64,000 nucleotides of DNA from Candidatus Bathyarchaeota archaeon B24 (GTDB lineage Archaea; Thermoproteota; CALKCG01; B24): NCBI GenBank assembly GCA_001593865.1, contig LUCB01000010.1:1-64000 (forward strand), in the 5' to 3' direction. Shown piece after piece: positions 1 to 64,000 of the stretch. Position 1 is the stretch's first letter; each line of letters starts with the position of its first letter. The position numbers and the translations under genes are program-made. The notes under the pieces were generated by a model. That model was not told where the DNA came from and made no database searches. It saw nothing but the letters and a program-made list of their open reading frames with translations.

Positions 1-170
1 CTCAATAATTTTTCCACACGGCTATTATGCAGATACGCTACATCCCTAAAAATAATCTAAGCCTAGAAAGGCCCTATAATATCATTCAAAGTCAAGGTGT
101 CGATCTCATGTGCATACAGAATTCTCAAGAGTACTTAACGAATGTAAGGGCTTCGTAAGTAGGGGTTCTA

Positions 171-244
171 AGCCCCCGGCGGGATTCGAACCCGCGGTCT
201 TCAGCTTACAAGGCTGACGCCCTACCGGGCTAGGCTACGGGGGC
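171..244 (-). tRNA. tRNA-Thr (UGU)
   Basis: The reverse strand folds into a full cloverleaf. Acceptor arms GCCCCCG (244-238) and CGGGGGC (178-172) pair completely, the T arm has stem GCGGG/CCCGC around a TTCGAAT loop, and the anticodon arm TCAGC/GCTGA encloses loop CTTGTAA, giving anticodon UGU (Thr, reads ACA). Base 73 is U, as in archaeal tRNA-Thr. No intron and no encoded CCA. Confidence 0.95.
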
Positions 245-270
245 CTCTAGTTTAGAGGCGTTACGTTTTT

Positions 271-280
271 AGATAAATTT
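271..280 (-). promoter_or_regulatory. TATA box of the tRNA-Thr gene
   Basis: AAATTTATCT on the reverse strand lies about 26 nt before the mature 5' end of the tRNA at 244, the normal archaeal TBP distance. The divergent GTPase gene starts 36 nt away on the other strand. Confidence 0.55.
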
Positions 281-315
281 TTCGCGCTATGTTATAGGTT
301 TGAGGGTGTTTTCTT

Positions 316-1107
316 TTGAGACTTGTATCTTGGAGTAAGCTTGCGGAGCTTATGCGGGATGCAGACGTCGTGCTCGAGGTTTTGGATGCCCGTGTCCCCC
401 TCGAAACCCGTAGCATCAGGGTCGAAGGTCTCGCTAGGAGGAGGGGTAAACCCGTCGTGATAGTTTTGAATAAATGCGACCTCGTCCCAAGGAGGGTCGT
501 CGAGGGCTGGGTCAGGTTTTTCGAGGGGTTGGGTTTTAAAACGGTAGCTATGGCCGCTAGGTCGCGGAGGGGTGTACGTCGGCTTAAGGAGGTCATACGC
601 GAATCCGTCTCTAAAAAACCGATAATAGTGGTCGCCGTGGGTCTTCCTAAAACCGGCAAGTCGACCGTGATAAACGCCTTGAAGGGTAGGTCGTCTGCGT
701 CGACGAGCCCCTACCCTGGAACAGCCGGATATACGAAATCGGTGCAGCTCTACAGAGTGGATGATGATATAAAGGTTATAGATACGCCTGGGATAGCCCC
801 TTCGGGGGAGGATTGGCTTGAAACCCTGATACGGGGCCGCCCGGTCGATAGCCTTTATAACCCTATCAGACCAGCGGTCGAGCTTCTTAAGCGTATACTT
901 GGACATAACCCCAAGGCTGTCGAAGACGCGTACGGGATAACCGACAGAGACCCGTACATCATACTCGAGCGTCTAGCATTAAAACGCGGTTGGCGGTACA
1001 AGGACGGGGAGCCGCTCATAGAGGAGGCTGCGCGAACCGTTATAAGAGACTATCATAACGCTAAGCTGAGGTTCTACCGTACCCCTCCATCGTCCACTCC
1101 CGGCTAG
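316..1107 (+). CDS. Circularly permuted GTPase, YlqF/YawG-like
   Basis: Predicted ribosome-assembly GTPase of the circularly permuted (MMR1/HSR1, YlqF/YawG) class, 263 aa. The G motifs run in permuted order: NKCD (G4) near residue 52, then a SAR-like G5, then the P-loop GLPKTGKST (G1) near residue 110, then DTPG (G3) near residue 155. The family helps large-subunit maturation by GTP hydrolysis in the cytoplasm. The TTG start at 316 is supported by the GAGGGTG sequence at 302-308. It is a single gene, divergent from tRNA-Thr. Family is secure; the exact ribosomal target is not visible from sequence. Confidence 0.88.
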   Translation: MRLVSWSKLAELMRDADVVLEVLDARVPLETRSIRVEGLARRRGKPVVIVLNKCDLVPRRVVEGWVRFFEGLGFKTVAMAARSRRGVRRLKEVIRESVSKKPIIVVAVGLPKTGKSTVINALKGRSSASTSPYPGTAGYTKSVQLYRVDDDIKVIDTPGIAPSGEDWLETLIRGRPVDSLYNPIRPAVELLKRILGHNPKAVEDAYGITDRDPYIILERLALKRGWRYKDGEPLIEEAARTVIRDYHNAKLRFYRTPPSSTPG

Positions 1108-1150
1108 CTGTGTAAAAACTTAAATTATTGTGTAACTAACTACACGAGGT

Positions 1151-2005
1151 ATGAGCTGGTTTAGAAGTAGAACCCTAAAGGTCGCGATAATGTCTATGAT
1201 GGCTGCGCTCATAGTGGCGGTCTCCAGGCTTCCGGGTTTACCGGCCATAGGGGCTCCTACGAAGATAGAGTTCACCACGGTGCTGTACCCGGTCATAGGG
1301 ATCCTACTGGGTCCGGAGCTCGGCTTCGTGGCCTCGCTTTTAGGCAACTTCATAGCCTGGATTATACCGTCTACGACGATGTTCGGGCTCCTCGTCGTAC
1401 CCGCAGGGGCTTTGGCCTCTCTGGTGGCGGGGTTTTTGACGGGTAGAAGCGAGAGAGGATGGCTCTACGGGTCGGCGGTCCTCGCGGCTCTGATCGCCTG
1501 CTGGTACGTGAGCCCGGTGGGGTTCGAGGCGCCTTTTTACCCTGTGTTTCACATAGCCGCGTTAGCCCTCAGCCTAACCTTAGGTAAGAAGCTTAAGGGG
1601 CTTTTAGACTCAGAGGGTAAGCAGCTCGTCTGGGGGTCGGCTGTTACGTCGTACGTCGCCGCTATGACCGATAGCATGTACGGAAACTTAGCCTACGTAG
1701 GGGCCTTAGGCATCATAATACCTCTTAAAGAGTTTAAGAAGGCTCTCAAAGCCATGGGGGTTCTATGGGCTAAAACAGGGATTCCTAAACCGGCGGATTA
1801 CTTGGCGTGGCTCGGTCTCCCGGTGCCTGAGGAGCTGACGCTCGGCTACCTGTTCATGGCTGTTCTACCGATAACAATAGCCGAGAGGGTTACGATAACC
1901 TTGGTTTCGACCTTGATCTCGATAGCGGTCGTAAGGGCCTTCAAGACCGTTTTCATACGCCGACAACCACCTAAGGAGTCTGAGAAGTCTGAAGAGACTC
2001 GGTGA
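1151..2005 (+). CDS. ECF-type transporter substrate-binding membrane protein (S component-like)
   Basis: Integral membrane protein of 284 aa with about six to eight hydrophobic segments. The N-terminal region (positively charged start, then a first helix leading into a Gly/Pro-rich stretch and a glycine-rich second helix) resembles S components of energy-coupling-factor vitamin transporters. The C-terminus is charged and cytosolic. No ECF ATPase or T component is adjacent, so it would share an energising module encoded elsewhere. TTAAATTA at 1120-1127 lies 26 nt ahead of ATG 1151, which fits a leaderless mRNA. Substrate unknown; another small multi-pass family is possible. Confidence 0.55.
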   Translation: MSWFRSRTLKVAIMSMMAALIVAVSRLPGLPAIGAPTKIEFTTVLYPVIGILLGPELGFVASLLGNFIAWIIPSTTMFGLLVVPAGALASLVAGFLTGRSERGWLYGSAVLAALIACWYVSPVGFEAPFYPVFHIAALALSLTLGKKLKGLLDSEGKQLVWGSAVTSYVAAMTDSMYGNLAYVGALGIIIPLKEFKKALKAMGVLWAKTGIPKPADYLAWLGLPVPEELTLGYLFMAVLPITIAERVTITLVSTLISIAVVRAFKTVFIRRQPPKESEKSEETR

Positions 2006-2059
2006 TACGCTTCAAACCTTTTTACACCCCTCTAGCTTAAAGGATTTTGAGGTGGTTTT

Positions 2060-2539
2060 TTGAGGGTCTGGCCATATATTTTGCCGCTTCCCGTCGATAG
2101 TAGTAAGCTTCTGAGGTTTTTAAGGGCTGTTTTCGGCTCTGAAACGGCCTTAGAGATCCTAAGGAAGCTGCCTGCCGACGGTAGGGTCTATCAGGCAAGG
2201 CTCATCAAGGAGCTTAACCGGTCGAATAAAACCGTGATAAACGCCTTGAAAAACCTGGTGAGCTTAGGTGTTCTGGAGGAGGGTATGGAAAAGGCCCGCA
2301 GGGGTAACCGCGTCGTCTGGGTTAAATACTACACCGTCACCGACTTGGGTAGGTGGTTGGCCTTTCTAATATCTCCTCCTGAGCAGCTTGATAAAGATGT
2401 CGTTAAGAGGCTTATCGAAAACCTACTTAAGCTTTATTTAGACAGTATTTTGAAGGTTTGCAAAAGCTACGACATAGACCCCATCGAACTCATAAAAAGA
2501 GTTCTCGAGGAAGAAAACGCTTCAGACAGATTAGGCTAA
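2060..2539 (+). CDS. Winged-helix transcriptional regulator
   Basis: 159-aa DNA-binding protein. Residues ~20-95 form a winged helix-turn-helix: helix ALEILRKLPADG, recognition-type stretch KELNRSNKTVINALKNL, and a basic wing RRGNRVVWVKYY. The C-terminal ~60 residues are helical and probably dimerise. TTG start at 2060 follows GAGGTGG at 2049-2055. It lies between the ECF-type gene and the first peptide importer, both on the same strand, and may regulate one of them; that is inference from position only. Confidence 0.75.
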   Translation: MRVWPYILPLPVDSSKLLRFLRAVFGSETALEILRKLPADGRVYQARLIKELNRSNKTVINALKNLVSLGVLEEGMEKARRGNRVVWVKYYTVTDLGRWLAFLISPPEQLDKDVVKRLIENLLKLYLDSILKVCKSYDIDPIELIKRVLEEENASDRLG

Positions 2540-2584
2540 CTCCTATCGCGTCTATAGCTGGCTGGATTTTAATTGCAGATAAGA

Positions 2585-2594
2585 CTTAAATATA
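2585..2594 (+). promoter_or_regulatory. TATA box of the first peptide-importer operon
   Basis: CTTAAATATA centred ~27 nt ahead of ATG 2617, so the binding-protein mRNA is predicted to be leaderless. Confidence 0.55.
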
Positions 2595-2616
2595 CTGGGG
2601 TTAACTACTTTTTAAC

Positions 2617-4722
2617 ATGTCTAGTTGGAGGAAATATTCTATAATTCTATTGACGTTATTGATTCTAGCACCGGTGTTCTGCAACTTTTCGATGGTTAAC
2701 GCGGGTGAAATCCCTGACGAGCAGAAGAATTGGAAGTGGGAGCCCTACGGTCCTAGGGTCGACACATACCTGATGCCTATATACCTCGACTACGACGCCC
2801 AGCTTATGGCATTCAAGAAAGGTGAAATCGACACGAGCTTCATACAAGCCGCTAGGGTCGACGAGGTTAAAGACGACCCGAACATATACCTGCTTTCCTA
2901 CCAGACGTTTAACTTACAGTTCCTTGGGATCAACACCGCGCTCTATCCGTGGAACTACACGGCCATAAGACAAGCTGTAGCCCACCTTATAGATAGGGAT
3001 TGGATCGTGAGGGAGATATACCACGGGTTCGGCTACCCGGTCGACGCGCCCATACCGCCGGCGTTCGGAGACTGGTCTAACCCCAACGTCACGTCATACG
3101 CGTATAGTAAAGAGCTTGCCAAGAAGGTTCTATTGGATGCAGGTTTCACATACGACGAGGCGGCTGGTAAGTGGTACGACCCAAGCGGTAGAGAGATTCC
3201 AGAGTTCTATGTTCAGGTTCCACCGGCTGAACAGGCTCCGTGGCTTTACCAGGAGGCTCAGCATATAGTCGAAGACGCTAACGACATAGGTCTACCCCTC
3301 AAGGTCGAGGCGATAGAGTTCCAAGCCCTGGTATCGCAGATATACTCACGCACGTTCAAGTCGTTCATATTGTATCTGGGATGGGGTAGACAGCCGACTC
3401 TAGCTTATGAGCTGTTCAGGACCGGTGGTAGCTGGAACTTCTGGGGTATAAGCGACCCTGAGCTCGATGAGTGGCTGGAGAAGTTCTACTTCACCACGGA
3501 TATGGATGAGGCTAAACAGTGGCTTTGGAAGGTCCAGGAGAGGATCGCCGAGATCCTTCCATACATACCGATATACATGGGTAGGGGTAACGTAGGCTTC
3601 AGGACAGATATCGCCGGGGTCGTTTTGTTGCAGCCGCTAGGAGGGCAGTCGTATCTCACGATCTTGGATGTCCACCATATCGGCCTCCCGTTCGGCGGGT
3701 CGTATAGAGAGCCCTTAGGCTCAGACCCCAGAACCCTGAACGTGTTCACCGCCATAACAGGCGACGAGCTTGACGTTATAGGCAACATACTTGAAAGCCT
3801 GTTTATAGCTCATCCAGACCAGGTTTCAGACGACTTGCCTTGGCTTGCCAAGAGCTGGACGATGGAGGAGATCGAGATAAACGGCTCTAAAGCCACCAAG
3901 ATAACGTTCTACCTATTCGATAACGTGACGTGGCATGACGGTGTCAAATTCACGGCGAGAGACGTGGCCTTCACTTGGGATTTCATAAAGGAGAAGAAGC
4001 CTACCCAGCAGTACGCTATGGTGTTCGAGAAGATGATCAAGACGGAGGTCGTCGACGACTACACGGTAGCGGCTTACATAAACGGCACGAGCTGGACTTA
4101 TCTATACGACTTAAACGTGTTGATAGTTCCCGAGCATATATGGGGTAACGAGACGCTTCTGGAGGAGCATGGCGGCTGGGAGAAGTGGGACCCGAGTAAG
4201 GTTCCCCATCCGACTGTCGAAGGGCTCACATGCCTGATAGGTACAGGACCGTATATATTCGCCGAGAGGAAGCCTGGTGAATACATACTCTTAAAGTGGA
4301 ACTACAACTATTGGAGAAGACACCCCGGTAAGTCTTTGAGCCTAACGTTCACCAGCACCGAGTCCCTTTACGCCGGAGACGTTTTAGACGTCTCTGCGAC
4401 TGTCCAAGATTACACGGGTAGCCCCGCCACAAACGCCACGGTGCTCGTAGAGATACTCCAGGACGACTCGGTCGTTAAGAGCGTCTCTGCAACCCATACC
4501 GGAGAAGGCGTCTACACAGCCAGCGTAGATACGGGTGACCTATCCGGAACCTACACCGTGAGGGTGACAGCCTCTGCCGAGATCTTAGGCTACACGTTTA
4601 CAAAGTCTGCTGAGGCCAGTCTGACGGTTAAGCCGGCGTATGAGAAATACTTGCCGCACATAATCGTGGTGGCGGTAATAATAGTGATAGTGGTCATAGT
4701 CGTAGCTCTCAGGCGGCGTTAA
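2617..4722 (+). CDS. ABC transporter solute-binding protein, SBP_bac_5 type, halves swapped
   Basis: Extracytoplasmic binding protein (701 aa) of a peptide/oligosaccharide importer. A signal sequence covers residues 1-29. Residues ~50-345 look like the second half of SBP_bac_5: GEIDTSF at 69-75, FLGINT at 103-108, IRQAVAHLIDRD at 117-128, PYIPIYM at 315-321. Residues ~362-570 look like the first half: LAKSW at 410-414, WHDGVKFTARDVAFTWDF at 439-456, GTGPY at 542-546, NYNYW at 562-566. The order is therefore circularly permuted relative to the usual family. An Ig-like beta domain (~573-672) and a C-terminal membrane anchor (681-697) ending RRR follow. First gene of an operon with two permeases. 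Ligand cannot be read from sequence. Confidence 0.85.
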   Translation: MSSWRKYSIILLTLLILAPVFCNFSMVNAGEIPDEQKNWKWEPYGPRVDTYLMPIYLDYDAQLMAFKKGEIDTSFIQAARVDEVKDDPNIYLLSYQTFNLQFLGINTALYPWNYTAIRQAVAHLIDRDWIVREIYHGFGYPVDAPIPPAFGDWSNPNVTSYAYSKELAKKVLLDAGFTYDEAAGKWYDPSGREIPEFYVQVPPAEQAPWLYQEAQHIVEDANDIGLPLKVEAIEFQALVSQIYSRTFKSFILYLGWGRQPTLAYELFRTGGSWNFWGISDPELDEWLEKFYFTTDMDEAKQWLWKVQERIAEILPYIPIYMGRGNVGFRTDIAGVVLLQPLGGQSYLTILDVHHIGLPFGGSYREPLGSDPRTLNVFTAITGDELDVIGNILESLFIAHPDQVSDDLPWLAKSWTMEEIEINGSKATKITFYLFDNVTWHDGVKFTARDVAFTWDFIKEKKPTQQYAMVFEKMIKTEVVDDYTVAAYINGTSWTYLYDLNVLIVPEHIWGNETLLEEHGGWEKWDPSKVPHPTVEGLTCLIGTGPYIFAERKPGEYILLKWNYNYWRRHPGKSLSLTFTSTESLYAGDVLDVSATVQDYTGSPATNATVLVEILQDDSVVKSVSATHTGEGVYTASVDTGDLSGTYTVRVTASAEILGYTFTKSAEASLTVKPAYEKYLPHIIVVAVIIVIVVIVVALRRR

Positions 4723-4806
4723 CCCCACCTACTTTTTATAAACCCCCATCGTCAATTAACTAGTTGTATTATGCGGAAGTGTTAACCGTTCACCGAGGTG
4801 CGTACG

Positions 4807-5793
4807 TTGAAGGGACTGGGAGGTTACCTGCTACGTAGAGCTGCAGATAGGGTGTTGGTTCTTATAGTGGCTTTAACCCTTCAGTTTCTACTCATCAGGG
4901 TAATGCCTTACTACATCCTCGGCATCGACCCGTCGTTCTTCTTCATGAACCCCAATCTTACGAACGAGCAGAGGGAGCTCATACGCGAACAGTTTGGTTT
5001 AAACGACCCGATCCCCACGCAGTTCGTTAAATACGTTCTGTCGCTTTTCACAGGTAACTTGGGTTTCTCCTTCTACACGAGAAGACCTGTCGTAGAGGAG
5101 CTTTTAGAGAGGTTGCCTAACACGGTCATCCTCCTTGGGACATCTACGGTCTTAACTATAATCTTCGGGTTGGCCGTAGGCTTAGTAACCGCCATGAAAA
5201 GGGGAACCAAGATCGACACAGGTATCGTAAGCGTAAGCGTCTTCCTCAATTCCATACCCCTCTTCTACTTAGGCTTGATTCTACTCTTGTTCCTAAGCTT
5301 CTACTTCCGTGTTTTCCCGACGGCAGGCACCATATCTAGGCCTCCGCCGAAGGAGCCCTTAGCGTACATAGCCGACTACATGTGGCATATGGCTCTCCCC
5401 CTGATGACTCAGCTTATCATAAATATAGGCGGATATGCACTCTTCATAAGAAGTTTATTCATAACCCAGCTTGGAGAGGACTACATAATCACGGCTAGGG
5501 CGAAGGGTATGGCGGAGCACCAGATAATGTTTACCCACGTCTTAAGAAACATCCTTCCGCCTATAATAACGACCATAGCCCTAGCCCTCCCAGGAATAGT
5601 CTCCGGTGCGGTTATAACGGAGACCATATTCTCATGGTATGGAGTGGGTCGTTGGCTTTTCGAAGCCTCGCTTCAGCTAGATTATCCAGTCGTTCAGGCC
5701 GTACTGTTTATATCCGTAGTATTGACCATAGTATCGCTCTACATAGCCGATATAGTAATAGCGATCGTGGATCCCAGGGTGAGGCTTAGATGA
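4807..5793 (+). CDS. Peptide-type ABC transporter permease, DppB/OppB family
   Basis: First membrane subunit of the importer. An N-terminal helix (LLRRAADRVLVLIVALTLQF) is followed by the extracellular loop with the NEQRELIREQFGLNDP motif typical of OppB, then five helices with the EAA-type loop around YIITARAKGMAEHQIMFTHV. Length (~328 aa) is normal. A GTG at 4798 is possible, but the GAGGTG at 4795-4800 is better placed as ribosome-binding site for TTG 4807. The next permease overlaps its stop by ATGA. Confidence 0.92.
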   Translation: MKGLGGYLLRRAADRVLVLIVALTLQFLLIRVMPYYILGIDPSFFFMNPNLTNEQRELIREQFGLNDPIPTQFVKYVLSLFTGNLGFSFYTRRPVVEELLERLPNTVILLGTSTVLTIIFGLAVGLVTAMKRGTKIDTGIVSVSVFLNSIPLFYLGLILLLFLSFYFRVFPTAGTISRPPPKEPLAYIADYMWHMALPLMTQLIINIGGYALFIRSLFITQLGEDYIITARAKGMAEHQIMFTHVLRNILPPIITTIALALPGIVSGAVITETIFSWYGVGRWLFEASLQLDYPVVQAVLFISVVLTIVSLYIADIVIAIVDPRVRLR

Positions 5794-7226
5794 GCCTTCT
5801 TAAAGACCGCAGGCTAAGAACGTTCCTAGACTTCTTTAAGCTACTGCTTAAGCATAGGTCTGGAAGGATCGGTCTGATAATGCTGACGTTCTTCGTGTTC
5901 GTGGCTGTCTTCGCCCCAGTCATATCGCCGCATAAGCCGGATGAGATGGGTTTAGCGGATAGATTCGCCCTACCCATATGGTTTAAACTGCTACCTCAAT
6001 ACAGCGATTTACCTGAGAACCTCGAGTTGAACATCCACGCTCAGGATTGGCTTATAGGAAAGTCTTCACAATACATCGTCGCGTCGATAGAGGATGGATG
6101 GCTCAGCCTATCGCCTTCCGTTGAGGGTATGAAGCCGCGGGAGGACTATATCTTACTCGAACACGATATAGAATATCCCTACTCGCCGCCTAAGAGGTTT
6201 GAGATACATATACCCTACACCGTGACCGTGGAAGGGGAGCTGGGAAGCTATGCACGTATACGCGTCTATCTGGTCGATGTAGACGGCAGAAGCTATATGC
6301 TATACGACGGTAGACCGATAGCCTACAATAAGACGGTCATAGATCCCCCGTTGAGAATAGATACGAGAGATATAGGGCTTAAACTTCGCCTCGGCTTCTC
6401 ACCGTACGACGACGTAGGCGAGAAGATATTCTCCAAGAAAGGCGTCTACCGGCTAAGGCTGGAGGTGAGGCTGTTTACGGTTTCCAATGGAACCGTTACG
6501 GTTAGACTTGGTACGGTGTATTTTAGGATACCGGGCCTGGTCTTCGGCCTGCTGGGCACGGATAACCTCGGTTCAGACCTCTTCGCTAACCTGATATACG
6601 GGACAAGGGTCTCGCTACTGGTGGGTATACTGGCTTCTGTCATATCTGTATCCATAGGTTTAGCCGTGGGGGTCGTAGCGGGTTATAAAGGTGGCTTCGT
6701 CGACCAGACTCTCATGTTTTTAACCGATACCCTCCTCTTCATGCCTACGATACCGTTGCTCATAGCTATAAGCGTGTTCATAGGTAAAAACCTCTACCTA
6801 ACGATCACGCTAATCGCCCTCTTGAGCTGGATGTGGTTTGCTAGAAACTGTCGTGCGTTGGTTATGTCGCTTAGAGACCGTCCCTTCGTCGAAGCCGTTA
6901 AGGCGATCGGAGGCTCGGATATATACATTATATATAGACATGTTATACCCCAGCTGACGCCCATCATATACATAACCCTCGTCCTCAACATCCCCGGTGC
7001 GATACTCTTGGAGGCTGCCTTAAGCTTCTTAAACCTAGGAGACCCGACGGTACCCTCCTGGGGACGCATGCTATATAACGCCCGATACAGCGGAGCTTTC
7101 TTCAAGATGATGTGGTGGTGGATCGTACCACCCGGGTTGATGATAACCTTCTTAGCCATGAGCTTCATACTCATAGGTCAAGCCTTAGATGAGATATTCA
7201 ACCCCAAGCTGAAGGCTAGGAGATAG
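5790..7226 (+). CDS. Peptide-type ABC transporter permease, DppC/OppC family, with large external insert
   Basis: Second membrane subunit. Residues ~25-50 form the first helix; the canonical DppC core resumes at LGTDNLGSDLFANLIYGTR (~residue 253) and continues with five helices and the EAA loop VEAVKAIGGSDIYIIYRHVI. Between them lie about 190 residues rich in predicted beta strand, making the protein 478 aa against ~280-320 for ordinary DppC. By topology the insert is outside the membrane. The start overlaps the upstream stop (ATGA, 5790), indicating translational coupling. A similar insert is present in the second importer of this window. Confidence 0.9.
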   Translation: MSLLKDRRLRTFLDFFKLLLKHRSGRIGLIMLTFFVFVAVFAPVISPHKPDEMGLADRFALPIWFKLLPQYSDLPENLELNIHAQDWLIGKSSQYIVASIEDGWLSLSPSVEGMKPREDYILLEHDIEYPYSPPKRFEIHIPYTVTVEGELGSYARIRVYLVDVDGRSYMLYDGRPIAYNKTVIDPPLRIDTRDIGLKLRLGFSPYDDVGEKIFSKKGVYRLRLEVRLFTVSNGTVTVRLGTVYFRIPGLVFGLLGTDNLGSDLFANLIYGTRVSLLVGILASVISVSIGLAVGVVAGYKGGFVDQTLMFLTDTLLFMPTIPLLIAISVFIGKNLYLTITLIALLSWMWFARNCRALVMSLRDRPFVEAVKAIGGSDIYIIYRHVIPQLTPIIYITLVLNIPGAILLEAALSFLNLGDPTVPSWGRMLYNARYSGAFFKMMWWWIVPPGLMITFLAMSFILIGQALDEIFNPKLKARR

Positions 7227-7229
7227 GTC

Positions 7230-8138
7230 TTGAAAAACCGGGTTGTTCTATGCGCCGCATCTGCGGCTACTTTTTCACTATGCAGTTATACACTGTTCAG
7301 AGTGGCGTTTCTAGGCTACTCGGTGAATTTATCTCCGTTTGAGGCTTTGACCATAGCGGTCGCGGGGTTATTCACAGGCTTAACCCTAGCAGACCTAAAG
7401 CGGTCTCTACTAGTCTTCTACTCGATCTATCTAGCATCATATGTCACAGCGTTAACGTTGCTCAGATACCCCCTAGATACGATGATGGGAGGGTTCTCAG
7501 GAGACCTAGCTACGATAGTCGTGACGAGAAACATAGGGTTTTTCAGCCTGATAGTAGGGGGTCCGGTGTCGATCTTAACGCTTATAATAGGGGTATCCAT
7601 CTCATCTAGGCTCAAGTCTATGTACGTAAGCTTAACCCTAAGCATTCTTCTCATACTTCTGTCCTCAACCATGCTTACCGTCGAATACAGCGACTGGTAT
7701 GGAGAGGTCAGGTCGCTTAAGGGCTTCAGAGTTAACACCGTCTATATGCGTCTGAGCTTAAAAGAGGGGCCTGATGGGGCTAGACCTGTATTAGAGTTGA
7801 ATGCGAGTATGGAGACGGCCGAGGGAAAACCCGCCTGTATAGTTACGGCGATCTACAGGGTCTTCCTAGACGGTAAACTGGTCCGTGAGAAGGTCGACGC
7901 CATGCCGGGTGAAGGGCTCCTAGTGGGTTCTCAACCGGTCTATCGGAAACTCGACATAGAATTGCCTAAGGCTGTGCCGTTAGATTGTCTAGAGAGGAAA
8001 CGGTGTAGGATAGAGGTTCAGGTGAACTTCAAGACCAGGTTTGGGGTAATCCCCGTCAAATATTCTCTAAACTATTCCCTCTCCACGATTTTTATCCCTC
8101 TAGTATACTTCGAAGCTTCACCGGGTATCGGGGCATAG
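7230..8138 (+). CDS. Membrane protein with extracytoplasmic beta domain, importer operon
   Basis: 302-aa protein with about four hydrophobic helices (~5-30, 38-60, 63-85, 105-150) followed by ~140 residues without membrane segments and rich in beta-type sequence. I do not recognise a family. It begins three bases after the DppC-type gene with a TTG start, so it is very likely co-transcribed with the importer. The C-terminal part resembles in composition the external insert of the preceding permease; this is an impression, not an alignment. Its 3' end overlaps the convergent gene at 8072-8584 by 67 bp. Confidence 0.6.
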   Translation: MKNRVVLCAASAATFSLCSYTLFRVAFLGYSVNLSPFEALTIAVAGLFTGLTLADLKRSLLVFYSIYLASYVTALTLLRYPLDTMMGGFSGDLATIVVTRNIGFFSLIVGGPVSILTLIIGVSISSRLKSMYVSLTLSILLILLSSTMLTVEYSDWYGEVRSLKGFRVNTVYMRLSLKEGPDGARPVLELNASMETAEGKPACIVTAIYRVFLDGKLVREKVDAMPGEGLLVGSQPVYRKLDIELPKAVPLDCLERKRCRIEVQVNFKTRFGVIPVKYSLNYSLSTIFIPLVYFEASPGIGA

Positions 8139-8584
8139 AACTTCACTATCCTACAGTTCAACTCTTCCTCGGCTTTTCTGACGTACATGTAGAAGACGGA
8201 ATCGCTTACCCCGACCGACACGATCACAGAGAGCAGGAGCCCTAAAACAACCGCAGGTGGAAGAATGAAGAAGGCGAAGAACGGAGATAAGACGATCGCT
8301 AATATCGCTAACGTAGCCCTCCACCCCTTTCTACGTTCAACCCAACTGTAGATGCCTTTATCCTTCAGAACCCTGAGGGCTCTCTGAAATTTAATGACTC
8401 TAAAAAAGAAGAAATGCATGAGGGTCGCTATGGGGAAAGCCGCCATGAACGTGAGGACGAATAGGGGTCTTAGCTCCTGAGAGGTGGAGGCTAGGATCAT
8501 GAAAACCACGGTTCCTAGTATGGCTGAGGCTATGCGTATGGTGAATTCAACCCTGGTGAAGGGATAAGGAAGGGTGATCTCCAT
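8072..8584 (-). CDS. Small integral membrane protein, function unknown
   Basis: About 170 aa with four hydrophobic segments, two near the N-terminus (ASAILGTVVFMILAS and a following helix with an FFFFR end) and two after a basic loop (TLAILAIVLSPFFAFFILPP and VLGLLLSVIVSVGVSDSVF). ATG 8584 preceded by AGGAG at an 8-nt spacing is preferred over the upstream in-frame ATG 8629, which would overlap the ATPase gene. It follows the two importer ATPase genes on the same strand and is probably co-transcribed with them. No family recognised. Confidence 0.6.
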   Translation of the reverse strand: MEITLPYPFTRVEFTIRIASAILGTVVFMILASTSQELRPLFVLTFMAAFPIATLMHFFFFRVIKFQRALRVLKDKGIYSWVERRKGWRATLAILAIVLSPFFAFFILPPAVVLGLLLSVIVSVGVSDSVFYMYVRKAEEELNCRIVKFYAPIPGEASKYTRGIKIVERE

Positions 8585-8610
8585 CGCTATTTCTCCTAAT
8601 GAACGGTTTC

Positions 8611-9597
8611 TCACCCATATAGGTGGCATGCGACTTTACGACCCTTTTCCACATCTTTCAGACCCGGTTCCTTTTTACTACATATGTCCATCGCGTATGG
8701 GCATCTAGGGTGAAACCTACAACCAGAAGGAGGATTTATAGGGCTGGGAACCTCCCCCTTGATGGGGATCTCCCCTATTTTCACCCTGGGATCCGGGACC
8801 GGTATCGCGGCTGTTAGAGCTTTGGTATATGGGTGTAAGGGGTTGTCTATGACCTCTGTGGCTTCTCCCAACTCTACGACCTTACCGAGGTACATGATCG
8901 CTATTCTATCGCATATGTGTTTAGCCACGGCTAAGTCGTGGGTTATAAAGAGGTAAGCTATCCCGTACCGGTCTCTTATGCCGAGCATAAGGTCGAGTAT
9001 CTCGGCTCTTATGGACATGTCGAGCATCGACACAGGCTCGTCCGCCACTATGAATTCTGGCTGAAGTATTATCGCCCTAGCTATGGCAACCCTCTGCCTC
9101 TGCCCGCCGCTGAGCTCGTGAGGATACCTGTACATAAACTCCTCAGGAGGCTTCAAGGCCACGTCCTCCAAGGTCTTGGTCACTCTTTCGATAACTTCCT
9201 CCCTGTTATGGGCCAATTTATGGATGGATAAGGGCTCGGAGATTATGTCGATAACCCTCATATGGGGGTTGAGGGACTCGTATGGGTCTTGGAATATTAT
9301 CTGAGCTTTTCTACGGAACTCGATGAGCTCTTCCCCGTCTAGATTTGTGATATCTACCCCCTTGAAAAGTATCCTCCCGGCCGTAGGCTCTTCAAGCCTC
9401 AGTATCAACCTTCCGGTCGTCGTCTTACCGCATCCAGATTCGCCGGCTAGGCAGAATATCTCACCACGCTTTATCGCGAAGCTCACCCCATCCACAGCCC
9501 TGATGAACTTAGGCGGCCGCCGTAGTATGATGTCCGCTAGCCCCCTTCTCACGGGAAACCACTTCTTCAACCCGTCTGCTTCGACCACGTTCTCCAA
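8611..9597 (-). CDS. Peptide-type ABC transporter ATPase, DppF/OppF family
   Basis: Cytoplasmic ATP-hydrolysing subunit, 328 aa. Walker A GESGCGKTT (~residue 53), Q-loop IFQDPYESLNPHM, signature LSGGQRQR (~164), Walker B FIVADEPVSMLD and H-loop ITHDLAV are intact. The C-terminal oligo-HPY region has the cysteine set CRFHPRCPY...C...C known in this family to hold an Fe-S cluster. Encoded on the strand opposite the binding protein and permeases, 13 bp downstream of the DppD-type partner. Shares an exact 53-bp DNA segment with that partner. Confidence 0.93.
   Translation of the reverse strand: MENVVEADGLKKWFPVRRGLADIILRRPPKFIRAVDGVSFAIKRGEIFCLAGESGCGKTTTGRLILRLEEPTAGRILFKGVDITNLDGEELIEFRRKAQIIFQDPYESLNPHMRVIDIISEPLSIHKLAHNREEVIERVTKTLEDVALKPPEEFMYRYPHELSGGQRQRVAIARAIILQPEFIVADEPVSMLDMSIRAEILDLMLGIRDRYGIAYLFITHDLAVAKHICDRIAIMYLGKVVELGEATEVIDNPLHPYTKALTAAIPVPDPRVKIGEIPIKGEVPSPINPPSGCRFHPRCPYAMDICSKKEPGLKDVEKGRKVACHLYG
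8681..8733. repeat. 53-bp exact direct repeat, copy 1 (in dppF-type gene)
   Basis: Positions 8681-8733 are identical to 9681-9733, base for base, at an offset of exactly 1000 bp. Flanking bases differ (8680 a versus 9680 g; 8734 a versus 9734 g). The segment encodes the Cys-rich tail PPSGCRFHPRCPYAMDIC in both ATPases. Confidence 0.95.
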
Positions 9598-9610
9598 CGT
9601 AACCCCCCTA

Positions 9611-10576
9611 CTACCTATACAGGTGGCATGCCGCTAGATGATGTTCCCCTACCTCTTTTAGGTTTGGCTCCTTCTCTCTGCATATGTCCATCGCGTATGG
9701 GCATCTAGGGTGAAACCTACAACCAGAAGGAGGGTTCACGAGGTTAGGCGGCACTCCAGGGATGTATGCGAGCTTCCTCTTGCTCTCTCTTATGCTCGGG
9801 ACGCTCTTAAGTAGAGCGGTTGTATAAGGATGCTTGGGCTGGAGCAAGACCTCTACGGCCGGTCCATACTCGACGATCTTCCCCGCATACATCACGGCTA
9901 CTTTATCGCTCATCTCGGCCACGACCGATATGTCGTGCGATATCAGCATAAGAGATAGCTTAAGCCTGCTCTGAAGCTCCTTGATGAGCTTCAACGTCTG
10001 AGCCTGAACTATGACATCCAACGCGGTCGTAGGCTCGTCGGCTATCAATACCTTAGGGTTCAAAGCCAGCGCCATGGCTATCATAACTCTCTGCCTCTGC
10101 CCGCCGCTGAGCTCGAACGGATAGCTCGAGACCCTGGAAGGGTCTATACCCACCAGGCTGAGCAGTTCTTCAGCCCTCCTATAGGCATCCTTCTTGGAGA
10201 CCTTCTCGTGGAGCATGATCGCCTCGGCTATCTGGTCTCCGACCTTTATTATGGGGTTTAAAGCGTTCATGGAGCCTTGGAAGACCATCGATATCTTACG
10301 CCACCGCACCTCTTTACGAAGCCTATGCTCATCCAGCCTAAGTATATCTACTCCGTCGAGCAGTACCTCGCCGCCGAGGACCCGGGCGTTAGAGGGCAAT
10401 ATGCGTAGTATCGTGATCGCTAGGCTCGATTTACCGCATCCAGACTCCCCCACTATCCCAAGAGCCTCCTCCCTATCCAAGTTGAACGAAACACCATCCA
10501 CCGCCTTCACAAAAACCCCATCCCCGACCTCATAGTACATCCTGAGGTCCTTAACCTCTAAGAGCAATTGCTTCAA
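9611..10576 (-). CDS. Peptide-type ABC transporter ATPase, DppD/OppD family
   Basis: ATP-hydrolysing partner of the DppF-type subunit. Walker A GESGCGKSS, signature LSGGQRQR, Walker B VLIADEPTTALD, H-loop ISHDISV and the C-terminal oligo-HPY cysteines CRFHPRCPY...C...C are present. An in-frame ATG exists at 10618, but TTTTATTA at 10621-10629 (reverse strand) would place the transcript start near 10600, so I favour TTG 10576 or 10567, the latter 10 nt after an AGGGGG stretch. Forms a two-gene ATPase unit in opposite orientation to the permeases it should serve. Confidence 0.92.
   Translation of the reverse strand: MKQLLLEVKDLRMYYEVGDGVFVKAVDGVSFNLDREEALGIVGESGCGKSSLAITILRILPSNARVLGGEVLLDGVDILRLDEHRLRKEVRWRKISMVFQGSMNALNPIIKVGDQIAEAIMLHEKVSKKDAYRRAEELLSLVGIDPSRVSSYPFELSGGQRQRVMIAMALALNPKVLIADEPTTALDVIVQAQTLKLIKELQSRLKLSLMLISHDISVVAEMSDKVAVMYAGKIVEYGPAVEVLLQPKHPYTTALLKSVPSIRESKRKLAYIPGVPPNLVNPPSGCRFHPRCPYAMDICREKEPNLKEVGEHHLAACHLYR
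9681..9733. repeat. 53-bp exact direct repeat, copy 2 (in dppD-type gene)
   Basis: Second copy of the segment at 8681-8733. Identity extends through synonymous codon positions, unlike the rest of these two related genes. Confidence 0.95.
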
Positions 10577-10836
10577 TCCCCCTAAAATGGTCCCGACTAA
10601 AATTCTAAATACACCCATGGTAATAAAAGGTTTGGGAGCAGTCGCCGTTTTTCCTTACCGCCCGCGAACACTATTCACAGCGTTTTAGGATGAGTTTTAG
10701 ACTAGAGTAAGCGGGTTCCTATGGTTTCTCTGGCATTTAACGTACCTTTTAAGCAGCGACATCTTCTTTCGACTAGCTGAAAGTCGTAAGGATGAGTTTA
10801 AGCCTAGACGTTCGATCGAATGATGGATAAGCTGGT

Positions 10837-11053
10837 ATGGTATGGCTTAACTCTATAGGATCGGAGCTTGATAAAAAAGACCGGTCAACGTTAGAAACAG
10901 TGGTAAAGACGTTTGACGTTATTCTAATGGTTTATAGAGGGTATAGAGTAGAACTTAACGGTCGTTAAGAGGGTTCTTGAAGGAAAAGTTATGTCGATGA
11001 CATCTCACGCCTATGCGGCTACACGATGTTTAAGCGATGGATTTAGACCATGA
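10837..11053 (+). pseudogene. Possible degenerate small ORF in the long intergenic gap
   Basis: The 10619-11100 gap has no intact gene over 60 codons. ATG 10837 opens 43 codons (ending VYRGYRVELNGR, stop 10966). Shifting one frame at 10961 gives 30 further open codons (VVKRVLEGKVMSMTSHAYAA...) to a stop at 11051. The two pieces read like one interrupted protein of ~70 aa. No family recognised; it may also be chance. Confidence 0.25.
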
Positions 11054-11059
11054 AGGAAA

Positions 11060-11068
11060 ATTTATAAG
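11060..11068 (+). promoter_or_regulatory. TATA box of the second peptide-importer operon
   Basis: ATTTATAAG preceded by purine-rich GGAAA (BRE-like) gives a predicted transcript start near 11090, just ahead of the GAGGT ribosome-binding site at 11096-11100. Confidence 0.55.
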
Positions 11069-11109
11069 AAAGTGGCGCGTGTTAAGATAGAATTTGAGGT
11101 ATGAGTATT

Positions 11110-13797
11110 ATGGAAATTAAGACTAAGCTCAGTTTGTTCGCCGTTCTTCTAGTGATTTCTTCGCTGCTCAGCGTCTGCTTCATAAGCACTCCTAAGGTCG
11201 TCGCTCAAGAGCCTCCTAAGGGTCCATGGGTCGATGAGGTAGACATGTTCATGGAGACGGATGAAGCAAAGGTAGTCGACATGCTCGAAAAGAACGAGAT
11301 ACAGGTGTATTTCAGAGATATAACGGACCCTGAGCTCTTTAAGAAAGTGAAAGCTTCACCCGACTTATGGTACGCTACTTCATACGGACTATACTTTGAA
11401 CTGACGTTTAACCCTGTCGGCCCTGAATTCCCTAAGACCGGTAAGCTAAACCCGTTCGCCGTCCCGCGTATAAGAGAGGCTATGAACTACCTGGTCGATA
11501 GGAAGTATATAGCCGACGAGATAATGGCTGGGATGGCTATACCGAGATATACCGCCCTAACGCCTGCCTTCCCAGACTACGCAAGGTATGCCGACACAAT
11601 TAAGGAGATCGAGAAGAAGTATAGTTACGACTTCGATAAGGCTAGGGAGATCATAACAGAGGAGATGCTCAAGCTCGGTGCCGAGTTGAAGGATGGGAAG
11701 TGGTATTATAAAGGTGAGCCTGTTACGCTGATATTCCTGATCAGGAAGGAGGATCAGAGGAAGGCTATAGGCGACTATGTGGCTTCCCAGCTCGAGAAGC
11801 TCGGGTTCACGGTCGATAGGCAGTATAAGCTGAGTAGAGAGGCGGCTCCCCTATGGATCTTCGGCGACCCTGCGGACGGTAAATGGCACATCTACACAGG
11901 CGGGTGGATAACGACTCTTGTCTCTAGGGATGAAGCAGACAACTTCGGCTTCTTCTACACGTCTAGAGGCCTTTCGGTGCCGCTATGGCAGGCTTACAAG
12001 CCGTCTCCGGAATTCGACTACGTCGCAGGTAGGCTTTGGAATAGAGACTTTAAGACCATGGAGGAGAGAGACGAACTGATGAGAAAGGCTTTAGAACTCG
12101 CGATGAAGGACTCCGTGAGGGTATGGCTGGTCAACCAGCTTGCACCTTGGCCTGCTAGGAAGGAGGTTTCCTTGACCTACGACCTAGCAGCTGGCTTCTC
12201 AGGGGCTAGGTTGTGGCCATACACGATTAGATATGTTAACAAGACGGGCGGTGTCGTCAAGATCGCGTCCACAGATATACTGGTACAGCCTGTGAACCCC
12301 GTCGCGGGAAGCGATTGGATCTACGATGCTATGTACTATCGTGCGGTTTCAGACCCTGCGACCATACCGGACCCGTTCACAGGCTTGTACTGGCCTCAGA
12401 GGGTCGAGAAGGCTGAGGTCTATGTTTTAGAGGGGTTGCCTGTAAGCGTTACGTTGGACTGGGTTGAGCTGAAGTTCGTCGATGAGATCACCGTCCCGGA
12501 GGATGCCTGGTACGACTGGGACCCTGTGGCGAAGAAGATTGTCTACGCTCCTCCTGGGACGACCGCTAAGACGAAGACGGTAGTCTACTACGACGAGAGC
12601 ATATTCGACATGAAGTACCACGACGGCAGTAAATTCTCGATAGCGGACATAGTATTCGACTTTATCCTAACGTTCGATAGGGCTAAGCCGGAGAGCCCGC
12701 TGTACGATGAATCCTATATTCCATCCTTCCAAGCCTTCAGAGAGTACTTCAAAGGTTTTAAGATCGTCAGTGAGAATCCGCTGGTGATAGAGTTCTACTC
12801 AGACGTTGTGTATTTAGATGCTGAGTGGATAGCGTCATCTGCCGCCGGAGAATTCTACCCAGATTACACATATGGGCCTGGGCCTTGGCACACGGTCGCC
12901 ATCGGCTGCCTAGCCGAGGCTGATGGTAAGCTAGCGTTCTCAGCCGATAAGGCTGAGGAGTTCAAGGTGGAGTGGATGAACTTTATCGCAGGTCCATCGC
13001 TTTCGATACTGGAAGAATACTTGGATAAGGCTATCGCGGAGAAGTACATTCCCTACAAGGAGGTTCTTGGCAAGTATATCAGCGAGGACGAGGCCTTGGA
13101 GAGATATGAGAACTTAAAGGCGTGGTATGAGTCTAAGAACCACTTCTTGGTAGGCGCCGGTCCATTCTACCTAGACAGGGTCGACCCCACCGCTAAGATA
13201 GTGGTCTTGAAGGCGAACCGTGAGTTTCTAGACCCCGCGGATAAGTGGCTTAGGTTCTCCAAGCCTATGATCCCTGAGGTCGAGATACCGTCTATACCCA
13301 CGATCGTACCTGGGTTATCTGCCGAGATACCTGTGTCGATAACGTTTGAAGGTGAGCCTTACAAGATAGCCGACATCAGCAGTGTAAAGTATATAGTTAC
13401 AAGCCCGGCTGTCACCATCGTAGGCGAGGCTGAGCCTATCGAGGATGGTGAATGGAATATAGTTCTTAAACCGGAGGAGACAGCCCTACTACCTGCCGGA
13501 ACCGTGGATATAGATGTCCTGGTGGTGTCGAAGCTCGTAGGTATGCCTGTATCGATAACGACTACTACAACCGTTATGAGTACGACCGAATACATGATGA
13601 GCGAACTCGCCAAGGCTAAAGCTGACTACGAGACTAGGATATCCGGGCTTCAGAGTCAGCTTGACACGTTAAGCGGAGAAATCGCAGACCTATCGTCTAG
13701 GATAGACTCGCTGATGAGTATGATGTATGCATCGATAGGCATCGCTATAATAGCCATAATTATAGCTATAGCGGCGATAGTGTTGTCTAGGAGATAG
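11110..13797 (+). CDS. ABC transporter solute-binding protein, SBP_bac_5 type, halves swapped
   Basis: Large binding protein (~895 aa) of the second importer. After a signal sequence ending near VVAQ come segments typical of the later half of SBP_bac_5 (IREAMNYLVDRKYIADEI). The features of the first half appear only later: YHDGSKFSIADIVFDFI around residue 506-522 and VGAGPFYLD around 684-692 (numbered from ATG 11101). A beta-rich stalk, a coiled coil (LQSQLDTLSGEIADLSSRID) and a C-terminal membrane helix ending LSRR anchor it. ATG 11110, nine bases after GAGGT, is preferred to ATG 11101, which abuts it. Longer than usual for the family. Ligand unknown. Confidence 0.85.
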   Translation: MEIKTKLSLFAVLLVISSLLSVCFISTPKVVAQEPPKGPWVDEVDMFMETDEAKVVDMLEKNEIQVYFRDITDPELFKKVKASPDLWYATSYGLYFELTFNPVGPEFPKTGKLNPFAVPRIREAMNYLVDRKYIADEIMAGMAIPRYTALTPAFPDYARYADTIKEIEKKYSYDFDKAREIITEEMLKLGAELKDGKWYYKGEPVTLIFLIRKEDQRKAIGDYVASQLEKLGFTVDRQYKLSREAAPLWIFGDPADGKWHIYTGGWITTLVSRDEADNFGFFYTSRGLSVPLWQAYKPSPEFDYVAGRLWNRDFKTMEERDELMRKALELAMKDSVRVWLVNQLAPWPARKEVSLTYDLAAGFSGARLWPYTIRYVNKTGGVVKIASTDILVQPVNPVAGSDWIYDAMYYRAVSDPATIPDPFTGLYWPQRVEKAEVYVLEGLPVSVTLDWVELKFVDEITVPEDAWYDWDPVAKKIVYAPPGTTAKTKTVVYYDESIFDMKYHDGSKFSIADIVFDFILTFDRAKPESPLYDESYIPSFQAFREYFKGFKIVSENPLVIEFYSDVVYLDAEWIASSAAGEFYPDYTYGPGPWHTVAIGCLAEADGKLAFSADKAEEFKVEWMNFIAGPSLSILEEYLDKAIAEKYIPYKEVLGKYISEDEALERYENLKAWYESKNHFLVGAGPFYLDRVDPTAKIVVLKANREFLDPADKWLRFSKPMIPEVEIPSIPTIVPGLSAEIPVSITFEGEPYKIADISSVKYIVTSPAVTIVGEAEPIEDGEWNIVLKPEETALLPAGTVDIDVLVVSKLVGMPVSITTTTTVMSTTEYMMSELAKAKADYETRISGLQSQLDTLSGEIADLSSRIDSLMSMMYASIGIAIIAIIIAIAAIVLSRR

Positions 13798-13838
13798 CAA
13801 TTTCCCCTTCCTTTTTTAAACGCCTATGGTGGTATCGT

Positions 13839-14900
13839 ATGTATCTAAGGGTTGCGAAGTACCTTCTGAAACGTGGTATCGCACTTTTCATAACGGTAGT
13901 GGTCGCGGTTTATATATCCATCCTCATAGCTAACGCGGGTGGGTATGTAGACCAGATAATCAAGAGCGAGTTGTACATCTCGATCTCACAGAGCGTGCGT
14001 CAAAACCCTGCGTATAAAGCCTTGAACGAGACGCAGGTTAGAGCGCTTATAGAGGAGTTCTACGCTAACGAGTTGAAGAGGATAGGGTTTGATAAGCCTT
14101 TCATATATAGAAGCTTCATCTATTTGATGGATGCTTTGTCGCTGAACCTCGGGAGGTCTCTCTTCATAAGTAGCGACAGCGGTTCTAGGAGTGTCCGCAT
14201 AATAATCCTCGAGAGGTTGCCTAATACCATTCTATTATTCACGACCACCCAGCTTCTCCTGTTTTTCATAGGCTTACTCATAGGCTTACTCTTATCAAGA
14301 AGATACGGTAGTATCTTAGATAGGATTTTTGTCCTTCTAGCACCTCTCTCCAGTTTGCCAGGCTGGTTCTACGGAATATTCCTGATACTGGTATTCGCAT
14401 CCTTCCTCAGAATACTTCCCTACGGAGGTATGGTGGATGTACCCCCACCAACCGACAGGTTCAGCTACGCGTTAAGCGTTTTAAAGCATATGGTCCTGCC
14501 CATAATGTCGTGGCTAGTAGCATACTCCTTCATAAACATATACGTCAGGAGAACGTTCTTTCTTATGTTCTCAAGCGAGGAGTATGTTGAGCTTGCTAAG
14601 GCTAAAGGCTTACCCGAGTCTGTAATTCAGAAAAGATACATACTCAGGCCGACGCTACCGCCTATCATAACCGATTTTTCGCTGACCTTGATAGCTTCCT
14701 GGATGGGTGCCATAATAACCGAGACCATATTCGACTGGCCTGGAATAGGGAGACTGTTCTACACGGCCTCCGTGCTGTTCGACACTCCCGTGCTCATAGG
14801 CCTCGTAGTCATATACGCGTATCTGTTGGCTGTAACGGTCTTCGTCCTCGAGCTGATCTACGTAATCGTAGACCCGAGAATTAGAGCCAGAGGTGGATGA
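13839..14900 (+). CDS. Peptide-type ABC transporter permease, DppB/OppB family
   Basis: 353-aa membrane subunit of the second importer. N-terminal helix from ~12-32, a longer than usual external segment (~33-115, containing NETQVRALIEEFYANELKRIGFDKP), then five helices with the coupling loop EEYVELAKAKGLPESVIQKRY. It follows the binding-protein gene by 41 bp and overlaps the next permease by four bases (ATGA). Same domain plan as the 4807-5793 permease but clearly diverged in sequence. Confidence 0.92.
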   Translation: MYLRVAKYLLKRGIALFITVVVAVYISILIANAGGYVDQIIKSELYISISQSVRQNPAYKALNETQVRALIEEFYANELKRIGFDKPFIYRSFIYLMDALSLNLGRSLFISSDSGSRSVRIIILERLPNTILLFTTTQLLLFFIGLLIGLLLSRRYGSILDRIFVLLAPLSSLPGWFYGIFLILVFASFLRILPYGGMVDVPPPTDRFSYALSVLKHMVLPIMSWLVAYSFINIYVRRTFFLMFSSEEYVELAKAKGLPESVIQKRYILRPTLPPIITDFSLTLIASWMGAIITETIFDWPGIGRLFYTASVLFDTPVLIGLVVIYAYLLAVTVFVLELIYVIVDPRIRARGG

Positions 14901-16306
14901 TGTTGCCTCGTCTTAAACATTTTTTCAGACAGCTCCTCCTCTATAAATCTGCCACGGTAGGGTTAGCCATAATACTCGGCCTCATAGCGATATCCATATA
15001 CACGGTTTTCTCAATCCCCTACAGCGACGCCATCAAACTTTGGAGGGCTGGTGAGCAGTACTGGCTAGACACCCCGCGTAACGCTCTACCGTCATGGGTT
15101 AACTTGTTCCTGTCTAAGAAGCTTCCTGAGACGATAATACTGGATACAGAGAACCCCCAGGTGGGTGTATCCAAAGCCATAATCTCCGCAGGAGAGGAGT
15201 CGAGCGTGATAAAGGTCGAGTTCGTCTTCGACTACCGGTATGACGATTTTCCGAGCGAGATAAACCTGTTCTTCAAGTCTAGCTACAACTCATCGCCTCC
15301 GAGGCTGACCATACACTGGGTCAAGCCAAACGGAGAGGATATAGTTTTAAAGTCTATGCTCGTCGCCAAGGATGATAGGTACTACATATCTAACGACGAG
15401 AAGCTTGCTAGGAGGCTTAGAAGCACATTCTCCGTAAAGCTCAATAGGACTATAGGCTACGACCTGCCTATCTTGGTTCTGCTCTTCGCCCAGGAAGACG
15501 AGAGTCTGTTAGACCCAGGCACGGCTAAGGTCATGAAGGGTACATACAGGCTTTGGATAGATGGTATAGCGTTTGAGAAGGATGTGAAACTGGACGCGAA
15601 GCTTGTCGTATACGGAAAGGTGTATGGGTGGGCTGGCACAGATCACCTGAGGAGGGACCTGGGAATCGCCCTTCTATGGGGGACTCCGATCGCGCTATCC
15701 TTCGGTATAACCGCGTCGGTCTCGGTGGCGTTGATACAGATATTCATAGGTGCTTTATGCGCGTGGTTCGGGGGAAAGGTCGACACGGTTTTACAGAGGG
15801 TTACCGAGATCTTCATGGTACTTCCATTTCTCCCGACTCTGATAATGATATCTACGCTCTATAAGTTCAACATATGGGTTCTCCTACTGATAGTTATACT
15901 GCTCAGCATATTTGGTTCCGGTGTTAAAAACTATAGGGCTATGTTTCTTCAGATCAAGGAGTTTCCATACGTGGAGGCCGCGAGGGCTTATGGAGCTAGC
16001 AACTTTAGAATAGTCACGTATTACCTGATCCCCAAGGTTCTACCCACAATCATACCTTCTATGGTCCTCTCGGTCGCAGACTTCGTGTTCCTCGAGGCTG
16101 CACTTGCTATACTCGGTCTAGGAGACCCGCTAGCGCCGACTTGGGGTAAGATAATCAACGACGCATACGTGAACGGGGCGCTTTATAAGGGCTTATACTA
16201 CTGGGTTCTAGAGCCGTCTGTTATGCTTGCTCTTACCTCTCTTAGCTTCGCCATGCTCGGGTTCACTTTGGATAAGATATTCAATCCAAAGCTGAGGGAG
16301 ATCTAG
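14897..16306 (+). CDS. Peptide-type ABC transporter permease, DppC/OppC family, with large external insert
   Basis: 469-aa second permease. After the first helix (~17-40) there are ~190 residues of non-membrane, beta-rich sequence (including VEFVFDYRYDDFPSEINLFF), then the canonical core from WAGTDHLRRDLGIALLWGTP with five helices and coupling loop VEAARAYGASNFRIVTYYLI. The insert matches in position and size the one in the first importer's DppC-type subunit. The upstream and downstream genes are directly coupled: ATGA at 14897, and the ATPase ATG follows the stop with no gap. Confidence 0.9.
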   Translation: MMLPRLKHFFRQLLLYKSATVGLAIILGLIAISIYTVFSIPYSDAIKLWRAGEQYWLDTPRNALPSWVNLFLSKKLPETIILDTENPQVGVSKAIISAGEESSVIKVEFVFDYRYDDFPSEINLFFKSSYNSSPPRLTIHWVKPNGEDIVLKSMLVAKDDRYYISNDEKLARRLRSTFSVKLNRTIGYDLPILVLLFAQEDESLLDPGTAKVMKGTYRLWIDGIAFEKDVKLDAKLVVYGKVYGWAGTDHLRRDLGIALLWGTPIALSFGITASVSVALIQIFIGALCAWFGGKVDTVLQRVTEIFMVLPFLPTLIMISTLYKFNIWVLLLIVILLSIFGSGVKNYRAMFLQIKEFPYVEAARAYGASNFRIVTYYLIPKVLPTIIPSMVLSVADFVFLEAALAILGLGDPLAPTWGKIINDAYVNGALYKGLYYWVLEPSVMLALTSLSFAMLGFTLDKIFNPKLREI

Positions 16307-17269
16307 ATGGCTGAGCCTCACCTGACCGTGAAAAACCTCGTGATGTATTACAGAACCGTTAGAGGCGAGGTTAAAGCGGTCGACAACGTATCCTTCTCTC
16401 TGCCGAGAAGTAAGACCGTTGCGATAATCGGGGAGTCTGGCTGTGGGAAAAGCTCCTTAGCTAAATCGATAATAAAGCTACTACCTAGGAATGTATCGGT
16501 GTATAAGGGTGTTATACTTTTCGACGGCGTGGATCTCATGAAGATGGACGAGGAGAGCTTCAGGAGAGATATCAGGTGGGTTAAGATAACCTATGTCCCC
16601 CAGGCCGCGTTAAACTCCTTAAACCCGGTTATTAAGATAGGGGAGCAGATGATCGAGCCCCTACTCCTACACTTTAAGATGCGTAAGACGGAGGCTCTCG
16701 AAAGAGCTGCCAAGGCTTTGAAAACGGTTGGTATAAGCGAGGAGTTTATAAATCATTATCCGTTCGAGCTCAGCGGCGGTATGAGGCAGAGGGTTATAAT
16801 AGCTATGTCCATGCTCACAAACCCGGAGCTTATGGTTCTAGACGAGCCTACGTCTTCACTAGACGTGCTAACCCAAGCTAACATAATAAACCTGTTAAAA
16901 ACGATAAAGAGAGACTTAAAGCTTAGTATGATATTCATAACGCATGACGTCGGCTTATCCAGCGAGCTTGCGGATAGGGTTGCCGTGATGTACGCCGGGC
17001 AGATAGTCGAATTCGCTAGCGCCGATGAGTTTTATCGCAACCCTAAGCACCCATACTCGCAGAAGCTCATGGATAGCGTCCCCACGCTTAAAACCGATAA
17101 GAAGCTTGACTTCATACCGGGCTCACCTCCGAGCCTCCTAAACCCGCCTAGGGGGTGTAGATTCGCTGAAAGATGCCCCTACAGGTTTGAGAAGTGCAAA
17201 GAACCCCCTCCCGTGATAAACTTAAGCGAGGAATTTTACGTTAGATGCTGGCTTTACGAGAAGAGGTGA
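16307..17269 (+). CDS. Peptide-type ABC transporter ATPase, DppD/OppD family
   Basis: 320-aa ATPase with Walker A GESGCGKSS, Q-loop TYVPQAALNSLNP, signature LSGGMRQR, Walker B MVLDEPTSSLD and H-loop ITHDVGL. The C-terminus carries the oligo-HPY Cys set (CRFAERCPYRFEKC...C). The ATG directly follows the stop codon of the permease gene. Unlike the first importer, this system has both ATPases in line with the permeases. Confidence 0.93.
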   Translation: MAEPHLTVKNLVMYYRTVRGEVKAVDNVSFSLPRSKTVAIIGESGCGKSSLAKSIIKLLPRNVSVYKGVILFDGVDLMKMDEESFRRDIRWVKITYVPQAALNSLNPVIKIGEQMIEPLLLHFKMRKTEALERAAKALKTVGISEEFINHYPFELSGGMRQRVIIAMSMLTNPELMVLDEPTSSLDVLTQANIINLLKTIKRDLKLSMIFITHDVGLSSELADRVAVMYAGQIVEFASADEFYRNPKHPYSQKLMDSVPTLKTDKKLDFIPGSPPSLLNPPRGCRFAERCPYRFEKCKEPPPVINLSEEFYVRCWLYEKR

Positions 17270-17273
17270 TGGT

Positions 17274-18245
17274 GTGCCCCTACTCGATATCATAGACCTC
17301 AAGAAGTACTTTGAGGTTAAGAGAGGGATTTTCGGTAGCAAAGGCTATGTGAAGGCCGTAGACGGAGTGAGCCTATCCCTAGAGAGGGGTGAGTCTGTCT
17401 CCATAGTGGGTGAGAGTGGCTGCGGGAAGACCACGCTGGGTAAAACCATACTTAGGCTCTACGAGCCTACCGATGGTAAAATAGTGTTTGACGGTAAAGA
17501 TATAACTCATCTAACCTGGAAGGAGCTCAGCTGGTATAGAAGGGAAACAGGTTTAGTCCAGCAAGACCCCTCGGGTGCGCTACCCTCGTTTATGACGGTT
17601 AAAAGGATTTTAGAGGAGCCTCTGATAATCCACAAGGTTAAGGATAAAGAGGAGAGGAGGGAGAGGATTTATAAGGTTTTAGAGCAGGTTAAGCTGACCC
17701 CGGTTGAGGACTTCCTCGAGAAGTATCCTCATATGCTCAGCGGTGGGCAACAGCAGAGGCTCGTGATCGCGAGGTCTATAATTTTAAGGCCAAAGCTTAT
17801 AATCGCTGATGAGCCTGTTTCCATGCTAGATGCATCTGTGAGGGTGGAGATACTTAAACTGTTACAGAATCTTCAGAGGGATTATAGGTTAAGCATCATA
17901 TACATCACCCATGACCTCTCGACTACAAGGTACTTCTCCGAGAGGATATGCATAATGTATGCCGGGCACATAGTCGAGAGCGCTGAGACTAGGGAGCTGT
18001 TAACCAACCCCTTACATCCGTATACGAGAGCTCTTTTAAACGTCATACCGGACCCCGACCCGTCTAACCGCTTCATAATCAGGGAGGTGCCGGCTGGTGA
18101 GCCTCCAAACCTGCTGAACCCCCCTCCGGGATGCCGTTTTAGCCCTAGATGTCGAAACATCATGAATGGACTGTGCGACGTTAAGGAGCCTCCTGTGGTC
18201 GAGGTTCGTAAAGGACATTTCGTGAAGTGTTGGCTTTATGTTTAG
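17274..18245 (+). CDS. Peptide-type ABC transporter ATPase, DppF/OppF family
   Basis: 323-aa ATPase with Walker A GESGCGKTT, signature LSGGQQQR, Walker B LIIADEPVSMLD, H-loop ITHDLST and the C-terminal Cys motif CRFSPRCRNIMNGLC. The GTG start at 17274 follows GAGGTG (17263-17268) by five bases. The Q-loop reads VQQDPSGALPS. Fifth gene of the second importer operon. Confidence 0.93.
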   Translation: MPLLDIIDLKKYFEVKRGIFGSKGYVKAVDGVSLSLERGESVSIVGESGCGKTTLGKTILRLYEPTDGKIVFDGKDITHLTWKELSWYRRETGLVQQDPSGALPSFMTVKRILEEPLIIHKVKDKEERRERIYKVLEQVKLTPVEDFLEKYPHMLSGGQQQRLVIARSIILRPKLIIADEPVSMLDASVRVEILKLLQNLQRDYRLSIIYITHDLSTTRYFSERICIMYAGHIVESAETRELLTNPLHPYTRALLNVIPDPDPSNRFIIREVPAGEPPNLLNPPPGCRFSPRCRNIMNGLCDVKEPPVVEVRKGHFVKCWLYV

Positions 18246-18450
18246 ATTTAATCTGCAGAAGGAGCACGTAGAGATAGCGGTCGGAGGGGCTCTCCTATTC
18301 ATAAGTTTCTTCCTATCCTTCCTAATGGTGATCCGCATCATAGGGGCGTCGTTCGTCCTCTGCTTTCTCCTCTTATCATCGTCGCTCGCAGGTTTGATCA
18401 TCGGGCTTCACGGAATATATGGGCTATGGATTCGACGCCGCAGGAGATAG
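18238..18450 (+). CDS. Small two-helix membrane protein
   Basis: 70-aa protein with two hydrophobic helices (VEIAVGGALLFISFFLSFLM and the following stretch to ~63) and a polybasic tail RRRRR. ATG 18238 overlaps the stop of the DppF-type gene by eight bases, so it is translationally coupled to the second importer. I recognise no family; a small accessory or stability subunit of the importer is a reasonable guess from position alone. Confidence 0.55.
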   Translation: MFRFNLQKEHVEIAVGGALLFISFFLSFLMVIRIIGASFVLCFLLLSSSLAGLIIGLHGIYGLWIRRRRR

Positions 18451-18526
18451 CGGCTAAGCGGGTGATAGATCAGAGCCTACGGCGATCGAGATGGTTAAAT
18501 ATTTGAGTGGATCTAATCCTACTGTC

Positions 18527-19246
18527 ATGCCCTGTAGTAGACGTAAAGTCGAGGAAGACTTGGTCTTCTGCCCATACCTTCTAGGCTGTGTCAGAGAGAA
18601 TGCTCCCATATGCCGGCTATGCACGTGGAACGACCCGGTAAAGGAGGAGGAGCTGTACTACAAGTTCATGAAGCATCTAGAGGAGGTTAAGGCTAACCTG
18701 GCTAGGAAAGAGCCTGCCCAGATAGACGAGTTCTGGTGGGAGGCTAGGGTTAAGCTGCCTGAAGTCAAGGCCACCCCTCCACCCCCTTCTAAGCCTGAGG
18801 TGGCCGAGCCTTTAGAGGCTAAGCCTCCCCCACCTTCTAAGCCTGTGAAAAAGAGACCTGCCAAGGCTCCTAAGCCTAGTCTGACGATAGACTACCATCT
18901 TAAACGCGTTTCAGACGACCTTAAGGAAGTTCTTATGAAGCTTAGGGGTGAGATATTCAAACTCGACGTGGATGTCGAGGAGAAGGTTAACCGCACCTTC
19001 ATAGGCTATAGGAGCAGTAAGACGAAGTACTACTTCGCAAACGTGAGGGTTCTACCGCTTAAGCATGAGATAGAGGTTAGGTTCCGCTCAGGTGGACCGG
19101 TCGAGGATCCTGAGGGGTGGAGTAAACCTATACCGAAGAGCTTCGACACACCTATGGATAGGAGGGTTAGGATACAGAGACCCGAGCAGATACCCTACGT
19201 CATGAACCTTCTGAAGCAGGCCTACAGAAACCTGACGGCTTCTTAG
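18527..19246 (+). CDS. Cys-rich N-terminus protein with Pro-rich linker, unknown function
   Basis: About 239 aa. The first ~35 residues hold five cysteines (PCSR, FCPYLLGC, PICRLC) suggesting a zinc or Fe-S site. A proline-rich linker with repeats of PPPPSKPxxxEPLEAK type spans ~80-125, followed by a soluble C-terminal domain of ~115 residues. An in-frame ATG exists at 18491, but TTAAATATTT (18498-18507) fits a TATA box ~25 nt before ATG 18527, so the leaderless start at 18527 is preferred. No family recognised; the linker suggests two independently folded units. Confidence 0.6.
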   Translation: MPCSRRKVEEDLVFCPYLLGCVRENAPICRLCTWNDPVKEEELYYKFMKHLEEVKANLARKEPAQIDEFWWEARVKLPEVKATPPPPSKPEVAEPLEAKPPPPSKPVKKRPAKAPKPSLTIDYHLKRVSDDLKEVLMKLRGEIFKLDVDVEEKVNRTFIGYRSSKTKYYFANVRVLPLKHEIEVRFRSGGPVEDPEGWSKPIPKSFDTPMDRRVRIQRPEQIPYVMNLLKQAYRNLTAS

Positions 19247-19347
19247 ACGTCTGTACGACGGATGGACGGCTTACCTTAGCCCGTCATAACCCTAGATAAT
19301 TTCTATGGATACGTCGGTCGACCCCCTCCCTCTAGGTTTTCCATGAT

Positions 19348-19366
19348 AAATTACCCGAGGTAATTT
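19348..19366. terminator. Perfect hairpin between convergent genes
   Basis: AAATTACC-CGA-GGTAATTT is a perfect 8-bp stem with a three-base loop, followed by TTTT on the plus strand and preceded by AT-rich sequence on the minus strand. It lies in the 166-bp gap between the convergent genes ending at 19246 and 19413; a bidirectional terminator is the simplest reading. Nothing else is seen in that gap. Confidence 0.45.
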
Positions 19367-19412
19367 TCTAGGTGGGTCGTCAAAAATAGAAGGTTATCGT
19401 GTCAGGAGTAGG

Positions 19413-22256
19413 CTACTCGACGTATATCGCTGGTCTACGTGGCCTTGAGAGTTTAGCCCTGGACCTCGGGTCGTATACGTCTGGGTCGTCTTCGCCGTAG
19501 ACCAAGACCTCTGCTTTAAGCTCCCTCTCTAGAAAGCCTTTAACCTCCTCAAGCAGCTTACGTTCATGTTCAGCCCCGAGCTTAACCCATGAGGACAAAC
19601 GGCCTCTATCTATCTTAGGCAACGATTCCAGCAGAGTCTTGACGAACCTAGCTAGGGTGGCTTTATCGACGTCGAGCTCTTTAAACCTGGATAGAGCTTC
19701 TCTGACCGTGGGGGTCTTCGGCTCGCTTAGGACATCTCTGTAGACCTTCCACTTCCATGAAGCCGCGACATAGTAGACTATCCTGGAGGGCTTACCTGGG
19801 ACGACTCTGAATATGCTTTTCGTATCCTCGATCAGGCTTCGAACGAATTCTTCACCCATCTCAGCCTCCTCGTCGACCAGCGTCTGGTCGGGTTTAGGCC
19901 ACTCCGCCTTGCAAACCAAACCCGGCATACCGAGTATGCTCCAAACCTCCTCGGCCGTGTAGGGGGCTAAGGGCGCCAGCAGCCTAGCCCTAACCTCCAG
20001 ATACCTCTTCAAGACACTTGAGGACTCCTCCGCCTCCTTCAGGCTTGAACAGCCCTTTCTCCTGAGGAACCAGCTCAGGTCGTTATCCATCTGGTACAGC
20101 ACCATCTGGGTAGCCCTTCTTATGTCGAGGTTCTCCAAGGCCTCGGTGGTCTCCTCGACCACCCTTTGAAGCCTACTCATGAGCCATCTCTCGGCTCTAT
20201 CCCACTTAGGCTCCTTATCGGGCATGGATGCTACGACCCGATACTGCGTACGGATCTTCTCCAAGAAGTCTCTGACAGACTTGGCGAGCGTAAGGCTGAA
20301 GTTGGCGTCTTGAAGCAGACCCGCCGTCGAGACGACCGCTATCCTCAACGCGTCTGCACCGTATTCCCTTATAGCCTCTCTAAGCGGTATTATGTTGCCT
20401 AGGCTCTTGGACATCTTACGCCCCTCCATGAGGACGCTGCCGTTAACCACTATCTGCCTAGGCCAGAGCTCCCTAGGGAATATCGCTACGTGGTTGAATA
20501 TGAAGAACGTCAAGTGGTTCGGCACCAGGTCTCTGCCCGAATGCCTACTGTCTAATGGATAGAAGTATAGAAACTCTCTTCTAATCTGCTCGACCACCTC
20601 GGGTCTCGCCCTTATGGAGGACGCCACTTCTTCGAGGTCGCCTAAGCCTAGAAACACGTAGTCGAAGAACTTATCGTTCAGCCTCGTAGGGTCGATCAAA
20701 CCCATGTTTATGTACTTAGACACTATGTAGTACGCCATGTAGATCGTGCTATCCGACAGAGACTCTATTATCCAGCTCTCATCCCAGGGAAGCTTCGTAC
20801 CCAAACCCCTCTGCCTAGCGCACGCCCTCTCCCTAAGCCAGTCGACGACGTTGTTGAACTCCAACCTAAGCTCCTCTGGGACTATCCGCATGGAGCTTAG
20901 ACACTCGTATGCTAGAGACTTCCACTCCGGGTTCCCGTAGTCTAGGAACCACTGGTTCTCCAGTATTTTGACGACGCATTCCGCACCGCATCTACAGTAT
21001 ACCTTGTCGACGAGCTCGTATACGACTCTCGCATCACCCTTGCTCAGCAGCTCCTCCTTCACGCGTTCTCTAGCTTCCGAAACACGCATACCCGAGTACT
21101 TACCGGTGTTCTCCAGCATCACACCGGTGGATAGCTCACGCCTATAGAGCTCTCTAGTCGCCTCGTCAAGCTTCTTGTCGGTTTGGGTTTTGATACCCAT
21201 CCTCTCGCAGATGTCGGCAGCCGGGATGTCTCCGAATCCCCTAACCTTGATGATCGTGATGGGCTTTATGTCCAAACCCATTCTCTCTCTGATCTCCTTA
21301 AGCGCCATGTAGTCGTACGGGGCATGGCTCGGCACAGACATCACGACTCCGGTGGCGTGGCCTGAGTCGACGAAATCGGCCGCCAGTATGGGAACTGCCT
21401 CACCGGTCATGGGGTTCACGGCTTCCCTACCGACGAGCTCTGAACCCTTGAAGACCTCTAAAACCTTTACCTTAAGGTTCTGATACTTGAGCTTCTCAGA
21501 GGCTTTCAAACCGATTATCCAGTTCTCCCCGTCGACCACGGCTTTGACGTAGTCTGCCCGCGGGTTTACCCATATGTTTGTAACCCCGAAGACCGTCTCA
21601 GGTCTGAGGGTCGCCGTCGGTAGGTACCATTCCCCCATCCTAAACTTTATGGCGACGAACTCCGCTATCTCAGGCTCGACGTCGCCCTTGGTGTCGTGCA
21701 TCCCGACCGGGTTTTCGCAGCTCGGACACCACCCCACAGGATGCGTTCCTACCTTAATATACCCCCTCTCCCTGAGCTTCCGGAACTGCCACTGGATAAA
21801 CCTGCTGTAGCCTGGGTCTATGGTCGTGAACTCCCTCCTCCAGTCTATCGAGTAACCCATCTCCTTCATACCGGTTTTTATCTCCTCGTGGAAGTATCTA
21901 GCCATCTTAAGCGGGTCCTCAAGCTCCTTAAGCCTCTCCCTAGGCACCTTGTACAGCCTGACGAACAGGTCTATGAGCTCCTCATCCCCTGCGGCTAGCC
22001 TCTTAGCCATCGCTAGTACCGGTGTACCCGTGTAGTGGAAGGCCATAGGTAACAGTGCCTGGAATCCTCTCATCCTCTTGTAGCGGGCGTAGATGTCGGC
22101 TATCGTGTAGGTTCTACCATGACCCACGTGCTGGGGGCTGTTTGGATACGGATATGCGACGGTTAGGTAGAACTTAGGCTTAGAAGGGTCTGGGTCTATC
22201 TCGTATACCCTCTCCCTCTCCCAGACTCTACGCCACTTCTCCTCGATAGACCGCAC
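19413..22256 (-). CDS. leuS: Leucyl-tRNA synthetase
   Basis: Class I aminoacyl-tRNA synthetase charging tRNA-Leu. The HIGH-type motif appears as SPQHVGHGRTYTIADIYARY, the KMSKS motif as GRKMSKSLGNI; a long editing insertion lies between and the anticodon-binding and C-terminal domains follow, in the archaeal/eukaryal order. Open reading extends up to ATG 22328, but CTTTATAATAA around 22305-22315 looks like its TATA box, putting the transcript start near 22285; a start at GTG 22256 (reading VRSIEEKWRRVW, the usual beginning of the family) is therefore preferred. Start remains uncertain by up to 24 codons. Confidence 0.93.
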   Translation of the reverse strand: MRSIEEKWRRVWERERVYEIDPDPSKPKFYLTVAYPYPNSPQHVGHGRTYTIADIYARYKRMRGFQALLPMAFHYTGTPVLAMAKRLAAGDEELIDLFVRLYKVPRERLKELEDPLKMARYFHEEIKTGMKEMGYSIDWRREFTTIDPGYSRFIQWQFRKLRERGYIKVGTHPVGWCPSCENPVGMHDTKGDVEPEIAEFVAIKFRMGEWYLPTATLRPETVFGVTNIWVNPRADYVKAVVDGENWIIGLKASEKLKYQNLKVKVLEVFKGSELVGREAVNPMTGEAVPILAADFVDSGHATGVVMSVPSHAPYDYMALKEIRERMGLDIKPITIIKVRGFGDIPAADICERMGIKTQTDKKLDEATRELYRRELSTGVMLENTGKYSGMRVSEARERVKEELLSKGDARVVYELVDKVYCRCGAECVVKILENQWFLDYGNPEWKSLAYECLSSMRIVPEELRLEFNNVVDWLRERACARQRGLGTKLPWDESWIIESLSDSTIYMAYYIVSKYINMGLIDPTRLNDKFFDYVFLGLGDLEEVASSIRARPEVVEQIRREFLYFYPLDSRHSGRDLVPNHLTFFIFNHVAIFPRELWPRQIVVNGSVLMEGRKMSKSLGNIIPLREAIREYGADALRIAVVSTAGLLQDANFSLTLAKSVRDFLEKIRTQYRVVASMPDKEPKWDRAERWLMSRLQRVVEETTEALENLDIRRATQMVLYQMDNDLSWFLRRKGCSSLKEAEESSSVLKRYLEVRARLLAPLAPYTAEEVWSILGMPGLVCKAEWPKPDQTLVDEEAEMGEEFVRSLIEDTKSIFRVVPGKPSRIVYYVAASWKWKVYRDVLSEPKTPTVREALSRFKELDVDKATLARFVKTLLESLPKIDRGRLSSWVKLGAEHERKLLEEVKGFLERELKAEVLVYGEDDPDVYDPRSRAKLSRPRRPAIYVE

Positions 22257-22393
22257 ATCCGAAGCAATAAAAAGGTCACCGGTAAGGATAACGACTCCCA
22301 TTATTATTATAAAGCTTTCCCCTCTCACTCTGATGGATCAACACCCTTGACGTCAGAAACCTATTTAAACCCATGAGACATCCGTTTTATCTC

Positions 22394-22470
22394 GGGATGA
22401 TGAGGGAGGTGATCTCTAAGCCTCGAAAGGCTTACGGCGAGGCTTTGACGTCAGCCCGATAAGCTGACCC
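22394..22470 (+). ncRNA. Candidate small RNA with own promoter (C/D-like ends) or 21-codon ORF
   Basis: TTTAAA at 22364-22369 sits ~27 nt before GGG 22394-22396. The putative transcript begins GGG then ATGATGA (C-box consensus, 22397-22403) and ends CTGA (D-box, 22464-22467) then CCC (22468-22470), so GGG/CCC could form the terminal stem of a kink-turn. Inside, TAAGCCT-CGAA-AGGCTTA is a perfect 7-bp hairpin, and T-rich sequence follows at 22477-22482. Against a classic C/D guide: the C-to-D distance is 60 nt and no clear D'/C' pair is seen. The same stretch opens a leaderless 21-codon ORF from ATG 22397. Confidence 0.35.
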
Positions 22471-23238
22471 CTATACATTTTTCGACGATAACTCCCTACA
22501 GGCTTTAACCACCGCGTATGCGACTCTCTTCTCGGAGCTGGCGACTACATCCGAGTCGAACATAGGCTTCCAATCCCCAGAATAAAGCTCATCCGTCACC
22601 GTAACGACGCCGGCAAGCTTAACTCCCCTCCTCATACCGACCGCCATCAAAGCGGTCATCTCCATATCGACCACCAGTACACCCATGTCTGAATACTCTC
22701 TGACCTTGGACAAAGTTTCCATAAAAGGCGCGTCGGTACTCCATATACCCCCGGTCTTAAAATCCAACCCCGCCTCGGCCAGGGATTTTTCCAACGTCCT
22801 CAAAGCCGACGGGTCTGGTTTAACCATGACGTCAGGTTCTACGTAATGATAGCTCACCCCCTCCTCCCTCAAACCCCAGGTGGGAACCACGACATCCCCG
22901 GCTTTAACCTCCCTTTTTATCGACCCCGCCGCACCCATAACCATGAAATACTTTACACCACCGGCTACTAGAATCTCCATCAACATCGCCGAAGCAGCCG
23001 AGCCGAAATATGACTGGAAGACTCCCACCTCGCCGGACATTACGGCCCTGAGGCATCCCAGCGGAACCCGTTCAAGCCCTTCATAACGGTCTAACGCGTC
23101 TTTTACAAGGGTAAAGGCTTCAGACGTAAACGTTATGATGGCTGCTCTTAAGCCGTATCGTTTAACCGTATCCGAGAACCGGGTGGGCTTTACGATAGAC
23201 TCCTCGTCTGGCTTAACCGTCCTTATGAACCCGATCAT
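22471..23238 (-). CDS. Nucleoside phosphorylase, uridine/purine phosphorylase superfamily
   Basis: 255-aa cytoplasmic enzyme of the PNP/UDP phosphorylase fold, which cleaves nucleosides with phosphate to base and ribose-1-phosphate. The central GAAGSIKREVKAGDVVVP stretch and the downstream VVDMEMTALMAVGMRRG segment (phosphate/ribose-binding Glu region) match the uridine-phosphorylase branch. A TTTAAATA element near 23276-23283 serves as TATA box and may be shared with the divergent gene at 23313. Likely a nucleoside-salvage enzyme, consistent with the BMP-type importer at 39-44 kb. Base specificity cannot be assigned. Confidence 0.82.
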   Translation of the reverse strand: MIGFIRTVKPDEESIVKPTRFSDTVKRYGLRAAIITFTSEAFTLVKDALDRYEGLERVPLGCLRAVMSGEVGVFQSYFGSAASAMLMEILVAGGVKYFMVMGAAGSIKREVKAGDVVVPTWGLREEGVSYHYVEPDVMVKPDPSALRTLEKSLAEAGLDFKTGGIWSTDAPFMETLSKVREYSDMGVLVVDMEMTALMAVGMRRGVKLAGVVTVTDELYSGDWKPMFDSDVVASSEKRVAYAVVKACRELSSKNV

Positions 23239-23312
23239 CGCAGGGCTAATTTCCCGAACGTTGTTAATAGCGTTTATTTAAACCCCCGTCTCTAAGGTCG
23301 CAGGGAAGAGGC

Positions 23313-23894
23313 ATGTCTAGAGACTCTGTAGACGCGTTACAGAGGGTTTTAAACCATATCCGAGGCTTAAGCGGTGTCTTAGCCTCAGAGGTCTTAACCC
23401 AACCGGATAAAGAGACCCTCATACGTCTTGAAGAGGAAGAGGAGGAAAGAGACTTTCTCGGGTTCAAACGCTACAACGAGGGTTTAAGGGAGGCGTTGAA
23501 CAGGGAGTACACGGTCGCGTTAGCCTATAGAAGCTCGGTTTTCCCCATGCCCCATAGACCACCCGTTAAACTAGTCTATCGTGGGACGGTCGTAGGTGAG
23601 ATGCTCTACGAGGGGGAGAAGCCGAGCTACACAGGTAGGTCTATCGAGCTGTTCGAGGGCTTCTTCCTATACCCAGACCTGTTGCCGAAGGACCCATCTG
23701 AGAAGAGGTTTGTGAAACTCGTTTACGCGAAGAGGTTTCCCACGTTTATAAGGGGTCTACCTTGGATAGAGGACCCCGTGTATGGTGAGCCTTCGCCTAA
23801 GGGGCATAGGTTTATCCTAGATAAGCTTAAAGTGGTGGCTGATTTTGAGGACCTAGCGACCGGGCTTATAGGGTTCAACCTCAAGAAACTATAA
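23313..23894 (+). CDS. Conserved-looking soluble protein, function unknown
   Basis: 193 aa, no membrane segment or signal. The N-terminal third is helical and acidic (RLEEEEEERDFLGFKRY), the remainder mixed with several Pro/Gly motifs (FPMPHRPPVKLVYRG, GLPWIEDPVYGEPSPKG). I recognise no family. Codon use and spacing are like its neighbours. It is divergent from the nucleoside phosphorylase with an intergenic region of 74 bp and 43 bp ahead of the aminotransferase gene on the same strand. Confidence 0.55.
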   Translation: MSRDSVDALQRVLNHIRGLSGVLASEVLTQPDKETLIRLEEEEEERDFLGFKRYNEGLREALNREYTVALAYRSSVFPMPHRPPVKLVYRGTVVGEMLYEGEKPSYTGRSIELFEGFFLYPDLLPKDPSEKRFVKLVYAKRFPTFIRGLPWIEDPVYGEPSPKGHRFILDKLKVVADFEDLATGLIGFNLKKL

Positions 23895-23937
23895 ATCGGT
23901 ATTCCTCCCTAAATAAAGTCTAACCAGGTGCGAGGTT

Positions 23938-25263
23938 ATGTGGACGAGTTACGTCAAAAAGTACGTCGAAAAGACCCCGGGTTCTAAGAGGCTCTACGAG
24001 AGGGCGGCGAGGCTCATACCAGGCGGCATATCGCACAACATAAGGTTCTACCCGCCCTACCCGCTCTACACGGTTAAAGCCAAAGGCTCGAGGCTCTGGG
24101 ATGTCGACGGAAACGTCTACACTGACTACTGGATGGCCCACATGGTCTTGATACTAGGCCACTCGCCAGAGCCTGTCCTGGAGTTCGTTAGAAACCAGGT
24201 CGAGAACGGTACTCACCTAGGGACTGTGAACCCCTACGCCGTAGAGCTTGCTGAGGCTATAATACGAAACGTGCCCTGTGCGGAGATGGTTAGGATTGGG
24301 TGCTCTGGAACCGAGGCGACTATGTACGCGGTTAGGTTAGCTAGGGCATACACGGGGAGGAGGGTCGTGGTTAAAGCCGAAGGTGGATGGCATGGCGGTA
24401 ACCCGATCCTACATAAAGCTGTTAGCCCGCCTTACGGTAAACCGGAGTCGCTGGGTATATTGGAGGAGGAGCAAAAGTACACTAGGGTTATGCCGGTTAA
24501 CGACATCGAGGGTACCGAGGAGGTTCTCAAGGAGTGTAGACGCGACCTCGCCTGCGTGATAGTGGAGCCTGTCCTAGGAGGCGGATGCATCCCCCTGGAT
24601 AGAGACTACCTGGTTTACCTGAGAGAGGTCTGCGATGAATACGGCGCTGTCCTGATATTCGACGAGGTTATAACAGGCTTCAGGCTGGGGCTTTCCGGTG
24701 GACAGGGCTTCTACAGGGTTACGCCTGATATGGCTACGTTTGGGAAGATAATAGGCGGGGGATTTCCGATAGGCGCCGTAGCGGGCCGGGCGGACCTATT
24801 GAAACTAGCCGACCCGACTTCTGGTAAGCCTAAGTGGGAGCGGTGCTGGACGGGCGGGGGGACGTTCTCCGGTAACCCCATATCCACCGGCGCGGGATTA
24901 GCCACGATAAGGTTTCTAGAGAAACACGCCGACGAGGTCTACGGTAAGATAAACAAGCTCGGCGAGATGGCTAGGACGGGTATAGACAAGGCCCTGGAGG
25001 GTCTGAAGGGTTTGAAGGCTAAGACGACAGGCGTCGGAAGCCTCCTACTCACGCACTTCCTAAAGGAAGGCGAGGACGTTAGGTCTTCGAGAGACCGTCT
25101 GAAGACAGACCAGGAGACGCAGGTAAACTTCTACTTAGCGCTTATGAATTATGGGATCTTCTTCCTACCCGGTCACACCGGCTCCATCTCATACGCGCAC
25201 AGCGAGGAAGACATAAAGATGCTCATAGAAGCCGTCGAGAAGATAGCGGAGGACACCTCATGA
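23938..25263 (+). CDS. PLP-dependent class-III aminotransferase, glutamate-1-semialdehyde aminomutase-like
   Basis: 441-aa fold-type I PLP enzyme. The PLP lysine lies in ATFGKIIGGGFPIGAVAG, the cofactor-contacting Asp in LIFDEVITGFR, and the N-terminus LYERAARLIPGGISHNIR is that of the HemL subgroup. HemL converts glutamate-1-semialdehyde to 5-aminolevulinate, but no other tetrapyrrole gene is nearby and many HemL-like enzymes act on other amino acids. The ATG overlap (25260) with the small membrane protein downstream suggests a specialised role. Family secure, substrate open. Confidence 0.8.
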   Translation: MWTSYVKKYVEKTPGSKRLYERAARLIPGGISHNIRFYPPYPLYTVKAKGSRLWDVDGNVYTDYWMAHMVLILGHSPEPVLEFVRNQVENGTHLGTVNPYAVELAEAIIRNVPCAEMVRIGCSGTEATMYAVRLARAYTGRRVVVKAEGGWHGGNPILHKAVSPPYGKPESLGILEEEQKYTRVMPVNDIEGTEEVLKECRRDLACVIVEPVLGGGCIPLDRDYLVYLREVCDEYGAVLIFDEVITGFRLGLSGGQGFYRVTPDMATFGKIIGGGFPIGAVAGRADLLKLADPTSGKPKWERCWTGGGTFSGNPISTGAGLATIRFLEKHADEVYGKINKLGEMARTGIDKALEGLKGLKAKTTGVGSLLLTHFLKEGEDVRSSRDRLKTDQETQVNFYLALMNYGIFFLPGHTGSISYAHSEEDIKMLIEAVEKIAEDTS

Positions 25264-25667
25264 GCGGCATAGACCTAGTGGTCAGAAACATAGAGCACCT
25301 AACCGTAAGCCTATCCAAGCTCTCTAAACTGAACGAGAGGCTTAAGGCCTTAGACAGGCTTCAGACACGTCTAACAGGGCTTGAAACGGTTTTCTCGAAA
25401 TATCCCGAGCTAAACATCGATGAGGTTAAAGACGCCCTGGTGAAGGTCTTGGAGAACCCTAGGCTGACTAACGCTCAAAAGGTCGCCGTCCTAGCTAAGA
25501 ACATCGAGACGTTCAGGAGGAAAGGATTCCTGAAAACGAGGAGGGACAGGGACCTCGTTAAGCTGGGCCTGATGATACTTATGCTTCCTGAGCCGACCCC
25601 GGTCACCGCGTTGATAGGTTTATCGCTCGTAGCGGCTGGTATGATGCATAAGAACATGAGAAAATAA
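25260..25667 (+). CDS. Small helical protein with C-terminal membrane segment
   Basis: 135 aa. Residues ~1-95 are predicted amphipathic helix (repeated L/K/E pattern such as LSKLSKLNERLKALDRLQTR), and ~100-130 form one or two hydrophobic helices (LGLMILMLPEPTPVTALIGL). The start overlaps the aminotransferase stop (ATGA), implying co-translation. No family recognised. It could tether the enzyme to the membrane; that is inference from coupling only. Confidence 0.5.
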   Translation: MSGIDLVVRNIEHLTVSLSKLSKLNERLKALDRLQTRLTGLETVFSKYPELNIDEVKDALVKVLENPRLTNAQKVAVLAKNIETFRRKGFLKTRRDRDLVKLGLMILMLPEPTPVTALIGLSLVAAGMMHKNMRK

Positions 25668-25735
25668 ACATCTAAGGTAGTCTTACCAGGTAAATTTTAT
25701 ATAACCAGGTAAATATGTTTTTTCTGGTGAATTAT

Positions 25736-25984
25736 TTGAACCAGGTTACCGTCGTTAAAGTAGGTAAGAAGGGGGCCGTGTATATACCTAAAAAAGTCAT
25801 TAAATCGCTCGGCATAAGCGAGGGTGATAGGGTTATAATGAGAATTAACGGTAGGAGGTTAATATTGGAATTCATACCTGATCCCTTGGCATTGGCCCTT
25901 AAGGTTAAAAAGTGGTCGAAGACTACCGTCGAAGAGTTTGAAAGAGAATCTGAGAGGGAGCAAGATGAGTTATACGGGTCTTAA
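25736..25984 (+). CDS. AbrB-family antitoxin (VapB-like)
   Basis: About 82 aa with an N-terminal SpoVT/AbrB swapped-hairpin domain (VTVVKVGKKGAVYIPKKVIK...GISEGDRVIMRINGRRLIL) and an acidic C-terminal tail that would wrap the toxin. TATA TTTATATAA at 25693-25702 suggests the transcript starts near 25725, which excludes the in-frame ATG 25715 and favours TTG 25736 after GGTGA. Overlaps the PIN-domain gene by 20 bp. Confidence 0.72.
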   Translation: MNQVTVVKVGKKGAVYIPKKVIKSLGISEGDRVIMRINGRRLILEFIPDPLALALKVKKWSKTTVEEFERESEREQDELYGS

Positions 25985-26444
25985 GGTGTTGCTTGATTCA
26001 ACATACATTCTCCCGTCTTTTGGAATAGAGGTAGAGGGATTACTCGATGGGCATATAAAAGAGCTCAGAGAAGCTGCATTAAGAGGGAAGGTGAGTTTTT
26101 ATTGCCTACCATTAGTTTGGATCGAGATCATAGGGAAAGTGTATAGAGAAAGCCTACGTTTAGGATTAGAAGTCAAGGAGATAGTTGAGGATGCTGTAAG
26201 ATCATTGCTTATAAGCGGCTTTTATAGGTGGATTATGCCCTCCTCCGATGCCATAGCGCTAGCTTTCAAATTACGGGCCCTAGGGCATAAAGATAACATA
26301 GACAACCTACTATACGCAACATCCGTAACGAATGGAATGATATTTCTTACGATCGATGAAAACCTAAGAAGCTTCTTGGCAAATAAAGGCTTTAAAACCG
26401 ACCACGTGATGGATCACGTGAAGCTTCTCTCGAAAATAAAGTGA
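25965..26444 (+). CDS. PIN-domain ribonuclease toxin (VapC-like)
   Basis: About 159 aa. PIN-domain acidic residues are visible: VLLDST at the N-terminus, the WIEI segment near residue 43, DNIDNLLYATSV in the C-terminal half and FLTIDENL near the end. Family members are Mg-dependent RNases neutralised by the cognate antitoxin. The ATG at 25965 inside the antitoxin gene is preferred over an upstream ATG (25938). Forms a type II toxin-antitoxin pair with the preceding AbrB gene. Confidence 0.72.
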   Translation: MSYTGLKVLLDSTYILPSFGIEVEGLLDGHIKELREAALRGKVSFYCLPLVWIEIIGKVYRESLRLGLEVKEIVEDAVRSLLISGFYRWIMPSSDAIALAFKLRALGHKDNIDNLLYATSVTNGMIFLTIDENLRSFLANKGFKTDHVMDHVKLLSKIK

Positions 26445-26490
26445 TAGGTCAAAAATCGAAGGTCTGCATACATCGGCTTCTGCAAGCTTC

Positions 26491-27498
26491 TCAACGTTTA
26501 AACTCTTTAAGCCATGCATACGGTATCGAAAGGTCTTTCATAGTCTTAAGCCCCGGCTCAGCTTCGAGAACCTTCGGGATCATGTTCACGACCATCGCGA
26601 CCGTAGCCTCGTCACCCGGTATACCGCCTTCAACCTCGAATTTCAGGCTAGGCACTCCCTCTATCTCGACGGAGTCTCTCGGGTTCTCGGCGTCGAGATA
26701 CATCTGGAGGTTAAGCCTAAGCTTCTCCTCGCCCTTCGATATCCCCCATATGCTCTGAGACACCCCGACGACACGTCCCGGTGAAACCCTGAAGAACTTT
26801 GTCTCCACGGGTCTAGACGCTATGACCGGTTCTATAGTCTCCTCCACCCTATCGAAGCTCCATCCAAACGCATCAGCCACCATGTCGAAGGACTCTCTGA
26901 GACCTACGTGACCCATCCGTCCGCCCTGGACGGCTTTTTTAAACTCCTCGACGGTCATACCGGAGCCGATCTTCCTCTGCAAAGGATATCTCCTAGTAGA
27001 CGCGTTTACTATCCTTGAACCCTCTATTCTATCTACCCTAATACACACGGATGTGAGGGTCAGTATCAACGAGTCTAGGACGAAGCCCGGGTTCACACCT
27101 GTTCCTAAAACAGTGACCCCGTTCTCGCGGGCGGCTTTATCTATCCTCTCGGCGGCTTCTGGGTTTCTCCTCCAGGGATATGCCAGCTCTTCGCAGGTCG
27201 ATATCACGCTCAACCCAGAGTCGACTATCTCGGTTATCTGCGGCTCCACTATGCTCAGCCAGGAGCTCGTGGTGTGTAAGACCACGTCGGCCTTAACCCC
27301 CCTAAGGGCTTCGGAGAGGCTTCTGTAGACTTTCACCCCGAGCTCTTCACCCAGGCCTACGACCTCTCCCAGGTCTCTACCCACCTTAGACTCGTCTATA
27401 TCCACGGCTCCGACTATCTCTACCCAAGGCTTCGAGGTCAAGGCTTTGGTTATCCTAGAGCCTATCTCCCCTACGCCGTACTGGATAACCCTAACCAT
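26491..27498 (-). CDS. Dihydrodipicolinate reductase-like dehydrogenase (2,4-diaminopentanoate dehydrogenase-like)
   Basis: About 335-aa NAD(P)-dependent dehydrogenase. The Rossmann motif YGVGEIGSRI occurs at the N-terminus, with an Asp after the second strand (GAVDIDESKVGRDLGEV). The layout matches DapB-like proteins of the 2,4-diaminopentanoate dehydrogenase group (ornithine catabolism), which also include enzymes of unknown substrate; the VLHTTSSWL, STCEELAYPW and GTGVNPGFVLDSL segments fit this group. ATG 27498 is chosen; a GTG at 27507 is possible. Lies 12 bp downstream of the AbrB-ACT regulator gene and is probably co-transcribed with it. Confidence 0.65.
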   Translation of the reverse strand: MVRVIQYGVGEIGSRITKALTSKPWVEIVGAVDIDESKVGRDLGEVVGLGEELGVKVYRSLSEALRGVKADVVLHTTSSWLSIVEPQITEIVDSGLSVISTCEELAYPWRRNPEAAERIDKAARENGVTVLGTGVNPGFVLDSLILTLTSVCIRVDRIEGSRIVNASTRRYPLQRKIGSGMTVEEFKKAVQGGRMGHVGLRESFDMVADAFGWSFDRVEETIEPVIASRPVETKFFRVSPGRVVGVSQSIWGISKGEEKLRLNLQMYLDAENPRDSVEIEGVPSLKFEVEGGIPGDEATVAMVVNMIPKVLEAEPGLKTMKDLSIPYAWLKEFKR

Positions 27499-27510
27499 GG
27501 ATCCCACGTC

Positions 27511-27918
27511 CTAGTCTAGGAACTTATACTCTACAGCTTTCACGCATCTCTCATTTATAAGCTCCTCCCTGATGTCCTCTATGTCCTTATCGCACCTCGA
27601 ATAGTCTGCTATGGCTATCCACTCGGCTAGCTCACCTCTCCTAAGGGTTCTGGACTCGGAAAAAAGCAGGTCTACCCCCTCCCTAGCTAGTATGGAGGCG
27701 GCTTTAGCCAACGCCCCAGGTATATCCTCGAGGCTCATCCTGAACTCGACAAGCTTAGCCTCAGGGTCCGCGAACGGGTTCACGGTGATCCTCCTTTCTC
27801 GTACATCCGCGACCAGCAGAACCCTCATACCCTCCTTCAACCCGAGGATCTCCCTAACCTTAACCGGGATCGAAAGCCTCCCCTTGTCGTCTATCTTCTG
27901 AACGCTAACTATTCGCAT
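27511..27918 (-). CDS. AbrB-type DNA-binding domain fused to an ACT domain
   Basis: 135 aa. Residues 1-50 are a SpoVT/AbrB domain (VQKIDDKGRLSIPVKVREILGL). Residues ~57-130 resemble an ACT domain (FRMSLEDIPGALAKAASILAREGVDLLFSES), the fold that binds amino acids in regulated biosynthetic enzymes. This architecture suggests an amino-acid-responsive transcription regulator. It is divergent from the histidine operon; the two share one TATA region and a cluster of GTGGGA-type motifs. Likely targets are the his operon and its own operon, by inference. Confidence 0.72.
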   Translation of the reverse strand: MRIVSVQKIDDKGRLSIPVKVREILGLKEGMRVLLVADVRERRITVNPFADPEAKLVEFRMSLEDIPGALAKAASILAREGVDLLFSESRTLRRGELAEWIAIADYSRCDKDIEDIREELINERCVKAVEYKFLD

Positions 27919-27948
27919 AAAGGCTCCCAGAACGGTATAGGGTGAGGT

Positions 27949-28002
27949 AAAATTTATAAGTTGTGGGATATATTAGAACCTCATCCCACCATTTTCCCAC
28001 AA
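27949..28002. promoter_or_regulatory. Bidirectional promoter with three GTGGGA-type operator candidates
   Basis: AAATTTATAAG (27950-27960) can serve as TATA box both for the his operon and, on the other strand, for the AbrB-ACT gene. Next to it are GTGGGAT (27963-27969), ATCCCAC (27983-27989) and TCCCAC (27995-28000), giving inverted pairs GTGGGAT/ATCCCAC and TTGTGGG/CCCACAA (27961-27967, 27996-28002). The sites bracket the predicted his transcript start (~27985), as expected for repression. ATCCCAC recurs at 27501-27507, just upstream of the dehydrogenase start. Confidence 0.5.
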
Positions 28003-28015
28003 GAGGTCGAGAGGT

Positions 28016-29077
28016 TTGAAAACCCGGAAGAAGCTTCCAGAAACGGTCTACAAGGAGAGGCCCTTAATCGCGGGCATGGTGAAGCTGGACGCTAACGAAA
28101 ACCCATACCCTCCGCCGGAGGAGGTCGTGGAAGCCATATGCAGGGCGGCTAGGCTCGTGAACAGGTACCCCCCAGAGCCGAGAAGGCTGAGGGAGGCGAT
28201 AGCCCACCTCACCGGTGTCGAAGCCGAAAACGTTCTCGTAGGCTCAGGCTCGGACGAGCTCATAGACCTGATAGTCAAGGCGTATGTGGATAAAGGGGCT
28301 AAGACCGCTACGATATACCCGACCTTCCCGATGTACGAGAGGTTTGCGGTAGTAGCCGGTGGAGTGGTCGAGAGGATACCGTTAAACCCAGACTTCACCC
28401 TAGACCTAGATAAGGCCCTGGAGGTCCTATCTGACTCTGTCGACGTGTTCTTCATATCGAACCCTAACAACCCGACCGGGGTAGGCTTTCCGGTAGGGCA
28501 GGTCGAGAAGTTGCTTCGGCTCGGGGTCCTGACGGTCGTAGACGAAGCCTACTACGAGTTCTCGGGTAGAACCGCCTTAAACCTGCTGGGTATGTACGAT
28601 AACCTGGTGGTTTTGAGGACGTTCTCGAAGGCCTACGGCTTAGCCGGTTTAAGGGTCGGATACTGCATAGCCTCTGAGGAGATGATCCAAACACTTCTAA
28701 AGGTTAAGCCGCCGTATAACGTAAACCTCCTAGCGCAGGAGGCTGCTTTAGCTGTCCTAAGGAACCGAGACCTAGTCTTACAACGGATTTCGGCTATAAA
28801 AGAGGCTAGAAACCGCCTATACGAGGCTCTTAAACGGCTAAACGGGGTTAAACCCTACCCCTCTGAAACAAACTTCATACTGGTCGACGTCTCCGAAACC
28901 GGCTTAACCTCCGAGGAGATAGCCGATAGACTGTTTAAACTCGGTGTCTCGGTCAGACGCTTCGGTAGGTTCGAGGGTTTCCAGGGAGACTTCATAAGAG
29001 TAACCGTCGGGACGCCTGAGGAGAACGATAGATTTCTCGAATCTTTGAAAGCCGTCTTAGAGGAGGTTTCCTCGTGA
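28016..29077 (+). CDS. hisC: Histidinol-phosphate aminotransferase
   Basis: 353-aa PLP enzyme converting imidazole acetol-phosphate to histidinol phosphate. The motifs SNPNNPTG (~residue 149) and LRTFSKAYGLAGLRVGY (PLP lysine) and the N-terminal KLDANENPYPPPEEV place it in HisC. TTG 28016 follows GAGGT (28011-28015). First gene of the his operon; the next gene overlaps its stop. Fold-type I enzymes overlap in specificity, but the operon context makes HisC very likely. Confidence 0.93.
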   Translation: MKTRKKLPETVYKERPLIAGMVKLDANENPYPPPEEVVEAICRAARLVNRYPPEPRRLREAIAHLTGVEAENVLVGSGSDELIDLIVKAYVDKGAKTATIYPTFPMYERFAVVAGGVVERIPLNPDFTLDLDKALEVLSDSVDVFFISNPNNPTGVGFPVGQVEKLLRLGVLTVVDEAYYEFSGRTALNLLGMYDNLVVLRTFSKAYGLAGLRVGYCIASEEMIQTLLKVKPPYNVNLLAQEAALAVLRNRDLVLQRISAIKEARNRLYEALKRLNGVKPYPSETNFILVDVSETGLTSEEIADRLFKLGVSVRRFGRFEGFQGDFIRVTVGTPEENDRFLESLKAVLEEVSS

Positions 29078-29934
29078 ACACGGTGATATTGGCCCTACCT
29101 AACAAGGGGAGACTTCACGAGCCTGCCCTCGACTTGCTTGAGAAAGCCGGTATTAGGGTTATCGATAGGGGCATGCTCTACGGGCGGACGAACGACCCTG
29201 AGATAAACGTGATATTCGCTAGGGCGGCTGACATACCGAGTCTCGTGGAGGCGGGTGCGGCCGACCTAGGGGTGACGGGTCACGACTATGTGGTGGAGGC
29301 GGACGCAGACGTCGAGGAGCTTCTAGACCTAGAGTTCGGTAGAGCCGAGCTTGTGCTAGCCGTCATGAGAAACAGCGGGATCGAGGATTTAAGCGACCTG
29401 AAACCTGGGCTAAGGGTCGCGACCAAATACGTCAACATAGCCTCAAACTTCTTCAGAAGGCTTGGCTTAGAGGCAGAGGTGATAAGGATAACGGGTGCGG
29501 CTGAGGTTATGCCTCACCTAAAGGTGGCAGACGCCATCATAGACATCTCGAGCACTGGGACGACCCTTAAAACCCACGGTTTGAAACCCCTGAAGGTCAT
29601 ACTGGAGTCTTCAGCACGTCTCATAGCCAACAAGAAAAGCCTTGAGGTGAAGCGGGATAAGCTTATGGAGATTAAGCTCGCGATAGAAAGCGTCCTGAGG
29701 GCTAAGGGTAAGAAGCTGCTCATGATGAACGTGCCGGATAGGTTTTTGAAAGGCGTTTTATCGGTCTTACCTGCCATGGCGGGTCCGACTATAGCCGAGG
29801 TCAAATCTGAGGAGAGGATGTGGGAGGTCTACACGGTCATAGACGAGGACGAGGTATACCGGGTCGTGAACCTCGTTAAAAAAGCCGGCGCCAAAGACCT
29901 GCTGGTAATACCTATAGAGAGGGTTATACCATGA
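29074..29934 (+). CDS. hisG: ATP phosphoribosyltransferase, long form
   Basis: First enzyme of histidine synthesis (ATP + PRPP to phosphoribosyl-ATP), 286 aa. The size shows the long HisG form with a C-terminal regulatory ACT-like domain, which gives feedback inhibition by histidine and does not need HisZ. Typical segments: LALPNKGRLHEPALDLLEKAGI, GVTGHDYVVEA, and the PRPP-binding region IDISSTGTTLKTHGL. GTG 29074 overlaps the hisC stop. Confidence 0.94.
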   Translation: MNTVILALPNKGRLHEPALDLLEKAGIRVIDRGMLYGRTNDPEINVIFARAADIPSLVEAGAADLGVTGHDYVVEADADVEELLDLEFGRAELVLAVMRNSGIEDLSDLKPGLRVATKYVNIASNFFRRLGLEAEVIRITGAAEVMPHLKVADAIIDISSTGTTLKTHGLKPLKVILESSARLIANKKSLEVKRDKLMEIKLAIESVLRAKGKKLLMMNVPDRFLKGVLSVLPAMAGPTIAEVKSEERMWEVYTVIDEDEVYRVVNLVKKAGAKDLLVIPIERVIP

Positions 29935-30653
29935 AGGTCATACCAGCCGTGGATATAAAAAACGGGTGTTGCGTTAAACTGGTTCAAGGCCGGCCTGGGA
30001 CAGGGTTGACGATATCCAAAGACCCGGTCGAAGTTGCCGAACACTGGGTTGAAGAGGGAGCCGAGGCCTTGCACGTGGTCGACCTGGACGGTGCTATCGA
30101 GGGTGTTGCGGTGAACAGGCCGCTGATACTAGAGATAATCCGACGTGTCGACGTGCCTGTTCAGGTAGGCGGCGGAATCAGGTCGCTCAGAGACGCCTTA
30201 AGCCTGGTCGAATCGGGAGCTTACCGTATAGTTCTCGGGACCGTCGTCTACGAGAACCCTAGGCTTTTCAGGCTTATCGTCGGCTCGGTCGGAGCCGATA
30301 AGGTTATAGTCGCCATAGACTCAAAGTCGGGTTTCGTCGTCAAAAGAGGGTGGACCGAGTCGGCTGGGGTCACGGTCTACGACGTTCTCCGCCGTCTAGA
30401 CCCGGATATGTTCTGGGGGCTCCTATATACAGACGTGGAGCATGAGGGGTTAGCCTCGGGGATAGACGTGAAGAACCTGAAGCGTCTGCTGAGCGTCTTA
30501 AACAAGCCCCTCATATACGCCGGAGGGGTCTCATCGCTGTCTGATATAGCGGTTTTAAGAGACCTAGGCGTATACGGAGTGGTTATCGGTAAAGCCCTAT
30601 ATACCGGTTTATTCAGCCTTAGAGAGGCTATGGAGGTTGCTCGAGATGACTAG
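29931..30653 (+). CDS. hisA: ProFAR isomerase (HisA)
   Basis: 240-aa TIM barrel for the fourth step of histidine synthesis. The catalytic aspartates are in PAVDIKNGCCVKLVQG (residue 8) and in VAIDSKSGFVVKRGW; the phosphate-binding loops VQVGGGIRS and IYAGGVSS are intact. A TIM-barrel relative, HisF, is not found in this operon. ATG overlaps the hisG stop codon region (29931). Confidence 0.94.
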   Translation: MKVIPAVDIKNGCCVKLVQGRPGTGLTISKDPVEVAEHWVEEGAEALHVVDLDGAIEGVAVNRPLILEIIRRVDVPVQVGGGIRSLRDALSLVESGAYRIVLGTVVYENPRLFRLIVGSVGADKVIVAIDSKSGFVVKRGWTESAGVTVYDVLRRLDPDMFWGLLYTDVEHEGLASGIDVKNLKRLLSVLNKPLIYAGGVSSLSDIAVLRDLGVYGVVIGKALYTGLFSLREAMEVARDD

Positions 30654-31233
30654 GTCCGCTATATGTAAGAGAAAGACGCTGGAGACGCGTGTGACGGTCG
30701 AGCTGAACCTAGACGGCGTAGGCCTGTCTAAAGTGAATACCGGACACCCGTTCTTCGACCATATGCTAGAAACGTTCTCTAAGCACAGCCGCATCGACCT
30801 GAGGGTAAAGGCCGAGACCTTGAAGACCCCTAGCGTCCACCACCTCGTCGAAGACGTGGCCTTAACCCTAGGTGAGGCGCTGGATAAAGCCCTAGCGGAT
30901 AGGAGGGGCGTACGTAGGTTCGGCTTCGCGTCCATACCTATGGACGATGCTTTAGCCGAGGTATCCCTCGACCTCTCCGGTAGACCCTACCTGCACGTCG
31001 AGTCTCTACCCATGGGCGTGGTCGAAGGCTTCGACTCCATCCTCATGGAGCACTTCCTACGAAGCCTAGCCCAGACCGGTAGGTTCACGATCCACGTGCC
31101 CCGGGTCTACGGACGAGACCTTCATCACGTGTTCGAGGCGCTCTTCAAAGCCCTAGCCGTAGCTTTGAGGGAGGCGTCGAGGCTTGAACCCGGGTTAAAG
31201 GGCGAGGTTCCTAGTACGAAAGGAGTGCTGTAG
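30646..31233 (+). CDS. hisB: Imidazoleglycerol-phosphate dehydratase
   Basis: Monofunctional dehydratase of ~195 aa. Metal-binding His motifs HHLVED and HHVFEALFKALAVALREA, the N-terminal GHPFFDHMLETFSKH and the C-terminal PSTKGVL are all present. ATG 30646 is chosen because GGAGG stands six to ten bases upstream; an in-frame TTG at 30637 is less likely. Overlaps hisA by eight bases. No phosphatase domain is fused, so histidinol-phosphate phosphatase must be encoded elsewhere. Confidence 0.93.
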   Translation: MTRSAICKRKTLETRVTVELNLDGVGLSKVNTGHPFFDHMLETFSKHSRIDLRVKAETLKTPSVHHLVEDVALTLGEALDKALADRRGVRRFGFASIPMDDALAEVSLDLSGRPYLHVESLPMGVVEGFDSILMEHFLRSLAQTGRFTIHVPRVYGRDLHHVFEALFKALAVALREASRLEPGLKGEVPSTKGVL

Positions 31234-31254
31234 GATAGATGCGGGTGGTTAAGT

Positions 31255-32514
31255 ATGACGGTCAGCCCCGTTAGGATAAGCGGTTTAACCGATGCGGATG
31301 TTAGAAGGCTGATGGCGAGAGGTTTGAGCCTAGAGGAGGTACGCGGCTCGGTGGCTAGGATAATAGCCGATGTAAGGTCTAGAGGAGACGAAGCTCTCCT
31401 AGAGTATACGCGGCTCTACGATAAAGTGGAGCTGGATAGAAGCCGGTTGAAGATAACCCGTGAGGAGATGGATGATGCGTACGACTCCTTGGACAGGAAA
31501 ACCCGTGAGGCATTAGAGACGGTGCATGAGAACGTGAAAACCGTATGCGCTAAGCTTCTACCTGAGGATAGGGTTATAGAGCCTACGGAGGGGGTACGCA
31601 TACACGTCCTCTGGAGACCCCTTGAGCGTGTGGGCGTCTACGTACCGGGCGGGGTTAACCCCTACCCATCGACTGTCTTCATGACAGCTACGCCGGCTAA
31701 GGTGGCGGGTGTAGACGAAGTTATAGCGTGTACCCCTCCTGGAAACGCCAGACCCGAGGTTCTAGCCGCTATGAAGATAGCCGGCGTCGACCGGGGCTTC
31801 AGGGTCGGCGGTGCTCAAGCCATCGCGGCCATGGCTTATGGTACGGAGACTATCCCCAAGGTCGATAAAGTCGTCGGACCTGGAGGCCTATACGTCGAGG
31901 CGGCTAAGAGGCTGGTGTACGGAGATGTCGGCCTAGACCTGCCCGCAGGCCCCAGCGAGATAGCGGTTTTAGCCGACGACTCCGCAGACCCAGCGCTTAT
32001 AGCCGTAGACCTTCTATCTCAAGCTGAACATCCGAATTCCTCAGCCCTCCTCGTGACGACCTCTGAGAGACTCGCCCTAGAGGTCTGTAAGCTTCTCGGT
32101 GAGATGGCAGAACCTAGGTTACTGGAAAGCCTTAAAAGAGGTGGAGTCTTCATAGCGGAGGACGTGGAGGAGGCGTTGAATTTCCTGAACCTTTACGCGC
32201 CTGAGCATCTGGAGCTGTTCGTGGAGAATCCTGAGGAGGTTTTAAGCATGGTTCGGAACGCGGGGTCTGTGTTCCTAGGCCCCCTGACCCCTGCCGTGCT
32301 TGGAGACTACGCCACGGGTGTAAGCCATGTCCTTCCGACAGGTGGGGCGGCTAGGTTTTCCTCAGGTCTCACCCCGCTGGATTTCCTGAAAGTCTTAACC
32401 GTTCAGAGGGTGGATGCAGAAGGGTTCAAGACGCTCCGTAAGGCCGCGGAGAGGCTGGCCCAGGTCGAGGGGTTGAGGTGGCATGGTGAAGCCCTTAGGG
32501 CTAGGAGGGTTTAA
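31255..32514 (+). CDS. hisD: Histidinol dehydrogenase
   Basis: 419-aa Zn- and NAD-dependent enzyme catalysing the last two oxidations to histidine. The zinc-site segment LLSQAEHPNSSALLVT, the NAD-binding VGVYVPGGVNPYPSTV, and VDKVVGPGGLYVEAAKR are present, as is the catalytic-site APEHLEL. It starts 21 bp after hisB. Confidence 0.95.
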   Translation: MTVSPVRISGLTDADVRRLMARGLSLEEVRGSVARIIADVRSRGDEALLEYTRLYDKVELDRSRLKITREEMDDAYDSLDRKTREALETVHENVKTVCAKLLPEDRVIEPTEGVRIHVLWRPLERVGVYVPGGVNPYPSTVFMTATPAKVAGVDEVIACTPPGNARPEVLAAMKIAGVDRGFRVGGAQAIAAMAYGTETIPKVDKVVGPGGLYVEAAKRLVYGDVGLDLPAGPSEIAVLADDSADPALIAVDLLSQAEHPNSSALLVTTSERLALEVCKLLGEMAEPRLLESLKRGGVFIAEDVEEALNFLNLYAPEHLELFVENPEEVLSMVRNAGSVFLGPLTPAVLGDYATGVSHVLPTGGAARFSSGLTPLDFLKVLTVQRVDAEGFKTLRKAAERLAQVEGLRWHGEALRARRV

Positions 32515-32515
32515 T

Positions 32516-32830
32516 ATGAGCTGGTGTTTCCTAGACGAGCTTTACAGGGTAATAGAGAGCCGACGCGATAAGCCGGTCGAAGGATCCTATACGAGTAGCC
32601 TAATGTCGAAGGGTTTGGAGGCTGTGATAGATAAGGTCGTGGAGGAGTGTATGGAGCTCATCGAGTCCGCTAGAGGCGGGTCGAAGAGCGAGATAGTCCA
32701 CGAGGCCTCAGACCTCATCTACCACACGCTAGTCCTACTGGCATACCTCCAGATACCCTCAGGTATGGTTCCCGAGGAGCTTATACGCAGGAGGCGTAGA
32801 GGTCATGGAGGAAGACGTAAACCCGGGTAA
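32516..32830 (+). CDS. hisE: Phosphoribosyl-ATP pyrophosphatase
   Basis: 104-aa MazG-like pyrophosphatase for the second step of the pathway. The helical acidic motif [15 protein letters not shown] and [20 protein letters not shown] match HisE. ATG 32516 directly after the hisD stop (TAA 32512-32514) is preferred to an upstream in-frame start (32483). Separate from hisI, unlike the fused HisIE of many bacteria; the basic C-terminus overlaps the hisI start by 26 bp. Confidence 0.92.
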
Positions 32831-33194
32831 GCCGGCCGTGCAAACCCCTATGAGCCTCGAAGACGCCGAGCGGATTGCGGAGACCCTCAACTACCGGCAT
32901 AACGGTGGGTTCGTGGTTGCCGTGGCCCAGGATGCTTCAAACGGAGACGTGTTGATGGTAGCCTTTATGAACAGGGAGGCGTTCGTGAAGACTTTGACGA
33001 CAGGTCTAGCCCACTACTGGAGCCTATCTAGGTGGAAGCTCTGGCGTAAAGGCGAACAGTCTGGGCATGTACAGTACGTTAAGGAGGTCTACCTCGACTG
33101 CGACGCCGACGCGGTCCTACTTAAGGTGGAACAAGTCGGATACGCCTGCCACGAGGGGTACCGGTCCTGCTTCCACAGGAAAATCTACGGCTAG
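32805..33194 (+). CDS. hisI: Phosphoribosyl-AMP cyclohydrolase
   Basis: 129-aa zinc/magnesium enzyme of the third step. Metal ligands are visible in [22 protein letters not shown] and the following [24 protein letters not shown] is the classic substrate loop. Start ATG 32805 overlaps hisE. It ends the operon; no hisH or hisF follows, and the next gene lies on the opposite strand with a 4-bp overlap. Confidence 0.94.
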
Positions 33195-33847
33195 CCGTCT
33201 ACCTGGACGACGGGCATAGACCCTAGGATTTCCCTAGCCCACCGTTTAACCACGTCGTCGACGTGTACGACCACGACCCCCTCGCCGGGCTGACCGTAGA
33301 GTACTACAGACCCGGGTGGAGCCTCCGCTATCGCGACCAACGCTAGAAGGTCCTCCTCACCTCTGACCCTAACCCAGCATCTATGGTCTTCCCTCAGACA
33401 CTTCCTTATGGCCTCTTCGGCCTCAGACGATATATGGCCTGGGGGGTTAAAGACCATTCGAACCGCATCTACCACGGTCTCAAGTTTAGGCTCCTTTCTC
33501 TCGACGCGTAGGCTCCTAGCGTCTGTGATGTACAAGTCGGCTTCCAACCCCATCTCCAGCAAGGTTTCAGACACGACGTCTCCGACGGCCACGGTCTTAA
33601 GAGGCCGAGAAGCCTCTAGGATCCTCCTAACCTCTACGCTGGTCTCCCAGGGCTTCCCTCTGATGAGCCTCCCGACCGGTTTTTTAAGCAACACCCTAAG
33701 CTCATCTGTCAAAACCCTCAGAAACGGTCGACCCGGTTCTCCCAAGGACCTATCCTCCCGCCGAAGCCCGTGAACGGTGATACTAACTACATAGATGCGA
33801 GACTCCCCCTTAACCCTTATCGACCCGCTACATAAGCTTAGTTTCAT
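33191..33847 (-). CDS. GTP-dependent dephospho-CoA kinase (DUF359 family)
   Basis: Archaeal enzyme for the final step of coenzyme A synthesis, phosphorylating dephospho-CoA with GTP; ~218 aa. Family motifs: [35 protein letters not shown] and [20 protein letters not shown] then [14 protein letters not shown] 33847 is preferred to ATG 33859, which lies in the palindromic upstream region. It converges with the end of hisI. Bacterial CoaE is unrelated in sequence. Confidence 0.88.
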
Positions 33848-33868
33848 ACATTTTGTCATACAAAATGT
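33848..33868. promoter_or_regulatory. Inverted repeat, probable toxin-antitoxin operator
   Basis: ACATTTTG-TCATA-CAAAATGT is a perfect 8-bp inverted repeat with a 5-bp spacer. It touches the TATA-like TTTATATT (33868-33875) of the rightward toxin-antitoxin operon and the start region of the leftward kinase gene. VapB-type antitoxins commonly bind such sites to autoregulate. Confidence 0.5.
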
Positions 33869-33909
33869 TTATATTCTGTATCACTATTTGTCTCACGTCA
33901 AGTGGTATT

Positions 33910-34125
33910 TTGTCCTCGACCTTTACGATACGCATACCTGAGGAGCTTAAGAAGAAGATGAAGGAGTTTAAAATAGAGTGGAGCGTCGAGGTTAGGAGGT
34001 TCATAGAGGAACGGATCAGACAGCTTGAGCTTATGAAGTTGATCAAGGAGGTTGAGTTTAGGTCTGAAGGGAGGAGAGTCAGCGTAGATTCTGCGGAGTT
34101 AATCAGGGAGGATAGGGAACGTTGA
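33910..34125 (+). CDS. Ribbon-helix-helix antitoxin (VapB-like)
   Basis: 71-aa protein. The N-terminus STFTIRIPEELKKKMKEF is a typical ribbon-helix-helix beta strand and first helix; the C-terminal tail is acidic. The ORF is open further up to ATG 33853, but that lies within the predicted promoter; TTG 33910 with GTGGT nearby gives the normal antitoxin beginning. Next gene overlaps by four bases. Confidence 0.72.
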   Translation: MSSTFTIRIPEELKKKMKEFKIEWSVEVRRFIEERIRQLELMKLIKEVEFRSEGRRVSVDSAELIREDRER

Positions 34126-34547
34126 ACCTGGTTTTAGACTCGAATATTATCATAAAGCTTGTGATAACCGAACCCGGCTCTGAGGAGGTTAGAAAATTCA
34201 TATTGGAGTCTCTGGAGAAAGGTGCTTCGATATATAGCGTGGATATAGCCTTAGCTGAGGCTCTGAACGCTCTGTGGAAACACGTGAGCATACATAGAGA
34301 TCTAAAGGTCGAGGATGCCGAATCAGCTGCCGAAGACTTAGCTAGGATATATGGTAAACTGAACATCGTAGCGACAGGTGAGGTTTCAAGGGAAGCCCTA
34401 AAGCTCTCTTTAACCCATAACATTACGGTGTATGACGCCCTTTACATAGCGGCTGCACGGAAGTTGAAGGCCACGCTGTATACGGCGGATGGTAAGCTGT
34501 ATCGTGTGGCAAGGAAGTTATCTTCCTCTAAACTGCTTGAGACTTAG
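34122..34547 (+). CDS. PIN-domain ribonuclease toxin (VapC-like)
   Basis: 141 aa. The PIN acidic residues are in LVLDSNIIIKL (residue ~6), ALAEALNALW (~46), TVYDALYIAAARKL (~103) and LYTADGKL (~119). TTG 34122 overlaps the antitoxin stop, so the pair is translationally coupled. Distinct in both partners from the AbrB/PIN pair at 25.7-26.4 kb. Confidence 0.82.
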   Translation: MNLVLDSNIIIKLVITEPGSEEVRKFILESLEKGASIYSVDIALAEALNALWKHVSIHRDLKVEDAESAAEDLARIYGKLNIVATGEVSREALKLSLTHNITVYDALYIAAARKLKATLYTADGKLYRVARKLSSSKLLET

Positions 34548-34624
34548 GGATGATGTCGGAAGACTTACCTTACGTATAGAAAAACTTAAGTGGATAGATT
34601 ATTCATTCTAGTTTCTGAGGGTTC

Positions 34625-35353
34625 ATGTCGATCGTTGTCGAGACGAAAGATTTGAAGAAGGATTACTATCTTAAGGGAGAAGTCGTGCATGCTCTGCGGG
34701 GTATAAACCTGACGGTGGAAAGGGGTGAGTATCTATCGATCATGGGTCCCTCCGGCAGCGGTAAGACCACGCTCTTCAACATGATCGGTGGTCTCGACGA
34801 CCCGACATCTGGAGTCGTTCTGATCGACGGTATAGAGATAGCTAAGATGAGTAAGAAGGAGAAGGCTTGGCTGAGGGCTCATAAAGTGGGGTACATCTTC
34901 CAGACGTTCAACCTCATACCTGTTCTGACGGCTCTGGATAACGTGGCTTTGCCCATGGTCTTCACGGGTAAGCCTAAGGAGGAGAGGATCAAGAAGGCTG
35001 AGGAGCTTCTAAAGCTAGTAGGTCTCGGAGACAGGCTTCACCACAGGCCCACCGAGCTTTCGGGCGGCCAGCAGCAGAGGGTCGCTATCGCTAGGGCGTT
35101 AGCCAACGACCCCTCGATAATACTGGCGGATGAGCCTACCGGGAACCTAGACCTGAACACGGGCTTTGCTATCGTGAACCTTCTCTACAGGCTTAAGGTC
35201 GAGAGAAACACGACAGTCATATGCGCCACACACGACCTGAAGATGATCGACGTCTCAGACCGTATCGCGTGGATCAGAGACGGGCAGATAGAGCGTATAG
35301 AGAAGCGCCAGTCCGTCGCGTTAACATCTGAAGACCTCAAAATAGAGGTCTAA
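34625..35353 (+). CDS. ABC transporter ATPase, LolD/MacB family, without adjacent permease
   Basis: 242-aa ATPase with Walker [11 protein letters not shown]-loop [17 protein letters not shown], signature LSGGQQQR, Walker [13 protein letters not shown] and H-loop CATHDLKM. The FQTFNL and TGNLD patterns are those of the LolD/MacB/FtsE group, which work with FtsX-type permeases in export or mechanotransmission. No permease gene lies on either side. AAAACTTAAG near 34578-34588 is a possible TATA box. Partner must be elsewhere or unrecognised. Confidence 0.85.
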
Positions 35354-35534
35354 AGTCTTCTCCGGAAGCTGGAGATTATCCTCGAATATTTTCTAGCTAG
35401 ATTTAAACATAATGTGACTCTACAACTTCTTCATTTCCGAAGGGCATATCCAAGCAGCGGAAGACATAGACCTATTCGCTCCGAATCCTCCATTGTTACT
35501 CCTCTGTCTTATTTTTCAGACCCGATGAATAAGC

Positions 35535-35542
35535 TTAAATAA
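35535..35542 (+). promoter_or_regulatory. TATA box for the Glu/Trp micro-protein gene
   Basis: TTAAATAA lies ~27 nt before the predicted transcript start (~35565) and is followed by GAGGTG (35565-35570), eight bases before the GTG start at 35579. The rest of 35354-35534 shows no gene. Confidence 0.5.
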
Positions 35543-35578
35543 CGGCTGCTCGCTCAAGCCTCTAGAGGTGTCAGCGGG

Positions 35579-35719
35579 GTGGACGGGTTGTCTGAGGAAG
35601 AAGAGCTTGAGGAAGAGTGGGAGGAGGAAGAAGAGGAGTGGGCCGAAGAGGAGGACTGGGAGTGGGAGGAGGAAGAGGAACTCGGTGAAGAGTGGGAGGA
35701 GGAAGAAGAGGAGTGGTAG
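35579..35719 (+). CDS. Hyperacidic Glu/Trp-repeat micro-protein, 46 aa
   Basis: A GTG-initiated ORF of 46 codons ending TAG 35717-35719. By my count 30 of 46 residues are Glu and six are Trp, with runs such as LEEEWEEEEEEW (10-21) and GEEWEEEEEEW (36-46) showing an internal repeat; Trp pairs 14/21 and 39/46 are seven residues apart. There are no basic residues. Promoter, ribosome-binding site (GAGGTG, 8-nt spacing) and mixed GAG/GAA codons support translation. The next gene on the strand, 57 bp on, is ABCE1. No known family is recognised; a nucleic-acid mimic or a ribosome/ABCE1-associated factor is speculation. Confidence 0.6.
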   Translation: MDGLSEEEELEEEWEEEEEEWAEEEDWEWEEEEELGEEWEEEEEEW

Positions 35720-35776
35720 AACCCACCTGTTTTAGTAAAATTTTTCTCTAGTTTCTAGGTTTTTGGATGTGTCCAT

Positions 35777-37573
35777 ATGGTTAGGGTCGCCGTTCTCGAC
35801 AAGGAGAGGTGTAAACCTGAGGATTGTGGTCTAGTGTGCATAAGGTTCTGCCCTCCTGTCAGGAACGGTTTAGACGCCATAAAGCTGGGTGAAGACGGTA
35901 AACCGGTCGTGAACGAGAGGCTCTGCGTCGGATGCGGTATATGCGTCAGGAAATGCCCGTTCAAGGCGTTGTCCATCGTAAACCTCCCCGAGGAGCTCGA
36001 AGAGGATTGCTCCCACAGGTTTGGGGTGAACGCCTTCAAGCTCTACCGCCTCCCCATACCGTCGCCGGGTAAAGTCACGGGTTTGGTCGGTAAGAACGGC
36101 GTCGGTAAGACCACCTCCTTGATGATACTCGCCGGCATCATAAAACCCAACCTCGGCAGGCTCGATAAGCCTCCAGACTGGGATGAGATAATCGAATACT
36201 ACGGCGGCTCACCGCTACAGGAGCATTTCAGAGGGCTTAGCTCAGGCTCTCTCAGAGTTGTCTATAAGCCCCAGTATGTGGATAAGATTCCTAGGGTATA
36301 CAAGGGTGTGGTTAAGGAGCTTCTATCCAGGGTGGACGAGCGGGGGCTTATGGATGCGATATGCGACGAGCTTGAGCTTAACGAGGTTCTGAACAGAGAC
36401 CTAGCCGTCTTAAGCGGTGGGGAGCTTCAGAGGGTCGCCGTGGCTGCTACGTGGCTTAGAGACGCGGATGTCTACTTCTTCGACGAGCCTTCGAGCTACT
36501 TAGACGTTAAACAGAGGCTATCCGTGGCGAGGGTCATAAGAAGACTCAGCGGGGAGGGTAAGGCGGTGGTCGTGAGCGAGCATGACCTAGCGATACTGGA
36601 CTACCTGTCGGACCAGGTATGCATAATATACGGCAACCCGGGTGTATACGGGATCGTCTCCCGCCCACATCCCGTCAGAGAGGGGATAAACATCTTTCTC
36701 CGAGGATACATCCCAGACGAAAACATGCGTTTCAGGAGGGATGAGATAAGGTTCCACGTCAAACCCCCGCTTGACAGACATAGCTCCGAGGAGAACGTCG
36801 TGGTCAGGTGGGGACGCCTCATCAAACGCTTCGAAGACTTCTCGCTTAAAGTAGAGCCCGGCGAGATAAGGGTGGGAGAGGTCATAGGTATCCTAGGCCC
36901 TAACGGGATAGGTAAGACGACGTTCGTTAAGATCCTGGCGGGTGTCTTAGAGCCGGATGAGGGCGAGGTCCCGTCTAAGACCCTGAGGATAAGCTATAAG
37001 CCCCAGTATCTCTCGGCTGAAGCCTACAGCGGCACGGTCGAAGAGCTTTTCAGAAAGGCTCTAGGTGACAAGCCTGTCTCGGGTTTCCTGGAAGAGGAGC
37101 TGATACAGCCCATGGGGATCTACAAGCTTCTCGAGAGGGAGGTTTCGAGCCTGAGCGGTGGGGAGCTTCAGAAGGTAGCTATAGCGCTGTGCCTGTCGAG
37201 AGACGCGGACCTCTACCTCCTAGACGAGCCGAGCGCATACCTCGACGTCGAGGAGAGGTTCATAATGACCAAGGTCATCAGGAGGATCGTCGAAAACTTC
37301 AGGAAGGCCGCCCTCGTCGTAGAGCACGACCTCTCGGCCGCAGACTTCGTGGCAGACAGGCTTATGGTCTTCACAGGTAAACCAGGCTTAGAGGGTACGG
37401 CTTTAACCCCTATGCCGCTTAGACAGGGTATGAACACGTTCCTCAGAGAGCTCGACGTAACCTTCAGGAGAGACCCCGACACCGGTAGACCAAGGGTTAA
37501 CAAGGAGGGGTCTAGGCTGGACCGGTATCAGAAGTCTATAGGCGAATACTACTACGCACCTGAGGAGGGGTAA
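35777..37573 (+). CDS. rli1: Ribosome recycling factor ABCE1 (RNase L inhibitor homologue)
   Basis: 598-aa twin ATPase that splits ribosomes after termination with aRF1/Pelota. Two N-terminal [4Fe-4S] sites are present (CKPEDCGLVCIRFCPP and CVGCGICVRKCPF). NBD1 has Walker A GKNGVGKTT and signature LSGGELQR; NBD2 has GPNGIGKTT and LSGGELQK, each with an EP(S) Walker B. The HLH insertion and hinge are typical. Single copy here; start ATG 35777. Confidence 0.96.
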   Translation: MVRVAVLDKERCKPEDCGLVCIRFCPPVRNGLDAIKLGEDGKPVVNERLCVGCGICVRKCPFKALSIVNLPEELEEDCSHRFGVNAFKLYRLPIPSPGKVTGLVGKNGVGKTTSLMILAGIIKPNLGRLDKPPDWDEIIEYYGGSPLQEHFRGLSSGSLRVVYKPQYVDKIPRVYKGVVKELLSRVDERGLMDAICDELELNEVLNRDLAVLSGGELQRVAVAATWLRDADVYFFDEPSSYLDVKQRLSVARVIRRLSGEGKAVVVSEHDLAILDYLSDQVCIIYGNPGVYGIVSRPHPVREGINIFLRGYIPDENMRFRRDEIRFHVKPPLDRHSSEENVVVRWGRLIKRFEDFSLKVEPGEIRVGEVIGILGPNGIGKTTFVKILAGVLEPDEGEVPSKTLRISYKPQYLSAEAYSGTVEELFRKALGDKPVSGFLEEELIQPMGIYKLLEREVSSLSGGELQKVAIALCLSRDADLYLLDEPSAYLDVEERFIMTKVIRRIVENFRKAALVVEHDLSAADFVADRLMVFTGKPGLEGTALTPMPLRQGMNTFLRELDVTFRRDPDTGRPRVNKEGSRLDRYQKSIGEYYYAPEEG

Positions 37574-37592
37574 CCCCTCCAAGAGGTCGAGG

Positions 37593-38978
37593 CTAAGCCG
37601 TTACCCCCTCCTTAGCCAGTATGGACCTAGCCGCTATCACACCCGATACCGATGCCTGAGCAAGCCCTCTGGTCAAACCTGCACCGTCGCCCGCGACGTA
37701 AAGGTTCTTAATCTTCGTCTCGAGGTTTCTGCTCAGTTTAACCCTGGCCGAGTAGAACTTGACCTCGACCCCGTAGAGAAGCGTGTGGTTCGAGTACACA
37801 CCCGGGGCTAGCTGGTCTAGGGCCTCCAGCATCTCCAGTATGTCCGTCAGATACCTGTAGGGTAGTACGAAACTTAGGTCTCCTGGCGTAGCGTTTTCCA
37901 GGGTGGGCTTCACGATGCTGCGTTTTATACGGTCGCGGGTCGACCTCCTACCTCTCTTGAGGTCTCCAAGCCTCTGGATTATGACGCCTCCGCCTATTAT
38001 GTTCGCGAGTCTAGCTATGTACTTCCCGTATGCTATGGGCTCTTTGAAGGGCTCTGTGAAGGACACGCTGACTAGTACGGCGAAGTTCGTGTTATCCGTC
38101 TTCTTATCATGGTAGCTTTGACCGTTAACCGTTAAAACGTCCTCGTATATCTCGGTGATCACCTCACCGTGTGGGCATACGCAGAAGACCCTAACCATAT
38201 CGTCGAAAGACTTCGAGTAGAACATGAACTTAGGCTCGTAGAGCACGTCGGTAAGATACTCCATCACGGCGGCCGGCACCTCAACCCTGATCCCCAGGTC
38301 TATCGGGTTGTTTTCGAGACCTAGGTTTAGACGCCTAGCCTCGTTCTGAAGCCACTCAGCACCGCTTCTACCAGGCGCTAAAACGACATATTTGGCCCTG
38401 TAGAAGTCTCCGTCACGTGTCTCGACCCCGACGACTTTCCCGTCGTCGACGACGATCCTCGAAACCTCTTTCCCAAACTTAACCTCGACTTTACCCTTCA
38501 GATAGTCTCTAGCCGCTTTCAACACGAACCTTGTCTTATCCGTACCCATGTGTCTAAGCGTCATAGGTATGAAGTTTAAACCCGCCAACGTGGCTTTCCT
38601 CTGGATGTCCTCTATGAAATCCCTATCTCCTCCGTAAAGTCTATCGGGCGCCCCGAACTTGAGGTAGAACCTATCCACGTACGTCATAAGGTTCTTGAGC
38701 TCGTCTCTAGTTATGTAGTCTATGAGCCACCCGCCTACGTCTGGAGACAGTATGAGCTTTCCGTCGCTGAACGCCCCAGCTCCACCCCAGCCGTTCAATA
38801 AATGGCAAGGTCTACAGCTCCTAGTGCAGGTCCCAGACGTTAAAGCCGGGCATATACGCTTCTCTATATCGTAGCCTTTCTCGAGCATGAGCACCGAGAG
38901 GTTGCTTTTCTCGGTAAGCTCTAGAGCCGCAAATATGCCCGCTGGCCCACATCCTACTATCACTACGTCGTACTGCAA
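37593..38978 (-). CDS. FAD-dependent dehydrogenase (COG2509-like)
   Basis: 461-aa flavoprotein. The N-terminal Rossmann motif VVIVGCGPAGIFAALEL binds FAD; the region CPALTSGTCTRSCRPC is a Cys-rich insert, followed by GWGGAGAFSDGKL, which is diagnostic of the COG2509 family. A C-terminal FAD motif NLYVAGDGAGLTRGLAQA closes the fold. Related to geranylgeranyl-reductase-like flavoproteins; the substrate is unknown. It ends 20 bp from ABCE1 in convergent orientation. Confidence 0.8.
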   Translation of the reverse strand: MQYDVVIVGCGPAGIFAALELTEKSNLSVLMLEKGYDIEKRICPALTSGTCTRSCRPCHLLNGWGGAGAFSDGKLILSPDVGGWLIDYITRDELKNLMTYVDRFYLKFGAPDRLYGGDRDFIEDIQRKATLAGLNFIPMTLRHMGTDKTRFVLKAARDYLKGKVEVKFGKEVSRIVVDDGKVVGVETRDGDFYRAKYVVLAPGRSGAEWLQNEARRLNLGLENNPIDLGIRVEVPAAVMEYLTDVLYEPKFMFYSKSFDDMVRVFCVCPHGEVITEIYEDVLTVNGQSYHDKKTDNTNFAVLVSVSFTEPFKEPIAYGKYIARLANIIGGGVIIQRLGDLKRGRRSTRDRIKRSIVKPTLENATPGDLSFVLPYRYLTDILEMLEALDQLAPGVYSNHTLLYGVEVKFYSARVKLSRNLETKIKNLYVAGDGAGLTRGLAQASVSGVIAARSILAKEGVTA

Positions 38979-39129
38979 GGAATCCCAACCCCTAAATTGG
39001 GGAAGGGCGGGTATTAAAGCTTTAACGGCATCTGGGCTGGAAACCCGTTATACCGATGGCTGGAGAGAAAAATAACCTTGAACGTATAAAAAATTTTTAA
39101 ATCGAATTCTTCTCTCTGAGAATTCTGTA

Positions 39130-39303
39130 ATGTCGAATACTTTAACGAGGTATCGTTTCTTCTCAAGCCTCCGCCTTAAATCGGGTGCGAAACCCTGGCC
39201 CGAGCTCAAGTTTCCTGAGTGGCGGAGGAGGTCAGCTTTCCTAAAAGCTGCTAAGGTTTTAAATTCCAAAATGTTTTCTTGGTCTGGAGAGGTGGAAGTA
39301 TGA
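39130..39303 (+). CDS. Possible 57-aa basic protein overlapping a structured leader
   Basis: ATG 39130 opens 57 codons whose TGA (39301-39303) overlaps the ATG of the BMP-type binding protein (ATGA). The product is basic (RLKSGAKPWPELKFPEWRRR). TATA-like TATAAAAAATTTTTAAAT (39083-39100) stands ahead. The same DNA also shows pairing potential: GAATTCT/AGAATTC (~39102-39127), CCTCCGCC/GGCGGAGG enclosing two small hairpins, and CAGCTTT-CCTA-AAAGCTG. So it may instead be an untranslated structured leader of the importer operon. A second TATA candidate (TTTTAAATT near 39257) would bypass it. Confidence 0.35.
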   Translation: MSNTLTRYRFFSSLRLKSGAKPWPELKFPEWRRRSAFLKAAKVLNSKMFSWSGEVEV

Positions 39304-40589
39304 GGACGACGTATCTTGCGGTTGGACTGATAGTAGGGCTGTTGGTCGGAGTCGTAATAGGCTACGCTATACCTAAACCCGTCGTGTCGGTCGAGGAGTA
39401 TAATGCGCTTCAAGATAGATACAACGCCCTTCAGGACGAATATAACGCTCTGAAAGCTGATTACGAGAACGTCTCCGCTCAGCTGGCGGAGTTGAAGAAG
39501 CCTCTAAAGGTGGGATTCATCTACGTAGGCCCGGTAGGGGATTATGGATGGACCCATGCGCACGACCAGGCGAGGCAGTACCTCGAGAAGGTTTTTCCGT
39601 GGATCGAGACCGTGTATGTGGAAAGCGTTTCAGAGGCTGACTGCCCTGGGGTCATCGACAGGCTTATCGACGAAGGCTGCGACGTCGTTTTCACGACGAG
39701 CTTCGGGTTTATGGATGCCACGATAGAGGCCGGTGAAAGATACCCTGATAAGATATTCTTCCACTGCTCAGGCTACAAGAGGAGGGCTAACGTAGGCACA
39801 TACTTCGCTGAGTTCTACCAGCTGTACTACCTAAACGGGCTCATGGCCGGTGCTTTGACCAAGACGAACAAGATAGGTTACGTCGCCGCCCATCCGATAC
39901 CTGAGGTGATCAGGCATATCAACGCCTTCGCCCTGGGCGTAAAAGAGGTTAACCCGGACGCTGTCATCGACGTCAGGTGGCTCTTCGCCTGGTACGACCC
40001 CGCGGCGGCTAGGGAGGCGGCTGAGTCTCTGATATCTTGGGGTGCGGATGTCTTAGCATTCACAGAGGACTCGCCTACGGTTATAGAGGTCTGCGAGGAG
40101 CATTACAAGGAGGGTAACCCCGTCTACTGCTTCAGCCACTACAGCCCCATGCAGGAGTTCGGCCCCGATGTCTGCGTCAGCGGTCAGCTTGTCCACTGGG
40201 AAGTCATATACGCCGATATAGTTAGCAAGATATATGCCGGGTATTACAACTCTTCGAACCTCGAGAACGTCGACTACTGGTGGATGCTCAGGGAAGGAGC
40301 CGTCGAGCTTGGAGGCGAATTCGGCGTCCCGATAAACCCGAAGTTCGTGCCCGTGCTACAGGAGATTTACATAGACCATAAGGAATTCGGAAAAATCAGC
40401 GTATACGACTTGGTTATGAAGAGGCTTGAGCAGATGTCTGAGGACACCGTGGTCTTCGACCCGTTCACCGGACCCATATACGACAACCAGGGTAACCTGA
40501 GGGTCGAAGCCGGTAGAAGAATGACCCACGACGAGCTTTGGACGATAGACTGGTTCGTCGACAACGTGGTCGCCAGCATCCCAGAGTAG
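39300..40589 (+). CDS. BMP-family (basic membrane protein/PnrA-like) ABC solute-binding protein
   Basis: About 429-aa membrane-anchored binding protein of a nucleoside- or sugar-type ABC importer. An N-terminal helix (YLAVGLIVGLLVGVVIGYAI) anchors it; a heptad coiled coil (YNALQDRYNALQDEYNALKA) forms a stalk; the PnrA-like domain starts at KVGFIYVGPVGDYGWTHAHD. The motifs match BMP proteins that bind purine nucleosides. ATG 39300 follows GAGGTGG, preferred to ATG 39279. First gene of the binding protein-ATPase-permease-permease cluster. Confidence 0.88.
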   Translation: MRTTYLAVGLIVGLLVGVVIGYAIPKPVVSVEEYNALQDRYNALQDEYNALKADYENVSAQLAELKKPLKVGFIYVGPVGDYGWTHAHDQARQYLEKVFPWIETVYVESVSEADCPGVIDRLIDEGCDVVFTTSFGFMDATIEAGERYPDKIFFHCSGYKRRANVGTYFAEFYQLYYLNGLMAGALTKTNKIGYVAAHPIPEVIRHINAFALGVKEVNPDAVIDVRWLFAWYDPAAAREAAESLISWGADVLAFTEDSPTVIEVCEEHYKEGNPVYCFSHYSPMQEFGPDVCVSGQLVHWEVIYADIVSKIYAGYYNSSNLENVDYWWMLREGAVELGGEFGVPINPKFVPVLQEIYIDHKEFGKISVYDLVMKRLEQMSEDTVVFDPFTGPIYDNQGNLRVEAGRRMTHDELWTIDWFVDNVVASIPE

Positions 40590-40661
40590 AAAAATCTCCT
40601 CACTTATTTTTTATAAGGGTCTAGTGTATACGGCTTTAGCGTGCGGGGGTAAGCGCTCAGG

Positions 40662-42146
40662 ATGACGCTTGTAAGGATGGTCGGGATCACAAAACGTTTC
40701 CCAGGTGTCCTAGCTAACGACTCCGTGAACTTCGAGCTGAGGAGCGGTGAGGTTCATGGGCTACTAGGGGAGAACGGTGCTGGAAAGACGACCCTGATGA
40801 ACATCCTATACGGCATCTATCGGCCTGATGAAGGCGAGATCTACGTGGACGATAGGAGGGTTCGCATAAGGTCTCCTCGGGATGCGATAAGGCTGGGGAT
40901 AGGAAGGGTTCCCCAGTTTCCTGAGCTTGTCGATAAGCTAAGCGTTGCAGAAAACCTGGCGGTGCTCTTCCCCGAAAACATAATGAGCCGAAAGAGGCTT
41001 GAAGAGATCCGTAGTCTGGCCGAGAAGTATGGGTTACCGATAAATGTCGACGCTATGGTTTACGAGCTTTCTCTCGGCGAGAGGCAGAGGGTCGAGGTGG
41101 TGAAGGCTCTCCTTAGGGGAGCTAGGATATTGATACTCGACGAGCCTACGACGGTTTTAACGCCTAAGGAGGTCGACACGCTTTTCGAAGCCCTCAAGAA
41201 GATGAGGAATGAGGGTAAGGGAATAATATTCGTATCCCATAAGCTCTCGGAGGTGCTTAGCATAACCGATAGGGTCACTGTGCTTAGAAGGGGGAAGGTG
41301 GTCGCGACCTTGGAGACCGCAGACACAGACGAGGAGGAGCTTACTAGGCTCATGGTCGGGAGGAGGATTGTGCAGAGATACGAGCGGAAGAAAGTTCCAC
41401 CTGGTGAAGAGGTTTTACGGGTGGAGAACGTTTACGTGTTGAACGACAAAGGCGGGGAGGCCGTAAGAGGGATAAGCTTCACCGTAAGGAGAGGTGAGAT
41501 CTTCGGGATAGCCGGTGTAGCCGGGAACGGTCAGAAGGAGCTTATCGAAGCCATAGCCGGTCTGAGGAAGGTGGAGAAGGGAAGGATAATCGTAGGCGGG
41601 GAGGAGATAAGGACACCCTATCAGTTCCGGAAGTATGCGTCACATATCCCTGACGACCGGATGGGTATGGGTGTACTCCCATCCTTAAGCGTCCTCGATA
41701 ACCTGTCTCTAACTCTATACCGGAGGTTCTCTAGGATGGGTATGATAGACATGGACGACCTAAGACGTTTCGCCGAGAAGCTCGTAGAGAGGTATAAGAT
41801 AGTGACACCTTCTTTAGGGGCTCCTGCGTGGCAGCTTTCAGGCGGTAACATCGCTAGGCTTATCTTGGCTAGGGAGACCGCTATGGGGTGTAGGCTGTTG
41901 ATAGCCGTCCATCCGACGTTCGGCTTAGACGTGGCCTCTACAGACGAGGTTAGACGAACCCTACTTAGGCTGAGGGATAAAACCGCGATCCTTCTAGTCT
42001 CAGAGGACCTCGACGAGATACTTCAGCTGAGCGATAGAATAGGCGTGATGTACAGGGGAAGATTTATAGGCGTTCTGGAGGCTGATGAGGCTGACCCAGA
42101 GAAGGTAGGGTTGATGATGGGAGGCGTGGCCGTTGAAAGCGGTTAA
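40662..42146 (+). CDS. Nucleoside/sugar-type ABC ATPase with two nucleotide-binding domains
   Basis: 494-aa RbsA/NupA-like tandem ATPase. NBD1: Walker A GENGAGKTT, signature LSLGERQR, Walker B LILDEPTTVLTP. NBD2: degenerate A site GVAGNGQKE, signature QLSGGNIAR. This asymmetric pair is normal for the carbohydrate/nucleoside uptake-2 class. It powers the two permeases downstream; the permease start overlaps its stop by 14 bases. Confidence 0.92.
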   Translation: MTLVRMVGITKRFPGVLANDSVNFELRSGEVHGLLGENGAGKTTLMNILYGIYRPDEGEIYVDDRRVRIRSPRDAIRLGIGRVPQFPELVDKLSVAENLAVLFPENIMSRKRLEEIRSLAEKYGLPINVDAMVYELSLGERQRVEVVKALLRGARILILDEPTTVLTPKEVDTLFEALKKMRNEGKGIIFVSHKLSEVLSITDRVTVLRRGKVVATLETADTDEEELTRLMVGRRIVQRYERKKVPPGEEVLRVENVYVLNDKGGEAVRGISFTVRRGEIFGIAGVAGNGQKELIEAIAGLRKVEKGRIIVGGEEIRTPYQFRKYASHIPDDRMGMGVLPSLSVLDNLSLTLYRRFSRMGMIDMDDLRRFAEKLVERYKIVTPSLGAPAWQLSGGNIARLILARETAMGCRLLIAVHPTFGLDVASTDEVRRTLLRLRDKTAILLVSEDLDEILQLSDRIGVMYRGRFIGVLEADEADPEKVGLMMGGVAVESG

Positions 42147-43197
42147 GGAAAGGCTTCTACCGGTAGCCGTCAAGCTGTTTACTAAGCTTTTAGCGATACT
42201 GCTGGGCTTAGGTATATCTGCGGTCGTATTCGCCGCATACGGAGTCGACCCCCTTTATGCATACTCGCTCATGGTGACGAAGTCTCTGAGCTTCCGCGGC
42301 GCAAGCGAGGTTTTAACCAAGCTTATACCGCTTCAGCTGTGCGGGATAGGGCTTATAGTGGCGTTCAAATCCGGTATGTGGAATATAGGTGCTGAGGGAC
42401 AGATGCTCCTAGGTGCCACGTTCGCCACTTGGATCGCCCTTTTCCTCGACGTTCCCGAGTTTTCCAGGTTACCCTTGATATTTCTATTCGGTTTAGCGGC
42501 TGGAGCAGGGTGGGCACTTATCCCAGCTCTTCTCAAAGTGAAGTTCGAGGTAAACGAGGTCATAACGACCTTGATGATGAACTATATCGCAAGCTCTCTG
42601 GTCAACTACCTCGTCTATGGGCCTTGGAAGGGAGCTAAGGAGTGGGGTTTCCCCTACACGGATAAGTTCCCCAAGTCGGTGTGGCTACCCACCATAGCGG
42701 GCACTAGGATCCACTGGCCAACCCTGTTGATAGCGATCTTGACGGCTTTTCTAGTATACTTTCTACTCGTTAAAACCACGGTCGGTTTCGAGATAAGGGT
42801 TAGCGGGCAGAGCAAAAGGGCTGCTGAGTACGCGGGGATAAACTATGGCAGGGCGTTGTTGATAAGTATGGCTATAAGCGGTGCTTTAGCTGGGTTGGCC
42901 GGCGTAGGAGAGGTCTGCGGGATCCACCACCGCCTTAGATACGCCTCATCCATATCGTCGGGTTATGGATACGCGGGCATAATAGTGGCTTGGCTCAGCG
43001 AGCTAAACGCGGTAGCCTCGGTCTTGTCGGCTCTTTTCATGGCGTTCCTATTCGCGGGTGGGGACCTGATGCAGGTGTCTCTGGGGCTTCCGATAGGGGT
43101 CGTCGACGTGTTCAACGGCAGCATCCTGATATCCCTCCTGGTGTCCGAGGCCTTCGGAAGATACAACAGGCCTAAGTGGAGGCTTAGGTTGAAATGA
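42133..43197 (+). CDS. Nucleoside/sugar ABC permease (YufP/NupB-like)
   Basis: 354-aa permease with about nine to ten hydrophobic helices and the family motifs WNIGAEGQMLLGATFATWIA and FEVNEVITTLMMNYIA typical of BMP-linked permeases. The coupling segment GQSKRAAEYAGINYGRALLISM is intact. TTG 42133 overlaps the ATPase gene; the next permease overlaps its stop (ATGA, 43194). Confidence 0.9.
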   Translation: MKAVKERLLPVAVKLFTKLLAILLGLGISAVVFAAYGVDPLYAYSLMVTKSLSFRGASEVLTKLIPLQLCGIGLIVAFKSGMWNIGAEGQMLLGATFATWIALFLDVPEFSRLPLIFLFGLAAGAGWALIPALLKVKFEVNEVITTLMMNYIASSLVNYLVYGPWKGAKEWGFPYTDKFPKSVWLPTIAGTRIHWPTLLIAILTAFLVYFLLVKTTVGFEIRVSGQSKRAAEYAGINYGRALLISMAISGALAGLAGVGEVCGIHHRLRYASSISSGYGYAGIIVAWLSELNAVASVLSALFMAFLFAGGDLMQVSLGLPIGVVDVFNGSILISLLVSEAFGRYNRPKWRLRLK

Positions 43198-44103
43198 TCG
43201 AGTCTGCTACAGAACTACTTGCCATGATGATAAGCGCAGGTACACCGCTTCTCCTATCGACTCTAGGCGAGATCTACGCCGAACGCTCAGGCATACTCAA
43301 CCTCGGCGTAGAGGGTATGATGGCGTTAGGGGCGGTCGTGGCGTTTTACATTACCCTCACGACGGGGAATCCTGCTCTCGGCCGCTGTAGCCGGGCTAGC
43401 TCTCTCGTCTCTTCACGCCTTCGTCTCGATAACCATACGTTCGAACCAGGTGGTCTCCGGTCTCGCTCTATCGATGCTCGGTATAGGGCTGAGCTCCCTC
43501 ATAGGTAAGGGCCTTATCGGTATGCCCCTCCGCCATGCGTTGGAGAAGCTTGAGGTCCCCCTTCTAAGGGATATTCCGCTACTCGGGGCCTTCTTCAGGC
43601 AGAACGCTTTGACATACCTCTCCTACCTCCTAGCCGCGTCGCTGTGGTTCATCATGTTCAAGACCAAGATAGGTATATGCATAAGGATGTCTGGGGAAAA
43701 CCCGCGGGCAGCCGATACGATGGGGATAAACGTCTTCAGGCTTAGGTACCTCTGCACTCTGCTCGGAGGAGCGTTAGCCGGCTTAGGAGGCGCATACCTA
43801 AGCATAGCCTACACCCCTGCATGGATAGAGGGTATGACGGCTGGGCAGGGTTGGATAGCCCTGGCCCTCGTGATATTCGCCGCGTGGAACCCGCTTTACG
43901 CGTTAGCAGGGGCCTACCTCTTCGGCGGGATAAGGGTCTTACAGTATCGGCTTCAGCCCCTAGGCATATCCCCTCCGCTTCTACAGACGCTTCCGTACGT
44001 ATGCACGATAGTCGTGCTGGTAGCGTTCAGCACCGAGAAGCTTAGGAGAAAGCTTGGAGCCCCATCGGCCCTAGGGAAGCCTTACTCCAGAGAAGAGAGG
44101 TAG
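43194..44103 (+). pseudogene. Nucleoside/sugar ABC permease (YufQ/NupC-like), frameshifted
   Basis: The ATG 43194 frame encodes the N-terminal part (ILNLGVEGMMALGAVVAFYI, a family motif) up to TTGNP at ~43373; from there the protein continues one frame later as LSAAVAGLALSSLHAFVSI and runs to 44103 (EEEN-type coupling region GENPRAADTMGINVFRLRYL). A single extra base at or near 43374 would explain it. Read through, the product is ~302 aa, the right size. Either a recent inactivating indel or a sequencing/assembly error; there is no slippery heptamer for programmed shifting. Confidence 0.85.
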
Positions 44104-44110
44104 ACTACGT

Positions 44111-45223
44111 CTACAGGCTTTTTCTAACAAGCTTCTCCCACTGTTCTAGGCTTATCCTCCTAAGCCCTCTCCTCCTCTTTCGACCAGGTGTAACGGTTAT
44201 GAACCTAGCCCTTCTCCGCAGCTCCTCTATATCAGCGGCTCCCACATATCCGAAACCCTGTTTAACCCCTTCGACCAGGTCTTTAAGTATCTCTCTGACG
44301 CTACCTCTATACTCGACTATGGCTTCCACTCCCTCGGGTGCGTACTTCGTCCTCCTCAGATACCTATCGGTCTTATCTATGACGCTTCTAGCCCCCATAC
44401 CCCTATAGGGCTTAAACAACCCCTTCAACCCGATCAGCTCTCCGTCTAGGACTCTCCCAGGGGTCTCATCTGTACCTGCGAGAAGATATCCTAGCATCAC
44501 AGAGTCTGCACCAAGCGCTAAAGCCTTCACTATGTCCCCGCTGCTGCTTATACCTCCGTCGGCTATTACGGGGATCCCGTAGTTCCTAGCCTCGAGGTAT
44601 ACGTTGTGAACAGCCGAAGCCTGGGGCGCCCCTACACCCGTGACCTCGTTGGTTATACATATAGAGCCGCTTCCTAAGCCGACCCTGAACGCGTCCGCTA
44701 TATCCACGTAATCCCTAACGGCTTCAGGGGTCACTATGTTTCCGACTATGAGCTCGCAGGAGAGTTTCTTCCGGATCTTTCTCGCAAACTTCACGACCCT
44801 GAGATTATGCCCATGGGCACAGTCTATCAGCACGGCGTCTGCACCTGCCTTATCGAGCGCTATAGCCCTCTCCTCGTCGAAGGGGCCTGATGCAGCTATG
44901 ACCCTGAGTCTCCCATCCTCGTCGACGGTAGCTCCCTCGCCTCCATAGACGCTTTTGACGTTTTTGACCTCCTTCACCTCCTTCTCTACGCTCATATTCC
45001 TATGGATCGCCCCTATAGCCCCCACCATAGCCATAGCTATGGCCATCCTGCTTTCGGTTACATAATCCATCGGCGAGCTAACTATCGGAACCTTAACCCT
45101 GATACCTCTAGTCACCCTAGACTCTAGCGAAACCTGGTAAGGCTCGACCGACGAGGAGGAAGGTAGAATCAGCAACTCGTCATAGCTAAACCAGTGCTCC
45201 AGTTCTCTAAGCTTAGGCCCCAT
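44111..45223 (-). CDS. guaB: IMP dehydrogenase, short form lacking CBS domains
   Basis: 370-aa TIM-barrel enzyme of GMP synthesis. The catalytic cysteine loop [15 protein letters not shown], the phosphate site [21 protein letters not shown], the flap YRGMGA and the Arg-Tyr dyad DRY ahead of [10 protein letters not shown] identify IMPDH rather than GMP reductase. The two CBS domains usually inserted near residue 100 are missing: [20 protein letters not shown] bridges directly. Convergent with the importer cluster (7-bp gap); divergent from hisS. Confidence 0.88.
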
Positions 45224-45342
45224 TAGAAAATTCTAGCATAGAATCCAGATAAAAACCTTTCCAAATCCGTGGGTCGCACTTTGCATGAACCGTCGCTAAG
45301 GGGATAATCCTTATATCTGGTTTGCCTGCTTCGGTTTATGGG

Positions 45343-46674
45343 ATGCTTCCTAAGCATGTCTTTCAGCCGCCGAGGGGTATGAGAGACTATCTGCCTAGAG
45401 ACCTATACGAGAGACGGGTAGTGGAGAACACTATACGAGAGCTATTCAGGCTTTATGGTTATGAGGAGGTTGAAACCCCTACGGTCGAACACTACGAGCT
45501 TCTAGCCGCTAAGGTCGGGGAGGAGACCAGGAGAACCATGTACGTCTTTAAAGACCTCGCGGGTAGGACTTTGGCTTTAAGACCCGAGGGCACGGCCCCG
45601 ATAGCTAGGCTTGTCGCATCTAAGCTTAAAACCGCGCCTAAGCCTCTTAGACTAGGGTATGTATGGGACTTCTACCGGTATGACGAGCCTCAGAGGGGGC
45701 GTTATCGACGGTTCTACCAGGGTGGGTTCGAGCTTCTAGGCTCCTCTAGGCCTGAGGCAGATATAGAGATACTATCAATCTCGATAGAGCTTATGAGGAG
45801 ACTAGGCTTCGAAAGCTTCCAGGTTAAGCTGAACAACGTAAATATCCTACGTAGCCTGATGGCCGAGAAAGGGTTGGACGAAGCCACGCAAAACAGGATA
45901 CTAGGCTTAGCCGATAAGAAGAGGTACGCCGAGGCCATCGAGGAGCTTAAGAAACATGGAGTAGGCGAAGACCTGATCTCGAAGCTTAGCCGCCTGTTCC
46001 AGCTCAGAGGCGTCGACCACAGGGAGTTGATGAGCGAAGCGGAGCGGGTGTTGAAGGGGTGCGAGAACGCTTTAGAGGCCTTGAAAAACCTCAGGTTCAT
46101 ACTCGAAACGGTTAAGGAGGTTTATCCCGAGCCTCAGTACCTGCTAGACTTCGGGTTCGCTAGGGGTTTAGAATATTACACCGGTCTCATATTCGAGGTC
46201 TTCGTAGACGGTCTAGACATCGCGTTGATAGGCGGAGGCAGATACGATAAGCTGGTCGAGCTTTACGGCGGGGAACCGACACCGGCGGTGGGATGCGCGC
46301 CGGGTATAGACAGATTGGTCTTGGCTATGAAGCTTAAAAACATCATGCCTGACCCCCCTTCAAACTACCGGGTTTACCTGTGTATCCTGAACGAGAAGGT
46401 GTTGGCCTATGGGTTCAAGGTCTCCGCTAGGCTGAGGGCTGAGGGGATACCTGTCGAGATGGAGGTTATGGGTAGGAAGCTTTCGAAGACCTTGTCGATA
46501 GCAAGTTCGAGAGGCTTCCTCTACACGGTGATAATAGGCCCTAAAGAGGCCGAGTCGGGTCTAGTCTCTCTGAAAGACATGGCTAAGGGAGTTCAAGAGA
46601 CTTTGACGGTCGAGGAGATGCTGAAGAGGATTAAGATCAGGTTACAGACCCTACATGTCTCAAAACGTCTTTAG
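45343..46674 (+). CDS. hisS: Histidyl-tRNA synthetase
   Basis: Class II synthetase, about 443 aa. Motif 2 region and ATP-site RPEGTAPIARL, the His-specific GLEYYTGLIFEV and GGGRYDKL motifs and a C-terminal anticodon-binding domain are present. CTTATATCT (45310-45318) fits a TATA box ~28 nt before ATG 45343, favouring that leaderless start over TTG 45322. Its 3' end overlaps the convergent TackOD1-like gene by 38 bp. A HisZ-type paralogue is unlikely since HisG is the long form. Confidence 0.94.
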   Translation: MLPKHVFQPPRGMRDYLPRDLYERRVVENTIRELFRLYGYEEVETPTVEHYELLAAKVGEETRRTMYVFKDLAGRTLALRPEGTAPIARLVASKLKTAPKPLRLGYVWDFYRYDEPQRGRYRRFYQGGFELLGSSRPEADIEILSISIELMRRLGFESFQVKLNNVNILRSLMAEKGLDEATQNRILGLADKKRYAEAIEELKKHGVGEDLISKLSRLFQLRGVDHRELMSEAERVLKGCENALEALKNLRFILETVKEVYPEPQYLLDFGFARGLEYYTGLIFEVFVDGLDIALIGGGRYDKLVELYGGEPTPAVGCAPGIDRLVLAMKLKNIMPDPPSNYRVYLCILNEKVLAYGFKVSARLRAEGIPVEMEVMGRKLSKTLSIASSRGFLYTVIIGPKEAESGLVSLKDMAKGVQETLTVEEMLKRIKIRLQTLHVSKRL

Positions 46675-47608
46675 ATAAGAGCTCCCTTATCTTGTTTTTA
46701 AGTTCCTCAGGGTCGCTGGAGGATACGATTTTAACGTTATAGTAGTTTGCTAGCTTCTTCACGTTGTCGTCGAGCTCCCTAGGCGTCACGAATATCAACG
46801 GGATCTCTAGGTCGGTGATCTCGCTTACAAACTTCACGACGTTCTCCACCCCTATCTTCTTATCGGCAGGTATGAACACGATGCCGACCTTAGAACCGGA
46901 ACTATCCCTAAACAACATGGACAGGGTATGTGCTACCCCCGAAACCCCTCTGATCCTCGACCTAGCCTCTGGTACGTATCCATGCTCCTTGAAGACGTCT
47001 GCTAAAGGCCTGTGGATAGCCCTCTCGTCGATAAGCCTCCTCTCGCCGAGCCTAGTTATCCTGTACGTATAGATCACGTCAAAATCCGCATCGTTTAACG
47101 TGAACTCTAATCCGCACCTCTTGCACAGGTGCATGGGGGTTAGGTTCGGAGACGCTCGATCGCAGTTCATGCATCTGAACCATACACCCACCTTTCTAAG
47201 GGTCTCCGGCTTAACCTCGACCCTACACCTGGGGCATCTAGTACCTCCGTTTCTCTGGAAACTCTCTATAGTACCTATATACCCGCATGGTATGTGCTCG
47301 ACCAAAACCTGTTTCTCAAAATCCCGAGAGCCACAATATGGACACACGTAGAAAACCGATACATCATAACTCCTACAAGATGGGCATCTAACAGGCTTAA
47401 AATAGAGTCTCCTATCCAGATAGCCCTCAGACGCGAGCTCGTCCAAAAGCTCCATCAAGGTCTCCCTATCAAGACTTGAGCCTGGAATCTCATAGTAGTA
47501 GCCATACTCTGGGTTAAACTTGGGTTTAAGAATACCCCTATCGGCGATGTAGCTAAGCACATCGACTACCGATGATTTGAGAGCAACGCCCTCGGTGGTT
47601 TTCTCCAT
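46637..47608 (-). CDS. TackOD1-like zinc-ribbon signalling/output protein
   Basis: 323 aa. Residues ~1-70 form a winged-helix-like segment; ~73-170 hold several Cys pairs (RCPSC, VCPYC, PCGY, RCPRC, RCMNC, LCKRC), consistent with two or three zinc ribbons in the order seen in TackOD1 (thaumarchaeal output domain). The last ~110 residues (VGIVFIPADKKIGVENVVKF... IFVTPRELDDNVKKLANYY) are alpha/beta and recall a nuclease-like fold without clear catalytic residues. TackOD1 is normally fused to receiver domains; here it stands alone, downstream of the KaiC-like gene. Confidence 0.6.
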   Translation of the reverse strand: MEKTTEGVALKSSVVDVLSYIADRGILKPKFNPEYGYYYEIPGSSLDRETLMELLDELASEGYLDRRLYFKPVRCPSCRSYDVSVFYVCPYCGSRDFEKQVLVEHIPCGYIGTIESFQRNGGTRCPRCRVEVKPETLRKVGVWFRCMNCDRASPNLTPMHLCKRCGLEFTLNDADFDVIYTYRITRLGERRLIDERAIHRPLADVFKEHGYVPEARSRIRGVSGVAHTLSMLFRDSSGSKVGIVFIPADKKIGVENVVKFVSEITDLEIPLIFVTPRELDDNVKKLANYYNVKIVSSSDPEELKNKIRELLSKDVLRHVGSVT

Positions 47609-47737
47609 GATAGAACCCGCCTCCTCTAAAGGAGCAATTTACTAAATCTTACCTTGGGTCATTATTTAAGGATTTTACAGATATTTTGCAAATATTCTTT
47701 GGATTAGCCTTGCATTTAATCCAACAACTTGAGAAAG

Positions 47738-48460
47738 CTAGGCTACTCTCTGTAAAGTGTGAACCACCACACCCGTATCCCTGATCGTGAAAGGTATAAC
47801 TTTAATACTCTCAGGCTTTTCACCGAACTTCCTGACTAGGAGAACTCCTCTAGGCTCAAGCTCCGTCTCCTCTCCTCGGATCTCGAACACGCAATCTGCA
47901 AGATGGCTCGCCAAGTCTATTCTTCTAGAGTCCACGAGCTTACCTGCTAGCTCTATGAAGCATACACCTCCATAGGCTCTAACCCCCCTCTTAACGTATA
48001 GGAGGAATTTCACAAGCTCGTCAAGCTCATACCGGTTTGCTAGAAAAGAGAACTCTAAGAAGCACCATCCCCCATCCCTGACGTTCGATACGATGTCCTT
48101 GGCTAGGATGTCCAAGCCGTCGACCACTAGGCTTCTACAACGCGGCTGTGGAAAATCTATGTATACGTCTCTAAGGGCCGGGTACTCGATGCTTATAAAC
48201 TTCCATAAGCCCTTCTCGATGCGGTCCTCTATCCTCCGTCCGTAGAAACTCAGGCTTTCGACGACGTCTTCCGGGGAGGATTCGAGAACATAGTATGCGA
48301 CCTTACCTCCCCTCAGCGTGTGGTTGTACAGGATCTCCCTGCATAGCACCCTCCCCCCTACCATGTTATCTAACACCAATGCGTATAGGCTTCTGTCGAT
48401 CAACCCTCCACCCAGCATACTATCTAGCTCGGCTATACCGGACTCTAACCGCCCCCTCAT
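47738..48460 (-). CDS. KaiC-like protein with lost P-loop
   Basis: 240 aa, related to the RecA/KaiC superfamily: SGIAELDSMLGGGLIDRSLY at the N-terminus is the KaiC lead-in and GGKVAYYVLESSPEDVVESL follows. But the Walker A position reads LVLDNMVGGRVLCREIL, with no GxGKT; the Walker B-like strand SLVVDGLDIL is retained. It probably cannot hydrolyse ATP and may be a scaffold or sensor. Same strand and 129 bp upstream of the TackOD1-like gene, with TTAAATAAT near 47665 as that gene's TATA candidate. Confidence 0.7.
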   Translation of the reverse strand: MRGRLESGIAELDSMLGGGLIDRSLYALVLDNMVGGRVLCREILYNHTLRGGKVAYYVLESSPEDVVESLSFYGRRIEDRIEKGLWKFISIEYPALRDVYIDFPQPRCRSLVVDGLDILAKDIVSNVRDGGWCFLEFSFLANRYELDELVKFLLYVKRGVRAYGGVCFIELAGKLVDSRRIDLASHLADCVFEIRGEETELEPRGVLLVRKFGEKPESIKVIPFTIRDTGVVVHTLQRVA

Positions 48461-48591
48461 AACTCTCGTTTCCTAACTTAAACTCTGGGCTTTAAATGCT
48501 CTTTCGTATAAGGTTTAACCTAGATGCTTTCGATGAAATATTTGCCAAGTTCGAAAAACTTTATAAATTGTAAAACGTTTTTAACGTTGAA

Positions 48592-48939
48592 TTGGCCCAA
48601 AGGTTAACAGATGAGCTTATCGAACAGATAGTCGAAGAGTATAAACGAGGTGTAAGTATAAGAACCTTGTATAAGAAAACGGGTCTTCCCATATATCTCA
48701 TATACTATGCACTGGGTAGGGCGGGGATCAAACCCAGGTCTATAAGGAGGATGTCGACCAGAAACGTCACAAGGGTTAGGCCGCTAGGCGGAGGGATGAG
48801 CTGTAGAACCGTTATACCAAGCTCTATTATAAAGCAGCTTGACCTAGACCTATCCGGTGAATTGATGGCCGAGTGGGAGATACTGGATAAAGAGAAAAAG
48901 CTGTTAAAGGTTAGGCTGTTTAAGCCCGGTCAGAGGTAG
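48592..48939 (+). CDS. HTH plus AbrB-like DNA-binding protein
   Basis: 115 aa. Residues ~5-50 fit a helix-turn-helix (ELIEQIVEEYKRGVSIRTLYKKTGLPIYLIYYALG); ~70-110 look like an AbrB/MazE strand-swapped domain (CRTVIPSSIIKQLDLDLSGE). TTTATAAATTG (48560-48570) gives a transcript start near TTG 48592, so it is probably leaderless. Divergent from the pseudo-KaiC gene; regulatory target unknown. Confidence 0.6.
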   Translation: MAQRLTDELIEQIVEEYKRGVSIRTLYKKTGLPIYLIYYALGRAGIKPRSIRRMSTRNVTRVRPLGGGMSCRTVIPSSIIKQLDLDLSGELMAEWEILDKEKKLLKVRLFKPGQR

Positions 48940-48945
48940 ATGTCT

Positions 48946-50445
48946 CTAGTCAGCCGTCTCTAGAACCGTGAGTTCGGAAAACCTCGTCGTCGACGCCTCT
49001 AGGCTTCCTGTTAAACCCTGCTTAACGTACAGGTGGGTTATCCTCACGACCGTTCCAGCCTCTATTTTCTCAGCCTCGTCGGCTAGGTTTCTCCAGGCCG
49101 AGACTCTCATCGACCCCGTCTCGTCACCCAACATGAACGATGAAACCTTAACCTCCCCTGAGGGCATGTTCACGACCCGGGTCTCGGGATTTGTCAAGAC
49201 GATCCCCTCGACCGTTACGTAGGTGTCCCCTTCCCTCAGCTCGTCGATGTTACGTTTAAGGTTCAACGGCTCAGGAGGCGGGATGTCGGGGTTCACCTCT
49301 ACAGACCCCTCGGAACCTATGTGAAGCTCTAGCCCCCTCAAACCCAGGCGTGTATAGGCGTTCTTGACCAAGATGACGTCGCCGTCTTTAAGCCCCTCAC
49401 CCCGCGAAGACATCTCACCCCACATGTTTAACACTATTAAACCCGTCTCGTCGCCGACGAGGACGGACGATACCCTTCCCTCCCTTCCATGAGGCGTCCT
49501 AAAACTCCTCGTAAACGGGTTAGAATATACCCTTAGGAGTAGGATTAAACCCTTCATATTAGGCTTAAGCTCCTCGACTTTGAACACCATACTCCTCAAA
49601 CCCACTTTAGAAGGCAGAGGCTCGACCATATCAGGCTCGTTTATGTGAACCTCCAAATCTCCTAAAGGCCTGACCCTAACCTTACCGCCGAGTATCTTCA
49701 CCATAGAACCCTCCTCAACCCCAGCCATCTTCTCAGCCGCCTCGTTCCAGAGGACAAGGGTCAATATACCTGTGTCGTCTCGAACCCTGATCCTCAAAAC
49801 CTTCCCTTCACCGGCGCGGGTGCTGAAACTCTTCAAAGCCCCCCTAGACAACACGGCGGCTTCAACTACGAAAAACCTGTCATTAACCGTCAGCTCAGAG
49901 ATCTTCCTAGTAGGCGCAACCCTCCCGCCCCCGGCCTCTACAACCCTCACGGCACCCCTAGCCCCCACATGAAGCTCAACCCCCCCGGCTCCCGCCCTGG
50001 TGTAGCCGTGGAGAACCCTCACCCTCCAGCCTACCTGAGGGTTTAAAGCCAGAAACTCGTCGACCCTATCGTCCCATAGCACACAGGACATCTGCCCACT
50101 ACCGTCGTCGAGTATAAGCCTCAGAACCTTACCGGTGCCACCTCTCCGCTCAAACTCCCTAGGCCTACCGATATACACTACGGAGGCCTCCACAGATACG
50201 TCCCTCAAACCCGGTACCAGGGATGAGAGTTTAACGGCTCCACCGCCGCCGTCATAGCCTAGGTCGACTCCAAGGTCCTGAGCAACCAGATGAGCAGCCC
50301 CCTCATCCGTCAGTAAACCGTGATACTGCCTCTTCTTCTCCTCCACCATCTCCCTAACCTTCTCTAAACTCAGACCAGACCTATGTTCCACTATCCGTCT
50401 TATGATCTCATCAACCCTACCCAAGAGCCGTAAAAACCTAACCAC
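48946..50445 (-). CDS. Replication protein A (single-strand DNA-binding), four OB folds
   Basis: 499-aa archaeal RPA. An N-terminal helical part (~1-65, including EEKKRQYHGLLTDEGAAHLVA, a hallmark) precedes four OB-fold units at roughly 70-175, 180-285, 290-390 and 395-495, each with a VLRLxLDDGSGxxxxxLWD-type core. No zinc finger is seen. Binds single-stranded DNA during replication and repair. It converges with the HTH-AbrB gene (6-bp gap). Confidence 0.9.
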   Translation of the reverse strand: MVRFLRLLGRVDEIIRRIVEHRSGLSLEKVREMVEEKKRQYHGLLTDEGAAHLVAQDLGVDLGYDGGGGAVKLSSLVPGLRDVSVEASVVYIGRPREFERRGGTGKVLRLILDDGSGQMSCVLWDDRVDEFLALNPQVGWRVRVLHGYTRAGAGGVELHVGARGAVRVVEAGGGRVAPTRKISELTVNDRFFVVEAAVLSRGALKSFSTRAGEGKVLRIRVRDDTGILTLVLWNEAAEKMAGVEEGSMVKILGGKVRVRPLGDLEVHINEPDMVEPLPSKVGLRSMVFKVEELKPNMKGLILLLRVYSNPFTRSFRTPHGREGRVSSVLVGDETGLIVLNMWGEMSSRGEGLKDGDVILVKNAYTRLGLRGLELHIGSEGSVEVNPDIPPPEPLNLKRNIDELREGDTYVTVEGIVLTNPETRVVNMPSGEVKVSSFMLGDETGSMRVSAWRNLADEAEKIEAGTVVRITHLYVKQGLTGSLEASTTRFSELTVLETAD

Positions 50446-50596
50446 CCTCGGCCTATTAGGTTTTTAGACTGAAACATGGTCTCTATCGACTCTCGGACAG
50501 GACGATTTTTGAAGATCCCGGCCAGCCTAAGGGTTAAGCCCATGTTATCGAGTGCAGGTTTTTATACCTAGACGTATCTGATTCTAGTGTCCTGAT

Positions 50597-52327
50597 ATGG
50601 AGATAGACGTAATACGCTACTACCGGAGGCTTTTCAAACTTCCAGGTCTTCAGACGATCTTACTCGGGCATCTATCCCTCGGAGTTCTATGGGGGCTATA
50701 CCTGGGCTTCAGCTTGGACTCGGTTTTAAAGGGGCTTATAGCGTTTACCGCCGTATCCCTGGCGTCCGATGCCATAGTCTACCTCCTATGCAAAAGAGAG
50801 CCCCTGCTGAGGTTTAGGAGGCTCTTAGGCTTAAGCCTAGTCTCAAACTCCATAGTCCTACTAGCCGGTTTAACCCTCAGCCCCCTAGCGCTACTTGACA
50901 TATCCCCTGAGAGGGTCTGGATGGCGGGATTTCCCCTATCCACGGGTCTGAGGGTTCTCGTTTTCAGAAGTCTACTCTTCGAGGGGGTTTTTCAAATCCT
51001 CTCTGTGGTCCAGCCGCTTCTCTGCCTATTAGTCATCGTTTATGTCTATGGTGTACGGTTACACCCGATGGTCTTCTTGTCCATGGGCTCCGCGGCGCTC
51101 ACCTCCTTCATATACCTCCAACTAGTCAGTAGAGAGGCTAAGCATATCCTAGGTCTAGACGGTTTAAGCCTGTTCAGGGCGTTTCTGTCAAGCTGGATGG
51201 AGAACCTAAGCGACCCCATGGAGCAGGTTATGGAGGCCGTGGGTGTTGAAGGCAGCGGTCGCCTAGACGTCTTAGCGTTTAAAACAGGTGACCGTGAAAC
51301 CGCTATAGTGGTCCCGAGGATACATCCGGGTCCCTTCAGAGACGTAGGAGGCAGCTCACTTCCCTGGAGAATCCAGGCTCTACTAGAGCGTAGGGGGTTT
51401 GACGCCGTAGCGGTTCCCCACGGTCCCTCGACCCATAAGGAGAACCTCGTCTCTAAGAAGGAGCTCTCGAAGGTTCTAAACGCCTTAAACTCCCTAAACC
51501 TAGAGTTTCACATTCAAAAAGCCTCTAGACCCGTCAGGTGCTCCTCAGGCTACGCCACAGCCCTATCCCAGGTTTTCGGCGATACGGCTTTGGTCGCCCT
51601 GACGCTTTCCCCCAAGTCTATGGAGGATATCCCGGTCGAAGTCGGGAGTTTGCTCGAGGCATACGGTGGGAAGCTAGGCTTCAACTCGGTCATCGTGGTG
51701 GACGCTCACAACAGCATACTATGGGAGAAAACGTCTATAGACGACAAGGATATATCGCTACTGATAGAGGCCGGGAAAAGGGCCTTGAAGGAGGCGGCTG
51801 AAGCCCCACTTCAGCGTTTCAAACTAGGTTTCTCTAAGAAGAACGTCGAGGGGTACGGCGTTAGAGAGGGTTTAGGCCCCGGGGGGATAGTGGTTCACCT
51901 GTTTATGTTCGGAGACGACTTGTATGCATATGTGACCATAGATGGGAACAACATGGTTTCAGGGCTCAGGGAGAAGATCGTTCAGCACCTGAAGACCCTA
52001 GGCGTCAGAGACTGTGAGGTCTTGACGACCGATACGCATGTCGTAAACGCTACGGCTACCGGTAGGGGCTACCATCCCGTAGGTGAAGCCATAGACCAGG
52101 AAGTGCTCCTTAAGACTATCTCTGAAGCTCTAAAGGAAGCGTATGCTGGCTTGAAGCCTGCGTCTGCATACCATGTGAAGGTCGAGTTGAACGGTTTAAA
52201 GCTGTTAGGCGACGGGTTGAACAAGCTCTTGAAGGTCTTAGACATGTCGGCTAAGAGGGCTAAAAGGCTTGCCTTAAGGTTTTTAACGCCAGCCCTTGCA
52301 GCTTGTCTCCTACTCCTCTTCCTCTAG
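50597..52327 (+). CDS. DUF2070 family archaeal membrane protein
   Basis: 576 aa. Residues ~1-190 contain about six hydrophobic helices, ~200-550 a large soluble domain with HPGPFRDVGGSSLPWRIQ, VDAHNSILWEKT and a TTDTHVVNATATGRGYHPVG motif, and a C-terminal helix (LTPALAACLLLLFL). This matches the archaea-specific DUF2070 proteins. Function is unknown; the His/Asp-rich motifs hint at a metal-dependent activity. Convergent with sec61-beta, overlapping by four bases. Confidence 0.88.
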   Translation: MEIDVIRYYRRLFKLPGLQTILLGHLSLGVLWGLYLGFSLDSVLKGLIAFTAVSLASDAIVYLLCKREPLLRFRRLLGLSLVSNSIVLLAGLTLSPLALLDISPERVWMAGFPLSTGLRVLVFRSLLFEGVFQILSVVQPLLCLLVIVYVYGVRLHPMVFLSMGSAALTSFIYLQLVSREAKHILGLDGLSLFRAFLSSWMENLSDPMEQVMEAVGVEGSGRLDVLAFKTGDRETAIVVPRIHPGPFRDVGGSSLPWRIQALLERRGFDAVAVPHGPSTHKENLVSKKELSKVLNALNSLNLEFHIQKASRPVRCSSGYATALSQVFGDTALVALTLSPKSMEDIPVEVGSLLEAYGGKLGFNSVIVVDAHNSILWEKTSIDDKDISLLIEAGKRALKEAAEAPLQRFKLGFSKKNVEGYGVREGLGPGGIVVHLFMFGDDLYAYVTIDGNNMVSGLREKIVQHLKTLGVRDCEVLTTDTHVVNATATGRGYHPVGEAIDQEVLLKTISEALKEAYAGLKPASAYHVKVELNGLKLLGDGLNKLLKVLDMSAKRAKRLALRFLTPALAACLLLLFL

Positions 52328-52500
52328 ATTATCCTGAAGCCCATGTGCGCTATTATCACGGATAACATCAGAGCCACGGCGAGTATGACGACTATCTCCG
52401 GTCTAAGTTTTAATCCATAGCCCTCTTCCTCGAAGAACCTCAACAGACCCGCGGTCGTAGCGGGCATGGGGGCTTCTCTCCTACGTCTCTTCCTGGCCAA
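52324..52500 (-). CDS. secG: Preprotein translocase subunit Sec61-beta
   Basis: 58-aa tail-anchored subunit of the SecYE-beta channel. The basic N-terminus ARKRRRREAPMPATTAGLLR, the conserved FFEEEGYGLKLRPEIVV and one C-terminal helix (VVILAVALMLSVIIAHMGF) match archaeal Sec61-beta. TTG 52500 is chosen, with AGGTG eight bases upstream and TATA-like GTTTATCC about 45 bp upstream. It is easily missed because of its size. Confidence 0.88.
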   Translation of the reverse strand: MARKRRRREAPMPATTAGLLRFFEEEGYGLKLRPEIVVILAVALMLSVIIAHMGFRII

Positions 52501-52573
52501 CGTCCGACACCTACTGATCCCTTTCTTACTAGGTAGGTACGGATAAACTTTACCTTTCCCTTAAGGGTAAGAA

Positions 52574-52606
52574 AAGTATATAAGCAATTATTTCAGAGTC
52601 TGAAAT
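52574..52606 (+). promoter_or_regulatory. Hydrogenase promoter with palindromic operator candidate
   Basis: TATA box AGTATATAAG (52576-52585) is followed by the perfect palindrome ATTTCAGA-G-TCTGAAAT (52590-52606), which covers the predicted transcript start (~52605) of the hydrogenase operon. A repressor bound here would block transcription; the motif is not the GTTn3AAC type of SurR. Confidence 0.5.
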
Positions 52607-52623
52607 TCTGTTAGGGGTAATCC

Positions 52624-53655
52624 ATGGGCGGGGCGTCTCAACTGTTCAAGACGGACCTCGAAGGTCTCGATAGGCTGATAAGGAAGCTTCGAAGCGGCGG
52701 CTATGTAGTCTATGGACCTGTGAAGCAGGGGAGAAGCTGGTTTTTCCTAGAGATAGACTCGGTGAAGCAGGTAGACCTAAACTATGTAAGAACGGTTCTT
52801 CCGCCGAAGAAGCTTCTGCATCCTCCCAGGGAGAAGCTTTTCGAGTTCAAGCTCGACGACGGGTTCGAGGTTTCGGAGAAGCCTACACCTTCGGCCGTGG
52901 CGTTGTTCGGGGTTCACCCATGCGACCTTAAGGCGATCGAGAGGCAAGACGAGTTCTTCAGTCAGACCCCGGAGGACCCATACTATCTCGCGAGGAGGAG
53001 AAACACTCTCATAATCGGTTTAACCTGTACAAGGGTTGACGAGAACTGTTTCTGCTTATCTCGTGGAACAGGTCCGGAGGTCTCGACCGGTTTCGACATA
53101 CTGATAACCGATGTCGGAAACGGATATCTCCTCGAGCCCGGAAGCGCTAAGGGCCTAGAGCTCCTCAAAAGCCTAGGCTTTCAAGAGGCTGGAGATGAGT
53201 ATCTGGAAGCTAAGCAGAAGCTGATAGAGGAGCTTAAGAAGAGCTTCACGAAGCATATGCCTTCTGAGGGCCTGGCAGAGCTCGCTAAAAGCCTTTTAGA
53301 CCATGAAGTCTGGAAGGAGACGGCTGAGAGATGTCTATCCTGCGGTAACTGTAGCCTTGTATGTCCGACGTGCTACTGCTTCGACGTCTACGATGTCCTC
53401 GAGCTAAACCTTAGAAGCGGGGTGAGGGTGAGAGAGCTGGACTCATGTCAGCTTTTAGAGTATGCCGAGGTGGCTTTAGGCGGGAACTTCCGGAGAAACC
53501 GGTTCCAGAGGCTTAGACACTGGATGCTCTGCAAGTTCGGTGCAGCTGGCGGAGGCCTGTATTCGAGCTGCGTGGGCTGTGGAAGATGCATAGTCTACTG
53601 CCCGGCTAGCATAGACTTGACGGAGGTGGCTGGTAGGCTTAGAGGAGGTGGTTAA
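52624..53655 (+). CDS. hydB: [NiFe] hydrogenase (group 3b, sulfhydrogenase) beta subunit
   Basis: 343-aa iron-sulfur subunit. The N-terminal 4Fe-4S hydrogenase-subunit domain contains FGVHPCDLKAIERQDEFF and GLTCTRVDENCFCLSRG; two ferredoxin clusters follow (CLSCGNCSLVCPTC and CVGCGRCIVYCP). In Pyrococcus-type sulfhydrogenase HydB and HydG form the NADP- and polysulfide-reactive half. First gene of the operon. Confidence 0.9.
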   Translation: MGGASQLFKTDLEGLDRLIRKLRSGGYVVYGPVKQGRSWFFLEIDSVKQVDLNYVRTVLPPKKLLHPPREKLFEFKLDDGFEVSEKPTPSAVALFGVHPCDLKAIERQDEFFSQTPEDPYYLARRRNTLIIGLTCTRVDENCFCLSRGTGPEVSTGFDILITDVGNGYLLEPGSAKGLELLKSLGFQEAGDEYLEAKQKLIEELKKSFTKHMPSEGLAELAKSLLDHEVWKETAERCLSCGNCSLVCPTCYCFDVYDVLELNLRSGVRVRELDSCQLLEYAEVALGGNFRRNRFQRLRHWMLCKFGAAGGGLYSSCVGCGRCIVYCPASIDLTEVAGRLRGGG

Positions 53656-53656
53656 G

Positions 53657-54481
53657 GTGAACCCGTATGTACCTAGAATAGCGGTCATAGAGTCTATAGT
53701 GGACGAGACCCCAGATATCAAAACGTTCCGGCTTAGGATAACGGATGGAGGCTTCAGCTTCGTACCCGGCCAGTTCGTGATGGTATCGGTCTTAGGGGTA
53801 GGTGAATCCGCCATAAGTATATCGTCCCACCCAGATGACGCTGAAAAATTCATAGAGATATCCGTCAGAAAGGTCGGAAACGTTACAGGAAGCCTCTTCC
53901 GGCTTAAACCCGGCGATAAGGTCGGCGTCAGGGGGCCGTTCGGAAACGGGTGGCCGGTCGATAAGGCTGTGGGTAAAGACCTCCTGATAGTGGGCGGCGG
54001 TTGTGGGCAAGGCGCTCTGAGACCTCTGATTCTGGATGTCTTAAGGCATAGAGACCGGTACGGTAGGGTCGAGATACTCTACGGCGCTAGGACTCCGCAG
54101 GACCTCATGTTCAAGTATGAGCATGATGTTTGGGCCTCTGTCCCTCAGGGATGTCTACTGTTAACGGTGGATAGGGTTCCGCCGGGGGTCGAGTGGAAGC
54201 ACAACGTAGGGGTCGTGACTAGGCTTTTCGAACACGTCACGGTGGACCCTGCGAACAGCCTGGTCTGCATATGTGGGCCGGAGATCATGATGCACTTCGC
54301 CGTTAAAGGGCTGTTGTCCATGGGTTTCAAGGGAGACCAGATATACCTTTCGATGGAGAGGAGGATGAAGTGTGGGGTCGGTAAATGCGGCCACTGCCAG
54401 ATCGGCGGTAAATACGTCTGTAAGGACGGACCGATATTCACCTACGAGGAGCTGAAACTGGAGCCAGATAAGATACTTTAG
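53657..54481 (+). CDS. hydG: [NiFe] hydrogenase (group 3b) gamma subunit, FAD/NAD(P)-binding
   Basis: About 274-aa ferredoxin-NADP reductase-like subunit: FAD domain (FRLRITDGGFSFVPGQFVMV), NAD(P) domain (LLIVGGGCGQGALRPLI) and a C-terminal [2Fe-2S] site CGVGKCGHCQIGGKYVC. Transfers electrons between NAD(P)H and the Fe-S chain. GTG 53657 five bases after GGAGGTGG is favoured over GTG 53648. Confidence 0.9.
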   Translation: MNPYVPRIAVIESIVDETPDIKTFRLRITDGGFSFVPGQFVMVSVLGVGESAISISSHPDDAEKFIEISVRKVGNVTGSLFRLKPGDKVGVRGPFGNGWPVDKAVGKDLLIVGGGCGQGALRPLILDVLRHRDRYGRVEILYGARTPQDLMFKYEHDVWASVPQGCLLLTVDRVPPGVEWKHNVGVVTRLFEHVTVDPANSLVCICGPEIMMHFAVKGLLSMGFKGDQIYLSMERRMKCGVGKCGHCQIGGKYVCKDGPIFTYEELKLEPDKIL

Positions 54482-54493
54482 GGAGGTGGTGTT

Positions 54494-55249
54494 TTGAAGC
54501 TCAAGGTGGGTGTTTTCAAGTTTACGAGTTGCTCGGGTTGTCAGGTAGAGCTCATACGGATGAACGAGCAGTTACCGGAGCTGCTTAACCTCGTGGAGTT
54601 CAAGTATTGGGCTATGGCGAGCTCTAAATTGGAGGATGGACCCTATGACCTGGCGCTGGTAGAGGGGGCGATATCTACTCCCGAGTGTATCGAAGAGGTT
54701 AAGGCCATAAGGGAGAAATCTCGGGTTCTCGTGGCGCTCGGCGACTGCGCGGTAACCGGCGGCGTCCCTTCGATAAGGAACTGGATGAGTCAGCGTGAGG
54801 CTGAAACCATAGTCTACCCTAAGCCCGGCTGCATAAGATCCACGAGGGTTTATGGGATAGACGAGTACGTGAAGGTAGACTATTATCTCAAGGGCTGCCC
54901 GCCGCGGCTAGAGAATATTTTAGAGGTCTTTAAAGCGGTCATCTTAGGCGTTAAGCCTAGGCTTAGGCAGCATCCAGTCTGTGTGGAGTGTAAGTTCTAC
55001 GAGAACGAGTGTCTCTTAACGACCTATAAGCAGCCTTGTATGGGTCCTGTCACGGCCGCGGGTTGCGGAGCTATATGCCCTAACGTCGGAAGGGTCTGTG
55101 AGGGATGCTACGGCCCTATGAGCGACCCCAACATCGCGTCTATGGTGGAAAGACTTAAGGAGATCGGGTTGAGCGACGACGAGATACTCAGAAAGTTTAG
55201 GAAATATGCAGGTATGTCCAAGCTTTATCGCGAGGTGGCTAAGCTTTGA
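54494..55249 (+). CDS. hydD: [NiFe] hydrogenase (group 3b) small subunit (delta)
   Basis: 251-aa small subunit carrying Fe-S clusters to the Ni-Fe site. Proximal-cluster Cys lie in FTSCSGCQVEL, ALGDCAVTGGVPS and KGCPP; further Cys in CVECKFYENECLL and CMGPVTAAGCGAICPNVGRVC serve the medial and distal clusters. TTG 54494 after GGGAGGTGG. It overlaps the large-subunit gene by four bases. Confidence 0.91.
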   Translation: MKLKVGVFKFTSCSGCQVELIRMNEQLPELLNLVEFKYWAMASSKLEDGPYDLALVEGAISTPECIEEVKAIREKSRVLVALGDCAVTGGVPSIRNWMSQREAETIVYPKPGCIRSTRVYGIDEYVKVDYYLKGCPPRLENILEVFKAVILGVKPRLRQHPVCVECKFYENECLLTTYKQPCMGPVTAAGCGAICPNVGRVCEGCYGPMSDPNIASMVERLKEIGLSDDEILRKFRKYAGMSKLYREVAKL

Positions 55250-56517
55250 AGACCGTTAGGATAGGTTATCTGACAAGGGTCGAGGGTAAGGCTGAGCTTG
55301 ACTTAACCATCGATGGTGAGGAGGTTAAGGACCTAAAGCTGAAGATCTACGAGGAGCCTAGATTCTTCGAGGCGCTTCTCATAGGTAGAAGCTTCGAGGA
55401 GGCGGTCGAGCTCACGTCTAGGATATGCGGCATATGCTACGTGACCCATCAGCTAAGCTCGGTTAGAGCCGTGGAGAAAGTCTTAGGCGTAGAGGTCAAC
55501 GACCGTATAAGGCTTTTAAGAAGGCTTATCGCGATCGGGGGAATCATAAGCAGCCATTGTCTACACCTGTATCTGCTCGCTCTTCCAGATGTGTTAGGGT
55601 TGCCTGACGTTTTCACGGCGGACCCGAAGCTTCTAGTCAAGGCCTTAAGGCTTAAAGCGGTGGGCGACAAACTCGTCGAGCTGATCGGTGGTAGGGGGGT
55701 TCACCCTGTATCCATAGTGGTCGGGGGCTTCACCTATACGCCTCCTAAGGATAAGCTTATGGAACTGGCGCAGAGTCTTAAGGAGGCTAAGAAGACGGCT
55801 GTCGAGTCTGTGCCCCTCTTTTCGGCCGATAAGTTTCCGAAGTTTGAAGTGGACTGTGAAAGGGTCGCTTTATCGAATCCGGAGGAGTATGCGATAAACG
55901 AGGGGCGGGTCAAGTCGAATAAGGGCTTAGATATAAGCGAAGACGAGTTTAGGGCATTCATAGAGGAGACCCAAGTTCCCCACTCGACCGCTAAACACTC
56001 GAAGGTTAAGGGTAGGGGCTCGTACATGGTCGGGCCTCTTTCGAGGGTAAACCTAAACTTCAGCCAGCTCAGCGACGACGCTAGAGAAGCGGCAGAGGCC
56101 AGCGGCTTCAAGTTCCCGTCTTCAAACCCCTTCGCCGCCAATATGGCCAGGCTTCTAGAGGTCATAAGCCTGATAGACGAGGCATTGGAGCTGATAGACG
56201 CGTATAGAGAAGGCCCTGTTAGGGTTCCCTTCCAGGTGAAGGGTGGCTCAGCTGGAGCTATAACGGAGGCTCCTAGGGGTATGAACTATCACTGGTACAG
56301 TATAGGCGATGACGGGCTTATCAAAGCCGCCGATATATCGCCTCCCACGTGTCAGAACGCTAGAAGGGTGGAAGACGACCTTAGAGAGTATGTACCGACG
56401 ATAGCTCACCTGTCTGAGAAGGAGATCGCGTCTAGATGCGCTATGCTGATCAGAGCCTACGATCCGTGCATAAGCTGCGCCGTCCACAGCATCGAAGTAA
56501 AGGTTAAAAAGCTGTGA
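55246..56517 (+). CDS. hydA: [NiFe] hydrogenase (group 3b) large subunit (alpha)
   Basis: 423-aa catalytic subunit. The four Ni/Fe cysteines are present in RICGICYVTH (near residue 60) and DPCISCAVH (near the C-terminus). About seven to ten residues (SIEVKVKKL) follow the His, the part removed by the maturation protease. Reaction: reversible H2 oxidation coupled to NADP (and possibly sulfur) reduction in the cytoplasm. No maturation (hyp) genes or protease in this window. Confidence 0.93.
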   Translation: MKTVRIGYLTRVEGKAELDLTIDGEEVKDLKLKIYEEPRFFEALLIGRSFEEAVELTSRICGICYVTHQLSSVRAVEKVLGVEVNDRIRLLRRLIAIGGIISSHCLHLYLLALPDVLGLPDVFTADPKLLVKALRLKAVGDKLVELIGGRGVHPVSIVVGGFTYTPPKDKLMELAQSLKEAKKTAVESVPLFSADKFPKFEVDCERVALSNPEEYAINEGRVKSNKGLDISEDEFRAFIEETQVPHSTAKHSKVKGRGSYMVGPLSRVNLNFSQLSDDAREAAEASGFKFPSSNPFAANMARLLEVISLIDEALELIDAYREGPVRVPFQVKGGSAGAITEAPRGMNYHWYSIGDDGLIKAADISPPTCQNARRVEDDLREYVPTIAHLSEKEIASRCAMLIRAYDPCISCAVHSIEVKVKKL

Positions 56518-56564
56518 AACATGGGGCTCGTATTCACCTCATTTTTTACGAAGCCTCGAACACC

Positions 56565-57401
56565 TTAAAGCTTGAACAGTTTCCTAGCGTTTCCTCCTAG
56601 TATCTTCGCGATATCTTCCTCTGAAACCTTCAGCCTTCTGAGCAGTTTAACCGTACGGTCGAGGTGTTCACGCATGTATTCCCACCCAAGAGGCGTAGCG
56701 TCTGACGCGTATAGAAGCCTCTCGACGCCTATCGTTTCCAAGGCCATCTTCAAAGCCTCCTCTTTTAGACGGGTTGTAGCGGTGGTGAAGTCTGTGCACA
56801 GGTCTAGGTATATGTTGGGCGTCAGGTATGCCACGGTTATAGCCTCCATGAACCAAGGCCAGCTCATATGGGCTAGTATAATCTTAAGCTTCGGAAACCT
56901 CCTGACTACACCTTCGTAGTATACGGGTCTAGAATACTTCGAGAGAAGCGGCCCCTGACCGTGTATATCCGATATCCATGGTACTACCCCGCTGTGGAAG
57001 AGTATGGGAACTCCTAGGTCTTCGATAAGCTCGTATATAGGGTCCATCTTAGGGTCGTCTGGATACCATCCAAGATTCGGGAACATCTTAACCCCGTGAA
57101 GCCCTAGGTCTTGTATCGCTCTCTCAAGCTCCCTGAGGTTTTCTTCGACATTCCCTAACCCCGTTATGAAGGCATATCCCTTAAGCCTATCTGGCAGGTT
57201 TTTGACGAGGTTCGCGACGAAGTCGTTACCCATCCTTACGCTCTTTATGTTTGCGCATGAGACCCTACCTTGGGGCATGAAGGTCTGCTTATAAGGCGCT
57301 ATAACGACCAGAAGGTCTACCCCAGCTTTATCCATAGAAGCCTCGACTTCACTAGGCTTCTCGGAACCCAACAAGTGGACATGAGTATCCGCCACGAACA
57401 T
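56565..57401 (-). CDS. Amidohydrolase family protein (amidohydrolase-2 type)
   Basis: About 279-aa TIM-barrel metallohydrolase. Metal site residues: DTHVHLLGSEK at the N-terminus, LFHSG and ILAHMSWPW mid-chain, and SDATPLGWEYM at the end. This is the ACMSD/isatin-type or resorcylate decarboxylase-like group; substrate unknown. ATG 57401 is preferred (in-frame ATG 57410 lies ahead), with TTTTAAAATAG near 57427 as TATA box. Confidence 0.75.
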   Translation of the reverse strand: MFVADTHVHLLGSEKPSEVEASMDKAGVDLLVVIAPYKQTFMPQGRVSCANIKSVRMGNDFVANLVKNLPDRLKGYAFITGLGNVEENLRELERAIQDLGLHGVKMFPNLGWYPDDPKMDPIYELIEDLGVPILFHSGVVPWISDIHGQGPLLSKYSRPVYYEGVVRRFPKLKIILAHMSWPWFMEAITVAYLTPNIYLDLCTDFTTATTRLKEEALKMALETIGVERLLYASDATPLGWEYMREHLDRTVKLLRRLKVSEEDIAKILGGNARKLFKL

Positions 57402-57555
57402 GGATATCATTTTTACAACCTATCTATTTTAAAACTTATGAGAGCCTTAAGTTTCAACCTCTTTCCTCATCAGGTCGTCGAAGAAATCCTGTATTATCAA
57501 AAACGGAGAATTAGTTCAAAAAAGCGGCTAAAAGAGGGGCTTTTCTTACTCTTAG

Positions 57556-58302
57556 TTATAGTGTTAGCAGGGGTTCTCCTTTGATCGTCTGAAGAAGAGT
57601 CATGGCTTTCTCGACATGTTCCTCGGGTCCTTCGATCAGTAGTCTCACAGCACCTTCTGCTCCCGCTATCCCGCCTGAAGCCACTAGAGTAGCGTCCACG
57701 CCCGTTAGGATTTTTAAGGCCTCTATCTCTGTGACTATTAAACCGGTCACCGGCATCAGAGAAGGCCCCTCCGAGTCTGGGCTGTTCATCCTCCTAGCCA
57801 GCTCCCATATGCTCTCGTAGACGAGCTTCTCAAGCCCCACGGGTAGGACTAGATGTATCTTCTTACCCACTATGTAGCCTACCGTCCTACCTATGGTTCC
57901 CCCGTCTTCGCTTCCTATGAGTATCCCCGCGGCTTTCTCCCTGTAGTTCAAGGCGTTCCCCCCCTTTATGTAGACATCTCCTCTACCCATCTTCTCCACG
58001 GCCGTGAACCTGTCTAGGCTTTCATCCACGACCCCCCTGACGAGAACGACATCCCTCATAGGTTTAGGCTTAGGTAGCCCCGATGTCAAGGGCTCGTCGG
58101 GAGTCACCACACCGGTCAGATAGGCACGTTTATCTATCTTCTTGGATAGGAGCTCCTCCACGATGTAGCTATTCGTCGAACCCTTAGCGACTACGATTAT
58201 TCCATCACGTAAAGCCCTCTTAACGACATCCATGGCGGCTACAGCCTTGGCGATGAGCCTCTTAGACTCAGAAACCGTTAAAACAACCTGCCTCTTCACC
58301 AT
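57556..58302 (-). CDS. Conserved-looking cytoplasmic protein, function unknown
   Basis: About 248 aa, no membrane segments. Features seen: a KGSTNSYIVEELLSKKID stretch after ~35 residues, VYIKGGNALNYREKAAGI, GGTIGRTVGYIVGKKIHLVLPVGLEKLV and a C-terminal ATLVASGGIAGAEGAVRLLIEGPEE. These small-residue-rich loops suggest a nucleotide- or phosphate-binding fold but I recognise no family. ATG 58302 follows GAGGTGTC; an upstream in-frame start (58347) is less likely. Divergent from the D-aminoacylase-like gene. Confidence 0.55.
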   Translation of the reverse strand: MVKRQVVLTVSESKRLIAKAVAAMDVVKRALRDGIIVVAKGSTNSYIVEELLSKKIDKRAYLTGVVTPDEPLTSGLPKPKPMRDVVLVRGVVDESLDRFTAVEKMGRGDVYIKGGNALNYREKAAGILIGSEDGGTIGRTVGYIVGKKIHLVLPVGLEKLVYESIWELARRMNSPDSEGPSLMPVTGLIVTEIEALKILTGVDATLVASGGIAGAEGAVRLLIEGPEEHVEKAMTLLQTIKGEPLLTL

Positions 58303-58411
58303 AGACACCTCGTATAGACAATATGGGTGGAGAGATAAAAGCCTCAACGTTCACTAACTATGCATAGACCACGGGAAGTTTTATCACGAAGGTCCTATGA
58401 TGGTATTTTTG

Positions 58412-60010
58412 GTGTCGGTCTCCTTGCCGGTTTTCGACGTGATAATACGTGGCGGCTTGATCCTAGACGGCTCCGGAGCTTTAGGTTTTAAGGCAGATGT
58501 CGGAATAGTGGATGACGAGATTAGGCGGGTCGGAGACCTTTCAGGATGTAGCGCCGAAAAGATCTTGGACGCGTCGGGGCTTGTGGTCGCCCCAGGCTTC
58601 ATAGACATACATAACCACAGCGACCTATCGATATTTCTCATACCTACGGCCGATAACTATGTGCTACAAGGCGTTACGACCCTGGTCGTCGGAAACTGCG
58701 GCTGTACGCCGGCCCCCATCACGGATGTGAACCTACGACACGTTAAAGACGCCTACAAGCCCTACTCGGAGTCTGTGACGATGAGGTGGCGGAGCTTCGG
58801 CGAGTACATGAAGGCCTTAGATGAACTCGAGAAGAGCGTTAACATAGCCCCTCTAGTCGGTCAAGGAACCGTTAGGACGGCTGTTCTAGGGGCTGAAGAC
58901 GTTAAGCCTAACGAGGCTCAGCTTAGGGAGATGAAAGAGTTCGTGGAGGAGGCTATGAAAGCCGGGGCCTTCGGCTTATCGACGGGCCTCATATATCTAC
59001 CCGGCATGTTCACAGATACGTGGGAGCTCGTCGAGCTAGCTAAAACCGCGGCTAAATACGGTGGATTATATGCATCGCATATAAGGGACGAGGGTTTACG
59101 GGTCGTAGACGCGGTTCTAGAGGCCATATCCATAGGGGTTCAAGCCGGTTTAGGCGTGGAGATTTCGCATCTCAAAGCCTCCGGCACCTCAGCGTGGGGT
59201 AAAACCTCAAGGCTTCTTGCGTTGATCGAAGACTATGCCGAGAGGGGTTTCGACGTATCGGCAGACGCATACCCGTATACGGCGGCTTCGACCGGACTAG
59301 CATCGCTTCTACCCTCCTGGGTTAGAGAAGGAGGAACCGATGAGATGCTTAAGCGATTACAAAACCCTAAAGTCCTGGAGAGGATCCGCGAGGAGTTTAA
59401 ACGCTATGGAGTTATGGGTGACAGATACGTCGAGTGGAGCCGGATAGTTGTATCGTATTCTCCTAGCCACGGGGAAGCCGAAGGTAGGGCTCTCAGCAAA
59501 CTCGCAGATGATTGGAGCCTAACGCCTTTGGAGACCGTTGCTAAGCTTCTCATAGATGATGAAGGCGTTACGGGTATGATCCTACACGTCATGTGCGAAG
59601 AGGATGTCGAGAGAGTGGTCGCTCATCCATTGGTCGCTGTAGGTAGCGACGGGTATGTCAGAAGATTCGGGGAGGGTAAGCCTCACCCCAGAAATTACGG
59701 GGCTTTCCCGAGGGTTCTAGCCGAATACGTCAGAAGACGTAGGCTGCTTACACTCCCAGAAGCCGTCAGGAAGATGACGAGTCTACCTGCTAGGAAACTA
59801 AAGCTTTGGGATAGAGGTCTGATCCGGCCTGGGATGAAGGCGGATATAGTGGTCTTCAACCCACACACCGTAAGAGACACGGCGACTTTCGAGGATCCCC
59901 ACCGCTATCCCCGAGGCATAGGGTATGTGCTGGTCAATGGGACTGTGGTGGTCGAGGACGGTAGACACACCGGAGCTAAGCCTGGTAGGGTCCTCAGAAA
60001 GAAGTCGTGA
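58412..60010 (+). CDS. N-acyl-D-amino-acid deacylase-like amidohydrolase
   Basis: About 532-aa amidohydrolase of the D-aminoacylase group. The strand DVIIRGGLILDGSG, first metal motif PGFIDIHNHSD, the NCGCTPAPI cysteine-containing loop (the bridging Cys of D-aminoacylase), EISHLKASG and VGSDGYVRRFGEGKPHPRNYG are typical. Hydrolyses N-acyl-D-amino acids in characterised relatives. A TATA element near 58377-58386 places the transcript start at about 58409, so GTG 58412 or TTG 58424 is more likely than ATG 58397. Confidence 0.78.
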   Translation: MSVSLPVFDVIIRGGLILDGSGALGFKADVGIVDDEIRRVGDLSGCSAEKILDASGLVVAPGFIDIHNHSDLSIFLIPTADNYVLQGVTTLVVGNCGCTPAPITDVNLRHVKDAYKPYSESVTMRWRSFGEYMKALDELEKSVNIAPLVGQGTVRTAVLGAEDVKPNEAQLREMKEFVEEAMKAGAFGLSTGLIYLPGMFTDTWELVELAKTAAKYGGLYASHIRDEGLRVVDAVLEAISIGVQAGLGVEISHLKASGTSAWGKTSRLLALIEDYAERGFDVSADAYPYTAASTGLASLLPSWVREGGTDEMLKRLQNPKVLERIREEFKRYGVMGDRYVEWSRIVVSYSPSHGEAEGRALSKLADDWSLTPLETVAKLLIDDEGVTGMILHVMCEEDVERVVAHPLVAVGSDGYVRRFGEGKPHPRNYGAFPRVLAEYVRRRRLLTLPEAVRKMTSLPARKLKLWDRGLIRPGMKADIVVFNPHTVRDTATFEDPHRYPRGIGYVLVNGTVVVEDGRHTGAKPGRVLRKKS

Positions 60011-60039
60011 ATGGCCGTCTGTCATAATCAACTTTAGAT

Positions 60040-60525
60040 TTATCCCCGGTCGTTTTTCTTCCCACGATGCCCTGTGGCCATGAAGGCTAGGGTCACAATC
60101 AGAAAGACGACGCTCACTCGTATGACCTCCAGGTAGTAACCGTATGGCGATATCGATAGAATCGGCTTCACAACCCGGTCTACAGCCCAGTCCAGCTGAA
60201 CCCCGGCATCGGTTAAAGGGTAGAGAGGTTTAACGGGCATCCCACCGGTTAGAGAGTCCATGAGAACGTGCACGAACGGTAGATAGATCATGCGGATCGT
60301 CTCGTCACTTGTATACCCCAGCTTAAGCATGACCCTAGCTAACACCACCGCTAAAACCGTGAGCGATAGGGCTGAGTGTAGGAGCGCCCTATGCCAGGGT
60401 GTGAACGCATCTATGTCAGGCATGAGAGATAGAAAAACGGCTAGAAGATAGTATTTAGCACCCCTCATATCCCAGGAAAGGCAAGCCACCAGACCGACCA
60501 GGCAATGGGTGAAACCATCAGGCAT
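60040..60525 (-). CDS. YdjM-like membrane-bound metal-dependent hydrolase (DUF457 type)
   Basis: 161 aa with about four hydrophobic helices. The N-terminal PDGFTHCLVGLV, the middle LMPDIDAFTPWHRALLHSALS and the FVHVLMDSLTGGMPVKPLYPL with His/Asp residues at helix ends fit the YdjM/LexA-binding membrane hydrolase family (metal ligands H...D...H...H). Substrate unknown. It converges with the D-aminoacylase-like gene (29-bp gap). Confidence 0.72.
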   Translation of the reverse strand: MPDGFTHCLVGLVACLSWDMRGAKYYLLAVFLSLMPDIDAFTPWHRALLHSALSLTVLAVVLARVMLKLGYTSDETIRMIYLPFVHVLMDSLTGGMPVKPLYPLTDAGVQLDWAVDRVVKPILSISPYGYYLEVIRVSVVFLIVTLAFMATGHRGKKNDRG

Positions 60526-60611
60526 GACGACACACGTTGAGATAATGATCCCGGCGATATAAACACATACCGTCTTACTTTCTGCGGCTAACCATGCACC
60601 TGTCTAGAAGC

Positions 60612-60728
60612 CTATGCTCGAAGCTTCTCGCCGTGTTTCTTGGCTTGGAAAAGCCGCGTTGCCACATAGCTGTGAAGTATTTCAACCGGAGAAGTCGGGT
60701 TGTACCTGACGACTAAACCGCTTACCAT
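60612..60728 (-). CDS. Possible 38-aa ORF (or remnant) in the gap after the F420 ligase-like gene
   Basis: ATG 60728 opens 38 codons (VSGLVVRYNPTSPVEILHSY...) ending at TAG 60612; the frame stays open ~16 codons further upstream (HVKFEAGLAS) without a common start. Composition is protein-like rather than random, but no ribosome-binding site or family is recognised. The rest of the 60526-60768 gap shows nothing. Confidence 0.25.
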   Translation of the reverse strand: MVSGLVVRYNPTSPVEILHSYVATRLFQAKKHGEKLRA

Positions 60729-60768
60729 GGAGGCTAAACCTGCTTCAAACTTTACATGTGAAATAGAC

Positions 60769-61668
60769 TTAGGCGATCAGCCTGAGGAGGCATCTAAGCC
60801 CCAAAACTCTAATGTTCTCTCTTAGGATCAGTCTAAATATGTGCTTAACCGCTTCAGGCTCGAGCGTGTGGTCTAGCACACCCTCCTCCCTACGCACATA
60901 CCTTAAACCCCTAACCAACACCACAGGTATACCTTCAGCCGTCTGCCCCATGAGAAGGGCTGCGGCTGAGGCGAGCTGGTCAGCCACACGGTCTACACCG
61001 CCGAACTTCGGCTTCCCAAACCTGTCTAGGGCTCCGAACCTCCTTGAGACGACCTCGATACCTGAGGAACCCCTCGCTAAGTCGATGGAGCCTATACCTG
61101 GGAAACACTCCGTGTCGGATATGACGACGGCTACGTCCATGCCCGACAGCTCCTTTATACGTTTCCTAAGCTTCCTAGCGTAGAGGTCTGGGTTCTCAGG
61201 CGGTATACTCGCCACATTCTCAGGGTGATTTGAGAAGTCTAACCCAGCATCCGTGTAAACCTGGAGCCCCCTCCTAACCACGAGCATATAGGGTATGAGC
61301 TCCAAAGCCCTTCTAGCGTTCTCAGGGTTCTCCGCAAGCTTCATGAACCCGTCGAAGAAACGGTCTGCTATTAGTTTTATGGGGATTAGAAATAGAACCC
61401 TGTCGCAGTTCTCAAGGACTGCCTGAACCATCCTAGGGTTCATCCCAGTCTTCCTAGCGATCCTCAGAGCCTTCTTGGAAGGCTTAACCCTACGCATATC
61501 TATGAGAAGCCCATAGGACTTCGAGACAACCTTACTCGCAATCACGAGCACGTCGCCATCCCTCAAACCACCAGCCTCACGGGACGCACCCTCGACGATA
61601 AGCCTAGCCAAGTCATCCCCAGGCTTAACCTCGGGAAGCCTTAAACCGTAAAGCTCGACCCTAACCAT
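60769..61668 (-). CDS. Coenzyme F420-0:L-glutamate ligase-like protein
   Basis: About 299 aa. N-terminal VELYGLRLPEVKPGDDLARLI, LRDGDVLVIASKVVSKSYG and the middle VVISDTECFP...IDLARGSSG follow the CofE (FbiB-like) family, which adds glutamate to F420-0. The usual DTFGRPWR-type stretch is replaced by DTECFPGIGS, so this may be a paralogue with another role. TTTTATTC (61691-61698, reverse strand) stands ~27 nt before ATG 61668, favouring this leaderless start over ATG 61755. Confidence 0.7.
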   Translation of the reverse strand: MVRVELYGLRLPEVKPGDDLARLIVEGASREAGGLRDGDVLVIASKVVSKSYGLLIDMRRVKPSKKALRIARKTGMNPRMVQAVLENCDRVLFLIPIKLIADRFFDGFMKLAENPENARRALELIPYMLVVRRGLQVYTDAGLDFSNHPENVASIPPENPDLYARKLRKRIKELSGMDVAVVISDTECFPGIGSIDLARGSSGIEVVSRRFGALDRFGKPKFGGVDRVADQLASAAALLMGQTAEGIPVVLVRGLRYVRREEGVLDHTLEPEAVKHIFRLILRENIRVLGLRCLLRLIA

Positions 61669-61829
61669 CGTGTGAAGTAGATAATTCATCGAATAAAACA
61701 CTAGTGCCGACTGCAGTCGCCGTCGCATGTATCCTATCGGTGGAAGCCCCCTCAAAGCGGAGATATCCTGGGGAAAACCATGAGCGTAGTGAATTTACTC
61801 GTGTAAGGGTATTGTTGGTAGATGCTCGA

Positions 61830-61925
61830 TGCCGGGGGAGGGGTTTGAACCCTCGACTTCTGGACCCTCGGGTTTGGTTCTCCAGATTATGAGTCTGGCG
61901 CTCTTACCCGCTGAGCTACCCCGGC
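61830..61925 (-). tRNA. tRNA-Met (CAU) with a ~23-nt insertion in the variable loop
   Basis: The reverse strand gives acceptor GCCGGGG/CCCCGGC, D arm GCTC/GAGC, anticodon arm CCAGA-CTCATAA-TCTGG (anticodon CAU) and T arm GAGGG-TTCAAAC-CCCTC. Between TCTGG and GAGGG there are 27 bases instead of about five. CCAGA inside the extra segment pairs with TCTGG of the exon and ACC/GGT forms an inner stem, leaving three-base bulges AGA and AGT, as in a relaxed bulge-helix-bulge intron. Removal of ~22-23 nt yields a normal tRNA of 73-74 nt. G1-C72 argues against the initiator (archaeal initiators have A1-U72); elongator Met or tRNA-Ile2 (CAU) remain. Confidence 0.9.
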
Positions 61926-61948
61926 ACCGGTATTTGCTCTCTCACAAG

Positions 61949-61961
61949 TATTTAAAAATGT
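61949..61961 (-). promoter_or_regulatory. TATA box of tRNA-Met
   Basis: TTTTTAAATACTT on the reverse strand lies ~28 nt before the mature 5' end at 61925. On the other strand, AGATATATTTAAACC at 61977-61991 serves the MFS gene that starts at 62019. Confidence 0.55.
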
Positions 61962-62018
61962 TAGGGTCGGGTTATAGAGATATATTTAAACCTATTCGGC
62001 TTAGGTTTTTAGGTCTGT

Positions 62019-63185
62019 ATGCCCTTCGACAGGAGGTCTGTAGCGGTCTACTCGGCTTTCTTCCTATCTAGCCTAGGCTACTCCCTATGGTATTCACTAT
62101 TCCCGGTTTACCTCGACATCATAGGGTTCCAGGCATGGCAGATAGGCTTCGTATTCTCGCTTCTAAGCCTCTCGACCAGCCTCTCCTACCTCATCCTAGG
62201 CGCAGTTTCAGATGCCGCTGGTAGAGGTAAGCCCCTTGCCTTAGGGTTCATTTTATCCGCCCTGACGATCATAGCCTTAGCTTATACGTCAAACATCATG
62301 CTCATAGGGCTTCTGATATCGGCATATGGTCTCCTAGAGGGTCTGAAATCTCCGACGGGTGAAGCGTCTATAGTCGAGACGGGAGCAAGATTAGGCACGG
62401 CTTTATCGCTATTCTACATGGTTGTCATGGTCGCTAGAATAGCGGGCTCAGCGTTATCGGGATACTTCGCCTCGACCCTAGGCTTCCAAAGCCTATTCAT
62501 CCTAGGCAGTCTTCTCAGCATCTCGTCGGCCTCTTTGATCATCTCTCTATACGGCTGGTCTGGGAGGCTTGGTCTTAAAACCGTTAGACTAAGCATCAGC
62601 AAGTTTCCCGAAGGAATCAGGTCGATATTATCCGACAGGGGGCTTAGGTTGCTCACGATAGCCCTCGTGGTCCACGGCCTAGGGTTTTCCATGATAAATC
62701 CCTTAGTCACGCTTTACGCTAAAGAAGCCTTAAGCCTCGACGAGCAGCTGGTGGGCCTGGTCATGGCGGTCTGGAACATGGGCTTCCTCCTGACACAGGT
62801 GCCCTCAGGAAAGTTCACCGATAGGTTCGGCGGTATCCCGATTTTAGCGTCTCACATAGCCCTCTCGTCGGTTTCCTGGCTTCTATACGGTTTCTCGGGA
62901 AACTGGCTTCACCTGGTGCTTTCCGCTTTATTCGTCGGTATGGTAGGCGCCATGGACATGCCCGCTAGAAGAACGTTGATGGTCCGTCTGAAGGGGTCGA
63001 TGGGTGTGGCTTCGATAATAGGGTACATGGATGCTTTAACCCGTTTCACATTTATGCTAGGCTCCTCGGTCGGTGGGGTGCTCTGGAGTAGTCTAGGCTA
63101 TAGGGCTCCGTTCATCATAGGGTCTATACTGAACATATTTGCGTTGATACCTCTTCTAATTCTTATCTACCCTCATAGAAGATAG
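62019..63185 (+). CDS. Major facilitator superfamily transporter
   Basis: 388-aa protein with twelve predicted membrane helices in two six-helix bundles and the MFS loop 2-3 motif GAVSDAAGRGKPLALG, repeated in the second half as GKFTDRFGGIPIL. Closest in style to MFS drug/metabolite exporters; substrate unknown. ATG 62019 with TATA box ~30 nt upstream. The adjacent amidohydrolase gene is on the same strand and begins 21 bp later. Confidence 0.85.
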   Translation: MPFDRRSVAVYSAFFLSSLGYSLWYSLFPVYLDIIGFQAWQIGFVFSLLSLSTSLSYLILGAVSDAAGRGKPLALGFILSALTIIALAYTSNIMLIGLLISAYGLLEGLKSPTGEASIVETGARLGTALSLFYMVVMVARIAGSALSGYFASTLGFQSLFILGSLLSISSASLIISLYGWSGRLGLKTVRLSISKFPEGIRSILSDRGLRLLTIALVVHGLGFSMINPLVTLYAKEALSLDEQLVGLVMAVWNMGFLLTQVPSGKFTDRFGGIPILASHIALSSVSWLLYGFSGNWLHLVLSALFVGMVGAMDMPARRTLMVRLKGSMGVASIIGYMDALTRFTFMLGSSVGGVLWSSLGYRAPFIIGSILNIFALIPLLILIYPHRR

Positions 63186-63206
63186 TTTTCTGGAGGTCTA
63201 TAGGGG

Positions 63207-64000
63207 ATGGATTTCCTGGTATATGGCGGGAGCGTAGTCACGATGGGTAGGCTCGGCGTCGTGAGAGACGGCGCCGTCTTGGTCGAAGGCGATAGGATCG
63301 TGGAGGTCGGCAGAAGCGAAGAGGTTAAACGTAGAAACCCCCGAGGCTACGAGAGGATAGACGCTGAAGGTAAGATCATCATACCGGGTCTTGTGAACAC
63401 CCACCATCACCTGGCCATGAGCCTCCTAAGGGGGTACGCAGACGACCTCCCGCTTAAGGAGTGGCTTGAGAAGTGGATATGGCCTGTCGAGTCTCTCATG
63501 ACAGGAGAGGATATCTACCTAGGCGCGAAGCTCACAGCCGTCGAGTCGGTTTTAGGAGGCTGCACCACGGTCAACACCATGTACCATTATGCTCCGGAGT
63601 TCAACGAGGCTAGGGCTATAGCTGAGGTCGGTATCCGAGGTGTCGTCGGGCATGTATGCTTCTCGTGGCGTAAAGACGAAGACATAAGGCTTACGAAGAT
63701 GCTCGTCGAAAAGTGGCATGGAGCCGAGAACGGCAGAGTGAGGGTCAGCGTCGACCCTCACGCACCCTACACGGTCGACCCGGGGTACATGCGTGAACTC
63801 TGGAGTCTAACCTCGGAGCTTAACGAGAAGTACAGGGATAAAGCCCCAGTCATATGGCATATCCATCTCGCCGAAACCATGGACGAGGCTGAGAAGGTCG
63901 AGAAGGCGTTTAACGTGGATGTTAAGGACGGTGTCGTAGTTTACCTCGATAGGTTAGGAGTACTCGGCCCCATAGTTATAGCCGCCCACTGCGTTCATCT
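63207..64000 (+). CDS. Amidohydrolase of the SAH/MTA/5'-deoxyadenosine deaminase group, 3' end cut by the window
   Basis: First 264 codons of an AtzA/TrzA-type amidohydrolase. PGLVNTHHHLAMSLLRGYAD (HxH metal motif), VDPHAPYTVDPGYMREL and IWHIHLAETMDEAEK are classic for the S-adenosylhomocysteine/methylthioadenosine deaminase family, which deaminates adenosyl compounds. ATG 63207 is preceded by GGAGG (63192-63196). Incomplete at the right edge; the C-terminal metal ligands are not visible. Confidence 0.85.
   Translation, partial: MDFLVYGGSVVTMGRLGVVRDGAVLVEGDRIVEVGRSEEVKRRNPRGYERIDAEGKIIIPGLVNTHHHLAMSLLRGYADDLPLKEWLEKWIWPVESLMTGEDIYLGAKLTAVESVLGGCTTVNTMYHYAPEFNEARAIAEVGIRGVVGHVCFSWRKDEDIRLTKMLVEKWHGAENGRVRVSVDPHAPYTVDPGYMRELWSLTSELNEKYRDKAPVIWHIHLAETMDEAEKVEKAFNVDVKDGVVVYLDRLGVLGPIVIAAHCVH

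Follow-up and report, generated by a model that had tools for sequence, protein, structure and literature searches.

The window, a 64,000-nucleotide stretch of contig LUCB01000010.1 from Candidatus Bathyarchaeota archaeon B24, carries two Dpp/Opp-type operons, each with a solute-binding protein (SBP) of the SBP_bac_5 family in which the segments stand in permuted order. We call the segments of the fold N, C1, and C2. Cluster C SBPs such as DppA, OppA, AppA, and NikA/NikZ share motifs, fold segments, and the DppBCDF-type operon with the window proteins but run N-C1-C2, whereas the window proteins run C1-C2-N (form A, with types A1 and A2). The features of the two operons are the following.

2617..4722, + strand: permuted SBP_bac_5 solute-binding protein (form A, type A1); ATG start, 701 aa, intact ORF
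2617..2706, + strand: approximate signal peptide, aa 1–30 (hydrophobic aa 6–29; AF2 helix 3–21)
2743..3186, + strand: segment C1, the canonical middle, aa ~43–190, opening with GPRVD and holding GEID and LIDR (Pfam, profile scan, motifs)
3187..3666, + strand: segment C2, the canonical C-terminal part, aa ~191–350, holding LPYIPIY (profile scan, motifs)
3649..3696, + strand: junction of canonical C-terminus to canonical N-terminus (gap between profile ends)
3682..4332, + strand: segment N, the canonical N-terminal half, aa ~356–572, holding LAKSW, WHDG, FTARDV, GTGPY, and NYNYW (Pfam, profile scan, motifs)
4333..4632, + strand: all-beta (Ig/MG-like) stalk domain, aa 573–672 (AF2; weak Pfam matches)
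4633..4719, + strand: C-terminal membrane anchor, TM aa 674–701 (AF2, hydropathy)
4798..5793, + strand: DppB/OppB-type permease (Pfam)
5790..7226, + strand: DppC/OppC-type permease, 478 aa, insert-bearing (Pfam; TM1-to-core gap)
5922..6572, + strand: ~200-aa extracytoplasmic insert of the first DppC, from TM1 to the permease core, without Pfam match
8611..9597, − strand: Dpp/Opp-type ATPase with oligo_HPY domain (Pfam)
9611..10618, − strand: Dpp/Opp-type ATPase with oligo_HPY domain (Pfam)
11101..13797, + strand: the other permuted SBP_bac_5 protein (form A, type A2); 898 aa, coiled-coil stalk present, TM at the C-terminus (Pfam, PDB sequence matches, hydropathy)
13839..14900, + strand: DppB-type permease, second operon (Pfam)
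14897..16306, + strand: DppC-type permease with insert, second operon (Pfam; TM1-to-core gap)
15029..15652, + strand: insert of the DppC in the second operon, extracytoplasmic; same homologous family as the first insert
16307..17269, + strand: Dpp/Opp-type ATPase, second operon (Pfam)
17274..18245, + strand: probable second ATPase, second operon (position and size)

According to Pfam, the SBP gene at 2617–4722 is thus adjoined by a Dpp/Opp importer gene set of two permeases and two oligo_HPY ATPases, and the same dppBC and dppDF set is kept in two related loci (L053 and L054). Downstream of the permuted-SBP operon, the small ORFs 7230–8138 (+) and 8072–8629 (−) are also kept in the same arrangement in these two loci; the former has no Pfam match, and both are possibly accessory components. 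Directly upstream of the operon, positions 1151–2002 encode an ECF transporter S component (PF12822).

The Pfam model PF00496 matches the first SBP, hereafter the window protein, twice and in reversed order (185 bits against a cut-off of 32.4). The first stretch, nt 2737–3399 (aa 41–261), corresponds to profile positions 141–351 (E = 3e-29) and the second, nt 3838–4446 (aa 408–610), to positions 4–185 (E = 1e-26). Profile positions 141–351 preceding 4–185, the protein departs from the collinear N-to-C order of the model, and no single collinear SBP_bac_5 match is present in it. The profile ends of the two stretches overlap by 45 positions. As matches to solved SBPs stop at aa 566–573, the part of the second stretch beyond this point, which covers the opening strands of the stalk, is read as over-extension. 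Sequence matches to PDB chains are split and reversed in the same way, aa 416–569 aligning, for example, with 55–194 of 6i3g and aa 35–322 with 184–457 of the same chain, and no chain in the searched PDB matched across the junction. The motifs follow suit: GPRVD (aa 45–49), GEID (69–72), LIDR (124–127), and LPYIPIY (314–320) of the C half come before LAKSW (410–414), WHDG (439–442), GTGPY (542–546), and NYNYW (562–566) of the N half. None of the NCBIfam equivalogs for DppA, OppA, or NikA scored above its cut-off with the window protein, the top match being Opp4A with 100.8 bits against 650.

In canonical relatives the strands on the two sides of the break are contiguous, as in NPNYWRKG|YPKFDEIIFP, where NPNYW is followed directly by GxPxxDEI. 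The domain of the window protein opens at the second of these strands (GPRVDTYL, aa 45) and closes a few residues after NYNYW, and the linker from canonical C-terminus to N-terminus measures 11 aa between profile ends, compared with 8–16 aa in most A1- and B-type relatives. Every segment of the parent fold occurs once and in rotated order, the pattern of a circular permutant. Judged by its sequence, the window protein is a member of SBP_bac_5 with circularly permuted order and the C-terminal half first. The preliminary description had proposed reversed halves with a break exactly after NYNYW and had suggested a Pfam search for split matches in reversed order; Pfam, the PDB matches, and the motif positions agree on the reversal, the search returned two such stretches, and the chain is indeed opened a few residues after this motif. 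The frame around the permuted body had been described as a normal signal peptide, Ig-like domain, and membrane anchor. The signal peptide and the anchor stand, while "Ig-like" draws on an AF2 segment that is all-beta and on Pfam matches that are all below threshold (MG4, Invasin_D3, and Big_1).

In the A2 protein at 11101–13797, Pfam places profile positions 145–350 first and 26–155 later, the later stretch being weak (E = 6e-4). Its closest PDB relative is 7FI3 (E = 2e-32, both halves matched), which we take to be OppA of Thermococcus kodakarensis and whose record name is "ABC-type dipeptide/oligopeptide transport system." This OppA is canonical, with its N half at 50–309 before its C half at 401–575, unlike the A2 protein, where residues 442–712 align with 50–309 and residues 115–278 with 401–575; the two reversed stretches make the permuted order clear. 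The N half of the A2 protein holds a large insertion, and its C-terminal stretch matches the S-layer stalk-type membrane protein 8qox_B.

The distribution of the permuted forms was studied in 300 genomes of the phylum, for which the name Thermoproteota is inferred from named relatives. Single alignments across the junction were found for type A1, with the window protein as query, in ~23 of the 300 genomes and for type A2, with the second protein as query, in more than 100 of 300 among the matches listed, beyond which further A2 lineages were added. The A1 relatives among the genome contigs were found with an alignment as query and none with a single protein, and the named ones belong to Thermofilaceae, Culexmicrobium, and Bathyarchaeota, together with one MAG labelled Clostridia. 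The suggestion that the arrangement may be widespread in TACK archaea is borne out by the many Thermoproteota genomes in which one alignment crosses the junction. When all fetched ORFs were scanned with the profile, 104 proteins were canonical (N-C1-C2), 61 were of form A (C1-C2-N), and 7 were of a further form (C2-N-C1), which we call form B; the scan revealed no other segment order and no protein with two strong copies of one segment.

Form B is circularly permuted in a different way, with the chain opened behind the "AGF..DGDG" region. In one representative (L110), Pfam aligns aa 247–535 with profile positions 2–284 and places a second stretch elsewhere. The carriers comprise three archaeal loci (L046, L059, and L061) and records from Micromonosporaceae, Martelella, and Chloroflexi. 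Full-length form B also resides on plasmids of cultured strains of Nitratireductor, Neorhizobium, Microvirga, Roseomonas, Ketogulonicigenium, and many haloarchaea, where the genes lie in intact operons and are annotated "ABC transporter substrate-binding protein" (e.g., WP_206544944.1 and WP_238532955.1). Genes for M28 or M20 peptidases often adjoin these plasmid-borne form-B genes.

Both DppC proteins of the window are ~470 aa long compared with the usual ~300 aa. The E. coli and M. tuberculosis DppC and OppC of known structure (8z1v, 8z21, 8wd9, and 8j5q; 287–302 aa) have the permease core in common with the window DppC but lack the ~200-aa insert of form-A partners, which falls outside the region that they match. 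We measured the gap from TM1 to the core in all operons with enough flank. It spans 196–360 aa in 35 of 36 form-A operons (A1, 208–247 aa in 18 of 19; A2, 196–360 aa in 17 of 17). Of the 67 operons with canonical order, 66 have a gap of 20–32 aa and one has a gap of 94 aa, so that none is a clear insert case. In form B the gap is 26–46 aa in six of seven operons. The association of insert with SBP order is strong (Fisher's P ~ 1e-25), although the operons are related by descent and the link therefore represents one or two independent events. The inserts of the A1 and A2 operons share homology (hhalign probability 98.7), and neither has a Pfam match. Used alone as query, the insert was found in 22 of 300 genomes, almost every one of which carries an A1 SBP. 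The seventh form-B operon, from an actinobacterial MAG (L107, DppC at 8549–10234), has a different, repeat-rich insert of 306 aa, which looks like a beta-propeller and occupies the site of the archaeal insert. Long DppC proteins in operons of Bradyrhizobium and Bosea (core start at 227–419) were set aside, the ORF start being over-extended and the TM1-to-core gap short.

In Dpp/Opp importers the SBP clasps its ligand with its two lobes, and DppB/DppC serves as its docking site. We consider the window protein, with a probability of about 0.87, to be the permuted substrate-binding subunit of such an ABC importer, presumably for peptides or peptide-like substrates and docking on the modified DppC; the form-A operons in general are most likely working Dpp/Opp-type importers whose permuted SBP would dock on the modified permease. 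A short linker joins the canonical C- and N-termini, and the new chain ends lie between the NxxYW strand and the GxPxxDE strand. The permuted chain would adopt the two-lobed fold of canonical binding proteins, only the chain ends having moved. The signal peptide would direct secretion, and the beta-domain stalk and C-terminal anchor would hold the SBP at the membrane; on closing around its ligand, the SBP would hand it over to the DppB/DppC permease encoded next to it, with the two ATPases supplying the energy. The DppC insert, inherited with the permuted SBP, is most plausibly a co-adapted dock that contacts it, although co-occurrence alone is no proof of physical contact since insert and permutation were inherited together in one or two events.

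The preliminary description saw the move of the termini to another face as relevant for a tethered SBP. On such a view the permutation would be an adaptation to tethering, the C-terminus being moved so that the stalk could place the SBP better over the permease. Most form-A proteins of Thermoproteota do end with a stalk and TM, and archaeal form B has a clear MG2 stalk at its new C-terminus (Pfam). However, the two canonical-order SBPs of the same genome (contigs C2 and C9) have C-terminal stalks too, alphaproteobacterial form B lacks a C-terminal stalk and has a C tail of 0–8 aa, and the form-A protein labelled Clostridia (L056) stops directly after the N half. With stalked canonical and unstalked permuted SBPs both in existence, tethering alone does not explain the permutation; as a general account it is unsupported, and we regard it as unlikely. 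More can be learned from the context of the partner permease. The same context bears on the idea that the permuted protein is a sensor or a structural surface protein rather than a transport subunit. Large stalks would suit such a role, as would the ends of some relatives: two form-A SBPs (L043 and L048) have dockerin-like calcium-binding repeats and no membrane anchor, as judged from a weak Pfam Dockerin_1 match for the former and by eye for the latter. The dppBC and dppDF genes are nevertheless consistently adjacent and the DppC partner has the matched insert, and this role appears improbable.

In theory, a half-domain can be complemented by a different chain, and the two halves might then derive from two paralogous SBP_bac_5 proteins that became fused, or each might pair with another chain. 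The halves are, however, complementary and nonrepeated parts of one profile and sum to one SBP of ~520 aa, no scanned protein has a duplicate strong segment, and AF2 folds the window protein into one confident body (mean pLDDT 91.3, pTM 0.87), in which aa 575–672 form an all-beta domain and a helix lies at the C-terminus. As the AF2 alignment combined the window protein and its permuted relatives with canonical relatives split into unpaired halves, the model is no independent proof of a closed fold. The top Foldseek matches of the model in the PDB are all cluster C SBPs (NikZ, AppA, and DppA), with ~290–310 of ~500 columns aligned and a TM-score by target of ~0.5; each alignment covers a single half, which is all that a sequential aligner can match in a permuted protein. 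A model of the A2 protein, built from seven sequences only, reached a pLDDT of 44 and was not used as evidence. The two halves of the window protein are not paralogs of each other, and a composite origin or function is very improbable. Although the source assembly is fragmented into 37 contigs, an assembly or gene-model artefact (a rearranged contig or a wrong frame) is already refuted by the same order, with intact frames, signal peptide, and anchor, in independent assemblies of many genomes, single-contig ones included, and by the presence of form B in cultured strains, where it lies on complete plasmids.

In a tree of the rotated SBPs, A1 forms one clade (support 97–99) with archaeal form B adjoining (90–97). 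In the free SBP trees, A2 groups with the canonical T. kodakarensis OppA, and bacterial form B lies apart from form A. The AU test rejected neither A1 and A2 held together (lnL higher by 7.0, P = 0.60) nor forms A and B held together (lnL higher by 2.5, P = 0.54), and the SBP tree therefore cannot fix the number of origins; nor does it settle whether form A arose once, given that the canonical 7FI3 is nearest to A2 among PDB chains. In the tree of the DppC core, computed with the insert left out, all 35 permeases of form-A operons that bear the insert fall into one group (SH-aLRT 94), and the bacterial and haloarchaeal form-B permeases make up a clade of their own (100). A single origin of form A with the insert module is thus likely, while the SBP tree leaves the total number of permutation events undecided. 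One form-A SBP is paired with a DppC without insert (L252); it belongs to the SBP (L166/L038) that stands at the base of A1 in the SBP tree, and this suggests that the permutation came first and the insert later. Form A probably arose once, through tandem duplication, in-frame fusion, and truncation, with DppC gaining its ~200-aa insert afterward.

More broadly, and as a tentative proposal that we hold at somewhat less than even odds, form-A SBPs with insert-bearing DppC may constitute a distinct and ancient peptide importer lineage of Thermoproteota whose permuted SBP would dock by way of a dedicated receptor domain of the permease, with form B, a second permutant opened at another place, serving bacteria and haloarchaea. 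If true, SBP topology and docking would have co-evolved. SBP_bac_5 proteins are among the commonest prokaryotic nutrient receptors and have one chain topology in textbooks; the fold now has three natural topologies, of which two lack annotation and one occurs across much of Thermoproteota. In full-length domain searches the permuted proteins appear as fragmentary matches. The paired DppC insert makes it testable whether a dock must be re-engineered when its binding protein is rewired. Biosensors usually require engineered permutations, for which naturally permuted SBPs are ready starting points. Neither the open literature that could be searched, which covers few subscription papers, nor CIRPIN, a 2025 permutation survey method (PMC12667903), yielded an account of SBP_bac_5 permutants. 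Natural circular permutations of a conserved fold are known from GH70 glucansucrases and GH13 MalS (PMC9732880, PMC10223318), the same type of rearrangement in a different family.

Several individual cases deserve mention. The OppA of S. solfataricus, SSO1273, might be of form A, but we make no claim to that effect; the protein is reportedly a possible virus receptor (PMC4124505). The Clostridia-labelled MAG, Clostridia bacterium RSA5 (L056), has both a form-A SBP and an insert-bearing DppC, reflecting either horizontal transfer or a binning error. One form-A SBP (L040, 949–3870) contains an extra domain of ~150 aa directly after the first strand, and in another locus (L030, G182:C1) a single TAG breaks the frame of the permuted SBP, consistent with a pseudogene, a sequencing error, or readthrough.
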